Assembly (NCBI RefSeq): GCF_900093605.1
Contig: NZ_FLYE01000012.1
Coordinates: 124,001-188,000 of the forward strand
Reading direction: 5' to 3'
DNA: 64,000 bases
Source: Candidatus Terasakiella magnetica
GTDB taxonomy: Bacteria > Pseudomonadota > Alphaproteobacteria > Rhodospirillales > Terasakiellaceae
Each line of letters starts with the position of its first letter. Positions within the stretch are counted from its first letter, which is position 1. A model generated the notes under the pieces. The model was not told the DNA's origin and did not search any database. It worked only from the letters and a program-made list of their open reading frames with translations. A program made the translations under genes and the position numbers. Positions 1-64,000 of the stretch are shown here, piece after piece.

Positions 1-438
1 AATCTGGCCTTGCGTTTGCTCAGGGTCTTCATCAAGACATAAGTAAGGAATTTCCATAGCCTCAAGCATCTCCAGCATAACGCGACCCTGCTTTACATGC
101 TGGGGCTCATCTTTCACACCGGGTTCACCACGCCAGCCAATCAACAAAAGCATGGGGATATTACAGACTTCTGGATCAACCATAGACAGGATCGGATTGA
201 CCACATTGCCCAAGCCTGAATTCTGCATATAAACACAGGGAATTTCACCTGTCGCCAGATGGTATCCAATCGCCAAGCCAACGGCGCCACCTTCATTTGC
301 CGCAATCAAATGTTTATCCGTGGATAGATTATCAGAAAGATACGCACAAAAATTCTTCAGCAATGAATCCGGCACACCGGAAAAGAAAGTAATCTTTGAA
401 GTTTCTAGCTGCTTATAAAACTGGCTTGGGCTTAACAT
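1..438 (-). CDS. ppd: Phosphonopyruvate decarboxylase (3' part beyond window edge)
   Basis: Thiamine-diphosphate enzyme that decarboxylates phosphonopyruvate to phosphonoacetaldehyde and so pulls the unfavourable PEP mutase reaction forward. Only the first 145 or so codons are in the window; the rest lies left of position 1. The visible part has the ThDP-enzyme start with SGVPDSLL, an ANEGGAVGLAIGYHLATG helix carrying the conserved glutamate, QNSGLGNVVNP, and a GWRGEPG.KDEPQHV stretch, all characteristic of phosphonopyruvate decarboxylases. The ATG at 438 shares one base with the stop codon of the PEP mutase gene (TAATG), so the two are almost certainly translated together. A following transaminase gene, as in aminoethylphosphonate clusters, could lie outside the window but is not seen. 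Confidence 0.9.
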   Translation of the reverse strand, partial: MLSPSQFYKQLETSKITFFSGVPDSLLKNFCAYLSDNLSTDKHLIAANEGGAVGLAIGYHLATGEIPCVYMQNSGLGNVVNPILSMVDPEVCNIPMLLLIGWRGEPGVKDEPQHVKQGRVMLEMLEAMEIPYLCLDEDPEQTQGQI

Positions 439-1739
439 TATCTTGTCCCTGGGATTAAATCGAGCACCGCTTTAATCGGCATACAATCCTTATCAACCTC
501 ATAACTGCGACCATTATCAAGGATGGTTTCCGCAACCCCCATCATGCTTGGATACGCAGCACGCAACAAATGGTTTGCATAAATCACCACACGCACGCCA
601 TTGTCTCTCAGCTCATCTTCATGAGTCTGATTATAACTCGAAGGAACGGCAAACAACGGTTTTGTCATAGGCAGTGCATTATATTGACGGCAGAATTCAA
701 AAACTTCATCCGGTTGTTTTAATCGACTATGGATTAAAATACCATCAGCGCCAGCTTCCAAATATTTTTTAGCCCGCATGATCGCATCATCGACGCCTTT
801 CTCAAGAATCAGACTTTCGATACGCGCAACCACCATAAAGTTTTCAGTCACTTGGGCTCGTTTTCCAGCGCGGATTTTATCAGCAAAATCATCCGGATCA
901 GCCTGTTCCTGTTTAACTTCATTTCCAAACAGCGAATTCTTTTTTAAGCCGACTTTATCTTCAATCACAACAGCCGAGACACCATGGCGTTCTAATGAAC
1001 GTACCGTATAGACAAAATGCTCAATCTTACCGCCTGTATCCCCATCAAAAATAAACGGCTTTGTTGTAACTTCAAAAATCTCATTGATAGTATTAATACG
1101 ACTTGAAATATCAACCAGTTCAATATCTGGCTTACCTTTAACAGTAGACTCCGTCAGACTGCTGCCCCACATGGCGTCAAACTGAAGCGACGCCCCGTCT
1201 TTTTTAACTTCTGCATGTTCGACCACAAGACCAGACAAACCATTATGGGCTTCCATAACCTTGACCAAAGGCTTGTTATCCAGAAGCCGTTTTAATGTGT
1301 TCAAACGAATATCCGGTGTGATCCCGATTTCTTTTTGAGCTGCATGAAGCTTTGTTGAGGAAATCCCTTGCGTATAGGGAAACTCTACAAGCTCTCCTCC
1401 CCATTCAGACAAGATAGAAATAACTTTTTCGCGTGTCTTTTGCTGCACGCCTGTTTTCCAGTCATCACCATGCACCACCACATCCGGTTTGTAGGCTCTC
1501 AAGTTATCTTCATAATCCAATGATTCTTGAGGAACAACACGTGCAACACCCTTGATACATTCAATCACCTGCTTTCGCTGCTCATAAGACATCATGGGAA
1601 GCCGCTTGTAACTCGCAATGGCACGATCAGTTAATAAGCCAATCGTTAAGTCACCAAGAGAGGAGGCGTTATTAATCATATTAATATGACCTGGATGGAC
1701 CAAATCCGCACTCATACCCATATATATATTTTTAGTCAT
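438..1739 (-). CDS. pepM: Cytidylyltransferase-phosphoenolpyruvate mutase fusion
   Basis: Bifunctional protein of 433 residues. Residues 1 to about 135 are a TagD/RfaE-type nucleotidyltransferase, with HPGH at residues 15-18 and a GISSTKL motif that binds nucleotide in this family. The rest is PEP mutase of the isocitrate-lyase superfamily, with the diagnostic [10 protein letters not shown] loop near residue 260. PEP mutase makes the C-P bond (PEP to phosphonopyruvate). The fused transferase is expected from other pepM fusions to activate a later phosphonate with CTP; this substrate is inferred. The start ATG follows a GGA seven bases upstream. Its neighbours, phosphonopyruvate decarboxylase downstream and a TagF homologue upstream, fit a CMP-phosphonate route to a phosphonate-decorated glycan. 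Confidence 0.93.
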
Positions 1740-1847
1740 TTTTTTTCCATTTTCGACTTACATGTCACGACCGTTCTGGCTTTACAGCTCTTTAAATAAA
1801 AGATACGCCCAAACGTAAGGATAAATAAAAGCGAAGTCTATCTTTTC

Positions 1848-4415
1848 TCATTTTGCATGATTTAATGGAATAAACTTACCACCCTTTATCATTCGTCCAC
1901 CCAATTCCACTGTTGGGTCCATTCTCAGAGAAAGGGGCACCTCAGAATCATAAAGATACGAGAAAACGACCGGGAAGATATCCTGATTAATCAACACATC
2001 TTGGTCATACTTTTGCGCTTTTTCCTGGTCAGGCCAATGAACCGCAAAGATTGTCCCAACCCGGTCACGCATGTGAAGCTCAGTTACTTTTTTCGGGTCC
2101 ATATAATTTAAAGTATGACAATTCAACGTCAGATACGGTCCATGATCTCCAATCACAATAATAATAGCAGCTGGGTCATGCTCTTTGATTAAACGAAAAT
2201 CTTCTTCTAGATAGTCGATGGCAATCTTATAGCGTTCAATAAACTGTTCTTTTTCATCGGGTAAACATTGACCGGAATTTTGTGAATGCCCGGGATATTC
2301 ACCATGATACAGCATAAAGAGAGGGGACTGTTTATCTTGGCGAATTAAGTCATGCTTAACGCGTTCATAATCAAATTTCGCCCCATATTTTGTTAACCCT
2401 TTGATATCAAACTTAAACTCACGCAAACTGATACCTTTAAGCAACATAAACAAAAAGTCCATTTGACCTGCTTCAACAGAAACTGGTGGCAGGCGATTGT
2501 TATACCAATTGTAAATACCCGTCATAAACGTCTTTGTTACAATGGCTGTCTCATAGCCCATATCTTTAAGCCAGAGATTGGCAATGGATTGACCGCCAAC
2601 AATTTTACGCATCTCATTCCCATCGGTAATGCCATCTTTTAACCCCATGGTTTTTGACATACTAGATAAAGAGAATGGACCCACACTGTAGGTATCGTCA
2701 TATGTGGTAAAATTATATTTCTCAAACAAATCCTGTAAGGGCTTGTGGTCAATGCCAAGCTTTTGCAATGTGCGTAAATCCGGCATAGATTCCGAGACAA
2801 TATAATAAATATTTGGGGTTTGCGGTGTCGCCGTTAACCCAGTCTGTGTCTTTTTAATCAAAGACTGGATTTCTTCTACACCAGAACGCCCGGCAAAATC
2901 ACTGCCCACGACTTTATCTTTATGAGTCGTTAATGTCTGAATGCCCAAAATGGAAATATTGATCAAAAAAAACAGAATAAAGAAACTATAAAGAACCTTA
3001 GTGCCTTGTCGGTATAAAAACGTGAAAAACACATATGTAATGCTTAGGACCAGCGCGTATTCTGCATAATAAGAAGACCAAATCAAAATGCCATGAACCG
3101 TTGGTAACATCACAAATGAAAACAGTACGACACTGCCCACGATTTCCCAAGCAACCCAGCCCGATAAGCCTCTAACATATGGCATAGAGAAGACACTGAA
3201 ACACAGGGCAAATAAAATGCCGATTCCAAAATACAATGGTGCCGTTGAAGCAAAAATAAAGGCACTGTTATTTAACCAATGAAACGCCAATGCAGCCAAG
3301 ACAGCAGCGATTGAAAAGAAAATATATTTCTTTTGGGAAAAATCTTCCTGTTTTTTGATCAAGAAGAAACAACCCAATGCTGAGACCAACAAAACCACAA
3401 GCGGGATAATATAAAGCGGCACCATATTGTAATAGAAGATCAAGTCAATCAGACCCGATAAATAGTGACGCAGTTCTTTAAAAAAGAAAACGAAGATAAC
3501 AGCAATGGCGGAGACAAAGACTACAGCAGCACCAATAACATATATATTTAAGCGAAAACGACTGACAAAAACCGATATGAAACTGAATGAAAAAGTCGCA
3601 ACGGCAAAAAACAGAATAATCCTGACAAGGATATTCGGCGTATCTTCAATTGAGGCTAACTCAGCAAAGGCCTGAACCGTTAGGAAACAAAAAACAAAAG
3701 CCATGAAAAGGCTTATATTGGGAATATTCTTCTTAATCTTTTCCATATCAACCAAATCATTAAAAGCAATGTTCATTTTCTGGTGCTTGTGCTGTAAAGC
3801 AAAAATATTACGCCCCAGTAAGATCAAATTATTAAATGTCCAATAAAGCAAGATGCCCGCATTTGCCTCATAAAGCGCAATCAGGAAAAGAAGCGAAATC
3901 ACGATGGATTGATAAATTTCTTTCTTTTGCGCATTGGCTAAGGTCAGAGCTGCCAGAATATTCACCACAGTCATTACGACAGGTAAAATATTCATACCTG
4001 CAAGTAATTGATCTGCTTGGCCTAAATCCCTGATAAATAAAAACGACTGACCTTCCAATTGCGACAAACCTGTCAGCATAAAATAGGTCGCAATTAAAAA
4101 CGGTAACTGAACAAACAGCGGCAGCACCAAACGCACCGCATAAATAGGATGATAACTATATCGTTTATATAATAACCTGAGCTCTTTATGAAATGCCTCG
4201 CCATGTAGTTTCTCTTTCATATCTTCGATTTGAGAAACTAGCACATCCTGATATGCACGTTCTGTATGAGAGACTTTTGCAGCTCTTTTTGTTAAGGGCG
4301 ACATTACCAGCGCACTTAAAAAGGACAAACAAATAATCGCCCCGCCATATGAATCAACAAGAGAAACAATCAGAAGGAAAAAATCGGCATAAAGCGACAC
4401 AATATAATTAAGCAT
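1848..4415 (-). CDS. YidC/Oxa1-like domain fused to a sulfatase/LtaS-type domain
   Basis: Large inner-membrane protein of 855 residues with an unusual architecture. Residues 20-215 match the YidC/Oxa1 core: PLT at 40-42, a cytoplasmic charged loop, a P..VQLPFL.A.Y.ML helix, a short periplasmic FIRDLG segment and a LLYWTFNNL last helix. The conserved groove arginine of insertases (TFIVRG in E. coli) is alanine 35 here. About ten more membrane helices follow (about 235-530), then an alkaline-phosphatase-superfamily domain (about 535-830) with VSESMPD, GPFSLSSM (probable Ser nucleophile), HGEYPGHS and IGDHGPY, as in phosphoglycerol and phosphoethanolamine transferases. It overlaps the TagF-like gene by 8 bases and has a GGGG Shine-Dalgarno seven bases before ATG. 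Likely role: transfer or remodelling of a phospho- or phosphono-substituent outside the membrane; this is inference. Confidence 0.85.
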   Translation of the reverse strand: MLNYIVSLYADFFLLIVSLVDSYGGAIICLSFLSALVMSPLTKRAAKVSHTERAYQDVLVSQIEDMKEKLHGEAFHKELRLLYKRYSYHPIYAVRLVLPLFVQLPFLIATYFMLTGLSQLEGQSFLFIRDLGQADQLLAGMNILPVVMTVVNILAALTLANAQKKEIYQSIVISLLFLIALYEANAGILLYWTFNNLILLGRNIFALQHKHQKMNIAFNDLVDMEKIKKNIPNISLFMAFVFCFLTVQAFAELASIEDTPNILVRIILFFAVATFSFSFISVFVSRFRLNIYVIGAAVVFVSAIAVIFVFFFKELRHYLSGLIDLIFYYNMVPLYIIPLVVLLVSALGCFFLIKKQEDFSQKKYIFFSIAAVLAALAFHWLNNSAFIFASTAPLYFGIGILFALCFSVFSMPYVRGLSGWVAWEIVGSVVLFSFVMLPTVHGILIWSSYYAEYALVLSITYVFFTFLYRQGTKVLYSFFILFFLINISILGIQTLTTHKDKVVGSDFAGRSGVEEIQSLIKKTQTGLTATPQTPNIYYIVSESMPDLRTLQKLGIDHKPLQDLFEKYNFTTYDDTYSVGPFSLSSMSKTMGLKDGITDGNEMRKIVGGQSIANLWLKDMGYETAIVTKTFMTGIYNWYNNRLPPVSVEAGQMDFLFMLLKGISLREFKFDIKGLTKYGAKFDYERVKHDLIRQDKQSPLFMLYHGEYPGHSQNSGQCLPDEKEQFIERYKIAIDYLEEDFRLIKEHDPAAIIIVIGDHGPYLTLNCHTLNYMDPKKVTELHMRDRVGTIFAVHWPDQEKAQKYDQDVLINQDIFPVVFSYLYDSEVPLSLRMDPTVELGGRMIKGGKFIPLNHAK

Positions 4416-5715
4416 CTGGCGACCCCTTCTTGGTATTTATCTCATTGGCTTGAGTCCTTATATACTCAACAATATGAGAAGCAGAATCACCGAAATTAAC
4501 AACCGTTTCTTGTCTGAATTTTTCTATTTGTTCTTGTTGGTTTTGCTGCAAAATCTCTTTCACTTTTGACGACAAAATATCGATTGTGTCTTTATCCAAC
4601 ACTTCACCAATAAGAGCAGAAGATGTTTCTGACCAGGTTATGTCGAAATATTTACTTTCAAACTCATCCCTATTTTCTTTTGGGATATCCAGCGTAATCA
4701 CCGGTTTTAAATATAAAAAAGCGTAATCAAAACGAATTGATGAGGTGTCTGATATCAATACATCTGATGAAGCCATCGCCTGATGGGCAAACAATTCCTG
4801 GTCCCATGCCACATTATGAAAACCTGATAACTCTTCCTTCCACAAAGCCACTTTCTCAGCCTCGCTAATATGAGACTGTGGATGAAGGCGGATGATGATT
4901 TCATATTCCGCTTTGGCTAATTCTTTGACAAAACCAACACCATATTCTGAAAAACATCCCTTGTTTCCCCATGAGGGCGCAATGAGAACAGTCGTTTTAT
5001 CTTTCTTTTTCTGGGCTGGACCCTCACTTGGCATATGATGCAACATATCATCAAGATAGGGCAGACCGAGCGCAACATAGTCTTTCTTTTTGATGTTACG
5101 GATTTCTTCGATTTTCTTTAAATCGGCTTCCTGATGAGGCCCGACAAGAATAACACCATCATAAAAATCAAGACTACCAAGACGATAATTTGATGTCCCA
5201 CTCATGGCATGAAACATATGGACAAGCTTGCCAATAAAGGGAGATTTTTTCATTGGGTAATCAACTGACCCAATATTAGGCGTTGTCGCCAACATCAAAG
5301 GCGTTCTGATTTTCGCTAATTTGGCAAATGACCAATTGCTCTTTGAATATAGTCTTGAATGCATATAAGGGCTCGATATACGCAACGCCGGATCATATAG
5401 GTCCATACTGATATATCGAAAATGTATTTTTCGCCGGATCAACTCATTGATGATTGGGCGAAATGTACCCCAATAACTTTTACCCTCACTAAAAACGACC
5501 AATGTATCTTCGCTCACTTCAAATCCGTCTGAACGGTCTTGACGCGTCAATTTAAAATAAAGTGATTTGAACGAATAAATTAAGGCCCCAAAAACAGCCA
5601 GAACTGTGCTCAACAGAACACTACCTGTGCCTGGATCAAGATAAGCATATGCAACTTTCGGAAAAAGCAGGATGGAGCAAAATGCTCCCAAAACGATTTT
5701 GACCATATGTTGCAC
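4408..5715 (-). CDS. CDP-glycerol glycerophosphotransferase (TagF) family protein
   Basis: Membrane-associated transferase of 435 residues. The N-terminus is a hydrophobic segment followed by AYLDPGTGSVLLST and a second helix, a module common in small glycan-cluster membrane proteins. From about residue 70 it is a GT-B-like glycerophosphotransferase, with an IAPSWG strand and the family motif DTSSIRFDYAFLY...PVI near residues 345-360. Relatives move glycerol-phosphate or ribitol-phosphate from CDP carriers to glycans. Next to a cytidylyltransferase-PEP mutase fusion the donor here may instead be a CMP-phosphonate, which is inference. I chose the GTG at 5715 because an AGG lies five bases upstream; the ATG at 5706 would be too far from it. 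Confidence 0.85.
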   Translation of the reverse strand: MQHMVKIVLGAFCSILLFPKVAYAYLDPGTGSVLLSTVLAVFGALIYSFKSLYFKLTRQDRSDGFEVSEDTLVVFSEGKSYWGTFRPIINELIRRKIHFRYISMDLYDPALRISSPYMHSRLYSKSNWSFAKLAKIRTPLMLATTPNIGSVDYPMKKSPFIGKLVHMFHAMSGTSNYRLGSLDFYDGVILVGPHQEADLKKIEEIRNIKKKDYVALGLPYLDDMLHHMPSEGPAQKKKDKTTVLIAPSWGNKGCFSEYGVGFVKELAKAEYEIIIRLHPQSHISEAEKVALWKEELSGFHNVAWDQELFAHQAMASSDVLISDTSSIRFDYAFLYLKPVITLDIPKENRDEFESKYFDITWSETSSALIGEVLDKDTIDILSSKVKEILQQNQQEQIEKFRQETVVNFGDSASHIVEYIRTQANEINTKKGSPDA

Positions 5716-5779
5716 GATAACCTGAAACGATACGTCTATAAGGGATAAAGAGGGACTCTTAAGCGGTTTCTATCATTCT

Positions 5780-5800
5780 CTTTATGGCATGTCCATAAAG
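5780..5800. promoter_or_regulatory. Inverted repeat upstream of the TagF-like gene
   Basis: Perfect 8-bp arms CTTTATGG and CCATAAAG around a 5-base spacer, about 65 bases upstream of the GTG start of the TagF-like gene and downstream of the O-antigen ligase stop. No T-run follows on the minus strand, so an operator or weak attenuator is likelier than an intrinsic terminator. Function unknown. Confidence 0.25.
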
Positions 5801-5840
5801 GATGTGAAGACCACACTGCAGAGTTAAAGAAGGACAAGCC

Positions 5841-7115
5841 TCAGGCGTTTTCTTTCTGAGAAGCCACCATCCCCAGACAAAAGCAAATCAGACATAAAAA
5901 TGAAAGCTGCCACCAACTTGACCAAAAAGAAACATTAAACAGTCCAATTGCCCAAAACCCTGCATTTACTGATATAAAAGCCAGATATGGTGCCTCTTTT
6001 GTCCGCCAATATCTTCTACTTGCAATATACAATGCATATAAAAGGGCACCTAATAACGGCAAAAACCCAATAAGCCCCGTATCTAATGCGATTTCCACCA
6101 TCCAGTTATGCGGATGCCCCGGTAAAATTTGTGATTTGGTAAAAGATGTCGGTTCCTCACCTTCTGGCAAGTAATGGGCTAAGCCGTTCTTGGCTTCCGG
6201 CATGTAATTTGATGCATTTACCCCATATCCAACCCAAGGCGATTGCATAATTTTTTCTGCAGAAAAACGCCATATAAACTGGCGATGTAAATCAACAATC
6301 CATAACGGAGCATATGCCAGTTTCTTTTCAAATGGCATATAATGATCTGCGCGTTCCTCAAGATAATCATAAATAGGAAATGCGGAGATTATCAGAGCAA
6401 GACTGGCAAAGATAAAGAGAGGTTTACGGCGCCAAAAAATCGGTAAAAGAATAATGAAAAAGGCTGCCAGCACCATCAACACACCACCGGCTAAAGTCGC
6501 CCTTGAGTGGATCATAAAAGCAAAGGCAAAAGGCAAAAGCACATTAATGATGCATAAAAAACGCCATTTAGTCGTCTTTAAATAAAGAACTGCCAAGACA
6601 CTAAGAGGCACACTGAGAATCAATGCATTACCAGCAGGCTTTAAAACATCCGCCACATTCGTAAAATACCATCCCTTCAGTCTGAGAAACATTAAAAATT
6701 CTGGAACAAAAATGACTGAAAATAGTGCAATGGCGAGAAAAAATGTGATGGAAACCTGAAATGTTTTTAGCGTGAGTTCTTTGCGATAAGAACAAGCAAA
6801 ACCAAGCAAACCACATAAAAAAGCAAAAAGACCCACACGTAGCCAAGCTTCAAAAGAAAGGCCCGGCTTTAGTGAAAACACAACACTGGGTAACCATAAA
6901 AGCCAGATTCCAACCCCAACATACACCGCTTTTCTTTGCAGTATTCTGACAAAGTCATGCCAAACGAGGTTACGTTCTGAGGATAAAATAAAACACAGCA
7001 AAGACAAAAATAACGCCACCCCAATCGCCACTGGCCCCAACACTAAAGAGGGCAATGCCAACCCATAACAAACTGTCATGCCAATAAAAAACTTAGAAGG
7101 AAGGGATTGATTCAC
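5841..7115 (-). CDS. O-antigen ligase (WaaL/Wzy_C family)
   Basis: Polytopic membrane protein with about a dozen hydrophobic segments. It has a large periplasmic loop ending in GHPHNWMVEIALDTGLIGF near residue 345, which is the Wzy_C signature with the HxxN-type motif of ligases and polymerases. Such proteins join undecaprenyl-linked O-polysaccharide to lipid A-core, or polymerise repeat units; the sequence alone does not separate the two. The open frame runs up to a TTG at 7142 with no ribosome-binding site, so I take the GTG at 7115, preceded by AGG seven bases upstream. It sits between the FkbH-like and TagF-like genes in one minus-strand series. Confidence 0.82.
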   Translation of the reverse strand: MNQSLPSKFFIGMTVCYGLALPSLVLGPVAIGVALFLSLLCFILSSERNLVWHDFVRILQRKAVYVGVGIWLLWLPSVVFSLKPGLSFEAWLRVGLFAFLCGLLGFACSYRKELTLKTFQVSITFFLAIALFSVIFVPEFLMFLRLKGWYFTNVADVLKPAGNALILSVPLSVLAVLYLKTTKWRFLCIINVLLPFAFAFMIHSRATLAGGVLMVLAAFFIILLPIFWRRKPLFIFASLALIISAFPIYDYLEERADHYMPFEKKLAYAPLWIVDLHRQFIWRFSAEKIMQSPWVGYGVNASNYMPEAKNGLAHYLPEGEEPTSFTKSQILPGHPHNWMVEIALDTGLIGFLPLLGALLYALYIASRRYWRTKEAPYLAFISVNAGFWAIGLFNVSFWSSWWQLSFLCLICFCLGMVASQKENA

Positions 7116-7175
7116 GAATATGCCTGTAAATATCTTACGCAAGGAATGCTACAATAGGTACTAAAAGGACTGAAA

Positions 7176-9074
7176 CTATTTTTCAATCACAATTGGAATT
7201 TCAGGCTGGATATATTCAGCAACCTTAAAGGAATATTCCCTTAAACCATCGTCTGTTTCATTATCCATGACAAAACCAAGATTCAAATAATGGTCTGAAA
7301 CAATAGCATTTCGTTGCGTTGGAATATAAACACCTTTTATTTCCTTTAAACCACGCTCACGAGCAACTTTAACAAGTTGTTCAAAAGCTAATTGTTCAAG
7401 TTTTCTGCCCAAAACTCGACAACTCATAATCCACGTATCAATTTCCAGATAAGTGCCCATATCTTTCGCAATAATAACGCTAATCATACCATTATCTGCA
7501 AAAGAATCCTGTAAACGAACTTGGAATGTTACATAATCGGGGCTTGCCATAAACTGACGCACAGCAGTTTCACCATGACGTCTCGTCGTCAAATTAAACT
7601 GATTTGACTTTGAAATAAGCTGAACAGTACGCTTAAGCCCGTGCTCATCAAAAGCCTTAAACTGTGCTTTCATTTCCAATGAGTTCAAGTATTCATCAAT
7701 ATCCCCTGCTTTATTTTTCAGTTCAGCTCTTCGGGCATTATTTTGATAATCCTCCACACGCATTTTATCTTCAGTCGAATAATGAATAGCTTCGAAATAA
7801 CCAGCTGCAGACAATGTCAGAACATAGTTTGATGCGTCCGCTGGTAATTCAGGTACTGCGACCTGTGGCAAAGCTTTACGGACAAAACCGCGCTCCATGG
7901 GATTATCATCGAGAAAAACAAATGATTCCAAACCCAAATCTAATGTTTCTGAGATGGCCCGAATGTTCGTTGCTTTATCTTCCCAATTTGCTTGAAAAAC
8001 AGCAATATGCTCCTCACGGATCTTCATATCGGGATGATCACGAAACGGTTCGCGTGCAATTTCATCAGTGTTTTTAGAAGAAACTGTTAGAACAATACCG
8101 CGTTTGCGTAAATTAAAAACATAATTTTGCAAATTCCAATGCGCTTCAGCAACAGGATCCCCCTGCCCAATTTTAATACCGGACATACCATCGTCACCAA
8201 TAATGCCACCCCACATGGTGTTATCAAGGTCCAAAACGATTGCACGGCGCGTTTTTCCTCTTTTTGCAGCAATGACACGACATAAATGTTCTGCATATAA
8301 AGGAAGACATGATTGAGAAAAAGGCACTTTTGCAATGTTATACATCATCGCATCATACCATTTTGAAAGGCCAACCGTTTCACTGAGGCTCGCAACATCC
8401 AATAAATGATGATCAGACGCCGCAACTTGAGTACAAATAAACTCATTTAAAGCATTCGTCATCTGACGATGTGTATTAAAAACAAGACGGTCTAAACTAC
8501 CAAAAATATTTAATGGTGTATGTGCCAAAGTCTGTACAATACACGACACGCCATACCGTGTTGAAAAGCCATTAATCAAATGAGAAATATAATTCTCACA
8601 TTTCTCAATTTGATCCGAAGATACACCAAACTCCAAATCATCCATATTCAAGGGCAGAGCATTTGCATCCAAAGCAAGTAAAATAAAATCTGGCTTTACC
8701 TCATCGAATGCTGAACACCCTGTCAGAGCCGTTTGCATTAGCTGTCCATAAGGAGCCTCTACTACATTAATATCAAAACCATAACGTAAACCAGAAGCAA
8801 CAATCGCCGGACTGAAAAAAGAAATTGTCGAATTGGAAACAATACCCAATGTAATGCTTTCTAAAGGCTTCAAATCAGCCTTTGCATCTGAGACTTTCAA
8901 TTTCTCGCATGTCTTTGCTAATTTTTCCAGTTGCATCAATGTTAAACAATGAGAAGCCAAAAAACGCAAATCTGCGCCCTTACAAGAACTTTCAGCAAGA
9001 GCTTTTAGATCATTCTTGAAAGTTGCAGGTGGTTGAGGCAACCATTGTAAATCCAGAAATAGATCCTGTGTCAT
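7176..9074 (-). CDS. FkbH-like HAD-IIIC protein (SGNH-like, HAD and GNAT-like regions)
   Basis: Protein of about 632 residues with the full FkbH layout. An N-terminal SGNH-like region (about 60-270) is followed by a HAD-IIIC phosphatase-like domain starting at the RAIVLDLDNTMWGG motif (about residue 285) and continuing through SSKN and LDDNPMER, then a GNAT-like C-terminal region with YLEIDTWIMSCRVLGR. FkbH proteins take 1,3-bisphosphoglycerate and load a glyceryl unit on an acyl carrier protein; shorter relatives in flagellar and O-antigen islands are thought to do similar three-carbon loading. A free acyl carrier protein is encoded at 14479. The frame can be extended to a TTG at 9083, but the ATG at 9074 is preferred. 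First gene of the minus-strand series. Confidence 0.85.
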   Translation of the reverse strand: MTQDLFLDLQWLPQPPATFKNDLKALAESSCKGADLRFLASHCLTLMQLEKLAKTCEKLKVSDAKADLKPLESITLGIVSNSTISFFSPAIVASGLRYGFDINVVEAPYGQLMQTALTGCSAFDEVKPDFILLALDANALPLNMDDLEFGVSSDQIEKCENYISHLINGFSTRYGVSCIVQTLAHTPLNIFGSLDRLVFNTHRQMTNALNEFICTQVAASDHHLLDVASLSETVGLSKWYDAMMYNIAKVPFSQSCLPLYAEHLCRVIAAKRGKTRRAIVLDLDNTMWGGIIGDDGMSGIKIGQGDPVAEAHWNLQNYVFNLRKRGIVLTVSSKNTDEIAREPFRDHPDMKIREEHIAVFQANWEDKATNIRAISETLDLGLESFVFLDDNPMERGFVRKALPQVAVPELPADASNYVLTLSAAGYFEAIHYSTEDKMRVEDYQNNARRAELKNKAGDIDEYLNSLEMKAQFKAFDEHGLKRTVQLISKSNQFNLTTRRHGETAVRQFMASPDYVTFQVRLQDSFADNGMISVIIAKDMGTYLEIDTWIMSCRVLGRKLEQLAFEQLVKVARERGLKEIKGVYIPTQRNAIVSDHYLNLGFVMDNETDDGLREYSFKVAEYIQPEIPIVIEK

Positions 9075-9295
9075 TATAATCAATCCAATGCAGGGAAAAT
9101 TTAGCGATTAAGTCACTCTTATATCCTTTTTTTCCATTCTTCGTACATCATAATTTTCCATAGTCAAATGACATTTAAGAAAGGCTTTTCTCATAATTCC
9201 CAACTCAAAAACGAATTGATTCGACTCTTTATTTTCTGATTAAAGACGTGTATTGATGGGGCTTCGAACAGTCCGACACCTTTCCAAATAAAGAA
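9075..9295. promoter_or_regulatory. AT-rich divergent intergenic region
   Basis: About 220 bases separate the divergent FkbH-like and MBOAT genes, so both promoters must lie here. The region is strongly AT-rich. I could not single out a convincing -35/-10 pair or operator by eye. Confidence 0.4.
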
Positions 9296-10891
9296 ATGCT
9301 CTTTAATTCAGACATATTTATTTTTGTTTTTTTGCCTCTCGCAATCATTACATATTTTGCCCTTACAAAAATAAAGGCAAATAAGGCGGCTGTTTTTTCT
9401 CTATTTTTCTCGTCTTGCATTTTTTATGCATGGTGGAATCCTCCCTTTATTTTCCTTCTTCTGGGATCCATCTTCGTAAATTTCATCATTGGAAATATTC
9501 TACGTAACTTTGAACACGATAGAAAACGAAGCCTAATATTGGCAATTGGAATAATATTTAATATCTCATTACTTGGATATTATAAGTATTTTAACTTCGC
9601 AATTATGAATATTAATTTTGCGTTCGACCTAAATATCCCACACTCCGATATTTTTCTTCCTTTAGCAATTTCATTTTTCACCTTTCAACAAATTGCTTTT
9701 CTAATTGATATCTATAATGGCGAAATAAAAAAACTTAACCTGCTAAACTACTGTGTATTTGTTTCTTTCTTCCCGCAATTAATTGCAGGCCCAATCGTCC
9801 ACCATAAAGAGATGATGCCGCAATTCGAGGATGAATATAAAAAACATTTCCATTTAGAGAACTTTCTTATCGGCTTAAGCATCTTTTTTATCGGCCTATT
9901 TAAAAAAGTTGTCATTGCAGACAATGTTGCAGAATTCTCAACGCCTGTATTCACAGCTTCTGCTAATGGTGAAATCATCACCTTTTATGAAGCATGGCTT
10001 GCAAGCCTCGCATATACATTTCAGTTATATTACGATTTCTCTGGCTATTCCGACATGGCAATCGGCTTAGGCCGCATGTTCAATATTCGCTTACCGTTGA
10101 ATTTTAATTCACCATTAAAAGCAACAAGTATCATCGATTTCTGGAGAACCTGGCATATGACACTGTCACGTTTTATCAGAGATTATGTTTACACTCCTAT
10201 GAGCATCCCATTAGTCAGATATGCAGTTATAAACAGATACAGCAAAAAAGGGGTTTTCCTTACCTCAACTGCATTACCCACAATCATTGCTTTTGTTGCA
10301 GTCGGGTTATGGCATGGCGCGGGCTGGGCCTTCATCATTTTTGGTTTCATGCATGGCTTCTATCTCGTCATTAATCATGCGTGGCGTGAATTAAAACCGA
10401 AAAAAATGCAACTAACCAAAAGTATGTCACTTGTTACGCGTTATGCCGCGCGTTTGCTGACATTTTTTGCCGTTCTTATTAGCTTGGTTTTATTTAGAGC
10501 AGAAGAAGTTACCCCTGCATTAAACATGTTAAGCAGTATGTTTGGACTAAATGGTCTGACTTTCCCTGCATTCAGTAGTACTGCAAATGGCTCTCTTGCT
10601 CATTTACTCAATCAAGACTTTGGCATTGAATTTGTGCAAGAGCGCTTTATTGACTCCGGTTTAAGAATTGCAACTCTCTTGATATTGGGTCTATTTGCGC
10701 TTACGTGGGGTTTCCCCAATACATATCAAATCATGCATAAATTTGAACAAAGAAAAGAAATCCAAGCTCATTCCCTCAGCTTCTTACAGTGGAATTTCAA
10801 CCGAATAACTGCAATTTATATGGCAGCTGTCGCATCTTATGCACTCTTACAAATTGGTAAAAATTCAGAGTTTCTGTATTTTAATTTTTAG
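9296..10891 (+). CDS. MBOAT-family O-acyltransferase (AlgI/DltB-like)
   Basis: Polytopic inner-membrane protein of 531 residues that moves an acyl group across or at the membrane to an extracytoplasmic acceptor. It carries the MBOAT signatures: DFWRTWHMTLSRFIRDYVY in the middle (about residue 280) and GLWHGAGW with the invariant active-site histidine (about 340), then FMHG. Length and hydropathy match AlgI, PatA and DltB. The next gene, six bases downstream, is a membrane-anchored SGNH protein, the usual partner in alginate acetylation (AlgX/AlgJ), peptidoglycan acetylation (PatB) and teichoic-acid alanylation (DltD). The acyl donor could be acetyl-CoA or, given the ACP and FkbH genes here, an acyl-ACP. 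Confidence 0.9.
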   Translation: MLFNSDIFIFVFLPLAIITYFALTKIKANKAAVFSLFFSSCIFYAWWNPPFIFLLLGSIFVNFIIGNILRNFEHDRKRSLILAIGIIFNISLLGYYKYFNFAIMNINFAFDLNIPHSDIFLPLAISFFTFQQIAFLIDIYNGEIKKLNLLNYCVFVSFFPQLIAGPIVHHKEMMPQFEDEYKKHFHLENFLIGLSIFFIGLFKKVVIADNVAEFSTPVFTASANGEIITFYEAWLASLAYTFQLYYDFSGYSDMAIGLGRMFNIRLPLNFNSPLKATSIIDFWRTWHMTLSRFIRDYVYTPMSIPLVRYAVINRYSKKGVFLTSTALPTIIAFVAVGLWHGAGWAFIIFGFMHGFYLVINHAWRELKPKKMQLTKSMSLVTRYAARLLTFFAVLISLVLFRAEEVTPALNMLSSMFGLNGLTFPAFSSTANGSLAHLLNQDFGIEFVQERFIDSGLRIATLLILGLFALTWGFPNTYQIMHKFEQRKEIQAHSLSFLQWNFNRITAIYMAAVASYALLQIGKNSEFLYFNF

Positions 10892-10899
10892 GTCAATTG

Positions 10900-11856
10900 A
10901 TGAAAACGTTTGTTAGTACCCTTATCGTAGCTTTTATTTTCCTTACGATATTGTTCCTTGTTTTTACACCTAACTCACTTTTCCCCAGTATCGCCAATTG
11001 TAATCCAAACGGCTATAAAGAAGGGTCTTATCTGGCCTATTGTGCAGAAGAACGTTATGGCGATTACGAACATTGGGCTTTTTTAAATAACGCAGAACTA
11101 GGGATTCAGGAAAATTTACTAAAAGCTGATATCCTCTTTTTAGGTAATAGCCGTACCCAATATGCTTTTTCATCACCTAAGACGGTCAACTATTTTAATA
11201 AACAAAAGAAAGACTTCTATGTCGCGGGTTTCGGATATAGCGAACAAGGTTTATTCGCTCGAAAACTCATACAGAATATTGGACTAAAGCCTAAATTAGT
11301 CGTCATTAATGCTGATCCATTTTTTACCGATTTCTCTTCGGCTATTTCCAAAGAGCTAGAAAAAACAGATATTCGCTTAACTCTAAAATATAAATTGAAA
11401 AAATGGCAACAAGGCTTGCACGAATATATTTGTAATTCTCAGAAAAATACAATTCTCTCTTCTTACTTATGTGGAGAACAACGCGTTTTATATCGCGAAA
11501 TTGCAACTGGATTTTGGGATACACGTTTCTTTGCTAAGGATGGAGGGTATCCTGTTGATTACCTCAAAACAAACAACCTCAGCAAACGAGTTGAAGAATC
11601 ATTACCATTTGCAAAAGCATTCTTACAAGAAACAGAGATCAAACCTGAGTGTGTAATTATTACTGTTATTCCACATGTCGCAACAGAACTGGATTTTGGA
11701 AAACAATTGGCCAAAAAATTAAACCTGCCAACAATTATCCCCAAAATTAATGGCTTGAAGACAAAAGATAAAACACACTTAAACCAAGACAGTGCCAATA
11801 TATGGTTAGAAAGTTTCTATCACAAACTCACGCCATTCTTAAATAAATGCACCTAA
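10900..11856 (+). CDS. Membrane-anchored SGNH-like protein, probable MBOAT partner
   Basis: Protein of 318 residues with one N-terminal membrane anchor (about 3-24) and the remainder predicted periplasmic. The FLGNSRTQYAF stretch (about residue 87) has the nucleophile serine in a GNSR context, and KDKTHLNQDSA near the C-terminus supplies the D-x-x-H pair, so the catalytic triad appears intact. No close named family is recognised, but the layout is that of DltD/AlgJ-type partners of MBOAT transferases. Its gene follows the MBOAT stop by 8 bases. A TTG at 10897 could also start it; the ATG at 10900 is preferred. Confidence 0.7.
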   Translation: MKTFVSTLIVAFIFLTILFLVFTPNSLFPSIANCNPNGYKEGSYLAYCAEERYGDYEHWAFLNNAELGIQENLLKADILFLGNSRTQYAFSSPKTVNYFNKQKKDFYVAGFGYSEQGLFARKLIQNIGLKPKLVVINADPFFTDFSSAISKELEKTDIRLTLKYKLKKWQQGLHEYICNSQKNTILSSYLCGEQRVLYREIATGFWDTRFFAKDGGYPVDYLKTNNLSKRVEESLPFAKAFLQETEIKPECVIITVIPHVATELDFGKQLAKKLNLPTIIPKINGLKTKDKTHLNQDSANIWLESFYHKLTPFLNKCT

Positions 11857-11861
11857 AATAA

Positions 11862-13280
11862 TCATTTCATCTCAGATAGAATTGGAAAGAGTACTTCCAG
11901 CGGATCGCTATATGTTTCGTCTTCTCCACTTAACGAAGCTGAAAGGTCTGTTCCCATTTTTGGTAATCGCGGTGTAAAAAACGCCACTTTTGGATACTTA
12001 TCTTTTAAAGACTTCACCGCAACTTCCATAGCAGCTTTTGCCGATGCGTATTCACCAAGCTTTTGCGGTGGGTCTTCAACAAAAACACTGGATGGACTCA
12101 TTACCTTTAACGTGAATTCCCCCACATAAGAAATATGTTCCAACACATTAATTAATCCATCGATATATGCACGACATAAATGTTCAAATAACTCTGTATC
12201 AAATACAAGAGCAGACGTATTCATTACCGGAGGTGATGCAAAATAATAGAGATGGGTAATTTGTCCATAATCAGATAAATTCTGATCAGAATTCATAATA
12301 TCCCATGAGAAAACTGTATGTTCTTTGCCACTTTTGGAAATATCACTGTGAACTCTTTCTGCATCATCCTGCCCCATATGATACGATAAGTTAACTTCAG
12401 CGCCACCTGCCGCCAACATTTTTGAAACAACCTCACCAAGCCCGCGTGAGCCCCCAATCACCATTGCTTTCTGGTTCACAAAAAGATCATTTGGTATTGC
12501 TTTCTTAACATCTATATAAGCCTTCTGCTCAACGGGAGCAGGTCGAACAAAGGTTGTTAAATTCCCTTTCATTCCGACAGATGAAACACCAATCTCCACT
12601 AAATTCATCGCATCATAAAAAGCCTTAACTCCATATTTTAATGCCAGTTTCTGCCCTATAGGCTCTTCATCATCAAATAAAAGATCAATCTTTGAATAAA
12701 TGGAATGTAATCCAGGACACTGCATACCAACGACTTGGGTCGTACCAAATATCTGGGCTAAATACTGATTACTAAAAAATTGACATGCATTTGGCGCAAT
12801 TTCACTTAACGTTTTTTCATCCAATAACAAATCAACTTCCCCCTTAAGGGTGGTATATTCCTGTGGTTGAACTTCAACAGGAATATCTTTTTCATATAAT
12901 TTATCAGCTATATTCTGATTGTGTTCTTCAGCAGATAACTCAAAAAATAAATTTATTGTAGCTGCTTTATTTTGTAATTTATCAAAAGCAATAATTTTAC
13001 ATTTACTCTCATTAAGTTGCTGAATATCATAATAAACTGTCTCACCTACTCTTGCAGCTTTATGAAACGTTGCCTTTGTACGAGAAACTTTTCTAAAGGT
13101 GTTACTATGTTCGGCTAACACATCAAGGCCACTTAATAGAATATAAATGCCATGAACAATTGAATGTTGAAAAATTGTTCTTCTTGCACCAACACTATCC
13201 ACATGAACTGGATTAAAGTCCCCACTTAAAGCCGCGAATTTTCTTACTTTTTCGCTCGTAAAAATATATTCCGCTTTCAT
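11862..13280 (-). CDS. MaoC-like dehydratase fused to a short-chain dehydrogenase
   Basis: Protein of 472 residues. Residues 1-135 are a hot-dog MaoC dehydratase, with the DFNPVHVD motif and HSIVHGIYI helix. A second hot-dog-like stretch may occupy about 140-260. The C-terminal part (about 265-472) is a Rossmann SDR starting GGSRGLGEVVSKMLAAGG, with YASAKAAME near residue 425 supplying the YxxxK pair. It is expected to act on 3-oxo/3-hydroxyacyl thioesters, reducing or dehydrating a short acyl chain, probably on the ACP encoded at 14479. The ATG at 13280 has GGGGA six bases upstream, so the longer TTG start at 13292 is rejected. Convergent with the SGNH gene (5-base gap). Confidence 0.8.
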   Translation of the reverse strand: MKAEYIFTSEKVRKFAALSGDFNPVHVDSVGARRTIFQHSIVHGIYILLSGLDVLAEHSNTFRKVSRTKATFHKAARVGETVYYDIQQLNESKCKIIAFDKLQNKAATINLFFELSAEEHNQNIADKLYEKDIPVEVQPQEYTTLKGEVDLLLDEKTLSEIAPNACQFFSNQYLAQIFGTTQVVGMQCPGLHSIYSKIDLLFDDEEPIGQKLALKYGVKAFYDAMNLVEIGVSSVGMKGNLTTFVRPAPVEQKAYIDVKKAIPNDLFVNQKAMVIGGSRGLGEVVSKMLAAGGAEVNLSYHMGQDDAERVHSDISKSGKEHTVFSWDIMNSDQNLSDYGQITHLYYFASPPVMNTSALVFDTELFEHLCRAYIDGLINVLEHISYVGEFTLKVMSPSSVFVEDPPQKLGEYASAKAAMEVAVKSLKDKYPKVAFFTPRLPKMGTDLSASLSGEDETYSDPLEVLFPILSEMK

Positions 13281-13521
13281 TTTAATCCCCAATTCATTTA
13301 ATAAATTTACGACCTAATATAAACGTTAAAAGCATCCTGTAAATATTTGCACCCCATTCGCCCATCAGTTTAAGCATCAATCTTGCACATGCATATCGTG
13401 AAGTTTCACTTGAGAAGCTCAAGGCAATTATGTATACCGAGATGATATTTTTGAACGCTTAATACATTTATTATTTCTATATAAAATTATCTTATTTTCT
13501 CTAAACAAGGCACCAGTCACA
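13281..13521. promoter_or_regulatory. Divergent intergenic region
   Basis: About 240 bases between the divergent MaoC-SDR and methyltransferase genes. It is AT-rich, must hold both promoters, and shows no hairpin or repeat that I can defend. Confidence 0.35.
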
Positions 13522-14448
13522 ATGGAATTAGACGAAGCAAAAGAAATTTCGGGCAGTACACAAATGCTCATCGAGAGTCTTTTAGCAGATTGGCCAGAAC
13601 ATCGTGCTTTTTTAGAGAAAAGCTTCAAATCACATCCCGACGAGCATATTGAAATATTATCACAATTAGCGACAGATATTGCCTTACTCTGTGAAAACAA
13701 TCCAAAGGAACTCATCGAAGGTTATCGATGGATGTGCGATAGCTTCACCACAGAAGAGCTTTATTTCCGTAGAGAAGGAAGCTATCGCTGTAAAACGGTT
13801 GCGCAAGCTATAGAGGAAACATATAGCAATAATCAAATTATGAAATGGTATATGGATGGATTATTGCTCTCCCAATTAATGTGGAGTAATCATGCACATG
13901 CATATATATGGTTTCTTGAGAATTTCATCACTCTTCTACCTAATAATTATAACTATCTGGAAATTGGCTGCGGTCACGGCTTATACATTACCCAAGCAGC
14001 GCGAGATCCAAAGTCAAAATCTCTAACTGGCTGGGATATAAGTGAAAAAAGCATTGAAAAAACTCGTAATTCACTTGAAGTTTTCAATGCAATAGAAAAT
14101 GTCACGTTACAACAAAGAGATATTTTTGCTGATAACACCGATGGTAACTATGATGCACTTGTCTTAAGTGAAATTCTTGAACACTTAGAAGACCCAAAAG
14201 CTGCTCTTAAAAAGCTTCATAATCAATTATCAACCAACGGTCATCTTTTTGTAAATGTCCCCTTAAATAGTCCTGCGCCTGACCACATCTATCTCATCCG
14301 TACAATCGAAGAAGCTGTCGAATTGGTTAATGAGTGTGGATATAAAGTTTTGAAATCCGAAGGTTTCCCCATGACAGGATACAGCTTGAAACGTGCACAA
14401 AAAGCAGATGCAACAATTACCTGTGTAATCGTTGCACAAAAAATATAG
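13522..14448 (+). CDS. Class I SAM-dependent methyltransferase
   Basis: Protein of 308 residues. Its N-terminal helical region (1-130) is not recognised. The C-terminal Rossmann methyltransferase has motif I YLEIGCGHGLYI (about residue 148), the acidic ribose-binding end of strand 2 at GWDIS, and LSEILEHLEDP as motif IV. The substrate is not evident. It sits 30 bases upstream of an acyl carrier protein gene, which suggests methylation of an ACP-bound acyl group, as FkbG does for FkbH-derived units in polyketide pathways. That link is inference. Confidence 0.8.
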   Translation: MELDEAKEISGSTQMLIESLLADWPEHRAFLEKSFKSHPDEHIEILSQLATDIALLCENNPKELIEGYRWMCDSFTTEELYFRREGSYRCKTVAQAIEETYSNNQIMKWYMDGLLLSQLMWSNHAHAYIWFLENFITLLPNNYNYLEIGCGHGLYITQAARDPKSKSLTGWDISEKSIEKTRNSLEVFNAIENVTLQQRDIFADNTDGNYDALVLSEILEHLEDPKAALKKLHNQLSTNGHLFVNVPLNSPAPDHIYLIRTIEEAVELVNECGYKVLKSEGFPMTGYSLKRAQKADATITCVIVAQKI

Positions 14449-14478
14449 AACAATATATGACCTAAGGAGTCCAAGCCT

Positions 14479-14718
14479 ATGAAACTTGAAGAAGTTATCG
14501 AAAAAATGACACCAATTTTCCAAGATATTCTGGATATTGATGATCTAATTCTTACCCCAGAATTAAGTGCCGATGAAATTGAAGAATGGGATAGCCTTTC
14601 ACATATTCGCCTTATCGTTGCTCACGAAGTTGAATTCAAAGTTAAATTCACGACCAATGAAGTCAATGAGCTAGATAATGTCGGCCAGCTTGCTGAACTC
14701 ATCATTTCAAAAGCCTAG
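14479..14718 (+). CDS. Acyl carrier protein
   Basis: Small acidic four-helix carrier of 79 residues with the phosphopantetheine attachment serine in EEWDSLSHIRL (Ser about residue 39). It is not the housekeeping fatty-acid AcpP (DSLDTVEL context) and resembles the stand-alone ACPs of FkbH and flagellin-glycosylation clusters. It has a GGAG ribosome-binding site 11 bases upstream and follows the methyltransferase gene closely. It is the natural carrier for the FkbH, MaoC-SDR, methyltransferase and MBOAT proteins encoded around it. Confidence 0.9.
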   Translation: MKLEEVIEKMTPIFQDILDIDDLILTPELSADEIEEWDSLSHIRLIVAHEVEFKVKFTTNEVNELDNVGQLAELIISKA

Positions 14719-14877
14719 TAATTAATATTTTTTGACGTTCATAAAATACAACTTCATTAAAGTCCCATAGAATCAAATAAAAAACTGAATTCCACTCAAA
14801 GCAACTGCTTCCATAAAATACATTTTAATGGTAAAGGTTTCATTCAAATTCACTCTGGAAATATATAGACCTGTCAT

Positions 14878-15303
14878 ATGCAAACCGAACATCAGGAACA
14901 TCACGAGATTGAAGGCTCCTCAGACCGTAGTTTTGGTCTGACGGTTGGCGGGATTTTAGCGCTGATTGAAGCCTATCGTCTCTTTTCCAGCGGCACTATT
15001 GATACGATTGGTATTGTCCTTCTCTCTATCGCAACCCCTTTAATGGTTCTTGGCCTTATCTATCCTTCAGTTTTAGCCCCTCTGAACAGGGCTTGGATGA
15101 AACTGGGTTTGGTTATGTTCAAGATAGTCAACCCGATCATCATGTTTGCGGTTTATATCATTACCATTGTCCCCATTGGGCTGATCTTGAAAATGGTTGG
15201 TAAAGACCCGCTTAACCTTAAGCTGGATAAATCCGCGACATCCTATTGGATTGAGCGCGACCCCGCTGGCCCTAAACCTGAATCTATGAAAAATCAATTC
15301 TAA
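14878..15303 (+). CDS. SxtJ family membrane protein
   Basis: Protein of 141 residues with a polar N-terminus and three or four hydrophobic segments (about 22-38, 43-65 and 78-103). The ATPLMVLGLIYPSVLAPLNRAWM core and the short C-terminal tail with YWIERDP match the SxtJ family, named after the saxitoxin cluster; its function is unknown. It is followed 14 bases later by a DUF5989 peptide and then a carbamoyltransferase, the same triad found in many bacterial glycan clusters. Confidence 0.8.
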   Translation: MQTEHQEHHEIEGSSDRSFGLTVGGILALIEAYRLFSSGTIDTIGIVLLSIATPLMVLGLIYPSVLAPLNRAWMKLGLVMFKIVNPIIMFAVYIITIVPIGLILKMVGKDPLNLKLDKSATSYWIERDPAGPKPESMKNQF

Positions 15304-15317
15304 GAGACTTTACACTC

Positions 15318-15467
15318 ATGTCATTTATCATCGAACTTTGGGCGTTCATGAAAGAACGCAAAAAATTCTGGCTTCTGCCAATCATCCTCGTGATGGTTCT
15401 CTTTGGTGGCCTTCTTGTTCTGGCGCAAGGTTCTGCCGTTGCCCCGTTCATCTATACCTTATTCTAG
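15318..15467 (+). CDS. DUF5989 family small membrane protein
   Basis: Peptide of 49 residues with a basic MKERKKFW start and a single helix, LLPIILVMVLFGGLLVLAQ, ending in a hydrophobic tail. This matches DUF5989, a family found almost always between SxtJ and a NodU/SxtI-type carbamoyltransferase. It fills the gap between those two genes, in the same direction and 12 bases before the carbamoyltransferase start. Function unknown; a membrane tether or assembly subunit is a guess. Confidence 0.8.
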   Translation: MSFIIELWAFMKERKKFWLLPIILVMVLFGGLLVLAQGSAVAPFIYTLF

Positions 15468-15479
15468 GATGTCAGACTG

Positions 15480-17318
15480 ATGAGAATTCTCGGTATCTCT
15501 GCTTTTTATCACGATAGTGCCGCTGCCCTTATTGAAGACGGCGTCATTATTGCTGCCGCTCAAGAAGAACGCTTTACCCGCAAAAAACACGATGCCGGTT
15601 TTCCTGCTGAGGCCGTCCAATATTGTCTAAGCGAAGCTGGTGTCGACATGAAAGACGTCGATTATGTGGCTTTCTATGACAAACCGTTTCTAAAATTCGA
15701 GCGCCTGCTTGAAACCTATCTGTCTTTTGCCCCGTCCGGTTTTCGCTCATTTAAAACAGCTATTCCGGTTTGGCTCAAAGAAAAGCTCTTCCAAAAAGAT
15801 CTCCTGCGCAAAGAGTTTAAAAAATACGACCCTGACTTTGATTGGATGAATAAACTGCTTTTTGCAGAACACCATCAAAGCCATGCTGCCAGCGCTTTTT
15901 ATCCAAGCCCCTTTGAAGAAGCCGTGATCCTCACCATGGATGGGGTTGGTGAATGGGCCACAACCTCGGTTGCCATTGGTCGGGGCAACAAGATGGAGAT
16001 GGTCAAAGAAATCCATTTCCCCCATTCTCTTGGTCTACTCTATTCCGCCTTTACTTATTATACGGGTTTTCGGGTTAATTCCGGTGAATATAAGGTCATG
16101 GGTCTCGCCCCTTATGGGGAGCCAAAATATAAAGACCTGATCATGGATAATATCATCGATGTGAAAGACGATGGATCTTTTCGCCTTGATATGTCCTATT
16201 TCAACTATTGTACCGGTTTGACAATGACCAATCAGAAGTTTGCTGATTTGTTTGGCAAACCTGTGCGGGGTCGCGACGGTGAAGACCTTGAACAATTTCA
16301 TATGGATATTGCCGCTTCCGTTCAAGCCGTCACCGAAGAAGTGGTGTTGCGCCTGACACGGTCTTTGCGCGAAGAATATGGTATCGAAAACCTCTGTCTG
16401 GCCGGTGGTGTGGCGCTTAACTGTGTGGCCAATGGTAAAATCCTGCGCGATGGCGCCTTTAAAAACATCTGGGTTCAACCTGCTGCAGGTGATGCAGGTG
16501 GCGCCTTGGGGGCTGCTTTAGCCGCACATTATCATCATAAAGGGGCTGAGCGGGTTGCTGATACGGGCAAAGACTTCATGCGCGGCTCTTACCTCGGCCC
16601 TGTGTTTGAACAAAGTGATATTGAAGAGCGTCTGAAAAAAGCCGGCGCGGTGTTTGAAACCCTTTCCGATGACGAAACGATCCAGAAAACCGCGGATGCT
16701 ATGGCGTCTGAGCGCGCGATCGGCTGGATGCAAGGCCGCATGGAATTTGGCCCACGCGCCCTTGGGGGACGTTCCATCATTGCAGACCCGCGTTCGCCAA
16801 AAATGCAGAAGATTTTGAACCTGAAGGTAAAATATCGCGAGTCTTTCCGCCCCTTTGCCCCCTCAGTCTTGCGCGAAGATGTGGGAGAATGGTTTGATCA
16901 CGACCAAGACAGCCCTTACATGTTGATGGTGGCAGACGTTCATAAAAACAAACAAAAAGAAATGAGCGATGATGAAAAGGCCCTATTTGGCATTGAAAAG
17001 CTGAATGTGCCCAGATCGGAAATTCCAGCCATTACCCATGTTGATTATTCAGCCCGTATCCAAACCATCCATACGGACACCAACCCGCGCTTTCATGCGG
17101 TTGTCTCTGCCTTTAAAGAGCGCACGGGCTGCCCGGTTTCAGTGAACACCAGCTTTAACGTACGTGGCGAGCCGATCGTCTGCACCCCTGAAGATGCATT
17201 TCGTTGCTTTATGGGAACGGAGCTTGATAACCTTGTCGTCGGTAACTGCTTCTTGAAAAAAGAAGATCAGGACGAAAAACTGGCACTTGATTATAAAAAT
17301 GCCTTTGAACTGGATTAA
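15480..17318 (+). CDS. Carbamoyltransferase (NodU/CmcH/SxtI family)
   Basis: Cytoplasmic enzyme of 612 residues that uses carbamoyl phosphate and ATP to carbamoylate a hydroxyl. The N-terminal Kae1/ASKHA-like domain has GISAFYHDSAAALI, EERFTRKKHD, HHQSHAASAF and LTMDGVGEW. The C-terminal Yrdc-like part has GRMEFGPRALGGRSI, NTSFN.RGEPIV and the SFRPFAPS stretch. Length is normal for the family. Within this locus the acceptor is probably a sugar of the surface glycan, since NodU carbamoylates a GlcN residue in Nod factors; the exact sugar is unknown. Confidence 0.92.
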   Translation: MRILGISAFYHDSAAALIEDGVIIAAAQEERFTRKKHDAGFPAEAVQYCLSEAGVDMKDVDYVAFYDKPFLKFERLLETYLSFAPSGFRSFKTAIPVWLKEKLFQKDLLRKEFKKYDPDFDWMNKLLFAEHHQSHAASAFYPSPFEEAVILTMDGVGEWATTSVAIGRGNKMEMVKEIHFPHSLGLLYSAFTYYTGFRVNSGEYKVMGLAPYGEPKYKDLIMDNIIDVKDDGSFRLDMSYFNYCTGLTMTNQKFADLFGKPVRGRDGEDLEQFHMDIAASVQAVTEEVVLRLTRSLREEYGIENLCLAGGVALNCVANGKILRDGAFKNIWVQPAAGDAGGALGAALAAHYHHKGAERVADTGKDFMRGSYLGPVFEQSDIEERLKKAGAVFETLSDDETIQKTADAMASERAIGWMQGRMEFGPRALGGRSIIADPRSPKMQKILNLKVKYRESFRPFAPSVLREDVGEWFDHDQDSPYMLMVADVHKNKQKEMSDDEKALFGIEKLNVPRSEIPAITHVDYSARIQTIHTDTNPRFHAVVSAFKERTGCPVSVNTSFNVRGEPIVCTPEDAFRCFMGTELDNLVVGNCFLKKEDQDEKLALDYKNAFELD

Positions 17319-17324
17319 AATTCC

Positions 17325-18539
17325 ATGCTGAAGAAAATATTCAAAACATTTGGTTTTTATTTCGGCCTCCTGCTTCTCACTATTATTCTGTTTGATGTCG
17401 CAGCCTTTTTCCTTGTACCAGACAAGCTCGTTAAACAATTCACACATTACCGTTGTGATGACTGTGTAAAAGTCACAGGCGTAAAAGGTAATGGTCGATA
17501 CCCATATGACTATTTTGAAAATCATGATGAGCGCGGCTTTGATTTAGCACCAAACCGTCGCAATATGCTTCATACTGTTGATGGTAAAGCCTATCAAATC
17601 TGGTCAAACTCTCTGGGTTGTTACGATAAAGAACAAAGCCCCACGTCACCTTACGTTTATGTAGCCGGTGATAGCCAAACATGGGGCTATACACCTTATC
17701 GCCTTAAATTTGCCACGCGCCTTGAAGAAAAAACATCCGTGCCTGTGCTTAAATGTGGTGTCACCCACACAGGCCAAAAACACCAGCTCTCCAAGCTCAA
17801 AGCCATTGCTTCAAAGTTAAAAACCACGCCATCCATGGTTTTTGTCGGCTTTTATCCAAACGACATCCAAAATGACCTGGCCTATCCCCATACGGGTGTC
17901 ATTTCAGGCTGGTTGAAGGATTATGCTGGTCTCTTAGATGATGGTAGCGGAACATTTTCACGTGATCCTCGCGATTTTAAAAAGTTAAAAGCTCAATATG
18001 CGCCACGCCTTCCCAGCCGTGAAAGCCAGCTGGCAAAACATGACTATATTAAGCTCAAACCGATCGGTCCTCATTACCGCTATATGTTGAGCTACAATAT
18101 GTATAAAGCGGCAAAACGGGCTTGGAAAAGAAAGAAACAAGGCAAAAGAGTCAAATTTTCTGTGTATACAGCCCCATTTTTAGAAGCTGAAGGCCGCCTG
18201 AACTATCAAGGTAATCCAAATACCCTAGAACATAAACAAGCCCTTCAAGCTTTTAAAAGCTATGTGAACTCCATTAACTCCGGCCTTGCTATCATTCTAA
18301 TTCCACCAAAAACAAATTGGGATGACAAAAACTACTTTACTGAAATAAAAGAGTTTTTAAACCAGAACCAGATTGCCTTTATTGATATGGCAAGTGCTTT
18401 TGCCAGCCAAAAAGAAATGTCCCTAAAAGATATTTACTGGAAGCATGATGGTCACTTGCGCGATGGCGGAAACCAACTTGTTGCCCAAGAAATGGAAAAT
18501 TGGCTCCGTAAGAACAAACCAGCCCTGCTGACCAAATAA
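17325..18539 (+). CDS. SGNH/GDSL hydrolase family protein
   Basis: Protein of 404 residues with an N-terminal membrane anchor (about 7-27) and an extracytoplasmic SGNH fold. AGDSQTWGY (about residue 112) carries the nucleophile serine, FVGFYPNDIQND gives the block III asparagine, and WKHDGHLRDGGN near 380 gives the D-x-x-H pair. The triad is intact. It starts six bases after the carbamoyltransferase stop, so is likely in the same transcript. Such proteins act as esterases or O-acyltransferases on glycans. Confidence 0.78.
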   Translation: MLKKIFKTFGFYFGLLLLTIILFDVAAFFLVPDKLVKQFTHYRCDDCVKVTGVKGNGRYPYDYFENHDERGFDLAPNRRNMLHTVDGKAYQIWSNSLGCYDKEQSPTSPYVYVAGDSQTWGYTPYRLKFATRLEEKTSVPVLKCGVTHTGQKHQLSKLKAIASKLKTTPSMVFVGFYPNDIQNDLAYPHTGVISGWLKDYAGLLDDGSGTFSRDPRDFKKLKAQYAPRLPSRESQLAKHDYIKLKPIGPHYRYMLSYNMYKAAKRAWKRKKQGKRVKFSVYTAPFLEAEGRLNYQGNPNTLEHKQALQAFKSYVNSINSGLAIILIPPKTNWDDKNYFTEIKEFLNQNQIAFIDMASAFASQKEMSLKDIYWKHDGHLRDGGNQLVAQEMENWLRKNKPALLTK

Positions 18540-18552
18540 TCTGGATTTAAAA

Positions 18553-19500
18553 ATGTTTTCACTTAAAAATAAAAAAGTCTGGATTGCTGGTCACAAAGGC
18601 ATGGTTGGTTCTGCCCTTGTCAGGCGCCTTGAGAAAGAAGAGTGCGACATACTCACTGTTGAACGCAGTGAAGTAGATTTAACCAATCAGGCTCAAGTCT
18701 ATAGCTGGATGGAAAAAAACAAACCGGATTTAGTCTTTCTTGCGGCTGCAAAAGTTGGCGGGATCCATGCAAACAGCACGTATCCGGCTTCATTTATTTA
18801 TGAAAACCTGATGATTGAATGCAACATCATTCATAGTGCTTATCAAGTCGGTGTTGAAAAACTTGTCTTTCTTGGGTCTTCTTGCATTTATCCAACAAAA
18901 GCCCCACAGCCAATGGCAGAAAGTGCCTTACTTACCGGACCGTTTGAGCCAACAAACGAATGGTATGCCATGGCAAAAACAGCTGGTATTAAACTATGTC
19001 AAGCCTATCGCCTTGAACATAATTGTGATTTCATCTCTGCCATGCCAACAAACCTCTATGGCATTGGCGATAATTTCCATCCACAAAACAGTCACGTACC
19101 TGCTGCGCTGCTGGCTCGCTTTCATGATGCCAAGAAGACGAACTTACCGGATGTAACCGTTTGGGGTACAGGAACGCCAACGCGTGAGTTTCTCTTTGTC
19201 GATGATCTCGCAGATGCCTGTGTTTTTATAGCTGAAAGTTACTCAGACCACGCCCATGTCAATGTCGGCACGGGCAAAGATATCTCCATTGGCGAGTTTG
19301 CAGGGTTAATTAAAGAGACCGTGGGTTATAAAGGCGAGCTTGTTTTTGATACATCAAAGCCCGATGGTATGATGCGCAAAGTCATGAATGTCGATAAATT
19401 GACAGAAATTGGCTGGAGCGCAAAAACAGAGCTACGCCAAGGCTTGGAAATATATTATCAATGGTTCTGCGATAATATTGACCATCTGCGCGCTGTATAA
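18553..19500 (+). CDS. fcl: GDP-L-fucose synthase
   Basis: NADPH-dependent 3,5-epimerase/4-reductase that converts GDP-4-keto-6-deoxy-mannose to GDP-L-fucose. The 315-residue extended SDR has a GHKGMVGSALVRRL cofactor loop, AAAKVGGIHAN, SSCIYP and the NEWYAMAKTAG motif (YxxxK), all typical of Fcl/WcaG. The gene is followed by gmd and manC, giving a complete route from mannose-1-phosphate to GDP-fucose. Confidence 0.95.
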   Translation: MFSLKNKKVWIAGHKGMVGSALVRRLEKEECDILTVERSEVDLTNQAQVYSWMEKNKPDLVFLAAAKVGGIHANSTYPASFIYENLMIECNIIHSAYQVGVEKLVFLGSSCIYPTKAPQPMAESALLTGPFEPTNEWYAMAKTAGIKLCQAYRLEHNCDFISAMPTNLYGIGDNFHPQNSHVPAALLARFHDAKKTNLPDVTVWGTGTPTREFLFVDDLADACVFIAESYSDHAHVNVGTGKDISIGEFAGLIKETVGYKGELVFDTSKPDGMMRKVMNVDKLTEIGWSAKTELRQGLEIYYQWFCDNIDHLRAV

Positions 19501-19524
19501 GCCCGTAATCAAAAGGAATATGTA

Positions 19525-20592
19525 ATGGAAAAAAGAGCACTGATTACCGGCGTCACAGGCCAAGATGGCGCATATCTGGCAGAACTCCTGCTGGCAAAGG
19601 GCTATAGCGTCTGGGGTGTTAAACGCCGTTCTTCGTCCTTTAATACGGAGCGTGTTGATCACCTTTATGTAGACCCTCATGAAAAAGACCCAAAATTTCG
19701 CATGATCTATGGGGATATGACGGATTCAACAAACTTGATTCGCATTGTCCAAGAAGTTCAACCCACTGAAATTTATAACCTGGCGGCCCAAAGCCACGTA
19801 CAGGTTAGTTTTGAAACTGCTGAATATACAGCAAATGCAGATGCCATTGGCACCTTGCGCCTGCTTGAGGCCATCCGTATTCTCGGCTTGGAAAAAACAA
19901 CCCGTTTTTATCAGGCCTCCACGTCTGAACTATACGGTAAGGTCCAAGAAACGCCTCAAAAAGAAACAACACCTTTTTATCCGCGCTCCCCTTATGCAGC
20001 GGCTAAGCTCTATGCCTACTGGATCACAGTAAACTATCGTGAAGCCTATGATATGTTTGCCTCAAACGGCATTCTGTTTAACCATGAAAGTCCAATTCGT
20101 GGTGAAACTTTTGTGACGCGTAAAATTTCCAGAGCCGTTTGTGCCATTCATAAAGGCATGCAGGATAAACTTTACCTTGGGAACCTTGATGCTAAACGTG
20201 ATTGGGGTCATGCCCGTGATTATGTTGAAGGCATGTGGCGTATTCTCCAACATGATGAGGCCGATGATTTTGTACTGGCAACGGGTGAAACCAACAGTGT
20301 GCGTACATTTGTTGAGCATGCCTTTGACGCTGTCGGCCATACCATTGAGTGGAAAGGCGACGGGGTAGACGAAATCGGACTTGATGCTGAAACGGGTAAA
20401 GAACTCATTGCCATTGATCCACGTTATTTCCGCCCAACAGAAGTCGAACTTCTTCTTGGGGATGCCACAAAAGCCAAAGAAAAACTCGGCTGGGAAGCAA
20501 CAACAAAATTCCAAGACCTGGTAACGGAAATGGTTCAAGCAGATATGAAAAAAATCGAGCTTGAAACCAATCGTAAAGATCGCAGCAGTTAA
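19525..20592 (+). CDS. gmd: GDP-mannose 4,6-dehydratase
   Basis: Makes GDP-4-keto-6-deoxy-D-mannose from GDP-mannose, the step before Fcl. The 355-residue SDR has [15 protein letters not shown] at the N-terminus, [10 protein letters not shown] (NADP phosphate binding), [11 protein letters not shown], and [12 protein letters not shown] with the catalytic tyrosine and lysine, plus [16 protein letters not shown]. It is 24 bases downstream of fcl with an AAGGA ribosome-binding site. Confidence 0.96.
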
Positions 20593-20596
20593 TTTA

Positions 20597-22042
20597 ATGA
20601 CACATAACACAAAAGAGATTCAAACTGTTTTGCTCAGTGGAGGAAGTGGTCAGCGTTTATGGCCCCTTTCACGATCCCAATATCCAAAACAACTCTTAAC
20701 TTTGTGTGGTGATGATGCGCTCATCATTGGAACGGCAAAACGTGTACAAGGCAATGGCTTTAGCGACCCCATCATTATTTGTAATGAAGATCACCGTTTT
20801 CTTATTGCCAGCATGTTCCAACAAGCTGAAATTTCCTATCAGGATTTGGTCTTAGAACCCTTAGGGCGTAATACCGCCCCAGCCGCAGCTATTGCAGCAC
20901 TACAGGCCTTAAAAAAAACTGACAAAGAGGATGCCTGCGTTTTACTGCTCCCTTCTGACCATGTCATTCCTGATATCGAGAATTTCCAAAAAACAATCCA
21001 TAATGGCTATGATGCGGCCATGTCAGGACATATTGTCACCTTTGGTATCCATCCAACACACCCTGAAACAGGCTATGGATATATTGAAGCAGATACGACG
21101 ACAGAAGTTCTTTCAACCCTAAAAGTCAAACGCTTCACGGAAAAGCCGGATATAGAACGGGCAAAAGCCTTTGTAAAAGACGGTAACTACTTCTGGAATA
21201 GTGGTATTTTCCTTTTCTCAGCCAATTCTCTAATTGCTGAATTAGAAAAACATGCCCCCGAAATACTGTCTTCTTGTAAAGACGCATTAAATAAAGCCTG
21301 CCCGGACCTTGATTTCCTTCGACTAGATAAAGCCGCTTATGAGAACTGCCCCTCAGACTCCATAGATTATGCCATTATGGAAAAAACCGACAAAGTCGTC
21401 ACTCTTCCCGTCCAATTTAAAGAATGGAGTGATATCGGTTCATGGAATGCATTATGGGATTGGCACTCAAAAGATGAAAACGAGAATGTGACCATTGGCG
21501 ATGTCATTTTGAAAGATACGTCTGGTTCCTACATCCATAGTGAGAAAGGCGTTTTAACCTCTGTGCTTGGTGTCGACAATATGGTCATTGTCAATACAGG
21601 AGACGCAGTACTGGTTGCTGAGCGTGGCAAGTCACAAGAGGTCAAGAAAATCGTTAATGAGCTTGCAACAGCCAAACGTGAAGAACATCTTTTTCATCAA
21701 ACGGTTTATCGCCCTTGGGGTCATTACCGAACCTTGGCTAAAGGCGGACAATATCTGGTGAAAGAAATAGAAGTTTCACCAAAGTCAGCCCTTTCTACCC
21801 AATATCATCATCACCGTGCTGAACATTGGGTCGTTGTTGAAGGCACAGCAGAAGTTCTTCGCGGTGATGAAGAACTGACTGTACATGAAAACGAGTCTAT
21901 CTTTATTCCCCTTGGTGCGATACATAAGCTCACCAACTCAGGGACCACACCTTTGCGATTGATCGAAATCCAAAGCGGTAGTTATTTAAGTGAAGATGAC
22001 ATCGTGCGGATTGATGATCACTACGGGCGAGCAAATTCATAA
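20597..22042 (+). CDS. manC: Mannose-1-phosphate guanylyltransferase / mannose-6-phosphate isomerase
   Basis: Type II bifunctional enzyme of 481 residues. The N-terminal nucleotidyltransferase has the LLSGGSGQRLWPLSR pyrophosphorylase signature, PSDH and FTEKPD motifs and makes GDP-mannose. The C-terminal cupin (about 360-480) has QYHHHRAEHWVVVEGTAEV, which binds metal for the phosphomannose isomerase activity. The ATG at 20597 lies four bases past the gmd stop; a longer in-frame TTG start inside gmd is rejected. Confidence 0.95.
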   Translation: MTHNTKEIQTVLLSGGSGQRLWPLSRSQYPKQLLTLCGDDALIIGTAKRVQGNGFSDPIIICNEDHRFLIASMFQQAEISYQDLVLEPLGRNTAPAAAIAALQALKKTDKEDACVLLLPSDHVIPDIENFQKTIHNGYDAAMSGHIVTFGIHPTHPETGYGYIEADTTTEVLSTLKVKRFTEKPDIERAKAFVKDGNYFWNSGIFLFSANSLIAELEKHAPEILSSCKDALNKACPDLDFLRLDKAAYENCPSDSIDYAIMEKTDKVVTLPVQFKEWSDIGSWNALWDWHSKDENENVTIGDVILKDTSGSYIHSEKGVLTSVLGVDNMVIVNTGDAVLVAERGKSQEVKKIVNELATAKREEHLFHQTVYRPWGHYRTLAKGGQYLVKEIEVSPKSALSTQYHHHRAEHWVVVEGTAEVLRGDEELTVHENESIFIPLGAIHKLTNSGTTPLRLIEIQSGSYLSEDDIVRIDDHYGRANS

Positions 22043-22074
22043 TTTGACGTCATATCCTTATCGGAGTTTCAAAC

Positions 22075-23070
22075 GTGAACATTACGTTTATTTCATCTTC
22101 GGCCGACAGGCTCTCAACAGTATTGAACCTTCCAAACTTTCAACAACTGACAAGAATAAAGGGAATTTCCTTTTACTTTCAAAAAGAACCTGTTCCATTT
22201 AGTAATATCATTCTAATAATGGGATATGATGCAAAGCAAATTAAGAAACTTAAAAAACAAAATCCTGAAGCAAAAATAGGTATTGTAGACCCTAGACCAG
22301 GAACCAGTAAAAAAATAATTTCACATGCTGATTTTATTGTCGCAAATGGGTGGGAAATGAAAGATTATTACGCTGATGTAATACCTAATATTTTTATTTA
22401 TCCAATTTATACAGAAATTCCCAATTTTTCTCGCATCCATCAAAAGAAAAATAAGATATGTATTGGTTATCATGGAAATAAGGTAAATTTGCAAATTATG
22501 CAACCTATGATTAGTGACGCTATAAACAAATTGGGGCATGAGATACCAATAGAAATTCGTGCTTTCTATAATATAAGAAATCTAGGAAAACTATCAAAAC
22601 CTATTTGTGAATCACATGTGAAATTCACACCCGTTCAATATAACGAAGAGGAAATATGTGATTTTCTTGCAAAGATAGATATTGGAATTGTACCCAATTA
22701 TATTCCTTCCAAAATTACCTTATTAAACAACATTAAAACAAAATTTTACCGTGGTAAATTTAATGAAGCCAGCAATGACATGCTTGTTCGATATAAATGC
22801 ACAGCAAATCCAGGGCGTCTCTTTTTCTTCATGCAAACTGGTATTCCCATCGTAACCGGCACACTCCCCTCTACGGGTCAGCTCATTAAAGATGAACATA
22901 CTGGCTATCTAGCAAGTACATCCGGAGCTTGGTATCAAGCTCTCAAAAAACTCGCAACCTCAGCTGAAAAAAGAAACAGAATTGCTCAAGCTATGCATGA
23001 AGAATATTGTGAGCGCTTTGCGATCCCAAAATTAAACTACCAATTCGTAGACTTCCTTAAAACCCTTTAA
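22075..23070 (+). CDS. Putative glycosyltransferase
   Basis: Protein of 331 residues starting at GTG, with CGGAG nine bases upstream. It looks GT-B-like: a short N-terminal Rossmann part, IGYHGN at the domain boundary (about residue 122), then GIVPNYIPSK and a C-terminal segment NPGRLFFFMQTGIPIVTG.LPSTGQLI that resembles the nucleotide-sugar region of GT1/GT4 enzymes. No specific family is recognised. The gene is clearly more AT-rich than gmd and manC before it, which suggests separate acquisition. Confidence 0.6.
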   Translation: MNITFISSSADRLSTVLNLPNFQQLTRIKGISFYFQKEPVPFSNIILIMGYDAKQIKKLKKQNPEAKIGIVDPRPGTSKKIISHADFIVANGWEMKDYYADVIPNIFIYPIYTEIPNFSRIHQKKNKICIGYHGNKVNLQIMQPMISDAINKLGHEIPIEIRAFYNIRNLGKLSKPICESHVKFTPVQYNEEEICDFLAKIDIGIVPNYIPSKITLLNNIKTKFYRGKFNEASNDMLVRYKCTANPGRLFFFMQTGIPIVTGTLPSTGQLIKDEHTGYLASTSGAWYQALKKLATSAEKRNRIAQAMHEEYCERFAIPKLNYQFVDFLKTL

Positions 23071-23084
23071 AAGCCGCCAAAGCT

Positions 23085-24884
23085 ATGTTGACCATTTTTA
23101 AAGAACTTCTCACTCTTGAGAATAAACAACGCAAATGGGGATATGCTGGCCTGTTTGTTCTTACGGTTATTAATTCCTTTTTAGAAGCCATCGGCATTGC
23201 CTTAGTACTTCCTCTTATCGGTGTGGTTGCCGATAGCAGCGTTATTCATGACTATAAACTGTTGCAATGGGTTTTTAATTTTCTCGGATTTAGTGAAGAG
23301 AAACATTTTATCTATTTTGTCTGTTTAAGTTTTGCCGGCGTTATTATCTTTAAAAACCTCTATATGGTTAGCTTCCATTATATTCAATTAAAGTTTATTG
23401 CCGCAGGGGCCGAGCGGATCAGCCGTAATATCTACGAATATTACCTTTATCTGCCTTTTAATCAGTTTATCAAGCGCAACAGCTCAGAAATGGTCAACAA
23501 CATCACGCGCCAAGCCCGTGGTGTTTACAGCCTTGTTGCATCCGCCATCATCAATTTGAGTGCAGACAGTATGGTCGCCCTTATGGTTGTGGTTGTTTTA
23601 ACGGTTGCCCAGCCCGTCATCGTACTTGTATCAGCCTTTATTCTGGTCCCGTTATTTTTCCTACAATATAAGCTCTATTCGAAAAAATTGGGCGATGCGG
23701 GAAACCATTCTCTTCAAGCTAGTGATGATCTGCTTTTTTGTCTACAAGAGAGCTTTAAATCCATTAAAGAAACGAAAATATCCGGCTCTGAAAACTATTT
23801 GGTTAAGCACTTCCTCGGTATTCAAGAGCGTGTATCGAAATACTGGATTGTCAGTCAGGTTCTAAACCGCCTTCCTTATCTGATTGCAGAATCAGTTATG
23901 GTCACTTGTGTGGTATCAGCCCTTTTCTATCTGCTGACAACCAATGAAACATCATCATCCATTTTTGCGACATTAGGTTTGATGGGGGCTGCCTTCATGC
24001 GCTTAGTACCCATGCTAAACCGCATTCTTGTCGGGGTTAATACCTTGCATGAATTTCGCTCAAGTATGGGCAATATCCACAAAGACCTCTCGGTTCCGCT
24101 TAATCAAGCTCCACAAAATGTTGCCCAAATTACTGACGCCATGCCATTTAGTGAAAAAGTCTCATTCCAAGATGTTACTTTTACTTTTGCTGACTCAAAT
24201 GAAAGCATTCTACAAGATCTGAATTTTGAGATCAAAAAAGGTGAACTTATTGGTGTTGCAGGTGAGACCGGTTCAGGAAAAACCACATTAATTAATATTC
24301 TATGTGGTTTATTAACCCCTTCACAGGGAGAAATCCTTATTGATGATAAGGCAATTTCAGACCAAATTCGGGCCTGGCAGTTAAACCTTGCCTATGTTCC
24401 TCAAGCTGTCTTCATTTCTGATGACAGTGTTCGACGCAATGTCGCCTTTGGTGTTGAAGATCAAGATATTGATGATCAAAATGTTATAGAGGCTTTGGAA
24501 AAAGTTGCTTTAGGACCCGTGCTTAAAGATATGCCAGAAGGGCTAAATACGTCATTGGGGGAGCATGGTTCACGCCTTTCTGGTGGACAGGCCCAACGCC
24601 TAGGCATTGCCAGAGCCCTTTATCAAAACCGCAACATGCTTATTCTGGATGAGGCCACCTCTGCGCTTGATAATACCACAGAGCGTGAAATCAGCGGCGC
24701 GATTAATAATCTTAAGGGCGATAAAACAATTGTCGTCATTGCTCATCGATTAAACACTTTAAAAGATTGTGATAAAATCATTTTCCTGAAAAAAGGAAAA
24801 ATCGATACAGTCGGTACCTATGAAGAGTTAAGCAAAGCTCGACCCGACTTCTTCAAAAAGACAGAAGAAAATTCGGTAAATTAA
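23085..24884 (+). CDS. ABC transporter, fused permease-ATPase (MsbA/PglK type)
   Basis: Half-transporter of 599 residues: six membrane helices (about 15-325) then a nucleotide-binding domain with Walker A GETGSGKTT (about 392), Q-loop YVPQAVF, signature LSGGQAQRLGIARAL, Walker B LILDEATSALD and the switch histidine in IAHRL. It is the only exporter in the glycan locus, and no Wzx or Wzm/Wzt genes are seen. A role like PglK, flipping an undecaprenyl-linked oligosaccharide, fits the presence of a WaaL-type ligase; lipid A transport is the alternative. Confidence 0.88.
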   Translation: MLTIFKELLTLENKQRKWGYAGLFVLTVINSFLEAIGIALVLPLIGVVADSSVIHDYKLLQWVFNFLGFSEEKHFIYFVCLSFAGVIIFKNLYMVSFHYIQLKFIAAGAERISRNIYEYYLYLPFNQFIKRNSSEMVNNITRQARGVYSLVASAIINLSADSMVALMVVVVLTVAQPVIVLVSAFILVPLFFLQYKLYSKKLGDAGNHSLQASDDLLFCLQESFKSIKETKISGSENYLVKHFLGIQERVSKYWIVSQVLNRLPYLIAESVMVTCVVSALFYLLTTNETSSSIFATLGLMGAAFMRLVPMLNRILVGVNTLHEFRSSMGNIHKDLSVPLNQAPQNVAQITDAMPFSEKVSFQDVTFTFADSNESILQDLNFEIKKGELIGVAGETGSGKTTLINILCGLLTPSQGEILIDDKAISDQIRAWQLNLAYVPQAVFISDDSVRRNVAFGVEDQDIDDQNVIEALEKVALGPVLKDMPEGLNTSLGEHGSRLSGGQAQRLGIARALYQNRNMLILDEATSALDNTTEREISGAINNLKGDKTIVVIAHRLNTLKDCDKIIFLKKGKIDTVGTYEELSKARPDFFKKTEENSVN

Positions 24885-24951
24885 GTTGTCTAAGCCTTCT
24901 GTGGTGATTAAAGTTGCCAACAGTTCATAAAGAAACGACAAGTGATCGCAT

Positions 24952-25632
24952 ATGTCCAAAAATAAACTATTGGTTATCGAAGCCCACAGCGATGATTCAG
25001 CCATCAGCTGCCTAGGCTATCTTGAAAAATATAAAGACGAATATGAATTACATTTCATTCTTGCCACTGTCTCCGATATCCATATGCATCACTGTGGTGA
25101 CCTGACCAGAGATGAGCGCCTAAAAGAATATGAAGCCTACATTCAATATTTAGGCGGTATTTGGCATCGTAACGACATTATTCCTTTTGATGCTGATGCA
25201 AAAATGGACCTCATTCCAAAACGAGACGTGGTTGCTCAGTTCGAAAAAGTCATCTCAAAAGTTGAACCTGAAATTCTCATCATGCAAGGTCCATCTTTCC
25301 ATCATGACCATACGATCGTATATGAAGCTGTCATTGCGGCCACACGCCCAACAGCACGCCATTGCCCCAACGAAATGCTCATTATGGAAAACCCAACATA
25401 TGTGCATTCCATTGGCCCTTCAACTGATTTTAAGCCCTCTACCTATTGCGCTCTCAGTGAAGAAGAAATGAATAGAAAACTGGATACGTTCCAAAAATTC
25501 TTCCCCAGCCAAATCCGCGAAAGTAAAAATTACCTCTCGCGCGAAGGCATTGCTGTTTGGGGCCGATATAGAGGTATTGAATGTCGCTCACTTTATGCTG
25601 AAGCCTTTCAGACATATATCCGAGTTATTTGA
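24952..25632 (+). CDS. PIG-L family deacetylase
   Basis: Zinc-dependent N-deacetylase of 226 residues in the LmbE/PIG-L fold. The metal-binding AHSDDSAISC motif is at residues 11-20 and FHHDH follows near residue 121. Family members remove N-acetyl groups from GlcNAc-containing lipids, nucleotide sugars or glycans. Here it is the first of five tightly packed genes, each starting within a few bases of the previous stop. Deacetylation of an amino sugar before a different N-acyl group is added would fit, but the substrate is not shown. Confidence 0.85.
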   Translation: MSKNKLLVIEAHSDDSAISCLGYLEKYKDEYELHFILATVSDIHMHHCGDLTRDERLKEYEAYIQYLGGIWHRNDIIPFDADAKMDLIPKRDVVAQFEKVISKVEPEILIMQGPSFHHDHTIVYEAVIAATRPTARHCPNEMLIMENPTYVHSIGPSTDFKPSTYCALSEEEMNRKLDTFQKFFPSQIRESKNYLSREGIAVWGRYRGIECRSLYAEAFQTYIRVI

Positions 25633-25634
25633 AA

Positions 25635-26312
25635 ATGAAAATAACCATTCACCAGCCTGAACATATGCCATGGAGCGGATATTTCCATAAAATGGCTCAA
25701 GCAGACCAATATGTTTTGCTTGATAATGTCCAGTTTAAGAAAAACAACTGGCAAAACCGTAATCGTATCATTGATCGTGCGGGTAACGTTCTTTGGCTGA
25801 GTGTGCCTGTAAATATGAAGGGACATATCTCTTCTACAATCCGTGAGACAACCATCCAGAACTCTCAAAAATGGCAAAAAAAATACATTGGGCGTATTCG
25901 TGGGGCTTATGCAAAACACCCCTATTTTAAGGAATACTGGCCCGAGCTGGAAAATATTCTCACAACTGAATATGATTTCATCTGGCAACTCAATGTTCGA
26001 TTAATCGAGTTTTTCAAAAATATCTTGCTCATAGAAACACCCCTAGTGTTTGCTTCTGATCTAGAAACCCATGGAAATAGTACAGATTTATTGCTGAGCA
26101 TTTGTCAGGCCTTAAACGCGGATACCTACATATCTGGACCTGATGGTGCCTCTTATATGGAGCTTGAAAAATTCGCTCAGGTAAAGGTCGATATTGTTTT
26201 TCATTCATTCAAACCACCTGTTTATGAAGCACGCAATTTCGAGCCAGGCCTATCAACACTTGATCTCATTATGAATTGCGGCCCTGACTCCAGAGAAATT
26301 ATCGGTCTTTAA
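25635..26312 (+). CDS. WbqC family protein
   Basis: Protein of 226 residues matching the WbqC family: IHQPEHMPWSGYFHKMAQAD at the N-terminus, LLDNVQFKK..WQNRNRI, WLSVPV and a C-terminal LSTLDLIMNCG. WbqC proteins occur in O-antigen and capsule clusters and have a cysteine-protease-like fold with no settled reaction; a role in modifying amino sugars has been suggested. The ATG at 25635 lies two bases after the PIG-L stop; the in-frame TTG at 25629 is rejected. Confidence 0.85.
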   Translation: MKITIHQPEHMPWSGYFHKMAQADQYVLLDNVQFKKNNWQNRNRIIDRAGNVLWLSVPVNMKGHISSTIRETTIQNSQKWQKKYIGRIRGAYAKHPYFKEYWPELENILTTEYDFIWQLNVRLIEFFKNILLIETPLVFASDLETHGNSTDLLLSICQALNADTYISGPDGASYMELEKFAQVKVDIVFHSFKPPVYEARNFEPGLSTLDLIMNCGPDSREIIGL

Positions 26313-26314
26313 AT

Positions 26315-27304
26315 ATGCAGCCTGCCATAAACGATATTGCAGAACAGCTTAAGAAATCACCTAAAAAGAAACTCGTCTGCCTCTCAACAACAGCAAATGT
26401 TAATAACCCCGATTTCTATGTCGGCTCATTTAGAGAAACATCCACCACCCTTGCTGCAAATTTCATTTTTGCCTCTCTTGATCAATTAGCTACAACCATT
26501 GAAACCTTTGATCCTTTCATTGATGCCTTTCTCATTGATTGTGAATATAAAAATGAAATCAATGACCTTTTAAAAGCGGCCCAAAAACTCATCAAATACA
26601 GCCCTGTCCTATCCTATAAACCAAATGATATTACTGTAGATGCGTTGGATATGTGGGTTTCACTTTCTCTTCCAGAGATTGAAGACCAGAAGGTCTCCAT
26701 CATTGGAGCTGGTAATATTGGCGCAAAGATCGCGCTTAAACTTGCTGAGCGCGGTGCGCATGTTGCCTTATTTGGTCGCGATTTTCCTAAAACAGAGAAA
26801 ATTGCTGAAAGCCTTGGCCTGATTTTACGTGGTAATGGCTCAATCAAGAGTGCCTTAACACAAGAAGAAGCGGCTCAAAACAGCTTATTATTGCTAGGTT
26901 GCACACCGGGCATTGCTTATATTAGCCCTGAATCTGTTGAGAACCTCCACCCAAAGGCAACCCTCATTGATGTAGGTAATGGGACCTTAACAACAGAGGC
27001 TATCAAAAAAGCAAATGATAAAAACCTCACTCTTTTATGTTTAAGTCCCAATGCAGGTTATGCTGGATTTATTGAACATTGGGAACAAGCCCAGCTTATG
27101 TTAAATAAACTTGGTCGCAAAACCTTAGAAAATGGTGTATCGCTTATTTCACCGGGCCTAATTGGTCAAAAAGGTGATGTTTTAGTTGATGATCTTCATA
27201 GCCCTTCGCGTATTATTGGTGTATGTGATGGCAAAGGTGACATTCTAAACGAGCGAGAGGCTCGTCCATATCGGGAAAAAGTGAAAGAATATGATCTCAA
27301 ATAG
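26315..27304 (+). CDS. Rossmann-fold NAD(P)-binding protein of unknown function
   Basis: Protein of 329 residues with two parts: an N-terminal region (1-120) of unknown fold and a dinucleotide-binding domain starting at VSIIGAGNIGAKIALKLAERGAHVAL (split here only for length) at about residue 132, followed by LLGCTPG and LIDVGNGTL. This layout resembles shikimate/THF-dehydrogenase-like or alanine-dehydrogenase-like proteins, but no family is recognised. It starts two bases after wbqC and overlaps the following SDR gene by 14 bases, so it probably acts on the same sugar or acyl intermediate. Confidence 0.6.
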   Translation: MQPAINDIAEQLKKSPKKKLVCLSTTANVNNPDFYVGSFRETSTTLAANFIFASLDQLATTIETFDPFIDAFLIDCEYKNEINDLLKAAQKLIKYSPVLSYKPNDITVDALDMWVSLSLPEIEDQKVSIIGAGNIGAKIALKLAERGAHVALFGRDFPKTEKIAESLGLILRGNGSIKSALTQEEAAQNSLLLLGCTPGIAYISPESVENLHPKATLIDVGNGTLTTEAIKKANDKNLTLLCLSPNAGYAGFIEHWEQAQLMLNKLGRKTLENGVSLISPGLIGQKGDVLVDDLHSPSRIIGVCDGKGDILNEREARPYREKVKEYDLK

Positions 27305-28205
27305 CAAAATTCTCATTACAGGTGGCACAGGTTCATTGGGCCGTGAACTTGCAAATGTCTTGGCACAAAACAACAATGAAATCATTGTCTATTCCCGTAA
27401 TGAAGAACGCCAGTTTGATATGAGCCAAGATCTTAAAGGGCTCCCTATACAGTATAGAATTGGGGATGTACGTGATATTCAATCCCTTAAAAGCGCCTTA
27501 TATGGTTGCGATATTGCCATTCACGCCGCTGCCATGAAAGACCTGATCATGTGCGAGGCCCAAGCAGCACAATGTGTGATGAATAACATCATTGGCACCA
27601 TGAATTTCCTTCAAGCAGTCAAGGAAACGCCCAGTGTAACAAAAGCTGTAGGCGTGAGTACGGATAAGGCTGCTTCCCCATCAAATGTTTACGGTTGTAG
27701 TAAATACATCATGGAACAATTGGTTCATGAGGCTGCCAGAACATCTGAATGTATTTTCAGCTGTGCACGCTTTGGCAATATGATCGACTCAACGGGTTCC
27801 TTGATCAGTACATGGAAAGCAAACCCGACAACTGAGGTTAAACTGACACACCCTGATGTGGCACGTTTCTTCTTTACAGTGAATGATGCAGCCTTGACCG
27901 TGATTGAAGGTTTAGAAAATGCCAAAAGCGGTGAAACACGTATCAAGAAAATGAAGGCTGCGCGTATCTATGATATTTTGCGCCTGATTACCAAGCGTAC
28001 AGAATTTGAAATCATGGGCCTTTTCCCCGGTGAAAAAGTTCATGAAGAACTGGTCAGTGATAACGAGGTTCGTTTTTGCCATGACGATGGTGATTTCTAT
28101 GTCATTCGTCCAGACCAAATCAATGATACACCACCAGATATGTTCTCTACTGAAAATGCAAGCTACTTTGACGACCAAGAGCTATCTGAGCTTATGGGCC
28201 TTTAA
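27291..28205 (+). CDS. SDR family nucleotide-sugar 4,6-dehydratase (CapD/PseB-like)
   Basis: Extended SDR of 304 residues. It has a TGGTGSLGRELA cofactor loop, AAMKDLIMCEAQ (the counterpart of AALKQVPxCE in PseB/FlaA1), VSTDKAASP, VYGCSKYIMEQ with the catalytic Tyr and Lys, and a C-terminal GEKVHEELVSD, which is typical of UDP-GlcNAc 4,6-dehydratases and epimerases. It probably makes a 4-keto-6-deoxy amino sugar. It overlaps the previous gene by 14 bases and shares one base with the next (TAATG). Confidence 0.82.
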   Translation: MISNSKILITGGTGSLGRELANVLAQNNNEIIVYSRNEERQFDMSQDLKGLPIQYRIGDVRDIQSLKSALYGCDIAIHAAAMKDLIMCEAQAAQCVMNNIIGTMNFLQAVKETPSVTKAVGVSTDKAASPSNVYGCSKYIMEQLVHEAARTSECIFSCARFGNMIDSTGSLISTWKANPTTEVKLTHPDVARFFFTVNDAALTVIEGLENAKSGETRIKKMKAARIYDILRLITKRTEFEIMGLFPGEKVHEELVSDNEVRFCHDDGDFYVIRPDQINDTPPDMFSTENASYFDDQELSELMGL

Positions 28206-29404
28206 TGCTTAATTTCTTCAAACGTAAACTGTCCAGTTTAAAGTTACGCCAAATGCGGGCATCAGGTCGTGTTGTCATGCAAGATATTGGACCAGCGCAC
28301 CTAACTAAAAAAGCGCTATTGCACTATACACTCGATTCAACGTTCCAGCCCCATTTACAAAAAGATTACAGACATACTTTTTTATGGGAAAGCTCCGAGC
28401 TAGTTAGGATTCTTAATAAATTCGGCTTCAGGGTTGATATTGTTGATCGCACCAACACAAACTGGATGCCCAAAGACGACTATGACCTTCTCATTAGTAA
28501 TGCCTCTGGAAATTCTGGCAAGCTTTATCCGACTTACGCCAAGCTAACACCCCGTGCAACAAAGGTGTTTTATGCATTAGGGCCAGAACCCCTACATGCA
28601 AATGAAAGAACCCTACAAAGGTATGATTTTGCAGGTCAAAGAACTGGAAATGATGTGTCTGCCATGCGAGTCATGGATAAAGTAGATATTAATAGCTGCA
28701 TGAAAATCAGCGATGCCATCATTGTTTTAGATGACAATGGGTATTCAAGCTCGACATATTCTTCTTATAAGTTACCAATATACTGGGTCAGTCCCTCATC
28801 AAGTCCCAAAGCGCTTTATGAAACGAGTTTTATAAGGAAACGGAAACGAAATACTTTTCTAGCTTTTGCAGGCAATGGCTTCATTGCTAAGGGCATGGAC
28901 TTACTTGTAGAAGCCTTTGAAAACCTGCCCGATTGCAACCTGATCATTGCAGGACCACATAGTGATAAAACATTCTGGTACTTATATGGTACACGCATTC
29001 AAAATGCAGATAATATCTCCTATGAAGGTTTTTTAACCATTGGTGATGAAAAATATAATCGTTTTGTTTCACAATGTTCCTATGTCATCGCACCTGTCGC
29101 CTCTGAAGGTGTTTGTACTTCTGTAACTACTTGTATGTGTTCTGGCCTTGTACCAATTGTACCTCATGAATCTGGTGTGGATATTTCATCAACAGGCCGC
29201 TACTTAACGAGCGACATGATGACCTTAACAGATGATATTATTGAAATCGTAGGACAATACAGCAAACTATCTGACAAAGAGTATGCACAAAAAGTTTCTG
29301 CAACCCTTCTCAAGTCTCAAGATTTCTCTCAAGCTTCATTTACCAAAAGCTGGTCAATTGCACTTGCAAATGTCCTGTGTGACATAGAAAAGCTCGCAGA
29401 ATAA
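28205..29404 (+). CDS. GT4-type glycosyltransferase
   Basis: Protein of 399 residues with GT-B organisation. The C-terminal half has LAFAGNGFIAKGMDLLVEAF (about residue 222), LIIAGPHSD and APVASEGVCTSVTTCMCSGLVPIV, which is the nucleotide-sugar binding region of GT4 enzymes with the E-x7-E-like loop. The N-terminal acceptor domain is not assignable. Start overlaps the stop of the SDR gene by one base, so it belongs to the same operon. Confidence 0.78.
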   Translation: MLNFFKRKLSSLKLRQMRASGRVVMQDIGPAHLTKKALLHYTLDSTFQPHLQKDYRHTFLWESSELVRILNKFGFRVDIVDRTNTNWMPKDDYDLLISNASGNSGKLYPTYAKLTPRATKVFYALGPEPLHANERTLQRYDFAGQRTGNDVSAMRVMDKVDINSCMKISDAIIVLDDNGYSSSTYSSYKLPIYWVSPSSSPKALYETSFIRKRKRNTFLAFAGNGFIAKGMDLLVEAFENLPDCNLIIAGPHSDKTFWYLYGTRIQNADNISYEGFLTIGDEKYNRFVSQCSYVIAPVASEGVCTSVTTCMCSGLVPIVPHESGVDISSTGRYLTSDMMTLTDDIIEIVGQYSKLSDKEYAQKVSATLLKSQDFSQASFTKSWSIALANVLCDIEKLAE

Positions 29405-29481
29405 AAAGGTCGTTTTCTTCTATTTGAGAAAAGGCTATAAGTGCTTCAATCAAAGTCATATTGAGCACACGGGTTTTATTT

Positions 29482-30888
29482 ATGAAAAATATCGTATCAG
29501 CACTTAAACAAAAGATTTTCGGTGCTGCCCCTTCAGATAAAAGTAATCATTTACCAAAACAAATAAAAATCCCCTGTGATTTTCATATTGATGATGCATT
29601 TTCAACGAGCAAAGAAAATTCTTCGTCACTGACTGTAAAGACTGGTGATGAATTTCATGCCCTCACACCAACCCATTGGAAACTGGCTATGGTTGGCCTT
29701 TCCAAAGACGGTAAAAAACTGATAAAAATCGGCATTGATATGCACCCGCTTCGCCGTATCACCATGCATGATGAAATTAAAGTGATTCAGCACCTTAATG
29801 ATCAAAACTGTATCAGCTGCCCAAAAATGCATGACCATGGCATGCTTACTAAGGAAGACCTTCTTCAGGCTTTAGAAGGTGACGCAAAACAGCTTGTTGC
29901 AGAAAAAGAAGCCAACGAGTTTCCTTATCTCATTTTAGATTATCTCCCCAGCGCCAAAGAAATTCCTTTTGGTGATGCTGTTCTGTCCTTGATTGAACAA
30001 AAAAGCCTTGGTGTCTATTGCGGGGACTTTAAGCCTAGAAACCTTAGATACGATGCTGATAAAAGCATCTGTTATATCGTAGATTATGATCAAGCCCTCA
30101 TGCTCGATGATAAAACCAGCCAAATGCCCATGAATGATTTTATGCAATGGGCTGATGCTGAGGAACGTAAACAATTTGATAAAGATAATTTCCTGCGCCA
30201 ATTTACGACATTTAAAGCCCGCAAAACGTTCTCAAAGATGTTTAAAGAAGGTTCCTTTAATCTGCTACACACAAGCTTGCTGCAAAAACAAAAAACAACA
30301 CGCACAAGTGACGGTGTCTATCACACTATTAATCACCCTCTTGTTTATAGCGAAGGTGTACGAAGCCTTGATGAGCGCGTCGAACTACTCAGTAAACTCA
30401 CATGGCAAAAAAATGAAAGAGTTCTCGATATTGGCTGTAATGCCGGTTTACTTTCATTTCACCTTGCAGACTTAGGATGTAGTGTCACTGGTGTCGATAT
30501 GGACCCTGATATCATTACCCTTAATGGCTTTATTGCAAATATTATGGGCAAAACAGCACAGTTTGATTTCCTTGATCTAGATAACCGGGATATTCCCAAT
30601 ACATTTGATACCATTATTCTATTCTCTGTCCTTCATCATACTCAAAATGTGGAGGCCAATGCCAAAAAGGTTGCAAACAATTGCAATCGCATCATTATGG
30701 AATGTCGTTTGACTGAACGCGGCCTCAAACCTGTTGGAGAAGAATGGATTGAGACATCCAGATGGTCTTTCGACAATGTCGAAGGGCTAAAATCCTATTT
30801 TGAAGAAATCTTCCCCAGATTTATTGCCAATAGCGATGTCGGTTTAGGTGATCGAAACCGTTACATGATTGAACTCATTAAAAAATAG
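29482..30888 (+). CDS. Protein kinase-like domain fused to SAM methyltransferase (WbdD-like, reversed order)
   Basis: Cytoplasmic protein of 468 residues. Residues about 55-210 resemble a eukaryotic-type/LPS-kinase fold: LIKIGIDM (candidate ATP lysine), an MHDEIKVIQHL helix with the glutamate, the LDYLP hinge, GDFKPRNLRYD as catalytic loop (D, K, N) and YIVDYDQAL in the DFG position. Residues about 310-465 are a class I methyltransferase with VLDIGCNAGLLSFHLADLG and FSVLHHTQN. WbdD of E. coli O8/O9a phosphorylates and methylates the growing O-polysaccharide end to set its length, with methyltransferase first and kinase second. The order here is the opposite. The ATG at 29482 is preferred over TTG 29461. 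Confidence 0.78.
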   Translation: MKNIVSALKQKIFGAAPSDKSNHLPKQIKIPCDFHIDDAFSTSKENSSSLTVKTGDEFHALTPTHWKLAMVGLSKDGKKLIKIGIDMHPLRRITMHDEIKVIQHLNDQNCISCPKMHDHGMLTKEDLLQALEGDAKQLVAEKEANEFPYLILDYLPSAKEIPFGDAVLSLIEQKSLGVYCGDFKPRNLRYDADKSICYIVDYDQALMLDDKTSQMPMNDFMQWADAEERKQFDKDNFLRQFTTFKARKTFSKMFKEGSFNLLHTSLLQKQKTTRTSDGVYHTINHPLVYSEGVRSLDERVELLSKLTWQKNERVLDIGCNAGLLSFHLADLGCSVTGVDMDPDIITLNGFIANIMGKTAQFDFLDLDNRDIPNTFDTIILFSVLHHTQNVEANAKKVANNCNRIIMECRLTERGLKPVGEEWIETSRWSFDNVEGLKSYFEEIFPRFIANSDVGLGDRNRYMIELIKK

Positions 30889-30900
30889 GACTTACTCACC

Positions 30901-32028
30901 GTGTCAAACCTCCCTGATGCAGCAGAAATTGCCAACGATATTGGCAGCTGGCTTGATGAAATGGCCGAAGGTCTTGAACCGGGACGCTTTAAATATTGTA
31001 AAACTGGCTCCATTACGCCATCTGGGGGCCAAGAAGCCGATATGGTGACATGCTTTGCCGTCAAAGCGGCATGGCAATGTGGGCAATGGGATAAATGGAG
31101 TGATGAGCGCAAAAAAGGCTGTATTAATTTTATCCGCAGTTTCCAGCGCGAAGACGGTTTTTTTTATGACCCATGGCTAAAAAAAAGCACCTATCTAAAC
31201 TGGCGAGACTTTGCTTTTGCCGCCCTTGGACGATCAAACCTGTTCACGGCACCTGCACGACATAGAAAACAGCGCATTTTAAATGTCCGTGCTGAAACAC
31301 GCCAAGCCATTGGCACCTTAATGATGGTTGGTGAAAAGCCAAACTATCCTGTACAAATGGAAGTCACCACCCCCGAACAAGTAACACAATATATCAATGA
31401 TCTTGATTGGACCCATCCTTGGGGCGCAGGTAGTCATCTTAGTCATATTCTAATGATGCTCTCTGCAAACCGTAGCCTGTTTCAACAAACAGAACTCTAT
31501 GACAAACTGGTTCCAGAAATCCTGAACTTCTTCAAAAGCATCTATCACCCCGAAGATGGGACTTGGTACAAAGGAAGCGTTACAGACAACCAGCTTAAAA
31601 TCAACGGGGCTATGAAAGTCTATACAGGGCTCGGTTGGCTAGATGATGAGGTTTTCCCAAATAAAGCCGCCATTGATCTTGCCCTCTCAACACCTCTACC
31701 ACAAGATGGCTGTGGTTTTACAAATAACCTGTTTGTTATTCAACGGGCTTCACGTGGTCTTAATAAACCCTATCGAGCTGATGAAATAAAAACACGTGCA
31801 AAAGAAGCCATAGAAATTGCCTTAAAAAACAAGAAAGAAGGGTCTAGCTTTTCATTCCAACGCCATGGGTCTCAAAAATATTATTATAGCCAATATACAT
31901 CTAAAGGCCATAACGTCGCAGATATACATGGCACAGCCATGTTCACATGGGGTTTGGCCTTAGCTTTTGAACTACTGGGTAATGATGCACCTAAGGGAGC
32001 TGAAAACTGGCAAACCCATCGCCCTTAG
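30901..32028 (+). CDS. Alpha/alpha-toroid protein of unknown function
   Basis: Protein of 375 residues starting at GTG. It has recurring motifs of an alpha/alpha toroid: REDGFFYDPW, HPEDGTWYKGS, LPQDGCGFTNN and a C-terminal DIHGTAMFTWGLALAFEL. This fold occurs in prenyltransferase/squalene-cyclase repeats and in glycoside hydrolases and polysaccharide lyases. No signal peptide is visible, so a cytoplasmic location is likely. I cannot name the reaction. It sits 12 bases after the kinase-methyltransferase gene and 15 before the beta-propeller gene. Confidence 0.6.
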   Translation: MSNLPDAAEIANDIGSWLDEMAEGLEPGRFKYCKTGSITPSGGQEADMVTCFAVKAAWQCGQWDKWSDERKKGCINFIRSFQREDGFFYDPWLKKSTYLNWRDFAFAALGRSNLFTAPARHRKQRILNVRAETRQAIGTLMMVGEKPNYPVQMEVTTPEQVTQYINDLDWTHPWGAGSHLSHILMMLSANRSLFQQTELYDKLVPEILNFFKSIYHPEDGTWYKGSVTDNQLKINGAMKVYTGLGWLDDEVFPNKAAIDLALSTPLPQDGCGFTNNLFVIQRASRGLNKPYRADEIKTRAKEAIEIALKNKKEGSSFSFQRHGSQKYYYSQYTSKGHNVADIHGTAMFTWGLALAFELLGNDAPKGAENWQTHRP

Positions 32029-32043
32029 AACAGGAATGAAATA

Positions 32044-33084
32044 ATGTTAAAAAAATTTATTCTTCTGCTTGTAGCGGCACCTCTTATTCTCATTGCGTAT
32101 GGTTATAACGTTTTCCACACAATCTACGTTGCGCCGGGACAATGGGATGAAAATATCCGTGAAATTGGCAATGTTATTAACTTTAAAGGCCGCCAGTTTT
32201 TCTATTATTCAGGAAAAATAGGTGCTAATGCAAAAGGAGATAATCAAGTCTTCTGCGGTGTTGCAGAGTTTAAAAATAACAAATGGAAAAAACTTGGGAA
32301 AATCGGAAATTTCCTATGCGAAGACCCTTATGCACTCGTACTAGATGATGAAATTGTTCTTCTTTATGAAGAAAAAATAGATATACCAGACTTAACAACA
32401 AGTGTCGCAAAAAGCACAGACGGTATTTCCTATAAACCAGTTCATCTTCGGGTGTTAAAACCTACTCAAAAAGGTTGGCAGAACTCAGATACCAGCAGCC
32501 CCATTCTTTTAAAAACGGAGCCTCATAAATTCGCCCTCATCTACGAAGCGCGTGGTGAAGGAAAAACACGTTTTAATCAGGGAAGTATTGCTGTCGCCTT
32601 CTCAGACAACCCTTATGTAGAAGGCTGGATTAAACCAACAGCCCCCTCTCATGAAGGAACCTATGAGCAAACCCTTTCTAGAGATGTATGGAATGGATAT
32701 TTAGCACCTGATGATGTTATCAAAGTGAACGATGAATATATTTTCTCATTTCATGCACTAAGCCTGAATAAAGGCTGGTCTAGCAGCTTATGGAAAAGTA
32801 CAGACCTCCAGAACTTTACATCTATTTACAGCTCACCCCTTTTCCCACAAGAAGATACTGTCATGATCTGGGATAAAGGCACTTGTATTGAATTTTTGGC
32901 GGAAAAAGAAGGACTTGGAGTTGGTCCGATCCATCCGGCCCTCTTTGACGATAAAGAGTATAACTATTGCTCAAGCTATGCTGAAAGAATAGGTTTCTAT
33001 ACATATGGTTTAGTTATAGATTTACAAAAATTTCTTATTCGTGGACAAAAATTTGTCATGCGCAAGCTTGACAGTTTTTTCTAA
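32044..33084 (+). CDS. Membrane-anchored beta-propeller, glycosidase-like
   Basis: Protein of 346 residues with an N-terminal anchor or uncleaved signal (about 4-24), then beta-rich repeats typical of the five-bladed propeller of GH43/GH32-like proteins: EDPYALVLDDEIVLLYE, SSPILL..HKFALIYEARG, APDDVIKVNDEYIFSFHA and LWKSTDLQNF. Acidic residues at blade starts could serve catalysis, but I cannot confirm an active site. It probably acts on the glycan in the periplasm. The same organisation appears in many O-antigen clusters without a defined role. Confidence 0.6.
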   Translation: MLKKFILLLVAAPLILIAYGYNVFHTIYVAPGQWDENIREIGNVINFKGRQFFYYSGKIGANAKGDNQVFCGVAEFKNNKWKKLGKIGNFLCEDPYALVLDDEIVLLYEEKIDIPDLTTSVAKSTDGISYKPVHLRVLKPTQKGWQNSDTSSPILLKTEPHKFALIYEARGEGKTRFNQGSIAVAFSDNPYVEGWIKPTAPSHEGTYEQTLSRDVWNGYLAPDDVIKVNDEYIFSFHALSLNKGWSSSLWKSTDLQNFTSIYSSPLFPQEDTVMIWDKGTCIEFLAEKEGLGVGPIHPALFDDKEYNYCSSYAERIGFYTYGLVIDLQKFLIRGQKFVMRKLDSFF

Positions 33085-33105
33085 TATTTTCTTTGGAAAA
33101 ACAAT

Positions 33106-33870
33106 ATGTCTCAAGACTACTCAAAACTAGTGTCTTTCTTAGGTATAATTTTAAAGATTATCCCTTTAAGCCTCTTTGAAAAGCTTATTAAGGCACTGCT
33201 CTATGGGCGTTTAAGGGCAAACCCCTCAACGGAGGGCCTTAAGACTGCTCTAAAGCTCGATAACACCCTTTATGGTATCTGTGGTCAATTAGCAGTTTCT
33301 TACGACAACGGTAACCATGCAAAACAAAGATTAACTGGCTATATTGATAACTTTGCCCATTTGGCCACCAAGATGGATGGGCCCTATCTTGATATTGGCT
33401 GTGGCTCTGGTGTTTTATCTCATGCAATTGCTCAAAAAACACAACAAACAGTAACGGGTATTGATATTATTGAGAGTAAAGTAAAATCTGCTTCAAAGCG
33501 TTATAAGCAAAATAATCTTGACTTTATAGTAGGCGATGCAACACAAATGGCGTTGAATCAACAATATCAAACTATTATTCTATCTAATGTCCTTGAACAT
33601 ATTTCTGAGCGTGTCTCTTTTTTAAAAGCCCTCAATAACTATCATAACCCCGAACAATTTCTCATCCGTGTACCAATTTTTGAGCGTGATTGGCGTGTTC
33701 CATTAAAAAAAGAATTAAATATTGATTGGCGCCTTGATTCAACACATGAAACTGAGCATACAATTCGAGAATTTAAAGAAGAAATAACAAAAAGTGGTTT
33801 GCGGATTCATAGATCTGAAGTTAAATGGGGAGAAATCTGGGCTGTAGTGAAACCTAAAAATGAATCCTGA
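33106..33870 (+). CDS. Class I SAM-dependent methyltransferase
   Basis: Protein of 254 residues. Motif I is YLDIGCGSGVLSHAIA (about residue 96), strand 2 ends in GIDI, and LSNVLEHI is the motif IV region. The first 85 residues form a helical lid with a hydrophobic start. Glycan O-methylation or lipid-carrier-linked sugar methylation is plausible, but there is no direct evidence. It lies 21 bases after the propeller gene and 16 before the SGNH gene. Confidence 0.8.
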   Translation: MSQDYSKLVSFLGIILKIIPLSLFEKLIKALLYGRLRANPSTEGLKTALKLDNTLYGICGQLAVSYDNGNHAKQRLTGYIDNFAHLATKMDGPYLDIGCGSGVLSHAIAQKTQQTVTGIDIIESKVKSASKRYKQNNLDFIVGDATQMALNQQYQTIILSNVLEHISERVSFLKALNNYHNPEQFLIRVPIFERDWRVPLKKELNIDWRLDSTHETEHTIREFKEEITKSGLRIHRSEVKWGEIWAVVKPKNES

Positions 33871-33886
33871 ATAGGAAATTAAAATA

Positions 33887-35053
33887 ATGAATAATGATAA
33901 AAACTGGTTTGAATTAAATCCTAAAAAAACAATATCATCTCTGTTTTTAATATTTATTTTTATTTGTATTTTATTAATTGAAATGACCCTATCAATTACT
34001 AAGAATCATACCATTGAAAACGGACAAAAAAGATATATCAGACTAAAAGAATTAAATATAAATTATCAAAATACCATTATTCCTGATATAGAATATATGA
34101 AAACTACCGATAGCTTAGTAAGAAAACCATATATTATTAATGTTGATAATAATGGCTTCATTAAACCTTCAAAAGTCCATGATGAAGCAGACAAAACTAT
34201 TGTTTTTATTGGTGGATCAACGACTGAATGTCTATATGTAGATGAGTTTAAAAGATTCCCCTATTTGGTTGGGAAAAATTTAGAAGAAGAATTCAAACTT
34301 AAAATAAATTCATTTAATAGTGGTGTTTCAGGAAATAATAGCCTGCATTCAATTGATATTCTTATTAATAAAATTATACCAATGCAGCCAGACATAATAG
34401 TTTTAATGCATAATATAAATGAATTATCGACACTGATACATGAAGGAAGTTATTGGAACAACAACTCAAATAGATCACCTTTAATTACTTTAGAGGAACC
34501 AAAGATTAGTTATCTACTATTAAAATCAATAAAAGACTACTTAATACCCAATTTTTATACTGAAATCAAAAAAATTATTCATCGTTTTAAACACTCAAAC
34601 AAACAAATAGATGAATTTTATAAGTCACGTAATAAAATAAATATAAACAAAGAAAAAATTTTAATAGATTATAAAAGAAATTTAGAGATATTTATTCATA
34701 TTTCGAAATTGTCAGGAATACAACCCATATTAATGACACAATTTAATAGATTTAAAGAAAAACCAACTTCTCTACTTATGAAAAAGATGAAAACTCGTAT
34801 TGAAAACAAATTAAACATAAACTATTCAGATTTTATAGAATTATACAAAAAAATAAATCATATTACCATTAAAGTAGCCCAAAAAAATAATATTTATTAT
34901 ATTGATTTAGATAAATTAATTCCTAAAGAAAGTAAATATATTTATGATTCTGTACACCTCAATACATTCGGTAGTACTTACACCTCAAAAATAATTTCAG
35001 CTTCTTTAATAAAAATGGGACTATTTAATTATAGACCCTTATCACAAAAGTAG
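33887..35053 (+). CDS. SGNH/GDSL hydrolase-like protein, 3' end altered by an IS30 remnant
   Basis: Protein of 388 residues with an N-terminal anchor (about 15-35). FIGGSTTECLYV (about 108) carries the serine, LMHNINELS gives the block III asparagine, and YDSVHLNTFGS near 368 gives the D-x-x-H pair, so the triad is intact. The gene is extremely AT-rich, with long runs of AAA and ATA codons, unlike the hslVU region. Its last codons and stop (35041-35053) also read, on the minus strand, as the YFCD of an IS30 transposase, so the original C-terminus was probably cut by the element. Confidence 0.7.
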   Translation: MNNDKNWFELNPKKTISSLFLIFIFICILLIEMTLSITKNHTIENGQKRYIRLKELNINYQNTIIPDIEYMKTTDSLVRKPYIINVDNNGFIKPSKVHDEADKTIVFIGGSTTECLYVDEFKRFPYLVGKNLEEEFKLKINSFNSGVSGNNSLHSIDILINKIIPMQPDIIVLMHNINELSTLIHEGSYWNNNSNRSPLITLEEPKISYLLLKSIKDYLIPNFYTEIKKIIHRFKHSNKQIDEFYKSRNKININKEKILIDYKRNLEIFIHISKLSGIQPILMTQFNRFKEKPTSLLMKKMKTRIENKLNINYSDFIELYKKINHITIKVAQKNNIYYIDLDKLIPKESKYIYDSVHLNTFGSTYTSKIISASLIKMGLFNYRPLSQK

Positions 35054-35107
35054 GTGTCAATGCCGAGTTTTTCTTCGATTTCAGCAAAATGGGCGAACTC
35101 TGTTCCA
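35041..35107 (-). pseudogene. IS30-family transposase fragment
   Basis: The minus strand reads GTEFAHFAEIEEKLGID followed by TYFCD in one frame. This is the catalytic-core stretch around the DNGxEF motif of IS30 transposases. Both ends are lost: the DN before GTEF is missing, and the fragment stops where it meets the SGNH gene. It does not match the larger IS30 remnant to the right (which reads DNGGEFAKHSL), so it comes from a different element. Confidence 0.7.
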
Positions 35108-35131
35108 TAGCATATACGGAAGGAACACTTA

Positions 35132-35184
35132 ACCACCTGTTTTATCCGTGAAACCCGTAGAGTAGAACGGGTAAAACAGGTGGT
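35132..35184. repeat. Inverted repeat, 18-bp arms
   Basis: Arms starting ACCACCTGTTTTA at 35132 and ending TAAAACAGGTGGT at 35184 pair with one mismatch around a 17-base loop. There is no downstream T-run. It may be the paired end of a lost mobile element or a transcription terminator for the glycan operon. Confidence 0.45.
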
Positions 35185-35711
35185 CATGATCAGCTAACAA
35201 CCCTCTAAAATGAAGTATTGCAAAAACATTTTTAAGGATACCGACCATGACCAATATGCAGTATATGCCAAACAACATAGTCCTGGGTGGATTCAGGAGC
35301 GAAGTGCAACGGTTTGATTAAATGACAATTTGACATCTTTTCCTAACTCTTTCAGCAGGGCTTGAACGGCGTTTTAAAGCCGAGGCATTTTCTGGGCGTC
35401 AGATTGTGGCTGAGGACGATATCTTGTAGCTCGTCCTCGCTCAGTTTATCAATATCAAAATCTCTCGGTAAATCCCGTCGCAACCGGCAATTGGTATTTT
35501 CCACGGCTCCCTTTTGCCATGAGGCATAGGCGTCGCAGAACCATGTGGAGACCTTGCACGCCTTCTTGATCAGGCTGTGCTTAGCGAATTCTCCTCCATT
35601 ATCAAGAGTGATGGATTTACGGATATGTGGCGATAATCGCTTGAACACCTCAATAATCATTTGAGCTGTTTCAGCCACCGTTTTGCCATTGATACCAAAA
35701 TGTACTCGTTG

Positions 35712-36836
35712 TGACTCATTAAGGGATTCCCAAAAGGGTTGATTTATGATTCAACATAGAAAACGAACAGGAGTTTTCTATGCGTCCCCCACTTCCCTTG
35801 CGATCTGATTTTAATGCCGATGATTTACGCCAGTTAGCCAAACAAAGTAAAAATGCCGATCAAGCCCGCCGATTGTTGTGTTTAGCGTCTATTTATGATG
35901 GCTCTTCTCGCACAGATGCCGCTAATCTTGGTGGTGTGACAGTTCAAATTATTCGGGATTGGGTCATTCGTTTTAACGAGGAAGGCCCAGCTGGTCTTAT
36001 CAATAAACATGGCGGCGGTGTTCCCTCTTTGTTAAATGATGAACATCGCAAAGCTTTAAAAGATATTGTGGACCAAGGACCAATCCCTGCTATTCACAAT
36101 GTTACACGTTGGCGATTATGCGACTTAACTCAATGGATTTGGGAAGAGTTTCGTATTTCGATATCAACAACTGTGTTGGGGAGAGAACTGCGTAAAATGG
36201 GCTATCGTAAACTTTCGGCTCGCCCGTGTCATCGCACCCGTAATGTTGAAGCCATGGAGGGTTTCAAAAAAACTTCACAACCAGAATGGCAGAAATCAAA
36301 GAGCAAAAAGCTCAAGGAAAAACCATAGAAGTCTGGTTTCAGGACGAAGCTCGCATCGGCCAAAAAAACAAGATTACACGACGTTGGGCCAAACGAGGGA
36401 CACGGCCCGAAGCATTACAGGATTTACGAACCCGTTCAGCCTATATCTTTGGAGCGATTTGCCCCGAACACGGTAAAGCCGCAGGGATTATTATGCCCAA
36501 GTGCAATACTTTTGCCATGGAAGTCCATCTTGAAGAAATCTCTTTGGCAGTGGATGAAAATGCCCATGCCATTATCATCATGGATCAAGCAGCATGGCAT
36601 ACATCAAGCAAATTGAAATGCCTGATAACATTACGATTGTGCCTTTGCCGCCCAAATCACCAGAGCTTAACCCTGTGGAAAACATTTGGCAGTTCATGCG
36701 ACAAAACTGGCTTTCAAATCGCATATTCAAATCCTATGAGGACATTGTGAATATTTGCTGTGATGCTTGGAACCGTTTGAGTGAGCAACCGTGGAGAATT
36801 ATGTCCATTGGGAACCGGGAATGGCTCTATCGGTCA
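35712..36836 (+). mobile_element. IS630-family insertion sequence, decayed
   Basis: About 1.1 kb, inserted in the IS30 transposase in opposite orientation. Imperfect terminal inverted repeats of 20 bp (14 identical) run inward from TGAC at 35712 and from the complement of TCA at 36836. The right flank is TA, the usual IS630 target, but the left flank is TG, so the expected TA duplication is not clean. Exact ends are therefore approximate. Confidence 0.75.
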
Positions 36837-36839
36837 TAG
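35780..36839 (+). pseudogene. IS630-family transposase, frameshifted
   Basis: DDE transposase in three frame segments. Segment 1 (35780 to about 36275) has the N-terminal helix-turn-helix (DAANLGGVTVQIIRDWV). Segment 2 (from about 36276) has the VWFQDEARIGQKNK aspartate region and IIIMDQAAWHTS. Segment 3 (to 36839) has PLPPKSPELNPVENIWQFMR with the glutamate. The 1-to-2 shift is at a run of seven A (36266-36272) and could be programmed -1 slippage; the 2-to-3 shift near 36616 looks like a one-base deletion that inactivates the gene. Confidence 0.85.
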
Positions 36840-37193
36840 CAGTCGCGCTTTGGTATGAGTTTGCTGACAATGACATAACGGCTTTTGCGTTCAGTGAGCA
36901 CCAGAACCGGGCGAGTGCGTTTGCAGATCATCAAATCGCCCTCCCAATGCCCGGCTTGTTCCCTGCTGTCAATCTCATCAGGGCGGTCATGGATGGAAGA
37001 GCGATCTGCAATCATTGATCTGGTTTTACGCCGGGCACGACGGCCTCGTTTTTTGCTCTTTTTGCTTGGCAGAAGGTGGATTCAGGAGCGAAGTGCAACC
37101 ATTAGCATTGAAAAATACTTCGAAAAAGTGGACCCTACCTACTCGGACTTGGAAGAAGGCACTCAACTAGTTTGCTGTCCTCTTCGAAGACCG

Positions 37194-37225
37194 TTTTCCA
37201 TCATCAATATATTGATGATGGAAAA
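37194..37225. repeat. Perfect 32-bp palindrome
   Basis: A fully self-complementary 32-base sequence: TTTTCCATCATCAATA followed directly by its reverse complement, with no spacer. It lies in non-coding debris between IS remnants. It could be a fused pair of element ends, a dimeric operator or a cruciform. Confidence 0.8.
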
Positions 37226-37315
37226 GTGAACCCAACGGTCACTTACACGGAATATCGGACACTACCTGCCTCGCTTCATGACACCTGCTGAGCCATTTCT
37301 TATAAATATTCATAA

Positions 37316-37405
37316 TTGCACTTGAGATGTGAATCCAGCATAGTTTTGAACCGAGAAAACTCTCCGCCATTGTCAAAAGTCGCTAAATTCACAATACAGA
37401 TGGCT
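37316..37405 (-). pseudogene. DDE transposase fragment, IS30-like
   Basis: The minus strand reads NLATFDNGGEFSRFKTMLDS and a few more codons before a stop. FDNGGEF is the second catalytic aspartate region of IS30-like DDE transposases. No matching continuation is found on either side. The rest of 37100-37420 shows no gene that I can support, apart from the palindrome at 37194. Confidence 0.5.
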
Positions 37406-37420
37406 CCACTCATACTTATC

Positions 37421-38245
37421 TTATTTTCTATAGTATAAAACTATAAAACCAAATATTAATATTGATAAGGGAAAAAACCATACTGAAATATTTAAAAATG
37501 TAAATAAAATACTTACTGTCGGGTAATAACTATCCGCAGAGGATAAAAAATTTCCTTCTGGACTGTATATTGTTGCAATCTTTTTCGAATATTCTTTTGA
37601 ATGACCAACCAGTGTATATGCTTCTATTACACCATCAGGGTTATTTTCTGCATAATCTAATCCAAATGGCAGTAACACATTCATATCTACATCAAGTAAA
37701 TATTGTTCTGCACCCTCACTGACCATCGCAACTACATGACCATCCAATCCGATCATGTTTACCTTAAACCCTTGCTCAACAAGAAAGTCTGCAGCGGCAA
37801 GGGAAACTTGGCTACAAAGGCCAACACCTTTTTTTGTAATATCCTGCCAGTTTTGCCTTTCAATGCGTGAAAAACGATATTTGTCTAATATCCCCGCCTC
37901 AACCAATGTTTTTTCTGAATAAGACAAAAACGTCAAAACCCAATTTTCTCTAACATTTGACACAATGTCTTGATCAAACTGTCCGTCCTCCGGCCAATAA
38001 TGTACCAAGCGGGCAGCAAAAATTTCGACAACATCACGTAAATATTGTTCTGTGTTTTGCTTGCTCAGCCCCTCAAGCCTTTCTTCCATATCTGAATAAG
38101 ACAAGCGGACCAGACCATTCTTATGGGTTTCACCTTGTGGAGCTGCAAATCTAACATGCGGCCTCACGTCTGGTTCCTGCACTGTCCAATAAAACAACGG
38201 CAATGACAGGACTATACAGAAAAAAGCAAGAGACTTTCTGAGCAT
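37421..38245 (-). CDS. Transglutaminase-like membrane protein
   Basis: Protein of 274 residues with one N-terminal and one C-terminal membrane segment (about 4-22 and 248-270), leaving a central extracytoplasmic domain. GVGLCSQVSLAAADFL (Cys about residue 145), GLDGHVVAMV (His) and LLDVDMNVLLP (Asp) line up as the Cys-His-Asp triad of the transglutaminase/papain-like fold. Such proteins are found beside glycan export genes, but the substrate is unknown. The gene is on the minus strand, with IS debris downstream and hslV divergent upstream, and is AT-rich at its 3' end. Confidence 0.65.
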   Translation of the reverse strand: MLRKSLAFFCIVLSLPLFYWTVQEPDVRPHVRFAAPQGETHKNGLVRLSYSDMEERLEGLSKQNTEQYLRDVVEIFAARLVHYWPEDGQFDQDIVSNVRENWVLTFLSYSEKTLVEAGILDKYRFSRIERQNWQDITKKGVGLCSQVSLAAADFLVEQGFKVNMIGLDGHVVAMVSEGAEQYLLDVDMNVLLPFGLDYAENNPDGVIEAYTLVGHSKEYSKKIATIYSPEGNFLSSADSYYPTVSILFTFLNISVWFFPLSILIFGFIVLYYRK

Positions 38246-38335
38246 ATTGAGGAGACAATCATAGAATTTTTAATCAAAAACAACTTAGCATTTCCCAACG
38301 CTCATAGTAAATATCGTTTCTATTTGTTTTCCTGA

Positions 38336-38366
38336 CTTGACAAACACCCCAATTGTAGCCCAAATC
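38336..38366 (+). promoter_or_regulatory. Candidate heat-shock (sigma-32) promoter of hslVU
   Basis: CTTGAC at 38336 is followed after 17 bases by CCCAAATC, roughly matching the CTTGAA / CCCCAT-type sigma-32 boxes, about 35 bases before the hslV start. hslVU is a heat-shock operon in most proteobacteria. The -10 match is weak, so this is tentative. Confidence 0.35.
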
Positions 38367-38401
38367 CGCATCAAGCATTTCAAATTTTAGGACCTAAGTT
38401 C

Positions 38402-38953
38402 ATGTCTGAAGATCGTAAATTCCCCGGTTGGCGTGGCACAACCATTCTTTCTATTCGCAAAGGTGATGATGTGGTCATTGCTGGTGATGGGCAGGTGAGC
38501 CTTGGTGATACGGTCATTAAGGGGAATGCGCGCAAAGTGCGCAAGCTCGCTGGCGGTAAAGTAATCGTCGGTTTTGCCGGGGCAACAGCGGATGCTTTTA
38601 CGCTTTTTGAGCGCCTTGAGGGCAAGCTTGAGCAATATCCAAACCAGCTCACACGTGCATGTGTGGAAATGGCAAAAGACTGGCGCACGGACCGTTACCT
38701 GCGCAAGCTTGAAGCCATGATGGCGGTTGTGGATAAAGACGTCTCGCTTGTACTCACAGGCACAGGGGATGTTTTAGAGCCTGAAGATGGCGTCATTGCC
38801 ATTGGTTCTGGTGGCAATTATGCCCTGTCTGCTGCCCGCGCCCTTGTGGATCGTGACGACCTGAACGTTGAAGAAATGGCGCGCAAGGCCATGGGCATTG
38901 CCGCTGATATCTGTGTTTATACCAACAATAATCTGACTGTAGAGACTCTGTAA
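38402..38953 (+). CDS. hslV: ATP-dependent protease subunit HslV
   Basis: Proteasome-like peptidase of 183 residues that forms the proteolytic core of HslUV. After removal of the short leader the nucleophile threonine of GTTILSI (residues 12-18) is exposed. [37 protein letters not shown] and [16 protein letters not shown] are standard HslV motifs. AGGA lies ahead of the ATG. hslU follows after four bases, giving the usual operon. Confidence 0.97.
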
Positions 38954-38957
38954 GACC

Positions 38958-40268
38958 ATGACAAATTTTAGCCCACGTGAAATTGTTTCGGAACTGGATC
39001 GTTTTATTATTGGCCAAGATAATGCCAAACGCTCTGTCGCGATTGCGCTGCGTTCACGCTGGCGTCGCCAACAGTTGGAAAACCCCATGCGCGATGAGGT
39101 TCTGCCCAAAAACATCCTCATGATCGGCCCAACCGGTGTGGGGAAAACTGAAATTGCGCGTCGCCTTGCCAAACTGGCCCAAGCGCCTTTTATCAAGGTT
39201 GAAGCCACGAAATTTACCGAAGTGGGCTATGTCGGGCGCGATGTGGAACAAATGATCCGCGATTTGGTAGAATCCGCCATCCATATCGTTTCAGAGCGTA
39301 TGAAAAAAGACGTTAAAGCCAAGGCTGAAGTCTCCGCAGAAGAGCGCGTGCTTGATGCATTGGTTGGCGATAGCGCCTCAAGTGATACCCGTCAGAAATT
39401 TCGTGCCATGTTGCGCGAAGGCAAGCTTGATGATCGCGAGATTGAGCTTGATTTAGCCGATAATTCAAGCCTGTCCATGCCAACCATGGATATCCCCGGT
39501 ATGCCCGGTGCGCAAATGGGTATGATGAATTTAGGCGATATGTTTGGCGATGCTTTTGGTGGGCGCAAGAAAAAGCGCAAAGTCAAAGTTTCTGAAAGCT
39601 ATGCACTGTTACTTGATGAAGAAGCCGACAAACTGCTCGATAACGACAAAGTGGTTTCTGAAGCCCTTTATAGCGTTGAAAATAACGGTATCGTCTTTAT
39701 TGATGAGATTGATAAAATCACTGCACGCGGTGAAAAAGCCGGCGGTGATGTCTCGCGCGAAGGCGTGCAACGTGACCTGCTGCCCATGTTGGAAGGTACA
39801 ACGGTAACCACCAAGCATGGCACCATTAAAACAGATCATATCCTGTTTATCGCCTCTGGTGCCTTCCATGTGGCAAAACCAAGTGATTTGCTGCCCGAAC
39901 TTCAAGGCCGTTTGCCCAACCGTGTGGAGCTTTCAGCCCTCACGCGTGAAGATTTCAAACGCATCCTGACAGAGCCTGAGTCTAGCCTGATCAAACAATA
40001 TATCGCCTTGATCGGTACCGAAGATGTCACGCTGAACTTTGAAGAGGATGCCATTGAAGAAATCGCTAATCTAGCTGCTGAGATCAACCAGAATGTTGAA
40101 AATATCGGTGCGCGCCGCCTTCATACGGTGTTAGAGCGCCTGCTTGATGAAATCAGCTTTACTGCCACAGACCGCGGCGGCGAAACACTGACCATCACCA
40201 AAGAAATGGTTCAGGAAAATGTTGGCGAACTGGCGAAAAACGCTGATCTTTCCAAGTTCATTTTGTAA
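38958..40268 (+). CDS. hslU: ATP-dependent protease ATPase subunit HslU
   Basis: AAA+ unfoldase of 436 residues that feeds substrates to HslV. Walker A is GPTGVGKTE (about residue 54), Walker B is [10 protein letters not shown] (about 248), the pore-region motif is [13 protein letters not shown], sensor 2 is [18 protein letters not shown], and the C-terminal LSKFIL docks on HslV. The I-domain (about 105-240) is of normal length. Ends in a strong terminator shared with the convergent exonuclease gene. Confidence 0.97.
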
Positions 40269-40270
40269 TC

Positions 40271-40315
40271 AAAACAAGCTGCCTGAGACCATAAAAACCT
40301 CAGGCAGCTTGTTTT
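40271..40315. terminator. Bidirectional intrinsic terminator after hslU
   Basis: A 17-bp stem (AAAACAAGCTGCCTGAG with its complement at 40299-40315) around an 11-base loop, flanked by T-rich sequence. It serves hslU on the plus strand and overlaps the last codons of the exonuclease gene on the minus strand. Confidence 0.85.
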
Positions 40316-40896
40316 TCTTTTATATAGCGCAACGCAACAGCGATGGAATGCACATCAAAAAGGGCATTATGCATATGGCCTTCAATGGGGTGCCCCACTA
40401 AACGGGCCAGATCGCCACTGCAATGACCTGCGCGGTAAGTTGGGATATTTTCCTGTAAGAACGCAAAGATATTCTGCCCGCCTTTCAGGCAATCTGGGCA
40501 TGTTACCCCCACAAGCTCCCCATTATTTGCCAAAAACACACTATCGAGCCCATTACAAATCACCTGTACAGGCTGATCAAATGAATTGATAAAGTCTTGG
40601 GATTGCTCAAAGGCTTGAGCAAGGCTGAGCCCATGGCGATCAAGGTTTTCCTGTGTAATCCCCGTTAGTTTCATAAAATAATCACTCAATATGGGATTAA
40701 TCGTCGGCTTAATCAGGCAGGAAAAATGGTTTTGCGGCGCCAACGTCTTTGCATCCAGCGCCAACATCGCCATTTGCACAGTTTCACGCTCTTCCCAAGG
40801 CTCAGACCAGCCGCGCGCTTGTGAGCCTTCCCAAGCAGTATATTCAATATCAAGAATAATCAGGGTGCGACACTCAGGTGAAATATCTAACAACAC
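40300..40896 (-). CDS. DEDDh-type 3'-5' exonuclease family protein
   Basis: Protein of 198 residues in the RNase H-like exonuclease superfamily. ILDIEYTAWEGS (about residue 15) gives the D-x-E metal pair, a central aspartate lies in ICNGLDSVF, and HNALFDVHSIAVAL near the C-terminus gives the H-x4-D pair, so all four acidic residues and the histidine appear present. The family includes KapD-like proteins that trim RNA or DNA ends; the target here is unknown. Its 3' end overlaps the hslU terminator. Confidence 0.8.
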   Translation of the reverse strand: MLLDISPECRTLIILDIEYTAWEGSQARGWSEPWEERETVQMAMLALDAKTLAPQNHFSCLIKPTINPILSDYFMKLTGITQENLDRHGLSLAQAFEQSQDFINSFDQPVQVICNGLDSVFLANNGELVGVTCPDCLKGGQNIFAFLQENIPTYRAGHCSGDLARLVGHPIEGHMHNALFDVHSIAVALRYIKEKQAA

Positions 40897-40969
40897 AAAA
40901 AACTTTCTATGACTTAAAGGGGCGAAATGCTAGAAGAAGCCAAATTTCCTCTTACAAGAATGATCTTCT

Positions 40970-41389
40970 ATGACTGAAAAATTTAGTGAAATCAACAAAG
41001 ACACATTGCGTGTCATGCTCACCGCTTTTTACGATGATGTGCAAAAAGACGAGATGATCGGCCCGATTTTCACCAAAAAGATCGGCACAACTGAGGAAGA
41101 CTGGGCCCCGCATATGGAACGTGTGGTCAAATTCTGGACCTCTGTTTTACTCAACAGTAAGGAATATGGCGGTGGCTTTATGATCAAACATGCCGCCTTG
41201 CCAAAACTGGAAATGGACCATTTCAGACGCTGGATGGAAATCTTTATGCGCGCGGTTGAGCAACATTTTGCCACATCTCAATCCATTGAGATCACCATCA
41301 AAGCGCAAGAATTGATGCGCAACCTGCATCAACAATATGATCATTTCCAGATGCAGCGTGCCAAAAAACGCCAAACACCTGTTCAATAG
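40970..41389 (+). CDS. Group III truncated hemoglobin
   Basis: Heme protein of 139 residues with the 2-over-2 globin fold. Group III features are visible: FYDDVQKDEMIGPIF at the N-terminus, WAPHMERVVKFWTSVLL (E helix) and HAALPKLEMDHFRRW with the proximal F8 histidine, then a long H helix. Group III proteins are linked with oxygen or nitric oxide handling, but their role is not settled. It stands alone, divergent from the exonuclease gene and three bases from the convergent 3' end of the lut operon. Confidence 0.9.
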   Translation: MTEKFSEINKDTLRVMLTAFYDDVQKDEMIGPIFTKKIGTTEEDWAPHMERVVKFWTSVLLNSKEYGGGFMIKHAALPKLEMDHFRRWMEIFMRAVEQHFATSQSIEITIKAQELMRNLHQQYDHFQMQRAKKRQTPVQ

Positions 41390-41392
41390 GCG

Positions 41393-42340
41393 TTAAGACC
41401 CAAACGCGCTGATCGACTTGATGGTAAAATCACCGGATTTGTTTGATAAAACAAGACCGCTAAAATCATCGCGGAAACCCTGATCTGTCATATCCATCAA
41501 CAGCTTATCATCCAGAGAAACCGCCATGCGCCCAGCCTTACTGCGCGTCCAAACCAGTTTGTGGTTTTTCTGATCTTCCAGTTTCACGCTCTTATAACTG
41601 CCCACAACGGTTGAGCTGCTGGAATAATGGCGCACCAGTTGTAGAGCAGGGGAGCTACCTGATTGATAAACTAGGCGATAGCCGGTTTTTTGATTTGTCC
41701 CTTGATACGGGCCAAATTCCAAATGACCAGAATTTTGCCAGCTTGAAAGGTTTATTTCAAAACGAAAGGCATTATTGATCGGCTTGGACAGTGAAATCAC
41801 AGACGCCGGTGTTTCTTTAGGGGTGACCGCTTGTTGCTGTTGGGGTTGTTGCTGGACTTTACCGCCTAACACAGCCCCCAGCACCCCGATGATGAGCTCT
41901 TCTTTAGAGATTTTCTGCTGCTGTGAGCTTGAGCTGTTCTGGCTTTGGGCACCTTTTTCAACAACCGAGCGCAAACCATAGCCTTTTTCAATCCAGTATT
42001 TACCACTGCTTACTGCCCATGTGGGGTTTTGGGTGAAATTACCGTCGCTGAAATCATCTTTAAACAGCAACTTCTCTGTCACCCCGCCATAACGCGCGGC
42101 TAAACTTTTTAAATCACTTAAAAATTTCGGGTCTGCTGCACGTGCGCGTTCGGCCTCACTAACAAGGCCCTGAAGTTCCTTGATCATTTTATCAAGTTCA
42201 ACAGAGTGGCTGGCTTGCGGTTTACTTGGGTCAGACCATGTGGAATATCGTGGCTCTTGAGCATCAGATTGGGCGATACAGAGGCCAAAAACTGTGGAAA
42301 AAAGTGCGGTTTTTATTAGGTTTTTAGCCATTTTCGTCAC
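41393..42340 (-). CDS. Exported protein, laminin-G/concanavalin-like C-terminal domain
   Basis: Protein of 315 residues with a signal peptide (about 1-28, ending QSDAQ). A central linker is rich in Gln and Ser with QQQ runs (about 135-170), and the beta-rich C-terminal domain (FRFEINLSSWQNSGHLEFGPY, RLVYQSGSSP, GLVLSNKSGDFTIKSI) looks like a concanavalin/LamG sandwich. No family is recognised. Its ATG overlaps the stop of the XRE regulator gene (ATGA), so the two are translationally coupled. Confidence 0.65.
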   Translation of the reverse strand: MTKMAKNLIKTALFSTVFGLCIAQSDAQEPRYSTWSDPSKPQASHSVELDKMIKELQGLVSEAERARAADPKFLSDLKSLAARYGGVTEKLLFKDDFSDGNFTQNPTWAVSSGKYWIEKGYGLRSVVEKGAQSQNSSSSQQQKISKEELIIGVLGAVLGGKVQQQPQQQQAVTPKETPASVISLSKPINNAFRFEINLSSWQNSGHLEFGPYQGTNQKTGYRLVYQSGSSPALQLVRHYSSSSTVVGSYKSVKLEDQKNHKLVWTRSKAGRMAVSLDDKLLMDMTDQGFRDDFSGLVLSNKSGDFTIKSISAFGS

Positions 42341-42699
42341 CCTGGTATGGTTTCTTCAATACGTGTAATTAAATCTTGGATAGTCTCTTCATCAAGGCGA
42401 TTAATGCGCCGTGAAAGCAGGTTTGCCAATAACGTTGCTTTTGCAGAACGATCAACCGTATCCACCACAATGCGTGGATGGGATAGGCCTGCGAGCTCTT
42501 TAAGTTCTTCTGCATCATCCCAGATCAGGTTGAAATAGCCCGCCACCTGCATCACAAAGCCCGGTCCGGGCTTGCCGCGTTTGCCATGTTCTAGCGCAGA
42601 CAAATAAGCAGAAGACACTTCGAGGTCTTTTGCCATTTCTTTCATCGTAATGCCGCGCTTTTTTCTCAGCTCACGGACTTTTTCACCAAAGGGGGTCAT
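42337..42699 (-). CDS. XRE-family transcriptional regulator
   Basis: Protein of 120 residues. A cro/cI-type helix-turn-helix occupies residues 3-65 (VRELRKKRGITMKEMAKDL then SSAYLSALEHG), followed by a helical tail. It lies 26 bases after the smr gene and overlaps the next gene by four bases. It may control the downstream exported-protein gene or the lut operon itself; no operator can be tied to it. Confidence 0.85.
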   Translation of the reverse strand: MTPFGEKVRELRKKRGITMKEMAKDLEVSSAYLSALEHGKRGKPGPGFVMQVAGYFNLIWDDAEELKELAGLSHPRIVVDTVDRSAKATLLANLLSRRINRLDEETIQDLITRIEETIPG

Positions 42700-42724
42700 T
42701 TTAGCCTGATTATAGTTAATTTAG

Positions 42725-43309
42725 TTAACGCCATCTTTTTAATAATATATATAGCGCGCCTTCGCCACCTTCATTTTTGGGCGCATAGGTAAATGCAATG
42801 ATTTTTGAGCGCAAACCGGGCTGGTTTAACCAATGGGGCACCCTTTCGCGCAAGACCCCGACCTTCCCATTAAGCTGGGTACCTTTCCCGGTAATGACAG
42901 AGACACATCGTTTGCCTTGCGCATAGGCCTGATCAATAAAACGCATGAGCGAACTATGGGCCTGATCTTGTGTAAAGCCATGTAAATCAAGGCGCCCTTC
43001 CATGGGCATTTTACCACGTCGCAGCTTTTCCATAGTGCGTTTATCCACACCTGCGGCCTTGCCATGGACAAGCGGGTCAAAAGATTTATGCGAATCATCA
43101 CTGCGATGAGTGGGCAGGGGCACCGCGTGATCTGGATAGGGGCGGGTTGCCACAGGTTCAGGCATGGGGTCTGCGCCTTCTAAATCCACAAAGCGCCCGG
43201 GAAGGGGGTTTACCTCATCTGTGACCTTTTTCCACAGCTGGGTTTCGCCCACGCTTAGGCCCCTTTTTCTTTTTTCAGGGGCTTCTACATATTTAGCCTT
43301 CTTCGCCAT
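42725..43309 (-). CDS. Smr domain protein (MutS2/Smr nuclease family)
   Basis: Protein of about 194 residues. The basic N-terminal region is followed by an Smr domain (about 110-194): LDLHGFTQDQAHSSLMRFI, SVITGKGT and ALYILLKRW. The LDxHG and TGxG motifs are those of the nuclease fold. Stand-alone Smr proteins act on branched DNA or, in some bacteria, on stalled-ribosome mRNA; which applies is unknown. The ATG at 43309 has GAGG four or five bases upstream and is preferred to 43318. Overlaps lutC by 17 bases. Confidence 0.85.
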   Translation of the reverse strand: MAKKAKYVEAPEKRKRGLSVGETQLWKKVTDEVNPLPGRFVDLEGADPMPEPVATRPYPDHAVPLPTHRSDDSHKSFDPLVHGKAAGVDKRTMEKLRRGKMPMEGRLDLHGFTQDQAHSSLMRFIDQAYAQGKRCVSVITGKGTQLNGKVGVLRERVPHWLNQPGLRSKIIAFTYAPKNEGGEGALYILLKRWR

Positions 43310-43979
43310 GGTCCTCATCCACCACTAAAATATGCAAATTGCGCGGCCCATGGGCACCTAACAACAACGTCTGTTCAATATCTGCTGTACGTGAGGGGCC
43401 ACTCACCCAGGTTAGGGTGCGCGGCATGAAATCCTTTTCCTTGCTTTCACGGCGCAAGCGGGCATAAACCGTCTCATAATCACCCACGATATCCTCAGCC
43501 CTGATCACCACAATATGGTTATCTGGCAAGAAATTCAGCGTGGTTGGATTTTGCGCACCTGAAAGCAAGGCTAAAGAACCTGTTTCAGCCGCGCCCGCAT
43601 AGGCCATCACGACAGAGCTGAGATCATCCCCATAACTCACACCAAAACTTGCGTCCAGCTTAGACCAATCAAGACCTTGTAAGGCCTCATGCTCAGCCAA
43701 GCGCACGGTATTTTCAAGCTCATGGTCTTTTAAATATTTTGCCACCGCGCGGGGAATATTATCCACGGATTTCAGGCGCGAAACCGTGGCATTAACCTCT
43801 TTTGCCATTTTTACAAACAGGCTGACTTGCGCCTTATGGTCAAGTTGTGCGCGTTTGGGGATCAAATTGGCTTTAGGCTCGCTCATGCGCGCATTAAGCA
43901 GGCTTTCTTCTTCGCGCTCAAAGGAACTGCGCCCTAAAGACCAGCGAATACGCCCTAAAATATAATCACGTGCAGCCAT
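43293..43979 (-). CDS. lutC: Lactate utilization protein LutC
   Basis: Protein of 228 residues in the LutC/YkgG (LUD domain) family. It is the third subunit of the LutABC complex, which oxidises L-lactate to pyruvate. Conserved features are the internal YAGAAETGSLALLSG loop, LNFLPDNHIVVI and SGPSRTADIEQTLLLGAHGP, the last being the family signature. The start overlaps the lutB stop by one base. Confidence 0.92.
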   Translation of the reverse strand: MAARDYILGRIRWSLGRSSFEREEESLLNARMSEPKANLIPKRAQLDHKAQVSLFVKMAKEVNATVSRLKSVDNIPRAVAKYLKDHELENTVRLAEHEALQGLDWSKLDASFGVSYGDDLSSVVMAYAGAAETGSLALLSGAQNPTTLNFLPDNHIVVIRAEDIVGDYETVYARLRRESKEKDFMPRTLTWVSGPSRTADIEQTLLLGAHGPRNLHILVVDEDHGEEG

Positions 43980-45400
43980 TAGCGTTTGCCTCCCTGCTCT
44001 GACCAGAGTTGCTGGAAGGTTTTACCCTCAGGGGCGGGGAAATCCTTGGATTTCGTCCATGCTTTTGTCATGGGCAAAGATTTGAAATGACCGTTTTTGC
44101 GCCCAAGCCAGCCAATCAGGCGCATCTTGAGCCCTGCGGCTTTATGATAGACTTTAGGCCTTAACGCCCAAAAGGCCCACCAGCTCATCATCAAACGTTG
44201 CTTAAACGGAACAGGTCCATCTTCCCACTGTTTTTGCCGCCAAGAGCGCAACATACGCGGGATGGGGATACGCACAGGGCATACTTCTTCACATTTGCCA
44301 CACATGGTCGAGGCATTGGGCAAATCACAAGCTTTTTCAAGCCCATGAAGGGCAGGGGTCAAGACCGAGCCCATGGGCCCGGGATAGATTGAGCCATAGG
44401 CATGACCGCCAACCGATTGATAGACCGGACAATGATTAATACAGGCTGAACAGCGAATACAACGCAACATATCATGGGTATCATGGCCCACCATGCGCGA
44501 GCGCCCATTATCTAAAATCACCACATGAAATTCATCTGGCCCATCTGGGTCATTCTCACCACGCGGACCCGTTGAAAAGGTTGTATAAACCGATTGTTCT
44601 TGCCCTGTGGCAGAACGTGCCAAAACCCGAAGCAACGTCGTGCAATCTTCAAGGTTTGGCACGACTTTTTCAATGGAACACAACACGATATGAACACGTG
44701 GCAAAGTCTGGGTGAGGTCACCATTACCCTCATTAGTCACAATCACCGTGGAGCCAGTTTCTGCCACCATAAAGTTTGCCCCGGTGATCCCCACATCAGC
44801 TGCAAGAAACTTCTCGCGTAACATGGCGCGCGCTTCTTTTAGCAAGTCTTCGGGCGCATCAAGATTGCGCTCTTTAGGTAGCTCAGTATGGGTTTTGCGA
44901 AAAGCTTCTTCCACATGTGATTTTCGCAAATGTATCGCAGGCGCAATGATATGGCTGGGTGGCTCGCCTCGCAGCTGGATGATATATTCCCCCAGATCGG
45001 TTTCAACCGGGATAAGGCCTTTTTCTTCAAGGAACTCATTTAAGGCCATTTCCTCGCCAATCATGGATTTACCCTTGGTGACCGTCTTGGCCCCAACCGA
45101 TTTGCAAATCTCATAAACGATATTGCGCCCGTCTTTTACATCACGTGCCCAATGGACCTTGCCACCTGTTTCTTCAACGCGGGTTTCAAAACGCTCCAGA
45201 TAATAATCAAGATGGCGCAGCGTATGGTCTTTAATGTCGCGCGCCTGATCGCGCAACTCCTCAAATTCAGGCAAGCGTTCTTTAGCAGCCAAACGTTTAA
45301 GAGGAAAACCCGTGCCGAGCTTTTTTAAAGAACTCTGCAAATCCTGATCATCAAGGGCCTTCTTGGCATTTTCCTTAAAATTATGGGCATTGAGTTCCAT
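43979..45400 (-). CDS. lutB: Lactate utilization iron-sulfur protein LutB
   Basis: Iron-sulfur protein of 473 residues, the LutB/YkgF subunit. The N-terminal LUD-like region (about 60-270, with ETGSTVIVTNEGN) is followed by two [4Fe-4S] motifs: CIRCSACINHCPVY (about 312) and STMCGKCEEVCPVRIPIP (about 365). Start codon directly follows the vapC stop, so lutB translation depends on the transcript that includes vapBC. Confidence 0.94.
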   Translation of the reverse strand: MELNAHNFKENAKKALDDQDLQSSLKKLGTGFPLKRLAAKERLPEFEELRDQARDIKDHTLRHLDYYLERFETRVEETGGKVHWARDVKDGRNIVYEICKSVGAKTVTKGKSMIGEEMALNEFLEEKGLIPVETDLGEYIIQLRGEPPSHIIAPAIHLRKSHVEEAFRKTHTELPKERNLDAPEDLLKEARAMLREKFLAADVGITGANFMVAETGSTVIVTNEGNGDLTQTLPRVHIVLCSIEKVVPNLEDCTTLLRVLARSATGQEQSVYTTFSTGPRGENDPDGPDEFHVVILDNGRSRMVGHDTHDMLRCIRCSACINHCPVYQSVGGHAYGSIYPGPMGSVLTPALHGLEKACDLPNASTMCGKCEEVCPVRIPIPRMLRSWRQKQWEDGPVPFKQRLMMSWWAFWALRPKVYHKAAGLKMRLIGWLGRKNGHFKSLPMTKAWTKSKDFPAPEGKTFQQLWSEQGGKR

Positions 45401-45802
45401 CTATTGGCTCCAATCTTCTAGGCGTAATCCCTCAACACGGGAAAATTCACGCATGTTATTTGTCACCATGACCAATCCTTTTGAACGCGCATGACCCGCA
45501 AGCATGAGATCATAAGGCCCAATAGGCGTGCCTTTTTTCTCTAGAGTGCTGCGAATTTCACCATAATGGGTTGCGGCTTCTTCATCAAAATCAACAATAT
45601 CCAAACGGGCGGCGAAATCCTCAACCACGCGGATATTCTTTTCTTTTTGTTGGGACTTTTCTGCGCCATACATCAGTTCTGCAATGGTAATAGAAGACAC
45701 ACACATATGGTGGGCCTGTTCATTAAAAACAGCGCGCATATGTTGCGGGCGGTTTTTAATGACAAAAATGCAGATATTTGTATCTAACATATAGCGCAGC
45801 AT
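45401..45802 (-). CDS. vapC: VapC-type PIN domain toxin
   Basis: Ribonuclease toxin of 133 residues. PIN-domain acidic residues are visible in MLDTNICIF (Asp 7), AELMYGAEKS (Glu), YDLMLAGHA (Asp) and TNNMREF. The family cleaves tRNA or rRNA. It starts just after vapB and ends one base before lutB, so the pair is embedded within the lut operon. All catalytic positions appear present, so it is probably active. Confidence 0.92.
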   Translation of the reverse strand: MLRYMLDTNICIFVIKNRPQHMRAVFNEQAHHMCVSSITIAELMYGAEKSQQKEKNIRVVEDFAARLDIVDFDEEAATHYGEIRSTLEKKGTPIGPYDLMLAGHARSKGLVMVTNNMREFSRVEGLRLEDWSQ

Positions 45803-46033
45803 CTAAAAATCCTCACGCTGCTGCATATCGGGCTGGTCGCGCCCAACCATATAATCAGCACTTGCCTCAGCCCCTTCAAAAAAACTGTCCCACAAGCAAT
45901 CAGAAGGCACAATCAGGCGCGCTTTGCCTTGGCAGATCACATCAACTTTTTTCACATTTTCCGGCAGGGCCACTGATTTGGGCAAACGTACAGCCTGTGT
46001 CTGGTTATTTTTAAAAACGCTGGTTTGTGTCAT
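45803..46033 (-). CDS. vapB: VapB-type antitoxin (AbrB/SpoVT fold)
   Basis: Antitoxin of 76 residues. The N-terminal swapped-hairpin DNA-binding domain has FKNNQTQAVRLPKSVALP, and the C-terminal tail (LWDSFFEGA then DFMQ-like acidic residues) wraps the toxin. The ATG at 46033 has AAAGGTG at suitable spacing; a GTG at 46036 is the alternative. Repeats of TGTATAT lie directly upstream and are probably its binding sites. Confidence 0.92.
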   Translation of the reverse strand: MTQTSVFKNNQTQAVRLPKSVALPENVKKVDVICQGKARLIVPSDCLWDSFFEGAEASADYMVGRDQPDMQQREDF

Positions 46034-46044
46034 CACATCACCTT

Positions 46045-46103
46045 TGTATATTTTCTTTGTATATACATAGCATAAATCGCTGTATATCTCAATTGTATAT
46101 ACT
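46045..46103 (-). promoter_or_regulatory. VapBC operator: four TGTATAT repeats
   Basis: TGTATAT starts at 46045, 46058, 46081 and 46094, giving two pairs with 13-base spacing, the pairs 36 bases apart. The copy at 46058-46067 is a perfect TGTATATACA palindrome. They lie between vapB and lutA, the last overlapping the lutA stop. VapB-VapC complexes bind such paired sites to autoregulate. Confidence 0.65.
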
Positions 46104-46872
46104 ATTCCTTGCTCTGCGAAATCGGCGCGACCTCACCTGTCATATCAGCAAGAACTTCCGCGATATGGCGCACTTCAATGGTTTCACCGCGCCGTGTCAT
46201 GCGCCCGGCGATATTCATCAGGCAACCTAAATCGCCACCCAAAACGGTCTTGGCCCCAGTTTTTAGCAGGTCTTCGCATTTATCATCACTAATGCGCGCA
46301 GAAATATCGGAATATTTTAAACAGAAGGTTCCGCCAAAGCCACAACAGCGCTCAGCCTGTTCGGCCTCAATCAACTCTACGCCTTCAACCGATTGCAAAA
46401 GTTTACGCGGCTGGTCTTTAATGCCAAGTTCGCGCAAGCCCGAACAGCTATCATGATAGGTCACCGTGCGATCCAAAGTCGCCTTAACTTCCTTGACTTT
46501 CAACACATCGCTAAGGAAAGTTAAAAGCTCAAAGGTCTTGGCAGAAAGATCAAGTGCGCGTTTATGCCAATCGGGCTGATCACTGAAGAGTTCAGGATAA
46601 TGTTTCACAATCATGGCCGCGCAGGAGCCACTGGGCGCAACCACATAATCAAACTTTTCAAACTCTTCGATCACCATTTGCGCCATGGCGCGGCTGTCAT
46701 CCATATCGCCACTGTTAAAAGCAGGTTGCCCACAACAGGTTTGACGCTCAGGCACGCTGATGTCACAGCCCGCCTCACTCATGAGTTTTACAGCGGCAAA
46801 TGCGACACTCGGGCGAAAGAGATCAACCAGACATGTTACAAATAAACCGACATTTTTTGCTTTTTCTTCCAT
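46102..46872 (-). CDS. lutA: Lactate utilization protein LutA
   Basis: Protein of 256 residues in the LutA/YkgE family, with two cysteine-rich CCG domains: PERQTCCGQPAFNSGD (about 40-55) and ERCCGFGGTFCLKY (about 180), which bind an iron-sulfur cluster and are shared with heterodisulfide-reductase subunits. It is first in the series lutA-vapB-vapC-lutB-lutC. No lutR or lactate-permease gene is in view. Confidence 0.94.
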   Translation of the reverse strand: MEEKAKNVGLFVTCLVDLFRPSVAFAAVKLMSEAGCDISVPERQTCCGQPAFNSGDMDDSRAMAQMVIEEFEKFDYVVAPSGSCAAMIVKHYPELFSDQPDWHKRALDLSAKTFELLTFLSDVLKVKEVKATLDRTVTYHDSCSGLRELGIKDQPRKLLQSVEGVELIEAEQAERCCGFGGTFCLKYSDISARISDDKCEDLLKTGAKTVLGGDLGCLMNIAGRMTRRGETIEVRHIAEVLADMTGEVAPISQSKE

Positions 46873-46934
46873 CTTCTTAGGATGGCTTTTTTAATGCTGG
46901 ATGACAAGCCCAATAGTCCCCATAATCACCTCAT

Positions 46935-48626
46935 ATGGAACCTATTTTATGCACATATGCCGATCCTGATCTGGATATCCAGCGCCCGTTTGATGTGGCG
47001 GTTGTTATTCCAAGCCTGTTGCGCGACCAGCTCGCCCATGCTGTGCGCTCCATCTTCCAGCAAGACCTTGAAGGCACGATCCAAATTCTCATTGGCATAG
47101 ATGCGCCCCAAGGCAGCCTTGAGCAGTTTGAAAAACTCCTTGAAAAGGAGCGCCCCGCCCATATCGCTGTCACCCTTTTCTGGCCGGGTTATTCCACCAA
47201 GCAAGCCCGTGGCGGCATGTGGCGCCCATGGGGTGGGGGGAGTTTGCGCAGCCTGTTGAGCTTTCTTGCCAACGCCCGCTATGTGGCTTATCTCGATGAT
47301 GATAACTGGTATAGCCCTGATCATCTTTCCAGCTTGTTATCTGTCATCAAAGATAAAGCCTGGGCTTTTAGCCGTCGCTGGTTTGTCACAGAAGACGGCA
47401 CCAGCCCCATTCATGAAGATATTTGGGAGTCGGTTGGCCCTGAAAACGGCGTTTTTAAAACTAATTTTGGCGGTTTTGTCGATACCAACTGTTACCTCAT
47501 TGATAAGCTTCAAGCCTATCCAAGCCTTGCCCTTTGGTCCCATACAGACCCGCGATTTATCATCAATAATCAAGAACATGGTGAAGACCGCTGTGTCTTT
47601 GATCATCTTCATAAACACCACCCAAATGCCGGCGACACCTTAAAGCCAACGGTGTCTTATTGTTTAAATGGGGAGGATTTAAATGCAGATAGCCGCTGGC
47701 AATATGTAAAAGACCATGAACTCAAAACAGGGCTTAAACGGTGCAAAGGTTGGATAGCGCGCCCAGCCCCAAAAGCCCTCAATAAACCTTCAAAACAGAA
47801 AAAAACAGGCAGCCTACATGTTATAGGCAGTGTCACAGGCCCCTTTGAAGTCAGTATTGTCATCCCAACGCTGTTGCGCCAAAGCCTTTTGCCCACTTTG
47901 CGCTCTGTCTTTTGCCAAGATATTAAAGGGGCTTTACAAGTTCTTATCGGGATTGATCAGACAAACGATGAGGTGCAGGACTGGGTGGCACAGATTGAAA
48001 AAGACTGCCCCGATCACATTCAAATCATCATTTTTAATCCGGGCTATTCCACTTCAAAACGCCATGGCGGGGTGCATCCGGCCTTTGATGGCGGGGCCTT
48101 GCGCACCATCTTAAGCTTTCTGGCCCAAAGCCCCCATGTGGCTTATCTTGATGATGACAATCAATGGCATAAAGATCACCTCTCGCGCCTAAAAAAGGCC
48201 ATTGGTACAAAAAATTATGCCTATAGCCTGCGCCAATTTATCCATCCTGATGGGGAAACACCCGTTTGTGTGGATCGTTGGGAATCCGTTGGTCCTAATA
48301 AGGGCTTTTATACCCATAAATTCAATGGCTTTGTTGATCCCAACTGCCTGATGATCCATGCTGCGTCCTGCTTGCTCGCCCTGCCGTTATGGACCAAGCC
48401 CTTGCCAGATGATAAAGAAGCCATGTCTGCTGATCGTCTGGTTTGGCGGTTTTTAGCCCGTTTTGGCACAGGCATTTCTACAGAGAAAGCCACAGTGGAT
48501 TATGTCTTAAACCCAAAAGACCCTATGCACCCGTTGCGCACCATGTATCTGGGCCAACGCTGGCTTAATGGTGAGAGCGTGGCCTTTAAAAAGAAATCAG
48601 GCCTATTTTTTTCGAAGAAGCGGTAA
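46935..48626 (+). CDS. Tandem GT2-type glycosyltransferase
   Basis: Cytoplasmic protein of 563 residues made of two homologous GT-A domains (about 20-250 and 295-545). Each has VVIPSLLR / IVIPTLLR, the LIGID strand, WPGYSTK / NPGYSTS, GGSLRSLLSFLA / GGALRTILSFLA, a YLDDDN metal-binding triad and WESVGP. The shared motifs show an internal duplication. It may add two sugars or act on a repeating substrate. It stands alone outside the main glycan locus; its 3' end overlaps the convergent DMT gene by 24 bases. Confidence 0.8.
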   Translation: MEPILCTYADPDLDIQRPFDVAVVIPSLLRDQLAHAVRSIFQQDLEGTIQILIGIDAPQGSLEQFEKLLEKERPAHIAVTLFWPGYSTKQARGGMWRPWGGGSLRSLLSFLANARYVAYLDDDNWYSPDHLSSLLSVIKDKAWAFSRRWFVTEDGTSPIHEDIWESVGPENGVFKTNFGGFVDTNCYLIDKLQAYPSLALWSHTDPRFIINNQEHGEDRCVFDHLHKHHPNAGDTLKPTVSYCLNGEDLNADSRWQYVKDHELKTGLKRCKGWIARPAPKALNKPSKQKKTGSLHVIGSVTGPFEVSIVIPTLLRQSLLPTLRSVFCQDIKGALQVLIGIDQTNDEVQDWVAQIEKDCPDHIQIIIFNPGYSTSKRHGGVHPAFDGGALRTILSFLAQSPHVAYLDDDNQWHKDHLSRLKKAIGTKNYAYSLRQFIHPDGETPVCVDRWESVGPNKGFYTHKFNGFVDPNCLMIHAASCLLALPLWTKPLPDDKEAMSADRLVWRFLARFGTGISTEKATVDYVLNPKDPMHPLRTMYLGQRWLNGESVAFKKKSGLFFSKKR

Positions 48627-49490
48627 GACTTCAACCGATAAAATACTCATAAACATAATGAGTGCGCCCATATAGCCTTCCATGGTGAGACGCTCACCCA
48701 AGATCAGAGCCCCAGCAAGGGCCGCAAACAAGACTTCCCCACTCATGATAATAGCTGCATCGGCTTGACCTGTATAACGCTGGGCGACAGCTTGCAAAGT
48801 AAAAGCCACCCCAATGGAAAGCGCACCGGCATAGAAGATTTCAAATCCTGCGGCCATAACATCTTGCAAACTAAAGGTTTCAAGCCCCAATGCACCGGTC
48901 ATTGCAAAGACGGAACAACAGAAAAACTGCACGGTTGCCAACATCAAAGGGGCGTTTGAGGCGCGCACGACAAAGCCTACGGTGATGATTTGTAAAGCCC
49001 AGAAAATGGCGGAAATCATCATCCAGAAATCGCCGCTATTAAAACTGCTGAAATTCCCCCCTGAAAGATAATAAGTCCCAACCAGACAGCCAAAAGCAGA
49101 CGGCCAGATGGACCAATGGGGCAGTTTGCGCCAAAACACCAATAACATAAAAGGCACAAGCGGCACATAAAGCCCGGTTAAAAACCCTGCATTGGTCACC
49201 GAGGTTTGTGCGATACCCACCTGTTGGGTAATGGATGCGATAAAGAGAAAGACCCCGCATAAGACCATGCCGATCCAATCACGCTTTGACAAAGACAGCT
49301 CATCTGAATGTTTGCGCTTGGAAAATTCGCGCAACCCCAAGGGCAGCACCACAAGCGCCCCTAAAAGAAAACGAATCGCTGTAAAATAATACGGGCCAAT
49401 GGCCTCCATAGAGGTCTGTTGGGCCACAAAAGCACTACCCCAAATAACGGCAGTGATTAAAAGCAGCATATTGGCGCGCAGGCGGCTCAT
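48603..49490 (-). CDS. DMT-superfamily transporter (EamA family)
   Basis: Ten-helix membrane protein of 295 residues with two EamA repeats; the first includes ITAVIWGSAFVAQQTSMEAIGPYYFTA at its start (quoted in part) and the second ends with an AALAGALILGER pattern typical of drug/metabolite exporters. Substrate unknown, perhaps an amino acid or metabolite. Convergent with the GT2 gene. Confidence 0.88.
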   Translation of the reverse strand: MSRLRANMLLLITAVIWGSAFVAQQTSMEAIGPYYFTAIRFLLGALVVLPLGLREFSKRKHSDELSLSKRDWIGMVLCGVFLFIASITQQVGIAQTSVTNAGFLTGLYVPLVPFMLLVFWRKLPHWSIWPSAFGCLVGTYYLSGGNFSSFNSGDFWMMISAIFWALQIITVGFVVRASNAPLMLATVQFFCCSVFAMTGALGLETFSLQDVMAAGFEIFYAGALSIGVAFTLQAVAQRYTGQADAAIIMSGEVLFAALAGALILGERLTMEGYMGALIMFMSILSVEVLPLLRKK

Positions 49491-49643
49491 CAGTTAGGCG
49501 ATCCTTAAAACTGTTAGGGAACCCTACATGTGGCGTAAATGGACCAACAGGTCAAGATTTCATTGCCACGAATATATAATTGTCTCTTGGCTTTTTGTCA
49601 GGCACACTCTTTAACAAAATGAAAAGGGTTTTAGATCAATACC

Positions 49644-51338
49644 ATGCAGTGGCGCCGCGAAACATTAAACGAGCTTCTGGATCAAGCCTATAAAGGGGCT
49701 ATCCCCACAGGTGTCTTTTCCATCTGTGCGGCCTGTCTGTTTAGTTATGCCTTTTGGAATAAGATTCCCCTGCCAAATCTGCTGCCGTGGCTGGCCTTGA
49801 TGCTCATTGCGCAAACCTCGCGTATTGCTTTTTCTTTTTACCGGGCAAAACGGATTGATCAACAAAGTTATCGATTTTGGAAAAACGCCCTTTTTATCAG
49901 TGTGCTGCCCGGCTCCCTTTTATGGGGGATTTTTCCGCTTTTCAGCTTTGTCCATCTTGATGATATCTCGCGCGTTATTATCTCGATTTTTCTTGCCACC
50001 GCACCCACTGCGCAGCTTTTATCCATATCCGGTGTCTTTCGGCTTTGGCTCACCTCAATGGTCATTTTATTGCTGCCCATGTGTTTTACATGGATGTTTT
50101 ATGGCCTGCCCGGCCTTGCCCTTGGGCTCATCGGGTTACTTTATGCAGCTTACCTTTATGCCGTTGGGCGTAAATTCAATCAGTTGATGGGCGATAAAAT
50201 CCAGCTGACCTATAAAGCCAACGCAGTTCTTCGCGCCAAAACAACCTTTCTTGCCACCGCCAGCCATGATTTGCGCCAACCCCTTCATGCCATCACCATG
50301 TCTTTAGCTGCTGCTGAAGCGCGCCTATTAGATGAGACCCCTTCAAAACAGGATATTGATGCGGCCTATCAGTCCTTAGAAACCGCCACCCATAGCGTTG
50401 AAAACCTCACCCGTTTGCTCAATTCCCTGATGGATGTATCAAAGCTTGAAAGCGGTGGGGTAAAACCCAATCACACGGCCATTTCGCTCAGTAATATTTT
50501 TGATCACCTCAGCCGCACCTTTGAAAACAGTGCCAAAGAAAAAGGGCTGGAATTTCAAATCGTGCCATCATCTTTACGGGTGACCAGTGATCCCATTTAC
50601 TTCCAGCGCATTGTCTCAAACCTTGTTTCCAACGCGGTCCAGCATGTGAGTGACGGTAAAATCCTTATTGGCTGTCGTAGGCGCGCCGACTCCGTGGTGA
50701 TTTCTGTGTTGGATAACGGCCCTGGTATTCCCCCTGAGAAATTTCGCGATATTTTTGAAGAATTTCATCAACTGGATAATCCCGGGCGAAAATCCAGTGG
50801 CGGTCAAGGCTTAGGGCTTGCCATTGCTGATCGCTTAGCGCGTGTGTTAGGCCATAATCTGAGTGTCAGCTCCCTGCCCGGTGCGGGCTCTGTTTTTAGT
50901 GTGGAGGTTCCCCTCCACAAAGCCCATATCCCCAGCCAAACACCTAAAAATTCAGCCCAGTCCAATCGCAGGCGGCCTCTTGTTGTTTTGATTAACCCGT
51001 TTGTGGATGTTCTAGAAGAAACCGCCGTGCAAATCCGCCAATGGGAATATCGCGTGCTTGCTTTTCAGTCTTATGAAGAAGCCCAGAACCTGCAAATCAG
51101 ACCCCAACTTATCATTTGTCCTGAGCGTTTCCCCAATGAGATGACAGGCTGTGAAGCCGCTGAGCGTTTGCGCAGTGTGTGGAAACATAACTGCGCTGCG
51201 CTCATCCTCATACAGGACCTCAATACCGATAAGATGCTCAGCGCGGCAAAACATAACTGTAAAACCATCCAAGACCCACCCGCGCCTGATGAGTTTAAGG
51301 CACTGATCCAAGATGAAATTCAAAATCTCACAAGTTAA
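49644..51338 (+). CDS. Membrane histidine kinase with degenerate receiver domain
   Basis: Protein of 564 residues. About five membrane helices (15-185) precede a HisKA domain with SHDLRQPLHA (phospho-accepting His) and a HATPase domain with NLVSNAVQHV, DNGPGIPPEKF and GQGLGLAIADRL. The C-terminal 110 residues resemble a receiver, but the acidic pocket is replaced by VVLINPF, the acceptor region reads LIICPERFPN where LILADYRLP is usual, and the conserved lysine is missing. It is therefore probably not phosphorylated. No partner regulator is adjacent. Confidence 0.85.
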   Translation: MQWRRETLNELLDQAYKGAIPTGVFSICAACLFSYAFWNKIPLPNLLPWLALMLIAQTSRIAFSFYRAKRIDQQSYRFWKNALFISVLPGSLLWGIFPLFSFVHLDDISRVIISIFLATAPTAQLLSISGVFRLWLTSMVILLLPMCFTWMFYGLPGLALGLIGLLYAAYLYAVGRKFNQLMGDKIQLTYKANAVLRAKTTFLATASHDLRQPLHAITMSLAAAEARLLDETPSKQDIDAAYQSLETATHSVENLTRLLNSLMDVSKLESGGVKPNHTAISLSNIFDHLSRTFENSAKEKGLEFQIVPSSLRVTSDPIYFQRIVSNLVSNAVQHVSDGKILIGCRRRADSVVISVLDNGPGIPPEKFRDIFEEFHQLDNPGRKSSGGQGLGLAIADRLARVLGHNLSVSSLPGAGSVFSVEVPLHKAHIPSQTPKNSAQSNRRRPLVVLINPFVDVLEETAVQIRQWEYRVLAFQSYEEAQNLQIRPQLIICPERFPNEMTGCEAAERLRSVWKHNCAALILIQDLNTDKMLSAAKHNCKTIQDPPAPDEFKALIQDEIQNLTS

Positions 51339-51341
51339 GCT

Positions 51342-51375
51342 CAAAAAAAAGCCCGGTCAAAACCGGGCCTTTTCC
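51342..51375. terminator. Bidirectional intrinsic terminator
   Basis: GCCCGGT (51351-51357) and ACCGGGC (51362-51368) form a 7-bp GC-rich stem with a 4-base loop, with an A-run on the left and a T-run on the right. It can terminate the histidine kinase gene and typA. Confidence 0.85.
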
Positions 51376-51395
51376 ATAACGATATAACTGATCGC

Positions 51396-53219
51396 TTATA
51401 ATTCACTGACCGCACGTTCTGCGCGTTTGCGCACATGTGGGTCAAGGTGGAATTTACGCAGGCGAATGCTTTCTGGTGTAACCTCTACCAGCTCATCATC
51501 TTGAATATAGGCAATCGCATCTTCTAACGTGATCGGGCGAGGTGGTGTCAAACGAATGGCATCATCCTTACCAGAAGCACGGTGGTTGGTCAGTTGCTTG
51601 GCTTTCATGGCGTTTACTTCAAGGTCAGTGCCTTTTGCGTGTTCGCCAATGATCATGCCTTGATAAATCTTTGTTTGTGGGCTGACAAACAGCGGGCCAC
51701 GGCCTTCAAGGTTTGCCAATGCATAACCAACTGCCGCGCCATCAACCATGGAAATAAGTACCCCATTGCGACGACCCGGAATGGCACCTGCATAAGCACC
51801 AAAATGGTGGAATGTACGCGCCATAATGCCTGTACCGCGTGTTTCTGTGAGAAATTCACCATGATAACCGATCAGGCCACGTGCTGGGGCATGGAAAGTC
51901 AGGCGGGTTTTACCCCCACCAGAAGGGCGCATTTCCGTCATTTTACCTTTCCGAATGGCAAGGCTTTCCACAACGATACCGGAGAATTCTTCATCCACAT
52001 CGATTTGAACTTCTTCAAACGGCTCAAGCTTTTCACCTGTTTCAGGGTCTTCCTGAATTAGAACGCGAGGACGTGAAATCCCCAGCTCAAAACCTTCGCG
52101 GCGCATGGTTTCAATGATTACACCCAACTGCAATTCACCACGACCAGCAACTTCAAAGCTATCGGCATTTTCAGTTTCAGAAACCGTAATGGCAACGTTA
52201 CCTTCAGCTTCAGCCAACAAGCGATCACGGATCATACGTGAAGTTACTTTTGAGCCTTCTTGGCCTGCAAGTGGTGAGTTGTTGACAGAGAATGTCATGG
52301 CCAATGTTGGTGGATCAATCGGCTGGGCTTTAAGCGGAACTTCAAGTTCCGGCGCGCATAATGTATCTGCAACGTTTGCCTTGGTCAGACCGGCAACGGC
52401 AACAATATCACCTGCGTGAGCTTCTTCAACTGGCACACGGTCCACACCGCGAAACGAGAGAAGCTTAGTGATACGGGCTTGTTCAATCACTTCACCATCA
52501 GCTGTCATGGCTTTCAGGTTTTGGTTTACCTTAAAGGTCCCTGTTTGCACACGGCCTGTGAGAATACGGCCCAAGAATGGGTCAGACTCAAGGGTCGTTG
52601 CCAACATGGAAAAGGGTTTTTCCAATTCACATACAGGCTCTTTTACATGTTCAAGGATCAAGTCATATAATGGCGTCAGGTCCGTGCGATCACCATCTGG
52701 TGTTTCCGCAGCCCAACCGTTTTTACCAGAGGCAAACAAAGTTGGGAAATCAAGCTGTTCGTCATTGGCATCAAGGGCTGTAAACAAATCGAAACATTCG
52801 TCTTGTACTTCATAAGGGCGCGCATCAGGGCGATCTGCCTTATTGACGACAACGATGGGCTTTAGGCCCAGTTTCAAGGCTTTACCTGTCACGAACTTGG
52901 TTTGTGGCATAGGGCCTTCTGCGGCATCCACCAACAAAACAACACCATCTACCATAGATAGGATACGCTCAACCTCACCGCCGAAATCGGCGTGACCCGG
53001 TGTATCAACGATATTGATGCGCACATCTTTCCATTCAACAGAGGTACATTTCGCCAAAATCGTGATACCGCGTTCTTTCTCGATATCGCCGGAGTCCATG
53101 ACACGTTCTTCAACATGCTGGTTTTCACGGAATTGTCCGCTTTGTTTCATAAGTTCGTCAACCAAAGTCGTTTTGCCGTGGTCAACGTGTGCGATAATCG
53201 CGATATTGCGAAGTTCCAT
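51396..53219 (-). CDS. typA: Ribosome-binding GTPase TypA/BipA
   Basis: Translational GTPase of 607 residues. G-motifs are [10 protein letters not shown] (G1), the RGITI switch (G2), DTPGHADF (G3) and NKADRPDA (G4). The EF-G-like domains and the C-terminal unique region ([17 protein letters not shown]-like loop, [10 protein letters not shown]) match BipA, which supports ribosome assembly and growth at low temperature. Followed by a strong terminator. Confidence 0.97.
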
Positions 53220-53338
53220 GAAATTAGTCCTGTCTGGAAGAATCCTAAATTTGGGGCGGACTATACGCTTTATTGAGAAAACAGCAAGAACTATGGCGTT
53301 CTCTCACAAAAAAGTCTCTGCAAAACCCACAACCAACC

Positions 53339-53893
53339 TTACTTCTTCACCAAAAGGCCAAATAGTTCATGCAGTTCCACCCCTGAGCTTTGCGCAACAT
53401 CGCGCAAAGACTGCTTAAGCTGAATATTTTCAACACCTGCGGCTTTAAATTTTGCCATCAAGGTTTCAGAACTCATCCCCACAACAGGTGCCAGCGCAGA
53501 AATGGGCGCGCTTTGTGAGATTTTCACATATTGTTTAAACGGGTTGCCGCCATTGGGATTAAAAACTGCACCCATGATAAAACCAAGGCTCACCAACATC
53601 ATAAGACCCAAGGCCAGCTTGGTGCGTGTTTTGGTGAGTAATTTACCCATCGCTTTAAGATGGCGCACGCCATGGAGAAGGGCGGCAAGCACAAAGCCCA
53701 TGCCGACCCATTCATGCAAGCCTTTCACCGCGCTTTCGCCCAGATGGAAAAACAGCATGACACCGCTGGTGCCCACCACCAATGAGGTCGCAATGGTCGC
53801 AACAGTGGCATAACGCTGTAAAAAAGACTGAGCTTTCGTGATATTTTGCGCCCTTGGTCCAAGGGCTGTTTGATCAACTGTGGTACTGGTCAT
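53339..53893 (-). CDS. DUF4405-like membrane protein
   Basis: Protein of 184 residues with three or four membrane helices (about 24-48, 55-80 and 95-118) followed by a soluble tail. Histidines in FFHLGESAVKGLHEWVG and LLHGVRHL sit at helix ends in positions that could bind heme, as in DUF4405 and cytochrome b561-like proteins. The ATG at 53893 has GGGGAG seven bases upstream; longer frames are rejected. Its function is unknown. Confidence 0.65.
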   Translation of the reverse strand: MTSTTVDQTALGPRAQNITKAQSFLQRYATVATIATSLVVGTSGVMLFFHLGESAVKGLHEWVGMGFVLAALLHGVRHLKAMGKLLTKTRTKLALGLMMLVSLGFIMGAVFNPNGGNPFKQYVKISQSAPISALAPVVGMSSETLMAKFKAAGVENIQLKQSLRDVAQSSGVELHELFGLLVKK

Positions 53894-53978
53894 AAAAAAT
53901 CTCCCCAAGAAGAGTGAACATTCAATTGGGGAGACTTTATAAGCAGACTGTAACAGCAAGATTGCTGTGATCTATCAT

Positions 53979-53999
53979 TTTGTAACACCTTGTTACAAA
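53979..53999. promoter_or_regulatory. Perfect inverted repeat upstream of the DUF4405 gene
   Basis: TTTGTAACA and TGTTACAAA flank a 3-base spacer, 86 bases before the DUF4405 gene start. No T-run follows on the minus strand, so a dimeric repressor or activator site is the likeliest reading. Confidence 0.5.
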
Positions 54000-54007
54000 G
54001 GTATCAT

Positions 54008-55003
54008 TTAGCTTTCCAGCGCAGCACCCGCGAGATCAGCCAGATCGGCTTCTGGGCGGGCACCGTAATGGCTGATGATTTCAGCTGAACAGACAGAACC
54101 CAAACGCGCACAGGTGCCCATATCGAAGTTTTGTGTATAGCCAAAGAGGAAACCCGCTGCATAAGCATCGCCCGCACCTGTGGTATCCACCACATGATCG
54201 ACTTTTTCCGCATCTACCACATGGATTTCATTGCCCGCAATCACGACTGAGCCTTTATCCCCACGTGTGAGGGCTGCAACAGAACATTTATCGCGCACAC
54301 ACTGAAGGGCCGCATCAAAGGTATCAACCTCATAAAGCGCCATAATTTCATCTTCATTGGCAAACAGGATATCAACATGATGTTCCACAAGGTCTTGGAA
54401 AGATTTGCGGTGACGATCCACACAAAACGCATCAGATAGGCTCAGTGAGACTTGACGATCTGCTTTATGAGCCGCCATAGAGGCTTTTAGAAAAGCTTCT
54501 TTGGCATGGTCTGGGTCCCAAAGATAGCCCTCAAGGTACGTTACCGCCCCGCGTGCGATATAATCCGGGTCAATATCATCTGGAGTGAGGTTTACACAGG
54601 CACCCAAGAAAGTATTCATGGTGCGTTGGGCATCATCTGTTACCAAGATCAGGCAACGCGCCGTGCTTGGCCCATCTGTTTCATGCTTGGATGAAAAATC
54701 AACGCCAGCGGCCTTGATATCATGATCAAAGATTTTGCCCAGACCATCATCTTTTACTTTACCGATAAAGGCACTTTTTGCGCCCAAGTTTGCCAAACAG
54801 GCAATGGTATTGGCCGCAGAGCCGCCAGAACATTCAACACCCGGGCCCATTTCGCCATAAAGGTGATCAGCTTGCGCAGCATCAATCAGCGCCATAGAGC
54901 CTTTTGTAAGGCCATGCTGGGTTAAAAATGCATCATCAGAATGACTCAACACATCCACAATCGCATTACCAATCCCGATAACGTCAAAATCTGTATCAGA
55001 CAT
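54008..55003 (-). CDS. PfkB-family kinase, adenosine kinase-like
   Basis: Sugar/nucleoside kinase of 331 residues. GGSAANTIACLANLG and GKVKDDGLGKIF are the substrate-binding PfkB signature 1 region. VDTTGAGDAYAAGFLFG is signature 2, with the catalytic aspartate and anion hole. ALTRGDKGS precedes it. The layout is that of alphaproteobacterial adenosine kinase-like proteins; ribokinase-type activity is possible. It is followed by an inverted repeat. Confidence 0.88.
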   Translation of the reverse strand: MSDTDFDVIGIGNAIVDVLSHSDDAFLTQHGLTKGSMALIDAAQADHLYGEMGPGVECSGGSAANTIACLANLGAKSAFIGKVKDDGLGKIFDHDIKAAGVDFSSKHETDGPSTARCLILVTDDAQRTMNTFLGACVNLTPDDIDPDYIARGAVTYLEGYLWDPDHAKEAFLKASMAAHKADRQVSLSLSDAFCVDRHRKSFQDLVEHHVDILFANEDEIMALYEVDTFDAALQCVRDKCSVAALTRGDKGSVVIAGNEIHVVDAEKVDHVVDTTGAGDAYAAGFLFGYTQNFDMGTCARLGSVCSAEIISHYGARPEADLADLAGAALES

Positions 55004-55175
55004 AGCGTGTCCTTTATCTTTAAAATCGTTGGAAAATTTGCCTCAGTATAGAGGCTTAATGCCAGACAACAAGCAGGAATTACCGCCTTTTTGAGTTGTA
55101 ACTCTGTCTCCATAGGTTATTCTAATCTTAATAAAATAATTAATAATCAATTGGGACGAGTGGAAACAGGTAACG

Positions 55176-57398
55176 TTGGTATTGGCGAACTCTATTAGAA
55201 ATCTATTATTGGCGTCATTTACTTTGGCTTTTGTCATTGCCATTGGCTGGTTTGGTGCGCAAAAAGCCGGAACTATTGAAGCAGAAAAGGTCAATAATGA
55301 CCTTAAAAAACAAGCCCTTTTCTATAAAGAATATTTGCTGAGCGAATTAGACCAGATTGATCTGGTCGGCAGCATTTTATCGCAAAACCCCATTTTAGTG
55401 AGTGCGCTTAAAACAAAGGCCTTACCAAAAGATATTTTACTGTCCAACAGCATCCTTAAAAAAACCAATGAAAAGATGAACACTTCTGCGGTTTATTTGA
55501 TGAATAAAAATGGCCTGACCGTTGCAGCCAGTAACTTTGACCAATCCAACAGTTTCATTGGCAAAAACTATTCTTTTCGCCCCTATTTTAAAGCGGCTGT
55601 GACAAAATCAACCGGGACATTTCTCGCCATTGGGGTGACCTCAAACAAGCTTGGCTTTTATATCTCTCATGCACTTTACAACCCCTCAGGGGAACTTATG
55701 GGCGTGCTTGTGATTAAGGTGGATTTAGATAATATTTCCACTTTTGCCCATAATATACAAAGTGACTTCCTCATCAGCGATCAACGCGGTGTGATTTTCC
55801 TCAGCTCAAACGAGACTTATCAATTAAAGTCACTGACCACTATTTCGGCCAAAGACCGCCTGTATATTTCGCGCACCCGCCAGTATCCCATCAATAAAAT
55901 CCAACCCCTTAACCACAAATCCTCTGATCAGTATTATGGACAGTACCAAGCCCATTCTATTAATCATGTGAACTATTTTGTCCAAAAAATAGATATTAAA
56001 GAATATGATTGGCAGATTTGGCTGCTTTCTGAACTCACACCTATTAAAAACCATGCATTAATTAATGGGTCTGCCCTTTCTTTTGTCACTTTAATTGCAT
56101 TATTGGCTTTTTATCTTTTATATCGCCGCAAAAAAGATACACAACGTTTCCAAACCATTGTGGATAACCTGCCAAGCGGCGTGACCCTTTTTGACAATAA
56201 CCGCAACCTTTTGCTCTGTAACGAGATGGTGAAAAAAATTTTGGAATTTCCAAATAGCCTCTTTAAAAACGGCATGCCAAAGCTTGATGAACTGGTCAAA
56301 TTTAATGCTGCGCGCGGTGAATATGGTGATAAAGACCCCGATGAAGTCCTTAATAAGCTGATTGAAAATACTCAAAAACGCATTGATCATGTGTTTGAGC
56401 GCACCCGCCCTGACGGCACCATCCTTGAAATACGTGGTGTTTGGGTCGAAGAAGGGCTCATCACCACCTATACTGATATTACTGAGCGCAAAAAAGCTGA
56501 AGCCGAAGCCAAAAGAACATCAGGATACCTGCGCGCCCTGTTACAAAACCTTGATTACGGCGTTACGGTGATTGATGAAAACCTAGATATCATCTTTTGG
56601 AATAATGCCTTTTTTGACCTGTTGGAATTTCCCGATAAATTCAAAAAGCCCGTCATGCAGTATGAGGATTTGATCCGCTATAATGCAGAGCGCGGCGAAT
56701 ATGGCCCAGGTGATCCTGAACAACATATCAAAATGCGCATTCAAGCCTCACTTAAGTTTGAACCCCATAAGTTTGAACGCACCCGCCCTGATGGCAAGAC
56801 CTTACAAGTCACGGGCAAACCGCTTCATATTGATGGGGAACCGTTTGGCTTTATCTCCACTTATGTGGATATTACCGAACATAAACGCATGGCCTCGCGT
56901 TTGCGCAAACTGGCAAATACCGATCCGCTCACCGAAATTAACAATCGACGCCATTTTACCACCTTGTTTGAGCGCGAAATTAAACGCTGCCAACGAAATG
57001 GCAATCCACTTTCCTTACTGTTGCTTGATCTGGACCATTTCAAAAACATCAATGACCGTTTTGGTCATTCTGTTGGCGATAAAGCGCTAAAAGCCTTTTC
57101 ACACTCCTGTCGCAAGCTCTTGCGCGATATTGATGTCATGGGCCGTCTGGGCGGAGAAGAGTTTTCTATTTTCCTACCGGAAACCAGCAGGGAAGGGGCC
57201 TTTGTTCTGGCTGAGCGCATCCGCAAGGCCGTTGAACAAATTGAGTTTAGTGATCATGGTGAGAAAATTGAACTCACCGTATCTATTGGCGTTGCCATGT
57301 TTGACAGTGTCATGGAAGACCGTATCGAAGATATCTTGCAACGCGCAGATAAAGCCCTTCATCGCGCCAAAAGAGAAGGCCGCAACAAGGTTTGTTGA
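55176..57398 (+). CDS. Diguanylate cyclase with dCache and two PAS domains
   Basis: Protein of 740 residues. Membrane helices at about 11-29 and 293-315 enclose a periplasmic dCache sensor. Two PAS domains follow (about 325-440 and 450-575), each ending in FERTRPDG and carrying a YGxxDP loop, so they are likely duplicates. The GGDEF domain (about 585-740) has DLDHFKNINDRFGH and GRLGGEEF, so is probably active, with an inhibitory-site RDID five residues before. The start is TTG with AGG upstream. Makes cyclic di-GMP. Confidence 0.9.
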   Translation: MVLANSIRNLLLASFTLAFVIAIGWFGAQKAGTIEAEKVNNDLKKQALFYKEYLLSELDQIDLVGSILSQNPILVSALKTKALPKDILLSNSILKKTNEKMNTSAVYLMNKNGLTVAASNFDQSNSFIGKNYSFRPYFKAAVTKSTGTFLAIGVTSNKLGFYISHALYNPSGELMGVLVIKVDLDNISTFAHNIQSDFLISDQRGVIFLSSNETYQLKSLTTISAKDRLYISRTRQYPINKIQPLNHKSSDQYYGQYQAHSINHVNYFVQKIDIKEYDWQIWLLSELTPIKNHALINGSALSFVTLIALLAFYLLYRRKKDTQRFQTIVDNLPSGVTLFDNNRNLLLCNEMVKKILEFPNSLFKNGMPKLDELVKFNAARGEYGDKDPDEVLNKLIENTQKRIDHVFERTRPDGTILEIRGVWVEEGLITTYTDITERKKAEAEAKRTSGYLRALLQNLDYGVTVIDENLDIIFWNNAFFDLLEFPDKFKKPVMQYEDLIRYNAERGEYGPGDPEQHIKMRIQASLKFEPHKFERTRPDGKTLQVTGKPLHIDGEPFGFISTYVDITEHKRMASRLRKLANTDPLTEINNRRHFTTLFEREIKRCQRNGNPLSLLLLDLDHFKNINDRFGHSVGDKALKAFSHSCRKLLRDIDVMGRLGGEEFSIFLPETSREGAFVLAERIRKAVEQIEFSDHGEKIELTVSIGVAMFDSVMEDRIEDILQRADKALHRAKREGRNKVC

Positions 57399-57404
57399 TC
57401 TTTT

Positions 57405-57878
57405 TTAAAGGTGCTTTGTTTGAATATCTTTTAACAGGCCTTCTGAGGCTTCTTCAACCAGATCAAGCACATAATCAAACCCTGCTGGCCCGCCAAAATA
57501 GGGGTCTGGTACTTCGACTTCAGGGCTGTCCGGGTCAAAAGATAAAAACATATGCAAACGCTCTTCATAACCAGACGGGCAAATTGTTTGCAGATCGGCA
57601 TAATTGTTATGGTCCATGGCTAAGACATAATCATAGTCCATAAAATCTTTTGATTTGGCCTGACGCCCACGTAAATCTGAAAGATCATACCCACGCGCTT
57701 CTGCCGCTTTCTGAGCACGGCTGTCAGGGGCTTTACCCACATGCCAATCCCCGGTTCCTGCGGAGTCGGTCACAATTTGGCTTTTTAGGCCTTTTTGGGA
57801 CACAAGCTCGCGAAACACTCCTTCAGCTGTTGGAGAGCGACAGATATTACCAAGGCATACAAATAAGACTTTAACCAC
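57405..57878 (-). CDS. Low-molecular-weight protein-tyrosine phosphatase
   Basis: Phosphatase of 157 residues. VCLGNICRSPTAEGVF (residues 7-22) is the CX5RS catalytic loop, and VPDPYFGGPAGFDYVLDLV provides the general acid aspartate in a DP motif. The start is GTG at 57878. LMW phosphatases often counter BY-kinases in exopolysaccharide synthesis, but no BY-kinase is in the window. Convergent with the diguanylate cyclase gene. Confidence 0.95.
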   Translation of the reverse strand: MVKVLFVCLGNICRSPTAEGVFRELVSQKGLKSQIVTDSAGTGDWHVGKAPDSRAQKAAEARGYDLSDLRGRQAKSKDFMDYDYVLAMDHNNYADLQTICPSGYEERLHMFLSFDPDSPEVEVPDPYFGGPAGFDYVLDLVEEASEGLLKDIQTKHL

Positions 57879-57941
57879 GTTGGACTTTTCCCTGTTGTCA
57901 TTTTCTCATACTATAGAAGTCAACGAGCCAAAGGGGCAACC

Positions 57942-58667
57942 ATGAATGTGAAGATTGATAAAGAAGGCACAATTGTCATTTTAACCGGAGCAGGCATTTC
58001 GCGTGAATCCGGTCTTGAGACATTTCGTTGTAAAGACGGCATCTGGTCCAAAGTTGACCTAGAAGATGTTGCCACCCCTGAAGCCTTTATGCGCAACCCC
58101 AAAATGGTGCAGGATTTTTATAATGCGCGACGCAGCCAATTGGTTGATGAAAAGCCCCAGCCCAATCCCGGCCATCTTGCCTTGGCAAAGCTAGAGCGCG
58201 ACTGGCCCGGTCGCGTCCTCATCGTCACACAAAATATTGATAATCTGCATGAGCTGGCAGGCTCTCAAAATATCATCCATATGCATGGTGAGCTGCTGAA
58301 AATTCGCTGTAATCACTGTGGGTCCATGCACCAATGGGAACAAGAGCTTCATATAGAAACCCCCTGCCCTGAGTGTGATCAATCAGGGGGATTGCGCCCC
58401 CATGTGGTCTGGTTTGGTGAAATCCCGCTTCAGATGGAAGAAATTTATGAAGCATTAGAGGATTGCGACCTCTTTATGTCCATCGGGACCTCCGGCAATG
58501 TCTATCCCGCCGCAGGTTTTGTCCAAGCTGTCACCCAGATGGGCGGCTGCCATACGGTTGAGCTTAATCTTGATCCCTCAAACGGGGCGACACAATTTGC
58601 CCAGACCCTCTATGGTCCCGCCAGTGAAGTGGTTCCGCGTTATGTGGATGAGTTGTTAAAAAGGTAA
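57942..58667 (+). CDS. cobB: NAD-dependent protein deacylase (sirtuin, CobB-like)
   Basis: Sirtuin of 241 residues that removes acyl groups from lysines using NAD. Motifs: TGAGISRESGLETFR, TQNIDNLHELAG, IHMHGEL with the catalytic histidine, CNHCGSM and CPECDQSGGL zinc cysteines, and VVWFGE. FYNARRSQL contains the Y-x-x-R pair found in desuccinylating class III enzymes, so it may prefer acidic acyl groups. The stop overlaps the start of the next gene by one base. Confidence 0.95.
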   Translation: MNVKIDKEGTIVILTGAGISRESGLETFRCKDGIWSKVDLEDVATPEAFMRNPKMVQDFYNARRSQLVDEKPQPNPGHLALAKLERDWPGRVLIVTQNIDNLHELAGSQNIIHMHGELLKIRCNHCGSMHQWEQELHIETPCPECDQSGGLRPHVVWFGEIPLQMEEIYEALEDCDLFMSIGTSGNVYPAAGFVQAVTQMGGCHTVELNLDPSNGATQFAQTLYGPASEVVPRYVDELLKR

Positions 58668-59239
58668 TGCAAAAACTCTTAGATAACATCCGTGCCTGCA
58701 CCTTATGTAAAGACCTGCCCCTTGGGCCAAGGCCGATTATTCGGGCGCAAAAATCAGCCAAAATCCTCATCATCGGGCAAGCCCCGGGCACCAAAGTCCA
58801 TGAAAGTGGCATCCCCTGGAATGATGCAAGTGGGGAGCGTTTGCGCGACTGGCTCCATCTGGATAAAGACATATTTTATGATGAGTCCCGCATCGCCATC
58901 ATGCCCATGGGCCTATGTTATCCCGGGCGCGTGGAAAAAGGCGGTGATCTCCCTCCACGGCCTGAATGCGCGCCGGCTTGGCATGATAAGGTCTTAAAAG
59001 AACTTGATAATATCAAGCTGACCTTATTGGTCGGCTCTTACGCGCAGAACCATTATCTTGGCAAAAGCAAAAAGAAAACCATGACAGAGACCGTGAAAAA
59101 CTGGTCAGACTATCTGGAAAAAGGCTATCTGCCCCTACCACACCCCAGTTGGCGCGTCACCAATCTGATTAAGAAAAACCCCTGGTTTGAGGCTGAGCTG
59201 GTGCCAAATTTACGCAAGATCGTGAAAGACTTGCTCTAA
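58667..59239 (+). CDS. Uracil-DNA glycosylase family protein
   Basis: Protein of 190 residues. RACTLCKDLPLGPRP at the N-terminus is followed by IGQAPGTKVHESGIPWNDAS, the family's active-site region, then LTLLVGSYAQNHYL and PLPHPSWR. The layout matches uracil-DNA glycosylase superfamily members found in proteobacteria; repair activity is inferred. It shares one base with the sirtuin stop (TAATG), so the two are translated together. Only one early cysteine pair is visible, so iron-sulfur binding is doubtful. Confidence 0.85.
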   Translation: MQKLLDNIRACTLCKDLPLGPRPIIRAQKSAKILIIGQAPGTKVHESGIPWNDASGERLRDWLHLDKDIFYDESRIAIMPMGLCYPGRVEKGGDLPPRPECAPAWHDKVLKELDNIKLTLLVGSYAQNHYLGKSKKKTMTETVKNWSDYLEKGYLPLPHPSWRVTNLIKKNPWFEAELVPNLRKIVKDLL

Positions 59240-59246
59240 AAACACC

Positions 59247-62027
59247 TTATCCGGCTTTTTTCTTACGCTTCTTGGGTTGATGATAATTCTCTTCAGTAAT
59301 GGTATCGAGCAATTTAGACTTGATCGAGTCCAGCTTGCTTTCCGTATTGACCTTCAGGCCAAAGACGTCTTTGACATAAAACACATCAACTGCGCGCTCC
59401 CCATAAGTCGAAATATGGCTGGAGTTAATTTGCAGGCCCAAATCAGACAAGGTACGCGTTACATCATATAAAAAGCCCAAACGATCACGCCCATTGACCT
59501 CAATTACCGTAAAGGCGTTAGAGACCTTATTATCAATCAACACACGCGGTGGCACGGTAAAGACATCGCGGCGCGATTTCAGGGTATTTGTCGTGACTTT
59601 TTCAAGCTCGTTTGCCGGATAAATCTCACCTTTTAAGGCCTTATCAATACGGTCTGCCAAACGTTTGATTTTTGTTTCAGAATCAAAGGCTTCCCCACTA
59701 TGGTCTTGGACTGAAAATGTATCCAACGCCATCCCGTTTGATAAAGTGGCGATCTTAGCATCTACAATTGAGCCATTGGTCAAGGCCATGGCCCCGGCAA
59801 TCACCGAAAACAGCCCCGGGTGATCGGCTGCATAAATGGAAATTTCTGAGACATTGTTAAAGGTGTCATGTTCCACATGGATATGGACCGCACCTTCTTC
59901 ATTAAGCGCGCGTTTAGTGAGCTCTGCATGGCGCACCTGCACCTCGGTTTCAAAGCTCAGCCAATAGCCCGCATTGCCCAAGGCCACATAATCGGCAATT
60001 TCATCCTGCGACCAGCCCTTAATAGTCTCAGAGAAAGCCTCTTGCTTATATTCCACACGGGCTTGAACACCGCCTGCCGCTGCCTCACCGCCAGTAAGAA
60101 CCTCCATAGCGCGTGCATAAAGTACGCGCAACAGGTTACCTTTCCAGCCATTCCACACATCTGGACCCACCGCGCGAATATCACATACGGTCAGGATCAA
60201 TAAAAGACGCAGACGTTCTGGGGATTGAATAATCGCGCAGAATTTCTTAATCAGGTTCGGATCTTCAAGATCACGCTTAAAGGCCACATGGGACATGGTT
60301 AAGTGATGTTTCACAAGCCAAGCCACCGTTTCGGTTTCTTCGATATTTAGGCCCAAACGCGGACAAAGTGTCATGGCAACTTCAGCGCCAAGCTCGCTAT
60401 GATCGCCCCCGCGTCCCTTGGCAATATCATGAAGCAAAACAGCCATATAAAGGGCGCGACGTGATAAGACTTCAGAAATTGCCCCACAGCTCACAGGTAG
60501 CTCTTCTTTAGTTTGGCCGGTTTCAATGTGGTTAAGCTCACCAATGGCCTTAATGGTATGCTCATCCACCGTATAGGTATGGTACATGTCATACTGCATC
60601 TGGGCGGTAACACGAGCAAAATCGGGGATAAACTGGCCCAAAAGCCCGACTTCCCCCATAAGGCGCAACACGCGCTGGGGTTTTTTCTCAGATGTCAGCA
60701 TATCCATAAACATCTGATTAACTTCAGGGTCTTTGCGCCATTTGCCTTTAATCAGTTTTAAGTTATTGCGGATTTGTTTCAACGCAAAGGGATGGATATC
60801 CAGATCATGATCTTGGGCAACCTGAAACAGCTTAAACATCAAAAGCGGGTTTTCAACAACCGCATCTTCTTTATCCAGCCTTAAACGACCGGAATCCACG
60901 CCAAAACCATCGACATTACGTTTAAAGAAATTGGTCAACATGGCAAAACGCTGTTGCTGCTTTTTATGCTGTTCATCCAGCACCGCACACAAGTTTCGCG
61001 TTAAATCCCCAACGGTTTTTGCCGTCAGGTAATAGTGTTTCATGAAACGCTCAACGCCGCGTGTATTACCACGGTCATGATAGCCCAATGTTTCAGCCAG
61101 CTGGCCTTGTACATCAAAGCTCAGGTTTTCTTGTGGGCGATTGGTGAGATAATGAAGCGCACACCGCACGGAAAAAAGGAAATTGACCGATTTTTTAAAG
61201 GCTTTGGCATCATCTTCTGTAATAACGTCATGATCAACCAGTTCGCGCCAGCGCTCAACCCCATAGATATATTTACCAATCCAGTAAAGGGTTTGAAGAT
61301 CGCGCAAACCGCCTTTACCTTCTTTTAGGTTGGGTTCCACCACATAGCGGGTATCGCCCATACGCTGGTGGCGCTCATCGCGCTCATCTAATTTCGCATC
61401 CACAAACTGGCGACCGGAACCTGCCACTACTTTTTCTTTAAAGCGGGTCTGGAAGTCTTCAAATAGCTCCTGATTGCCCCATAAATAGCGCCCATCAAGC
61501 AAAGCGGTCTGAATGGTTAAATCATCTTTCGCCATTTTGATACATTCATCAATATTGCGCGTGGAATGGCCCACCTTCAGCCCTAAATCCCACAATAAAT
61601 AGAGCATATATTCAACGGCTTGCTCTACTTTTGGCGTTTGTTTGTAAGGCAGCAAGAACAACAGATCGATATCAGATTGCGGTGCCATTTCTGAGCGCCC
61701 ATAGCCCCCAACAGCAGCCACACAAAATTGCTCAGCCTTTGTCGGTGTATGAATGGCATAGACATATTTGGTGGTAAAATCATAAAGAGTGCGCACGATC
61801 TGATCGATCAAAAAAGCATAATTATGAAACGTCACAATCCCATTGGCTTTTTTCGTCTCAAAACGGGTTTTGATCTCTGTTCGCCCCGACGCCAAAACCT
61901 CTTTAAAGAGCTTGAGCACATCTTTTTGCATTTTAGAAGAATAACCGGACCAACCCGCCATATCTTCCAATTCTGCCCAAAGGGCCTTGCGATCAATAAT
62001 GTCTTTTTGTTTTACGATTTTAACCAT
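59247..62027 (-). CDS. glnD: Bifunctional uridylyltransferase/uridylyl-removing enzyme GlnD
   Basis: Nitrogen sensor of 926 residues that uridylylates and deuridylylates PII proteins according to glutamine level. In order: nucleotidyltransferase with GGYGRSEMAPQSDIDLLFLL (about 107), a helical region, an HD domain with LLHDIAKGRGGDHSELG (about 535), and two C-terminal ACT domains (about 720-800 and 835-910) for glutamine sensing. Length is normal for alphaproteobacteria. Confidence 0.97.
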   Translation of the reverse strand: MVKIVKQKDIIDRKALWAELEDMAGWSGYSSKMQKDVLKLFKEVLASGRTEIKTRFETKKANGIVTFHNYAFLIDQIVRTLYDFTTKYVYAIHTPTKAEQFCVAAVGGYGRSEMAPQSDIDLLFLLPYKQTPKVEQAVEYMLYLLWDLGLKVGHSTRNIDECIKMAKDDLTIQTALLDGRYLWGNQELFEDFQTRFKEKVVAGSGRQFVDAKLDERDERHQRMGDTRYVVEPNLKEGKGGLRDLQTLYWIGKYIYGVERWRELVDHDVITEDDAKAFKKSVNFLFSVRCALHYLTNRPQENLSFDVQGQLAETLGYHDRGNTRGVERFMKHYYLTAKTVGDLTRNLCAVLDEQHKKQQQRFAMLTNFFKRNVDGFGVDSGRLRLDKEDAVVENPLLMFKLFQVAQDHDLDIHPFALKQIRNNLKLIKGKWRKDPEVNQMFMDMLTSEKKPQRVLRLMGEVGLLGQFIPDFARVTAQMQYDMYHTYTVDEHTIKAIGELNHIETGQTKEELPVSCGAISEVLSRRALYMAVLLHDIAKGRGGDHSELGAEVAMTLCPRLGLNIEETETVAWLVKHHLTMSHVAFKRDLEDPNLIKKFCAIIQSPERLRLLLILTVCDIRAVGPDVWNGWKGNLLRVLYARAMEVLTGGEAAAGGVQARVEYKQEAFSETIKGWSQDEIADYVALGNAGYWLSFETEVQVRHAELTKRALNEEGAVHIHVEHDTFNNVSEISIYAADHPGLFSVIAGAMALTNGSIVDAKIATLSNGMALDTFSVQDHSGEAFDSETKIKRLADRIDKALKGEIYPANELEKVTTNTLKSRRDVFTVPPRVLIDNKVSNAFTVIEVNGRDRLGFLYDVTRTLSDLGLQINSSHISTYGERAVDVFYVKDVFGLKVNTESKLDSIKSKLLDTITEENYHQPKKRKKKAG

Positions 62028-62045
62028 AGGTCTCGTTTCAATAAA

Positions 62046-63095
62046 TTACGGCGCAACATAGAAAAGACGCCCAAACCAACGCCAGCGCCCATCGCCCGCA
62101 GGCATGGTACAGTTTAATCTTGTGCGCCCAACAGGCAGGGGTTTTTCCATGCGCACTTCAACGCGGCGCTCCCACAAACGTTCCACACGTACTTTACCTT
62201 CATGGGCGGCAAAACAAGCCAGCGGATCAAGGCTGCCAACTTCTTCAGCCACGGTAAAGCCGATCATGGGTGGGTTGCGCTTGGCAATGGTCATATCTTT
62301 TGGCCCAAGCTCACTCACATGCAGGGATTTGGCTTTTGACACCATCTGAAAGCGTTTGATATCACCGTATTTTTCGTTCAGGGCAAAACGTGGCAGATAA
62401 TAAAGATCATCACCTGAGCCCACCGCCCCGCTATGCTGGCCAAAGGCGGCTTTCATGCCAAAACCACGCACCACAGACATGGCTTTTAAGCTGGCTTCCC
62501 CGTAAGGATAGGCAAAAATCTCGGGACGATAGCCGATTTTTTCATCAAAACGTTTCAAGGATCGCTGCATCTCATCACCAATGCGCGATTGAGAGGCCGC
62601 GGCCATATGCATATGGCTTGCGGTGTGAGCCCCAATATAAACCAGCGGATCAGCTGCCATCTCCTTAATCTGTTTCCAGTTTAAATGACGCGCATAACCA
62701 CGATCAATAGCATCAGTTGAAATGAAAATGGTAAAGGGAATGCCTGCTTCTTTAAATTTTGGATAGGCTTTCTCATAAATACTGGCATAGCCATCATCAA
62801 TGGTGATGCTGAGCGTTTTATCCGCTAAAGGCTGACCAAATTTAAGTTTTTCAACCAGTTCAGGCAAAGGCAACACCTCATACCCACCCGTTTTAATCTC
62901 ATTTATATGAGTTTCAAACTGTTCCATGGTGATATTGGTTGCCGGATAATCGCTTTCCCCAAAGCGGTGATACATGACCACACTTGCTGATGTTTTTGGT
63001 GTTTCTTGAGCATAAAGGGGAAAAGCCGACAAAACGGCAAGGCCAAACGCAGCAACTTTATTAAGTCGTTGCGCCCAAAATCGACTGGTATTCAT
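62046..63095 (-). CDS. Exported polysaccharide deacetylase family protein
   Basis: Protein of 349 residues with a signal peptide (about 1-29, ending YAQ). The NodB domain has ASVVMYHRFGE, TLSITIDDGYASIY with the metal aspartate pair, and IGAHTASHMHM with the HxxxH zinc site, so catalysis looks possible. The last 90 residues form an additional beta-rich region of unknown type. The domain is shared with PgaB-like and peptidoglycan deacetylases; the target glycan is unknown. It lies 18 bases upstream of glnD. Confidence 0.88.
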   Translation of the reverse strand: MNTSRFWAQRLNKVAAFGLAVLSAFPLYAQETPKTSASVVMYHRFGESDYPATNITMEQFETHINEIKTGGYEVLPLPELVEKLKFGQPLADKTLSITIDDGYASIYEKAYPKFKEAGIPFTIFISTDAIDRGYARHLNWKQIKEMAADPLVYIGAHTASHMHMAAASQSRIGDEMQRSLKRFDEKIGYRPEIFAYPYGEASLKAMSVVRGFGMKAAFGQHSGAVGSGDDLYYLPRFALNEKYGDIKRFQMVSKAKSLHVSELGPKDMTIAKRNPPMIGFTVAEEVGSLDPLACFAAHEGKVRVERLWERRVEVRMEKPLPVGRTRLNCTMPAGDGRWRWFGRLFYVAP

Positions 63096-63164
63096 TTATC
63101 TTTTTTCCGCAAGATCGATATCTAAACCCCTAATATCCCAATAACTTTGGGAAAGGGCAAGGGA

Positions 63165-64000
63165 TTATTCGCCAATAATCACCTTATTGCGGCCTGTTTC
63201 CTTGGCTTGATACAAAAGCTGATCCGCCCGTTTCAAACCATCACCCAAATTTTCACCTTTGCGTAATTTGACACAGCCGAAACTTGCGGTGATATTTCTT
63301 CTCTCTTTAAGCGATTTATAAGGGCGCATTTCAATACGGGCGCGAATGCGTTCTAGTAATCTTTCCAAGTTCTTAAGCTCAATATCTTCAAAAATAATAC
63401 CGAACTCTTCACCGCCCAGGCGTGCCAGTACATCGCTTTGTCTCGTGCTTTCTTGCAGCTGTTTTGAAACCGATTGCAGCACCTCATCCCCCACATCATG
63501 ACCAAACATATCATTTACACTTTTGAAATGGTCAATATCAAGAATAGAGACCCAGACGTTTTTGCCCTCATAGGCCATACGCTCAAGGTTTTCCGTCCCT
63601 TGATCAAGGAAATAACGTCGATTATAGACCCCGGTTAAAAAGTCCTTCATCGCGCCATCAACCAATTTCTGCGTTTTTTCAATCAACTCAATATTCTGTG
63701 TGACACGACAGAAAAATTCTTCTGGCTGAAAGGGTTTGATCAAAAAGTCATTGGCCCCGGTTTTAATAAAGCGTGCAGATAGGGCCTGCTCATTGCTTTC
63801 TGAAAGACCGATAATGGCGATTTCTTCTTTGCTATGTGTATTTCTAATTCGTTTTGTGAGCTCAAACCCATCCATAGGCGACATGGCATAATCGGTTACA
63901 ACTAAATGAATATCTTCATTTTCTTCAATGGTTTTAAGGGCTTCTTCGCCACTTGATGCTTCTAAAACACTAAATTCATATTGGCGCAAAAGCTCGGTAA
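63165..64000 (-). CDS. Response-regulator diguanylate cyclase (5' end beyond window)
   Basis: At least 278 residues are visible; the frame continues past the right edge, reading TELLRQYEFSVLEASSGEEA at the cut. The receiver has VVTDYAMSPMDGFELT with the phospho-accepting aspartate and ANDFLIKPFQPEEF with the conserved lysine. The GGDEF domain has DIDHFKSVNDMFGHDVGDEVL and ARLGGEEFGIIF, so it should be active. The layout is that of PleD-type proteins. The missing N-terminus would hold the first acidic residues of the receiver. Confidence 0.9.
   Translation of the reverse strand, partial: TELLRQYEFSVLEASSGEEALKTIEENEDIHLVVTDYAMSPMDGFELTKRIRNTHSKEEIAIIGLSESNEQALSARFIKTGANDFLIKPFQPEEFFCRVTQNIELIEKTQKLVDGAMKDFLTGVYNRRYFLDQGTENLERMAYEGKNVWVSILDIDHFKSVNDMFGHDVGDEVLQSVSKQLQESTRQSDVLARLGGEEFGIIFEDIELKNLERLLERIRARIEMRPYKSLKERRNITASFGCVKLRKGENLGDGLKRADQLLYQAKETGRNKVIIGE

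Follow-up and report, generated by a model that had tools for sequence, protein, structure and literature searches.

A YidC-like protein without the groove arginine, joined to a sulfatase-type transferase domain and encoded between TagF-like and phosphonate genes, suggests reuse of an insertase fold in cell-surface decoration

The window, i.e., the whole stretch of 64,000 nucleotides that was analysed, carries at its start a minus-strand operon. The genes follow in the order TagF-like transferase, fusion gene, cytidylyltransferase-PEP mutase, phosphonopyruvate decarboxylase (Ppd), and iron alcohol dehydrogenase. The features were assigned as follows.

5841..7142, minus strand: O-antigen-ligase-like (Wzy_C) membrane protein, the upstream neighbour (PF04932, E 6.2e-14)
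4408..5715, minus strand: TagF-like transferase, 435 aa (PF04464, E 2.2e-11; five-protein alignment; hydropathy)
5643-5620, minus strand: codons of the YLDPGTGS motif, flanked by two hydrophobic stretches in residues 4-49 of the TagF-like protein (hydropathy)
1848..4415, minus strand: YidC-like / membrane / alkaline-phosphatase-superfamily fusion, 855 aa
3786..4415, minus strand: YidC/Oxa1-type five-helix core of the fusion, residues 1-210
4311..4313, minus strand: codon of Ala35, at the position of groove Arg366 of E. coli YidC (alignment and column counts)
3840..3842, minus strand: codon of Trp192, at the position of Tyr517 of E. coli YidC (alignment)
2901..3785, minus strand: membrane region, residues 211-505 (hydropathy; low confidence in the structure model)
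1851..2900, minus strand: alkaline-phosphatase-superfamily (LtaS/EptA/YejM-like) domain, residues 506-855 (profile search, fold, alignment)
438..1739, minus strand: cytidylyltransferase-PEP mutase fusion, 433 aa (TIGR02320, E 5.2e-121; PF01467, E 1.6e-14)
1..438, minus strand: phosphonopyruvate decarboxylase, first 146 codons in the window (TIGR03297, E 6.2e-149, above cut-off, on L148)

The PEP mutase scored 403 bits against TIGR02320, above the cut-off of 319.55, and ten of its residues fit the signature EDKXXXXXNS, which PMC6697681 gives as the motif rule for PEP mutases. The decarboxylase gene runs past the window edge and as a whole covers C12:123308-124438 of the genome; its product scored 495.9 bits against a cut-off of 312.5. 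The iron alcohol dehydrogenase matched TIGR03405 (phosphonoacetaldehyde reductase) at E 2.7e-56, i.e., 190.9 bits, below the cut-off of 423.7. Beyond it, a transglutaminase-like gene and two glycosyltransferase genes were found, and the Wzy_C-like neighbour possibly marks a glycan context. In Fom1, a PepM is fused to a cytidylyltransferase and the protein makes CMP-hydroxyethylphosphonate (PMC6697681). From the operon genes together with this precedent, CMP-hydroxyethylphosphonate was predicted as the donor. The sequence-only reading had placed the fusion gene beside a PEP mutase and a TagF homologue; such a phosphonate operon is present, and related associations were found in other loci.

In the fusion protein, the Oxa1/YidC core fold was recognized in residues 1-210 by structure prediction and fold match. 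The core showed 22% identity to E. coli YidC over 197 residues, and the protein scored 74.7 bits against TIGR03592, below the cut-off of 84.3. The positively charged groove residue is absent, Ala35 standing at the position of R366, as the sequence-only reading had described. Serine replaces threonine at residue 31, and an inserted stretch carries Arg95. In residues 211-505, eight hydropathy peaks were called and a ninth was seen by eye near 449-467; with such an odd helix count, the C-terminal domain would lie outside.

The C-terminal part showed the catalytic-domain fold of the alkaline-phosphatase superfamily. In sequence search, the family profile matched LtaS, LtaP, MCR-1, and many sulfatases of the PDB; by fold, YejM was the best match of the outer domain, and LtaP and LtaS were also among the matches. 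YejM is a regulator and not a known transferase. No Pfam or NCBIfam match of the window's sulfatase part was found at E 0.01, and the assignment was resolved by profile and fold. Fold and family profile thus agree with the proposed attachment of a transferase of this superfamily. The metal motifs, previously called intact, lined up as putative site residues E542, S582, D757, and H758 (alignment only). In 41 fused rows, the first metal position was Asp in 39 and Glu in 2, the nucleophile was Thr in 37 and Ser in 4, and the Asp-His pair was invariant (each 41/41). By analogy with its relatives, the outer domain is a predicted transferase from lipid to glycan. In these models the gene is a YidC relative joined to a putative periplasmic phosphate-type transferase, and the fold of both ends is supported. 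A Leptolinea plasmid protein also showed 32% identity to window residues 514-847; among its listed neighbours, many of them hypothetical, no TagF or YidC was annotated.

Five further members of the family (L004/L037, L023, L024, L025, and L026) were found in 60 relatives and 385 genomes of the class, and a TagF-like gene adjoins four of the five. On its 6-kb stretch, the standalone YidC-like gene of L037 had no TagF. That the family is peculiar to the window's genome was ruled out by the members elsewhere. Across 398 genomes of the window's phylum, the window's genome gave 298 bits and the next match 98.5 bits, among the matches listed. The family is rare in this sample, i.e., only the window's genome stood clearly above ordinary YidC in those matches.

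For gene company, contigs were searched with an alignment of five TagF-like proteins (the window's and four others), and the best 80 of 193 confirmed loci were kept; the fractions of 80, 65, and 62 below all refer to these best 80 of 193. A YidC-like ORF lay within 500 bases on the same strand or was fused in 64/80. Among the remaining 16, one locus had a YidC-like ORF 2,480 bases off and 15 had none. The 65 loci with a YidC-like ORF came from 12 named phyla plus five unplaced records, and their TagF-YidC gaps were within 50 bases in 54, with 4-base overlaps in 18. A sulfatase-like ORF was found in 68/80, PepM/PhnW/Ppd genes in 26/80, and amidate-pathway genes in 5/80. In 62 well-flanked loci, TagF had over 2.5 kb of sequence on either side, and these held a YidC-like ORF in 55, a sulfatase-like ORF in 57, PepM/PhnW/Ppd in 21, and amidate genes in 5. 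As for the seven without a YidC-like ORF, a block of N follows L075, and the remaining six have more distantly related TagFs. By loose markers, some donor gene was found in 49/62 and none in 13/62; the labels came from phmmer with one query per family, and the 'NTP' label is broad.

Because the scan was seeded with TagFs beside YidC-like genes, its YidC rate was partly built in, and therefore Spirochaetota were sampled from the YidC side. The family was found in 24/149 genomes (match of at least 154 bits). Most of the matching ORFs were 870-1,030 aa long, whereas no ORF of the usual YidC length scored above 143 bits. The centre genome of L105, known before, is among the 24, which left 23 fresh stretches, one per genome though several genomes carry more copies. 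A same-strand TagF-like gene was found in 18 of them (10 within 500 bases, 8 farther) and was absent from the other 5.

The pepM neighbourhood, which the sequence-only reading had proposed to look for in homologues, was largely not kept, with a PEP mutase nearby in only 20/80 loci (best 80 of 193). PEP mutase was ruled out as the constant partner by this count. The broader companion is a cytidylyl-activated donor gene rather than PEP mutase. Scores above curated cut-offs were obtained for the Ppd of the window operon, a 2-AEP substrate-binding protein (L090), and an AEP transaminase (L079), and a PhnW fused to an NTP transferase was found near the module. L070/L033 and the Pseudomonas loci carry gamma-glutamyl-CDP-amidate hydrolase-like genes, with scores of 70.1 and 111.7 below the cut-off of 250, and PRK05849-type genes, presumably for a glutamine kinase. 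In several loci, glycerol-3-phosphate-type cytidylyltransferases were found with no phosphonate markers.

YidC and sulfatase parts formed a single ORF in 48/65 loci, split or broken genes (e.g., L104, L105, L125) being counted as separate ORFs. In L135 (678 aa) and L140 (676 aa), YidC and then TagF form one protein with a sulfatase ORF upstream, and both domains of L135 were confirmed by Pfam. Standalone YidC-like ORFs of 213-367 aa, each with a separate sulfatase-like ORF, were found in L070, L105, L118, L125, L127, and L128; the two ORFs adjoin in L118, L127, and L128 and lie several genes apart in L070. L037 has a standalone YidC-like gene and no sulfatase-like ORF in its stretch. Contig ends truncate the YidC-like ORFs of L068, L089 (its second), L099, and L124, so the 206 aa of L124 are no evidence of a standalone form. 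The short YidC-like match in L136 was ambiguous. Eight loci, i.e., four from Pseudomonas, one from Desulfoarculaceae, and three from other proteobacterial records (by title), encode a long form (530-562 aa) in which additional residues precede the core. The extra part may be read as a YidC P1-like domain; the NCBI full-length YidC model aligned from residue 218 of the L137 protein.

Some loci carry tandem copies of the fused gene, similar in front and divergent behind. Identity in the first 215 residues and beyond residue 520 was, respectively, 96% and 51% in L079, 90% and 55% in L089 (one copy truncated), 99% and 34% in L096, and 99% and 41% in L112. The first part and the rest showed 91-99% and 49-53% in L194, 81-94% and 41-50% in L179, and 50-64% and 32-39% in L076, L105, L180, and L182. 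Between different loci, pairs with at least 80% identity in the first part were compared. Two pairs at 95% kept 79-84% in the rest, the D. piger records showed 100% and 97%, L086/L087 showed 95% and 60%, and six further pairs, within Duodenibacillus or Mailhella records, showed 84-90% against 34-65%. In L096, identity falls between residues 220 and 260, and the YidC parts differ by 29 synonymous and 3 other codon differences, a pattern that favours selection at the protein level. The YidC parts of L112 are 98.6% identical in DNA, and there recent copying or gene conversion is an equally likely cause. Copy numbers were also uneven. YidC-sulfatase copies outnumbered TagF copies 3:1 in L179 and L194, 2:1 in L180, and 3:2 in L182, and in L105 the ratio of YidC-like to TagF genes was 5:2 with the standalone ones included. 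Within the best 80 of 193, L079, L089, L096, and L112 stood at 2:1 against 59 loci at 1:1; one further locus stood at 2:2, and another had two TagF genes but lacked YidC. The similar fronts and divergent backs of the tandem copies suggest that a shared YidC part works with one TagF-like enzyme, while each attached transferase has its own acceptor.

The groove position was compared over the family. Ordinary YidCs and family members were separated by score and ORF length, in the spirochaete sample by these alone. The 81 family ORFs include four loci fetched twice (L033/L070, L034/L084, L035/L122, and L036/L103), and the counts of distinct domains leave out identical domains and three gapped rows. 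Arginine or lysine was missing in 63/73 distinct family domains and present in 51/51 distinct ordinary YidCs, the latter from 53 Pseudomonadota ORFs with Lys in 50 and Arg in 3. Loss of the groove arginine in homologues, which the sequence-only reading had made a check of its claim, thus stands for these 63 and fails for the 10/73 that keep R/K, namely both YidC-TagF fusions and all eight proteins of the long form. Among family ORFs of the spirochaete stretches, with L105 counted again, 38/38 had no groove R/K and carried N, T, or S instead. At the position of W192, Trp was found in 62/63 Arg-less domains, the remaining row being gapped, and likewise in the 51 sampled ordinary YidCs. Gly, Cys, and Pro at 96, 97, and 99 are common to 51/51 ordinary YidCs and mostly missing in the Arg-less clade. 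In a tree of 122 rows, the Arg-less clade (63 rows) was split off by a branch with SH-aLRT 98, and the R/K state changed once. The tree was quick, left out L135, and has several long branches including the window's; therefore, only the deep split and the single R/K change were used.

The groove arginine had been described as one that insertases need. However, E. coli YidC with R366A or R366N complements fully if residue 517 is Trp or Phe, whereas S. mutans YidC2, which has Trp there, requires the arginine (PMC8920935). The need is thus not general, and these mutants ruled out arginine loss as proof of lost insertase function. Because the two cases differ, the change informs on ancestry and is not decisive about function.

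In the TagF-like protein, the PF04464 domain was found with its His, which is invariant in the five-protein alignment. The conserved His of TagF is catalytic. Against the equivalog TarF, the protein scored 22.3, below the cut-off of 550. Among TagFs with the membrane anchor, 50 lay beside Arg-less YidC-like proteins and 0 beside R/K forms; among anchorless ones, 10 lay beside R/K forms and 4 beside Arg-less forms, with 19 pairs not readable. The sequences counted are related to one another, and the motif was in part selected for by the scan pattern.

Together, the YidC-like protein, the TagF-like enzyme, and the outer transferase very probably form a three-part machine that places phosphonyl or phosphoryl groups on the cell surface. 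The window operon allows its steps to be proposed. From the gene content, PEP mutase, Ppd, and iron alcohol dehydrogenase would make 2-hydroxyethylphosphonate, which the cytidylyltransferase domain fused to PEP mutase would turn into CMP-hydroxyethylphosphonate. The TagF-like enzyme, held by its YLDPGTGS anchor, may then transfer the phosphonate from CMP to a lipid of the inner leaflet. The charged lipid would cross the membrane by way of the YidC-like core, whose relatives are lipid scramblers. Outside, as the conserved site residues suggest, the Ser/Thr nucleophile of the outer domain would take the group from the lipid and hand it to a glycan. LtaS and EptA use phospholipid head groups that way. 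We know of no report of a lipid intermediate in such a pathway. Against the model stand the seven of 62 loci without a YidC-like ORF, the 13/62 without donor markers, and the low share of loci with a PEP mutase, 20/80 (best 80 of 193). In the same direction point the 5/23 fresh spirochaete stretches that lack a TagF-like gene and the 8/18 that have it farther than 500 bases off, L037 with no TagF on its stretch, the low-confidence middle membrane region, the regulator YejM as best fold match, and the iron alcohol dehydrogenase score below its cut-off.

Charging and flipping of a lipid through the YidC-like part is a narrower proposal, to which we give slightly less than an even chance. The sequence-only reading had left scaffold and flippase side by side, and the flipping core is favoured over a plain scaffold on three points, none of them strong. 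Lipid scrambling has been reported for E. coli YidC and Oxa1 in vitro and for Oxa1-family proteins in simulations as well (PMC10491306). The core would also be placed between the donor enzyme in the cytoplasm and an outer enzyme akin to LtaS and EptA, which use lipid donors. The third point is the excess of YidC-sulfatase copies over TagF copies.

The YidC-like core could instead be a docking platform for the TagF-like enzyme, with the outer domain using ordinary phospholipid or the product of another flippase. We judge this unlikely but the most serious alternative. The natural TagF-YidC and YidC-sulfatase fusions, the tight gene coupling, and the constant YidC part in tandem copies fit it equally well, and gene conversion could contribute to that constancy. 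Among readable pairs, R/K forms stood beside 10/14 anchorless and 0/50 anchored TagFs, in keeping with docking. However, docking leaves a whole five-helix core with conserved aromatic and polar positions without a reason, and it requires another membrane carrier.

It is rather improbable that the protein is still an insertase, i.e., a dedicated chaperone for the TagF-like anchor helix or for its own membrane region. The activity of R366A/N E. coli YidC with Trp or Phe at 517 (PMC8920935) would allow this, as the clade has Trp there, and all anchored TagFs of the readable pairs stand beside Arg-less forms. On the other side, covalent fusion to a transferase or TagF is odd for an insertion catalyst, R/K forms adjoin TagFs without an anchor, and the G-C-P residues are mostly absent from the clade. 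An ordinary YidC is also encoded in the window's genome and in 8/9 other genomes searched; the remaining genome, which carries L135, gave as its second YidC match a 473-aa ORF matched in two pieces.

Less probable again is an outer domain acting as LtaS-type polymerase or hydrolase, the phosphonate genes serving another pathway. LtaP and LtaS among the fold matches and the glycerol-3-phosphate-type loci fit this, but PepM/PhnW/Ppd genes in 21/62 well-flanked and 26/80 of all loci (best 80 of 193), and in the window operon too, argue against it. Chance resemblance or an assembly artefact, for which only the missing Pfam match of the window's sulfatase part could be named, is refuted by recurrence, and its probability is negligible.

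Beyond the single pathway, a clade of the Oxa1/YidC family may have left insertion and become a lipid flippase in surface phosphonate, phosphoramidate, and polyol-phosphate machines of many phyla, with a constant front and swapped acceptor-specific transferases; this is tentative, and we hold it somewhat more doubtful than flipping itself. If true, it would account for the last steps by which bacteria make phosphonoglycans, so far unknown, and it would be, to our knowledge, the first Oxa1-type protein dedicated to moving a metabolite on a lipid. Proof that the YidC-like part is a flippase would establish a new kind of use for an Oxa1-type protein, and a possible job other than insertion agrees with the report of lipid scrambling (PMC10491306). 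The constant YidC part with variable transferases in tandem points to a way of diversifying surface decorations.

The module was compared with known systems. With the YidC/Oxa1/Alb3 insertases (PF02096, TIGR03592), the window protein shares the five-helix core and the Trp at the 517 position, but it lacks the groove R/K, is fused to a transferase, and stands in a different genomic setting. Proteins of the LtaS/EptA/YejM type have an anchor of about five helices. Unlike LtaS/LtaP, EptA/EptC/MCR, and YejM, the window domain is anchored by a YidC core plus about nine helices and has the Glu/Ser variant of the site. The TagF/TarF CDP-glycerol glycerophosphotransferases (PF04464) have the catalytic domain with the conserved His in common with the TagF-like protein, whereas the latter has a signal-peptide-like stretch and membrane anchor with YLDPGTGS, and its predicted donors include phosphonates among others. 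The donor pathway of the O-methyl phosphoramidate of Campylobacter is known. The hydrolase-like and PRK05849-type genes are alike there, whereas the transferase step here would be TagF-like plus YidC-like. The Pnt gene clusters share with the module the PepM-cytidylyltransferase fusion, Ppd, and the PhnW-NTP transferase fusion (PMC6697681). According to the same source, bacteria probably direct most of their phosphonate capacity to the cell surface, and what follows CMP activation in Pnt tailoring is described there as unknown; the words YidC, sulfatase, and CDP-glycerol do not occur in its main text. For these post-CMP steps the module offers concrete candidates, with a gene order recognisable in many phyla. 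In the open literature searched, i.e., that in PMC, no YidC relative in phosphonate or glycan transfer and no description of the module were found. GtrABC-type systems charge, flip, and transfer. The proposed cytoplasmic charging, flipping, and periplasmic transfer would be alike, as an analogy of scheme. The components belong to known fold families and phosphonate tailoring is a known setting. What is new is the gene company, i.e., YidC-like, TagF-like, and outer transferase genes with genes for an activated donor. This company points to a second use of an insertase fold, in the decoration of cell surfaces.

The YidC-like part and the sulfatase-like transferase, joined in one ORF (YidC-sulfatase), were found as several copies within single loci in some of the fetched DNA stretches (L-numbers, own coordinates).

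L096, 9240-14712: YidC-sulfatase copies
L112, 9297-15765: YidC-sulfatase copies
L079, 5484-11770: YidC-sulfatase copies
L194: YidC-sulfatase copies

The transferase part of these copies was strongly diverged, and the YidC part was near-identical. The divergence set in directly after the YidC core in L096, L112, and L089, where this was examined. In Treponema putidum (L105, genome G798), one region was found with six YidC-like copies, plus one ordinary YidC, and the PEP mutase gene was placed approximately 34 kb away.

Relatives of the module parts were also found as separate proteins.

L037, 3446-4090: standalone YidC-like protein lacking the groove arginine/lysine
L032 (Leptolinea plasmid AP024711), 9311-11044: separate protein, 32% identity to the window protein's outer domain

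The neighbor of the L037 gene was methyltransferase-like by eye, and no TagF-like gene was found with it in the 6-kb stretch. Among the listed neighbors of the plasmid protein, no TagF- or YidC-annotated gene was found.

Other genes were recognized in the window.

7176-9083: FkbH-domain protein (TIGR01686, score above cut-off)
9296-11856: MBOAT/DltB-like protein, then DUF1574-like (weak) protein
35780-36750: two overlapping ORFs resembling, by eye, a two-frame IS630-type transposase

The FkbH-domain protein sits inside the surface-glycan region, and the MBOAT/DltB-like and DUF1574-like genes are a typical glycan O-acylation pair.

Two kinds of donor-related genes accompanied the module.

L090, 1120-5359: glycerol-3-phosphate-type cytidylyltransferase and 2-aminoethylphosphonate-type ABC importer, ahead of TagF-like and YidC-sulfatase genes
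L070, 2168-7888: glutamine-kinase-like and gamma-glutamyl-CDP-amidate hydrolase-like genes, adjoining the module
L137, 3465-7929: the same two genes, adjoining the module

The L090 importer scored above the TIGR03261 cut-off, and a similar arrangement was found in L091-L094, L098, and L101. From this gene content, phosphonate appears to be imported and directly reused on the surface. Glutamine-kinase-like genes also lay by the module in L143, L145, and L146, the hydrolase-like gene being present in L143 and L146 and absent in L145. These five loci may represent a phosphoramidate donor pathway beyond Campylobacter, beside the module.
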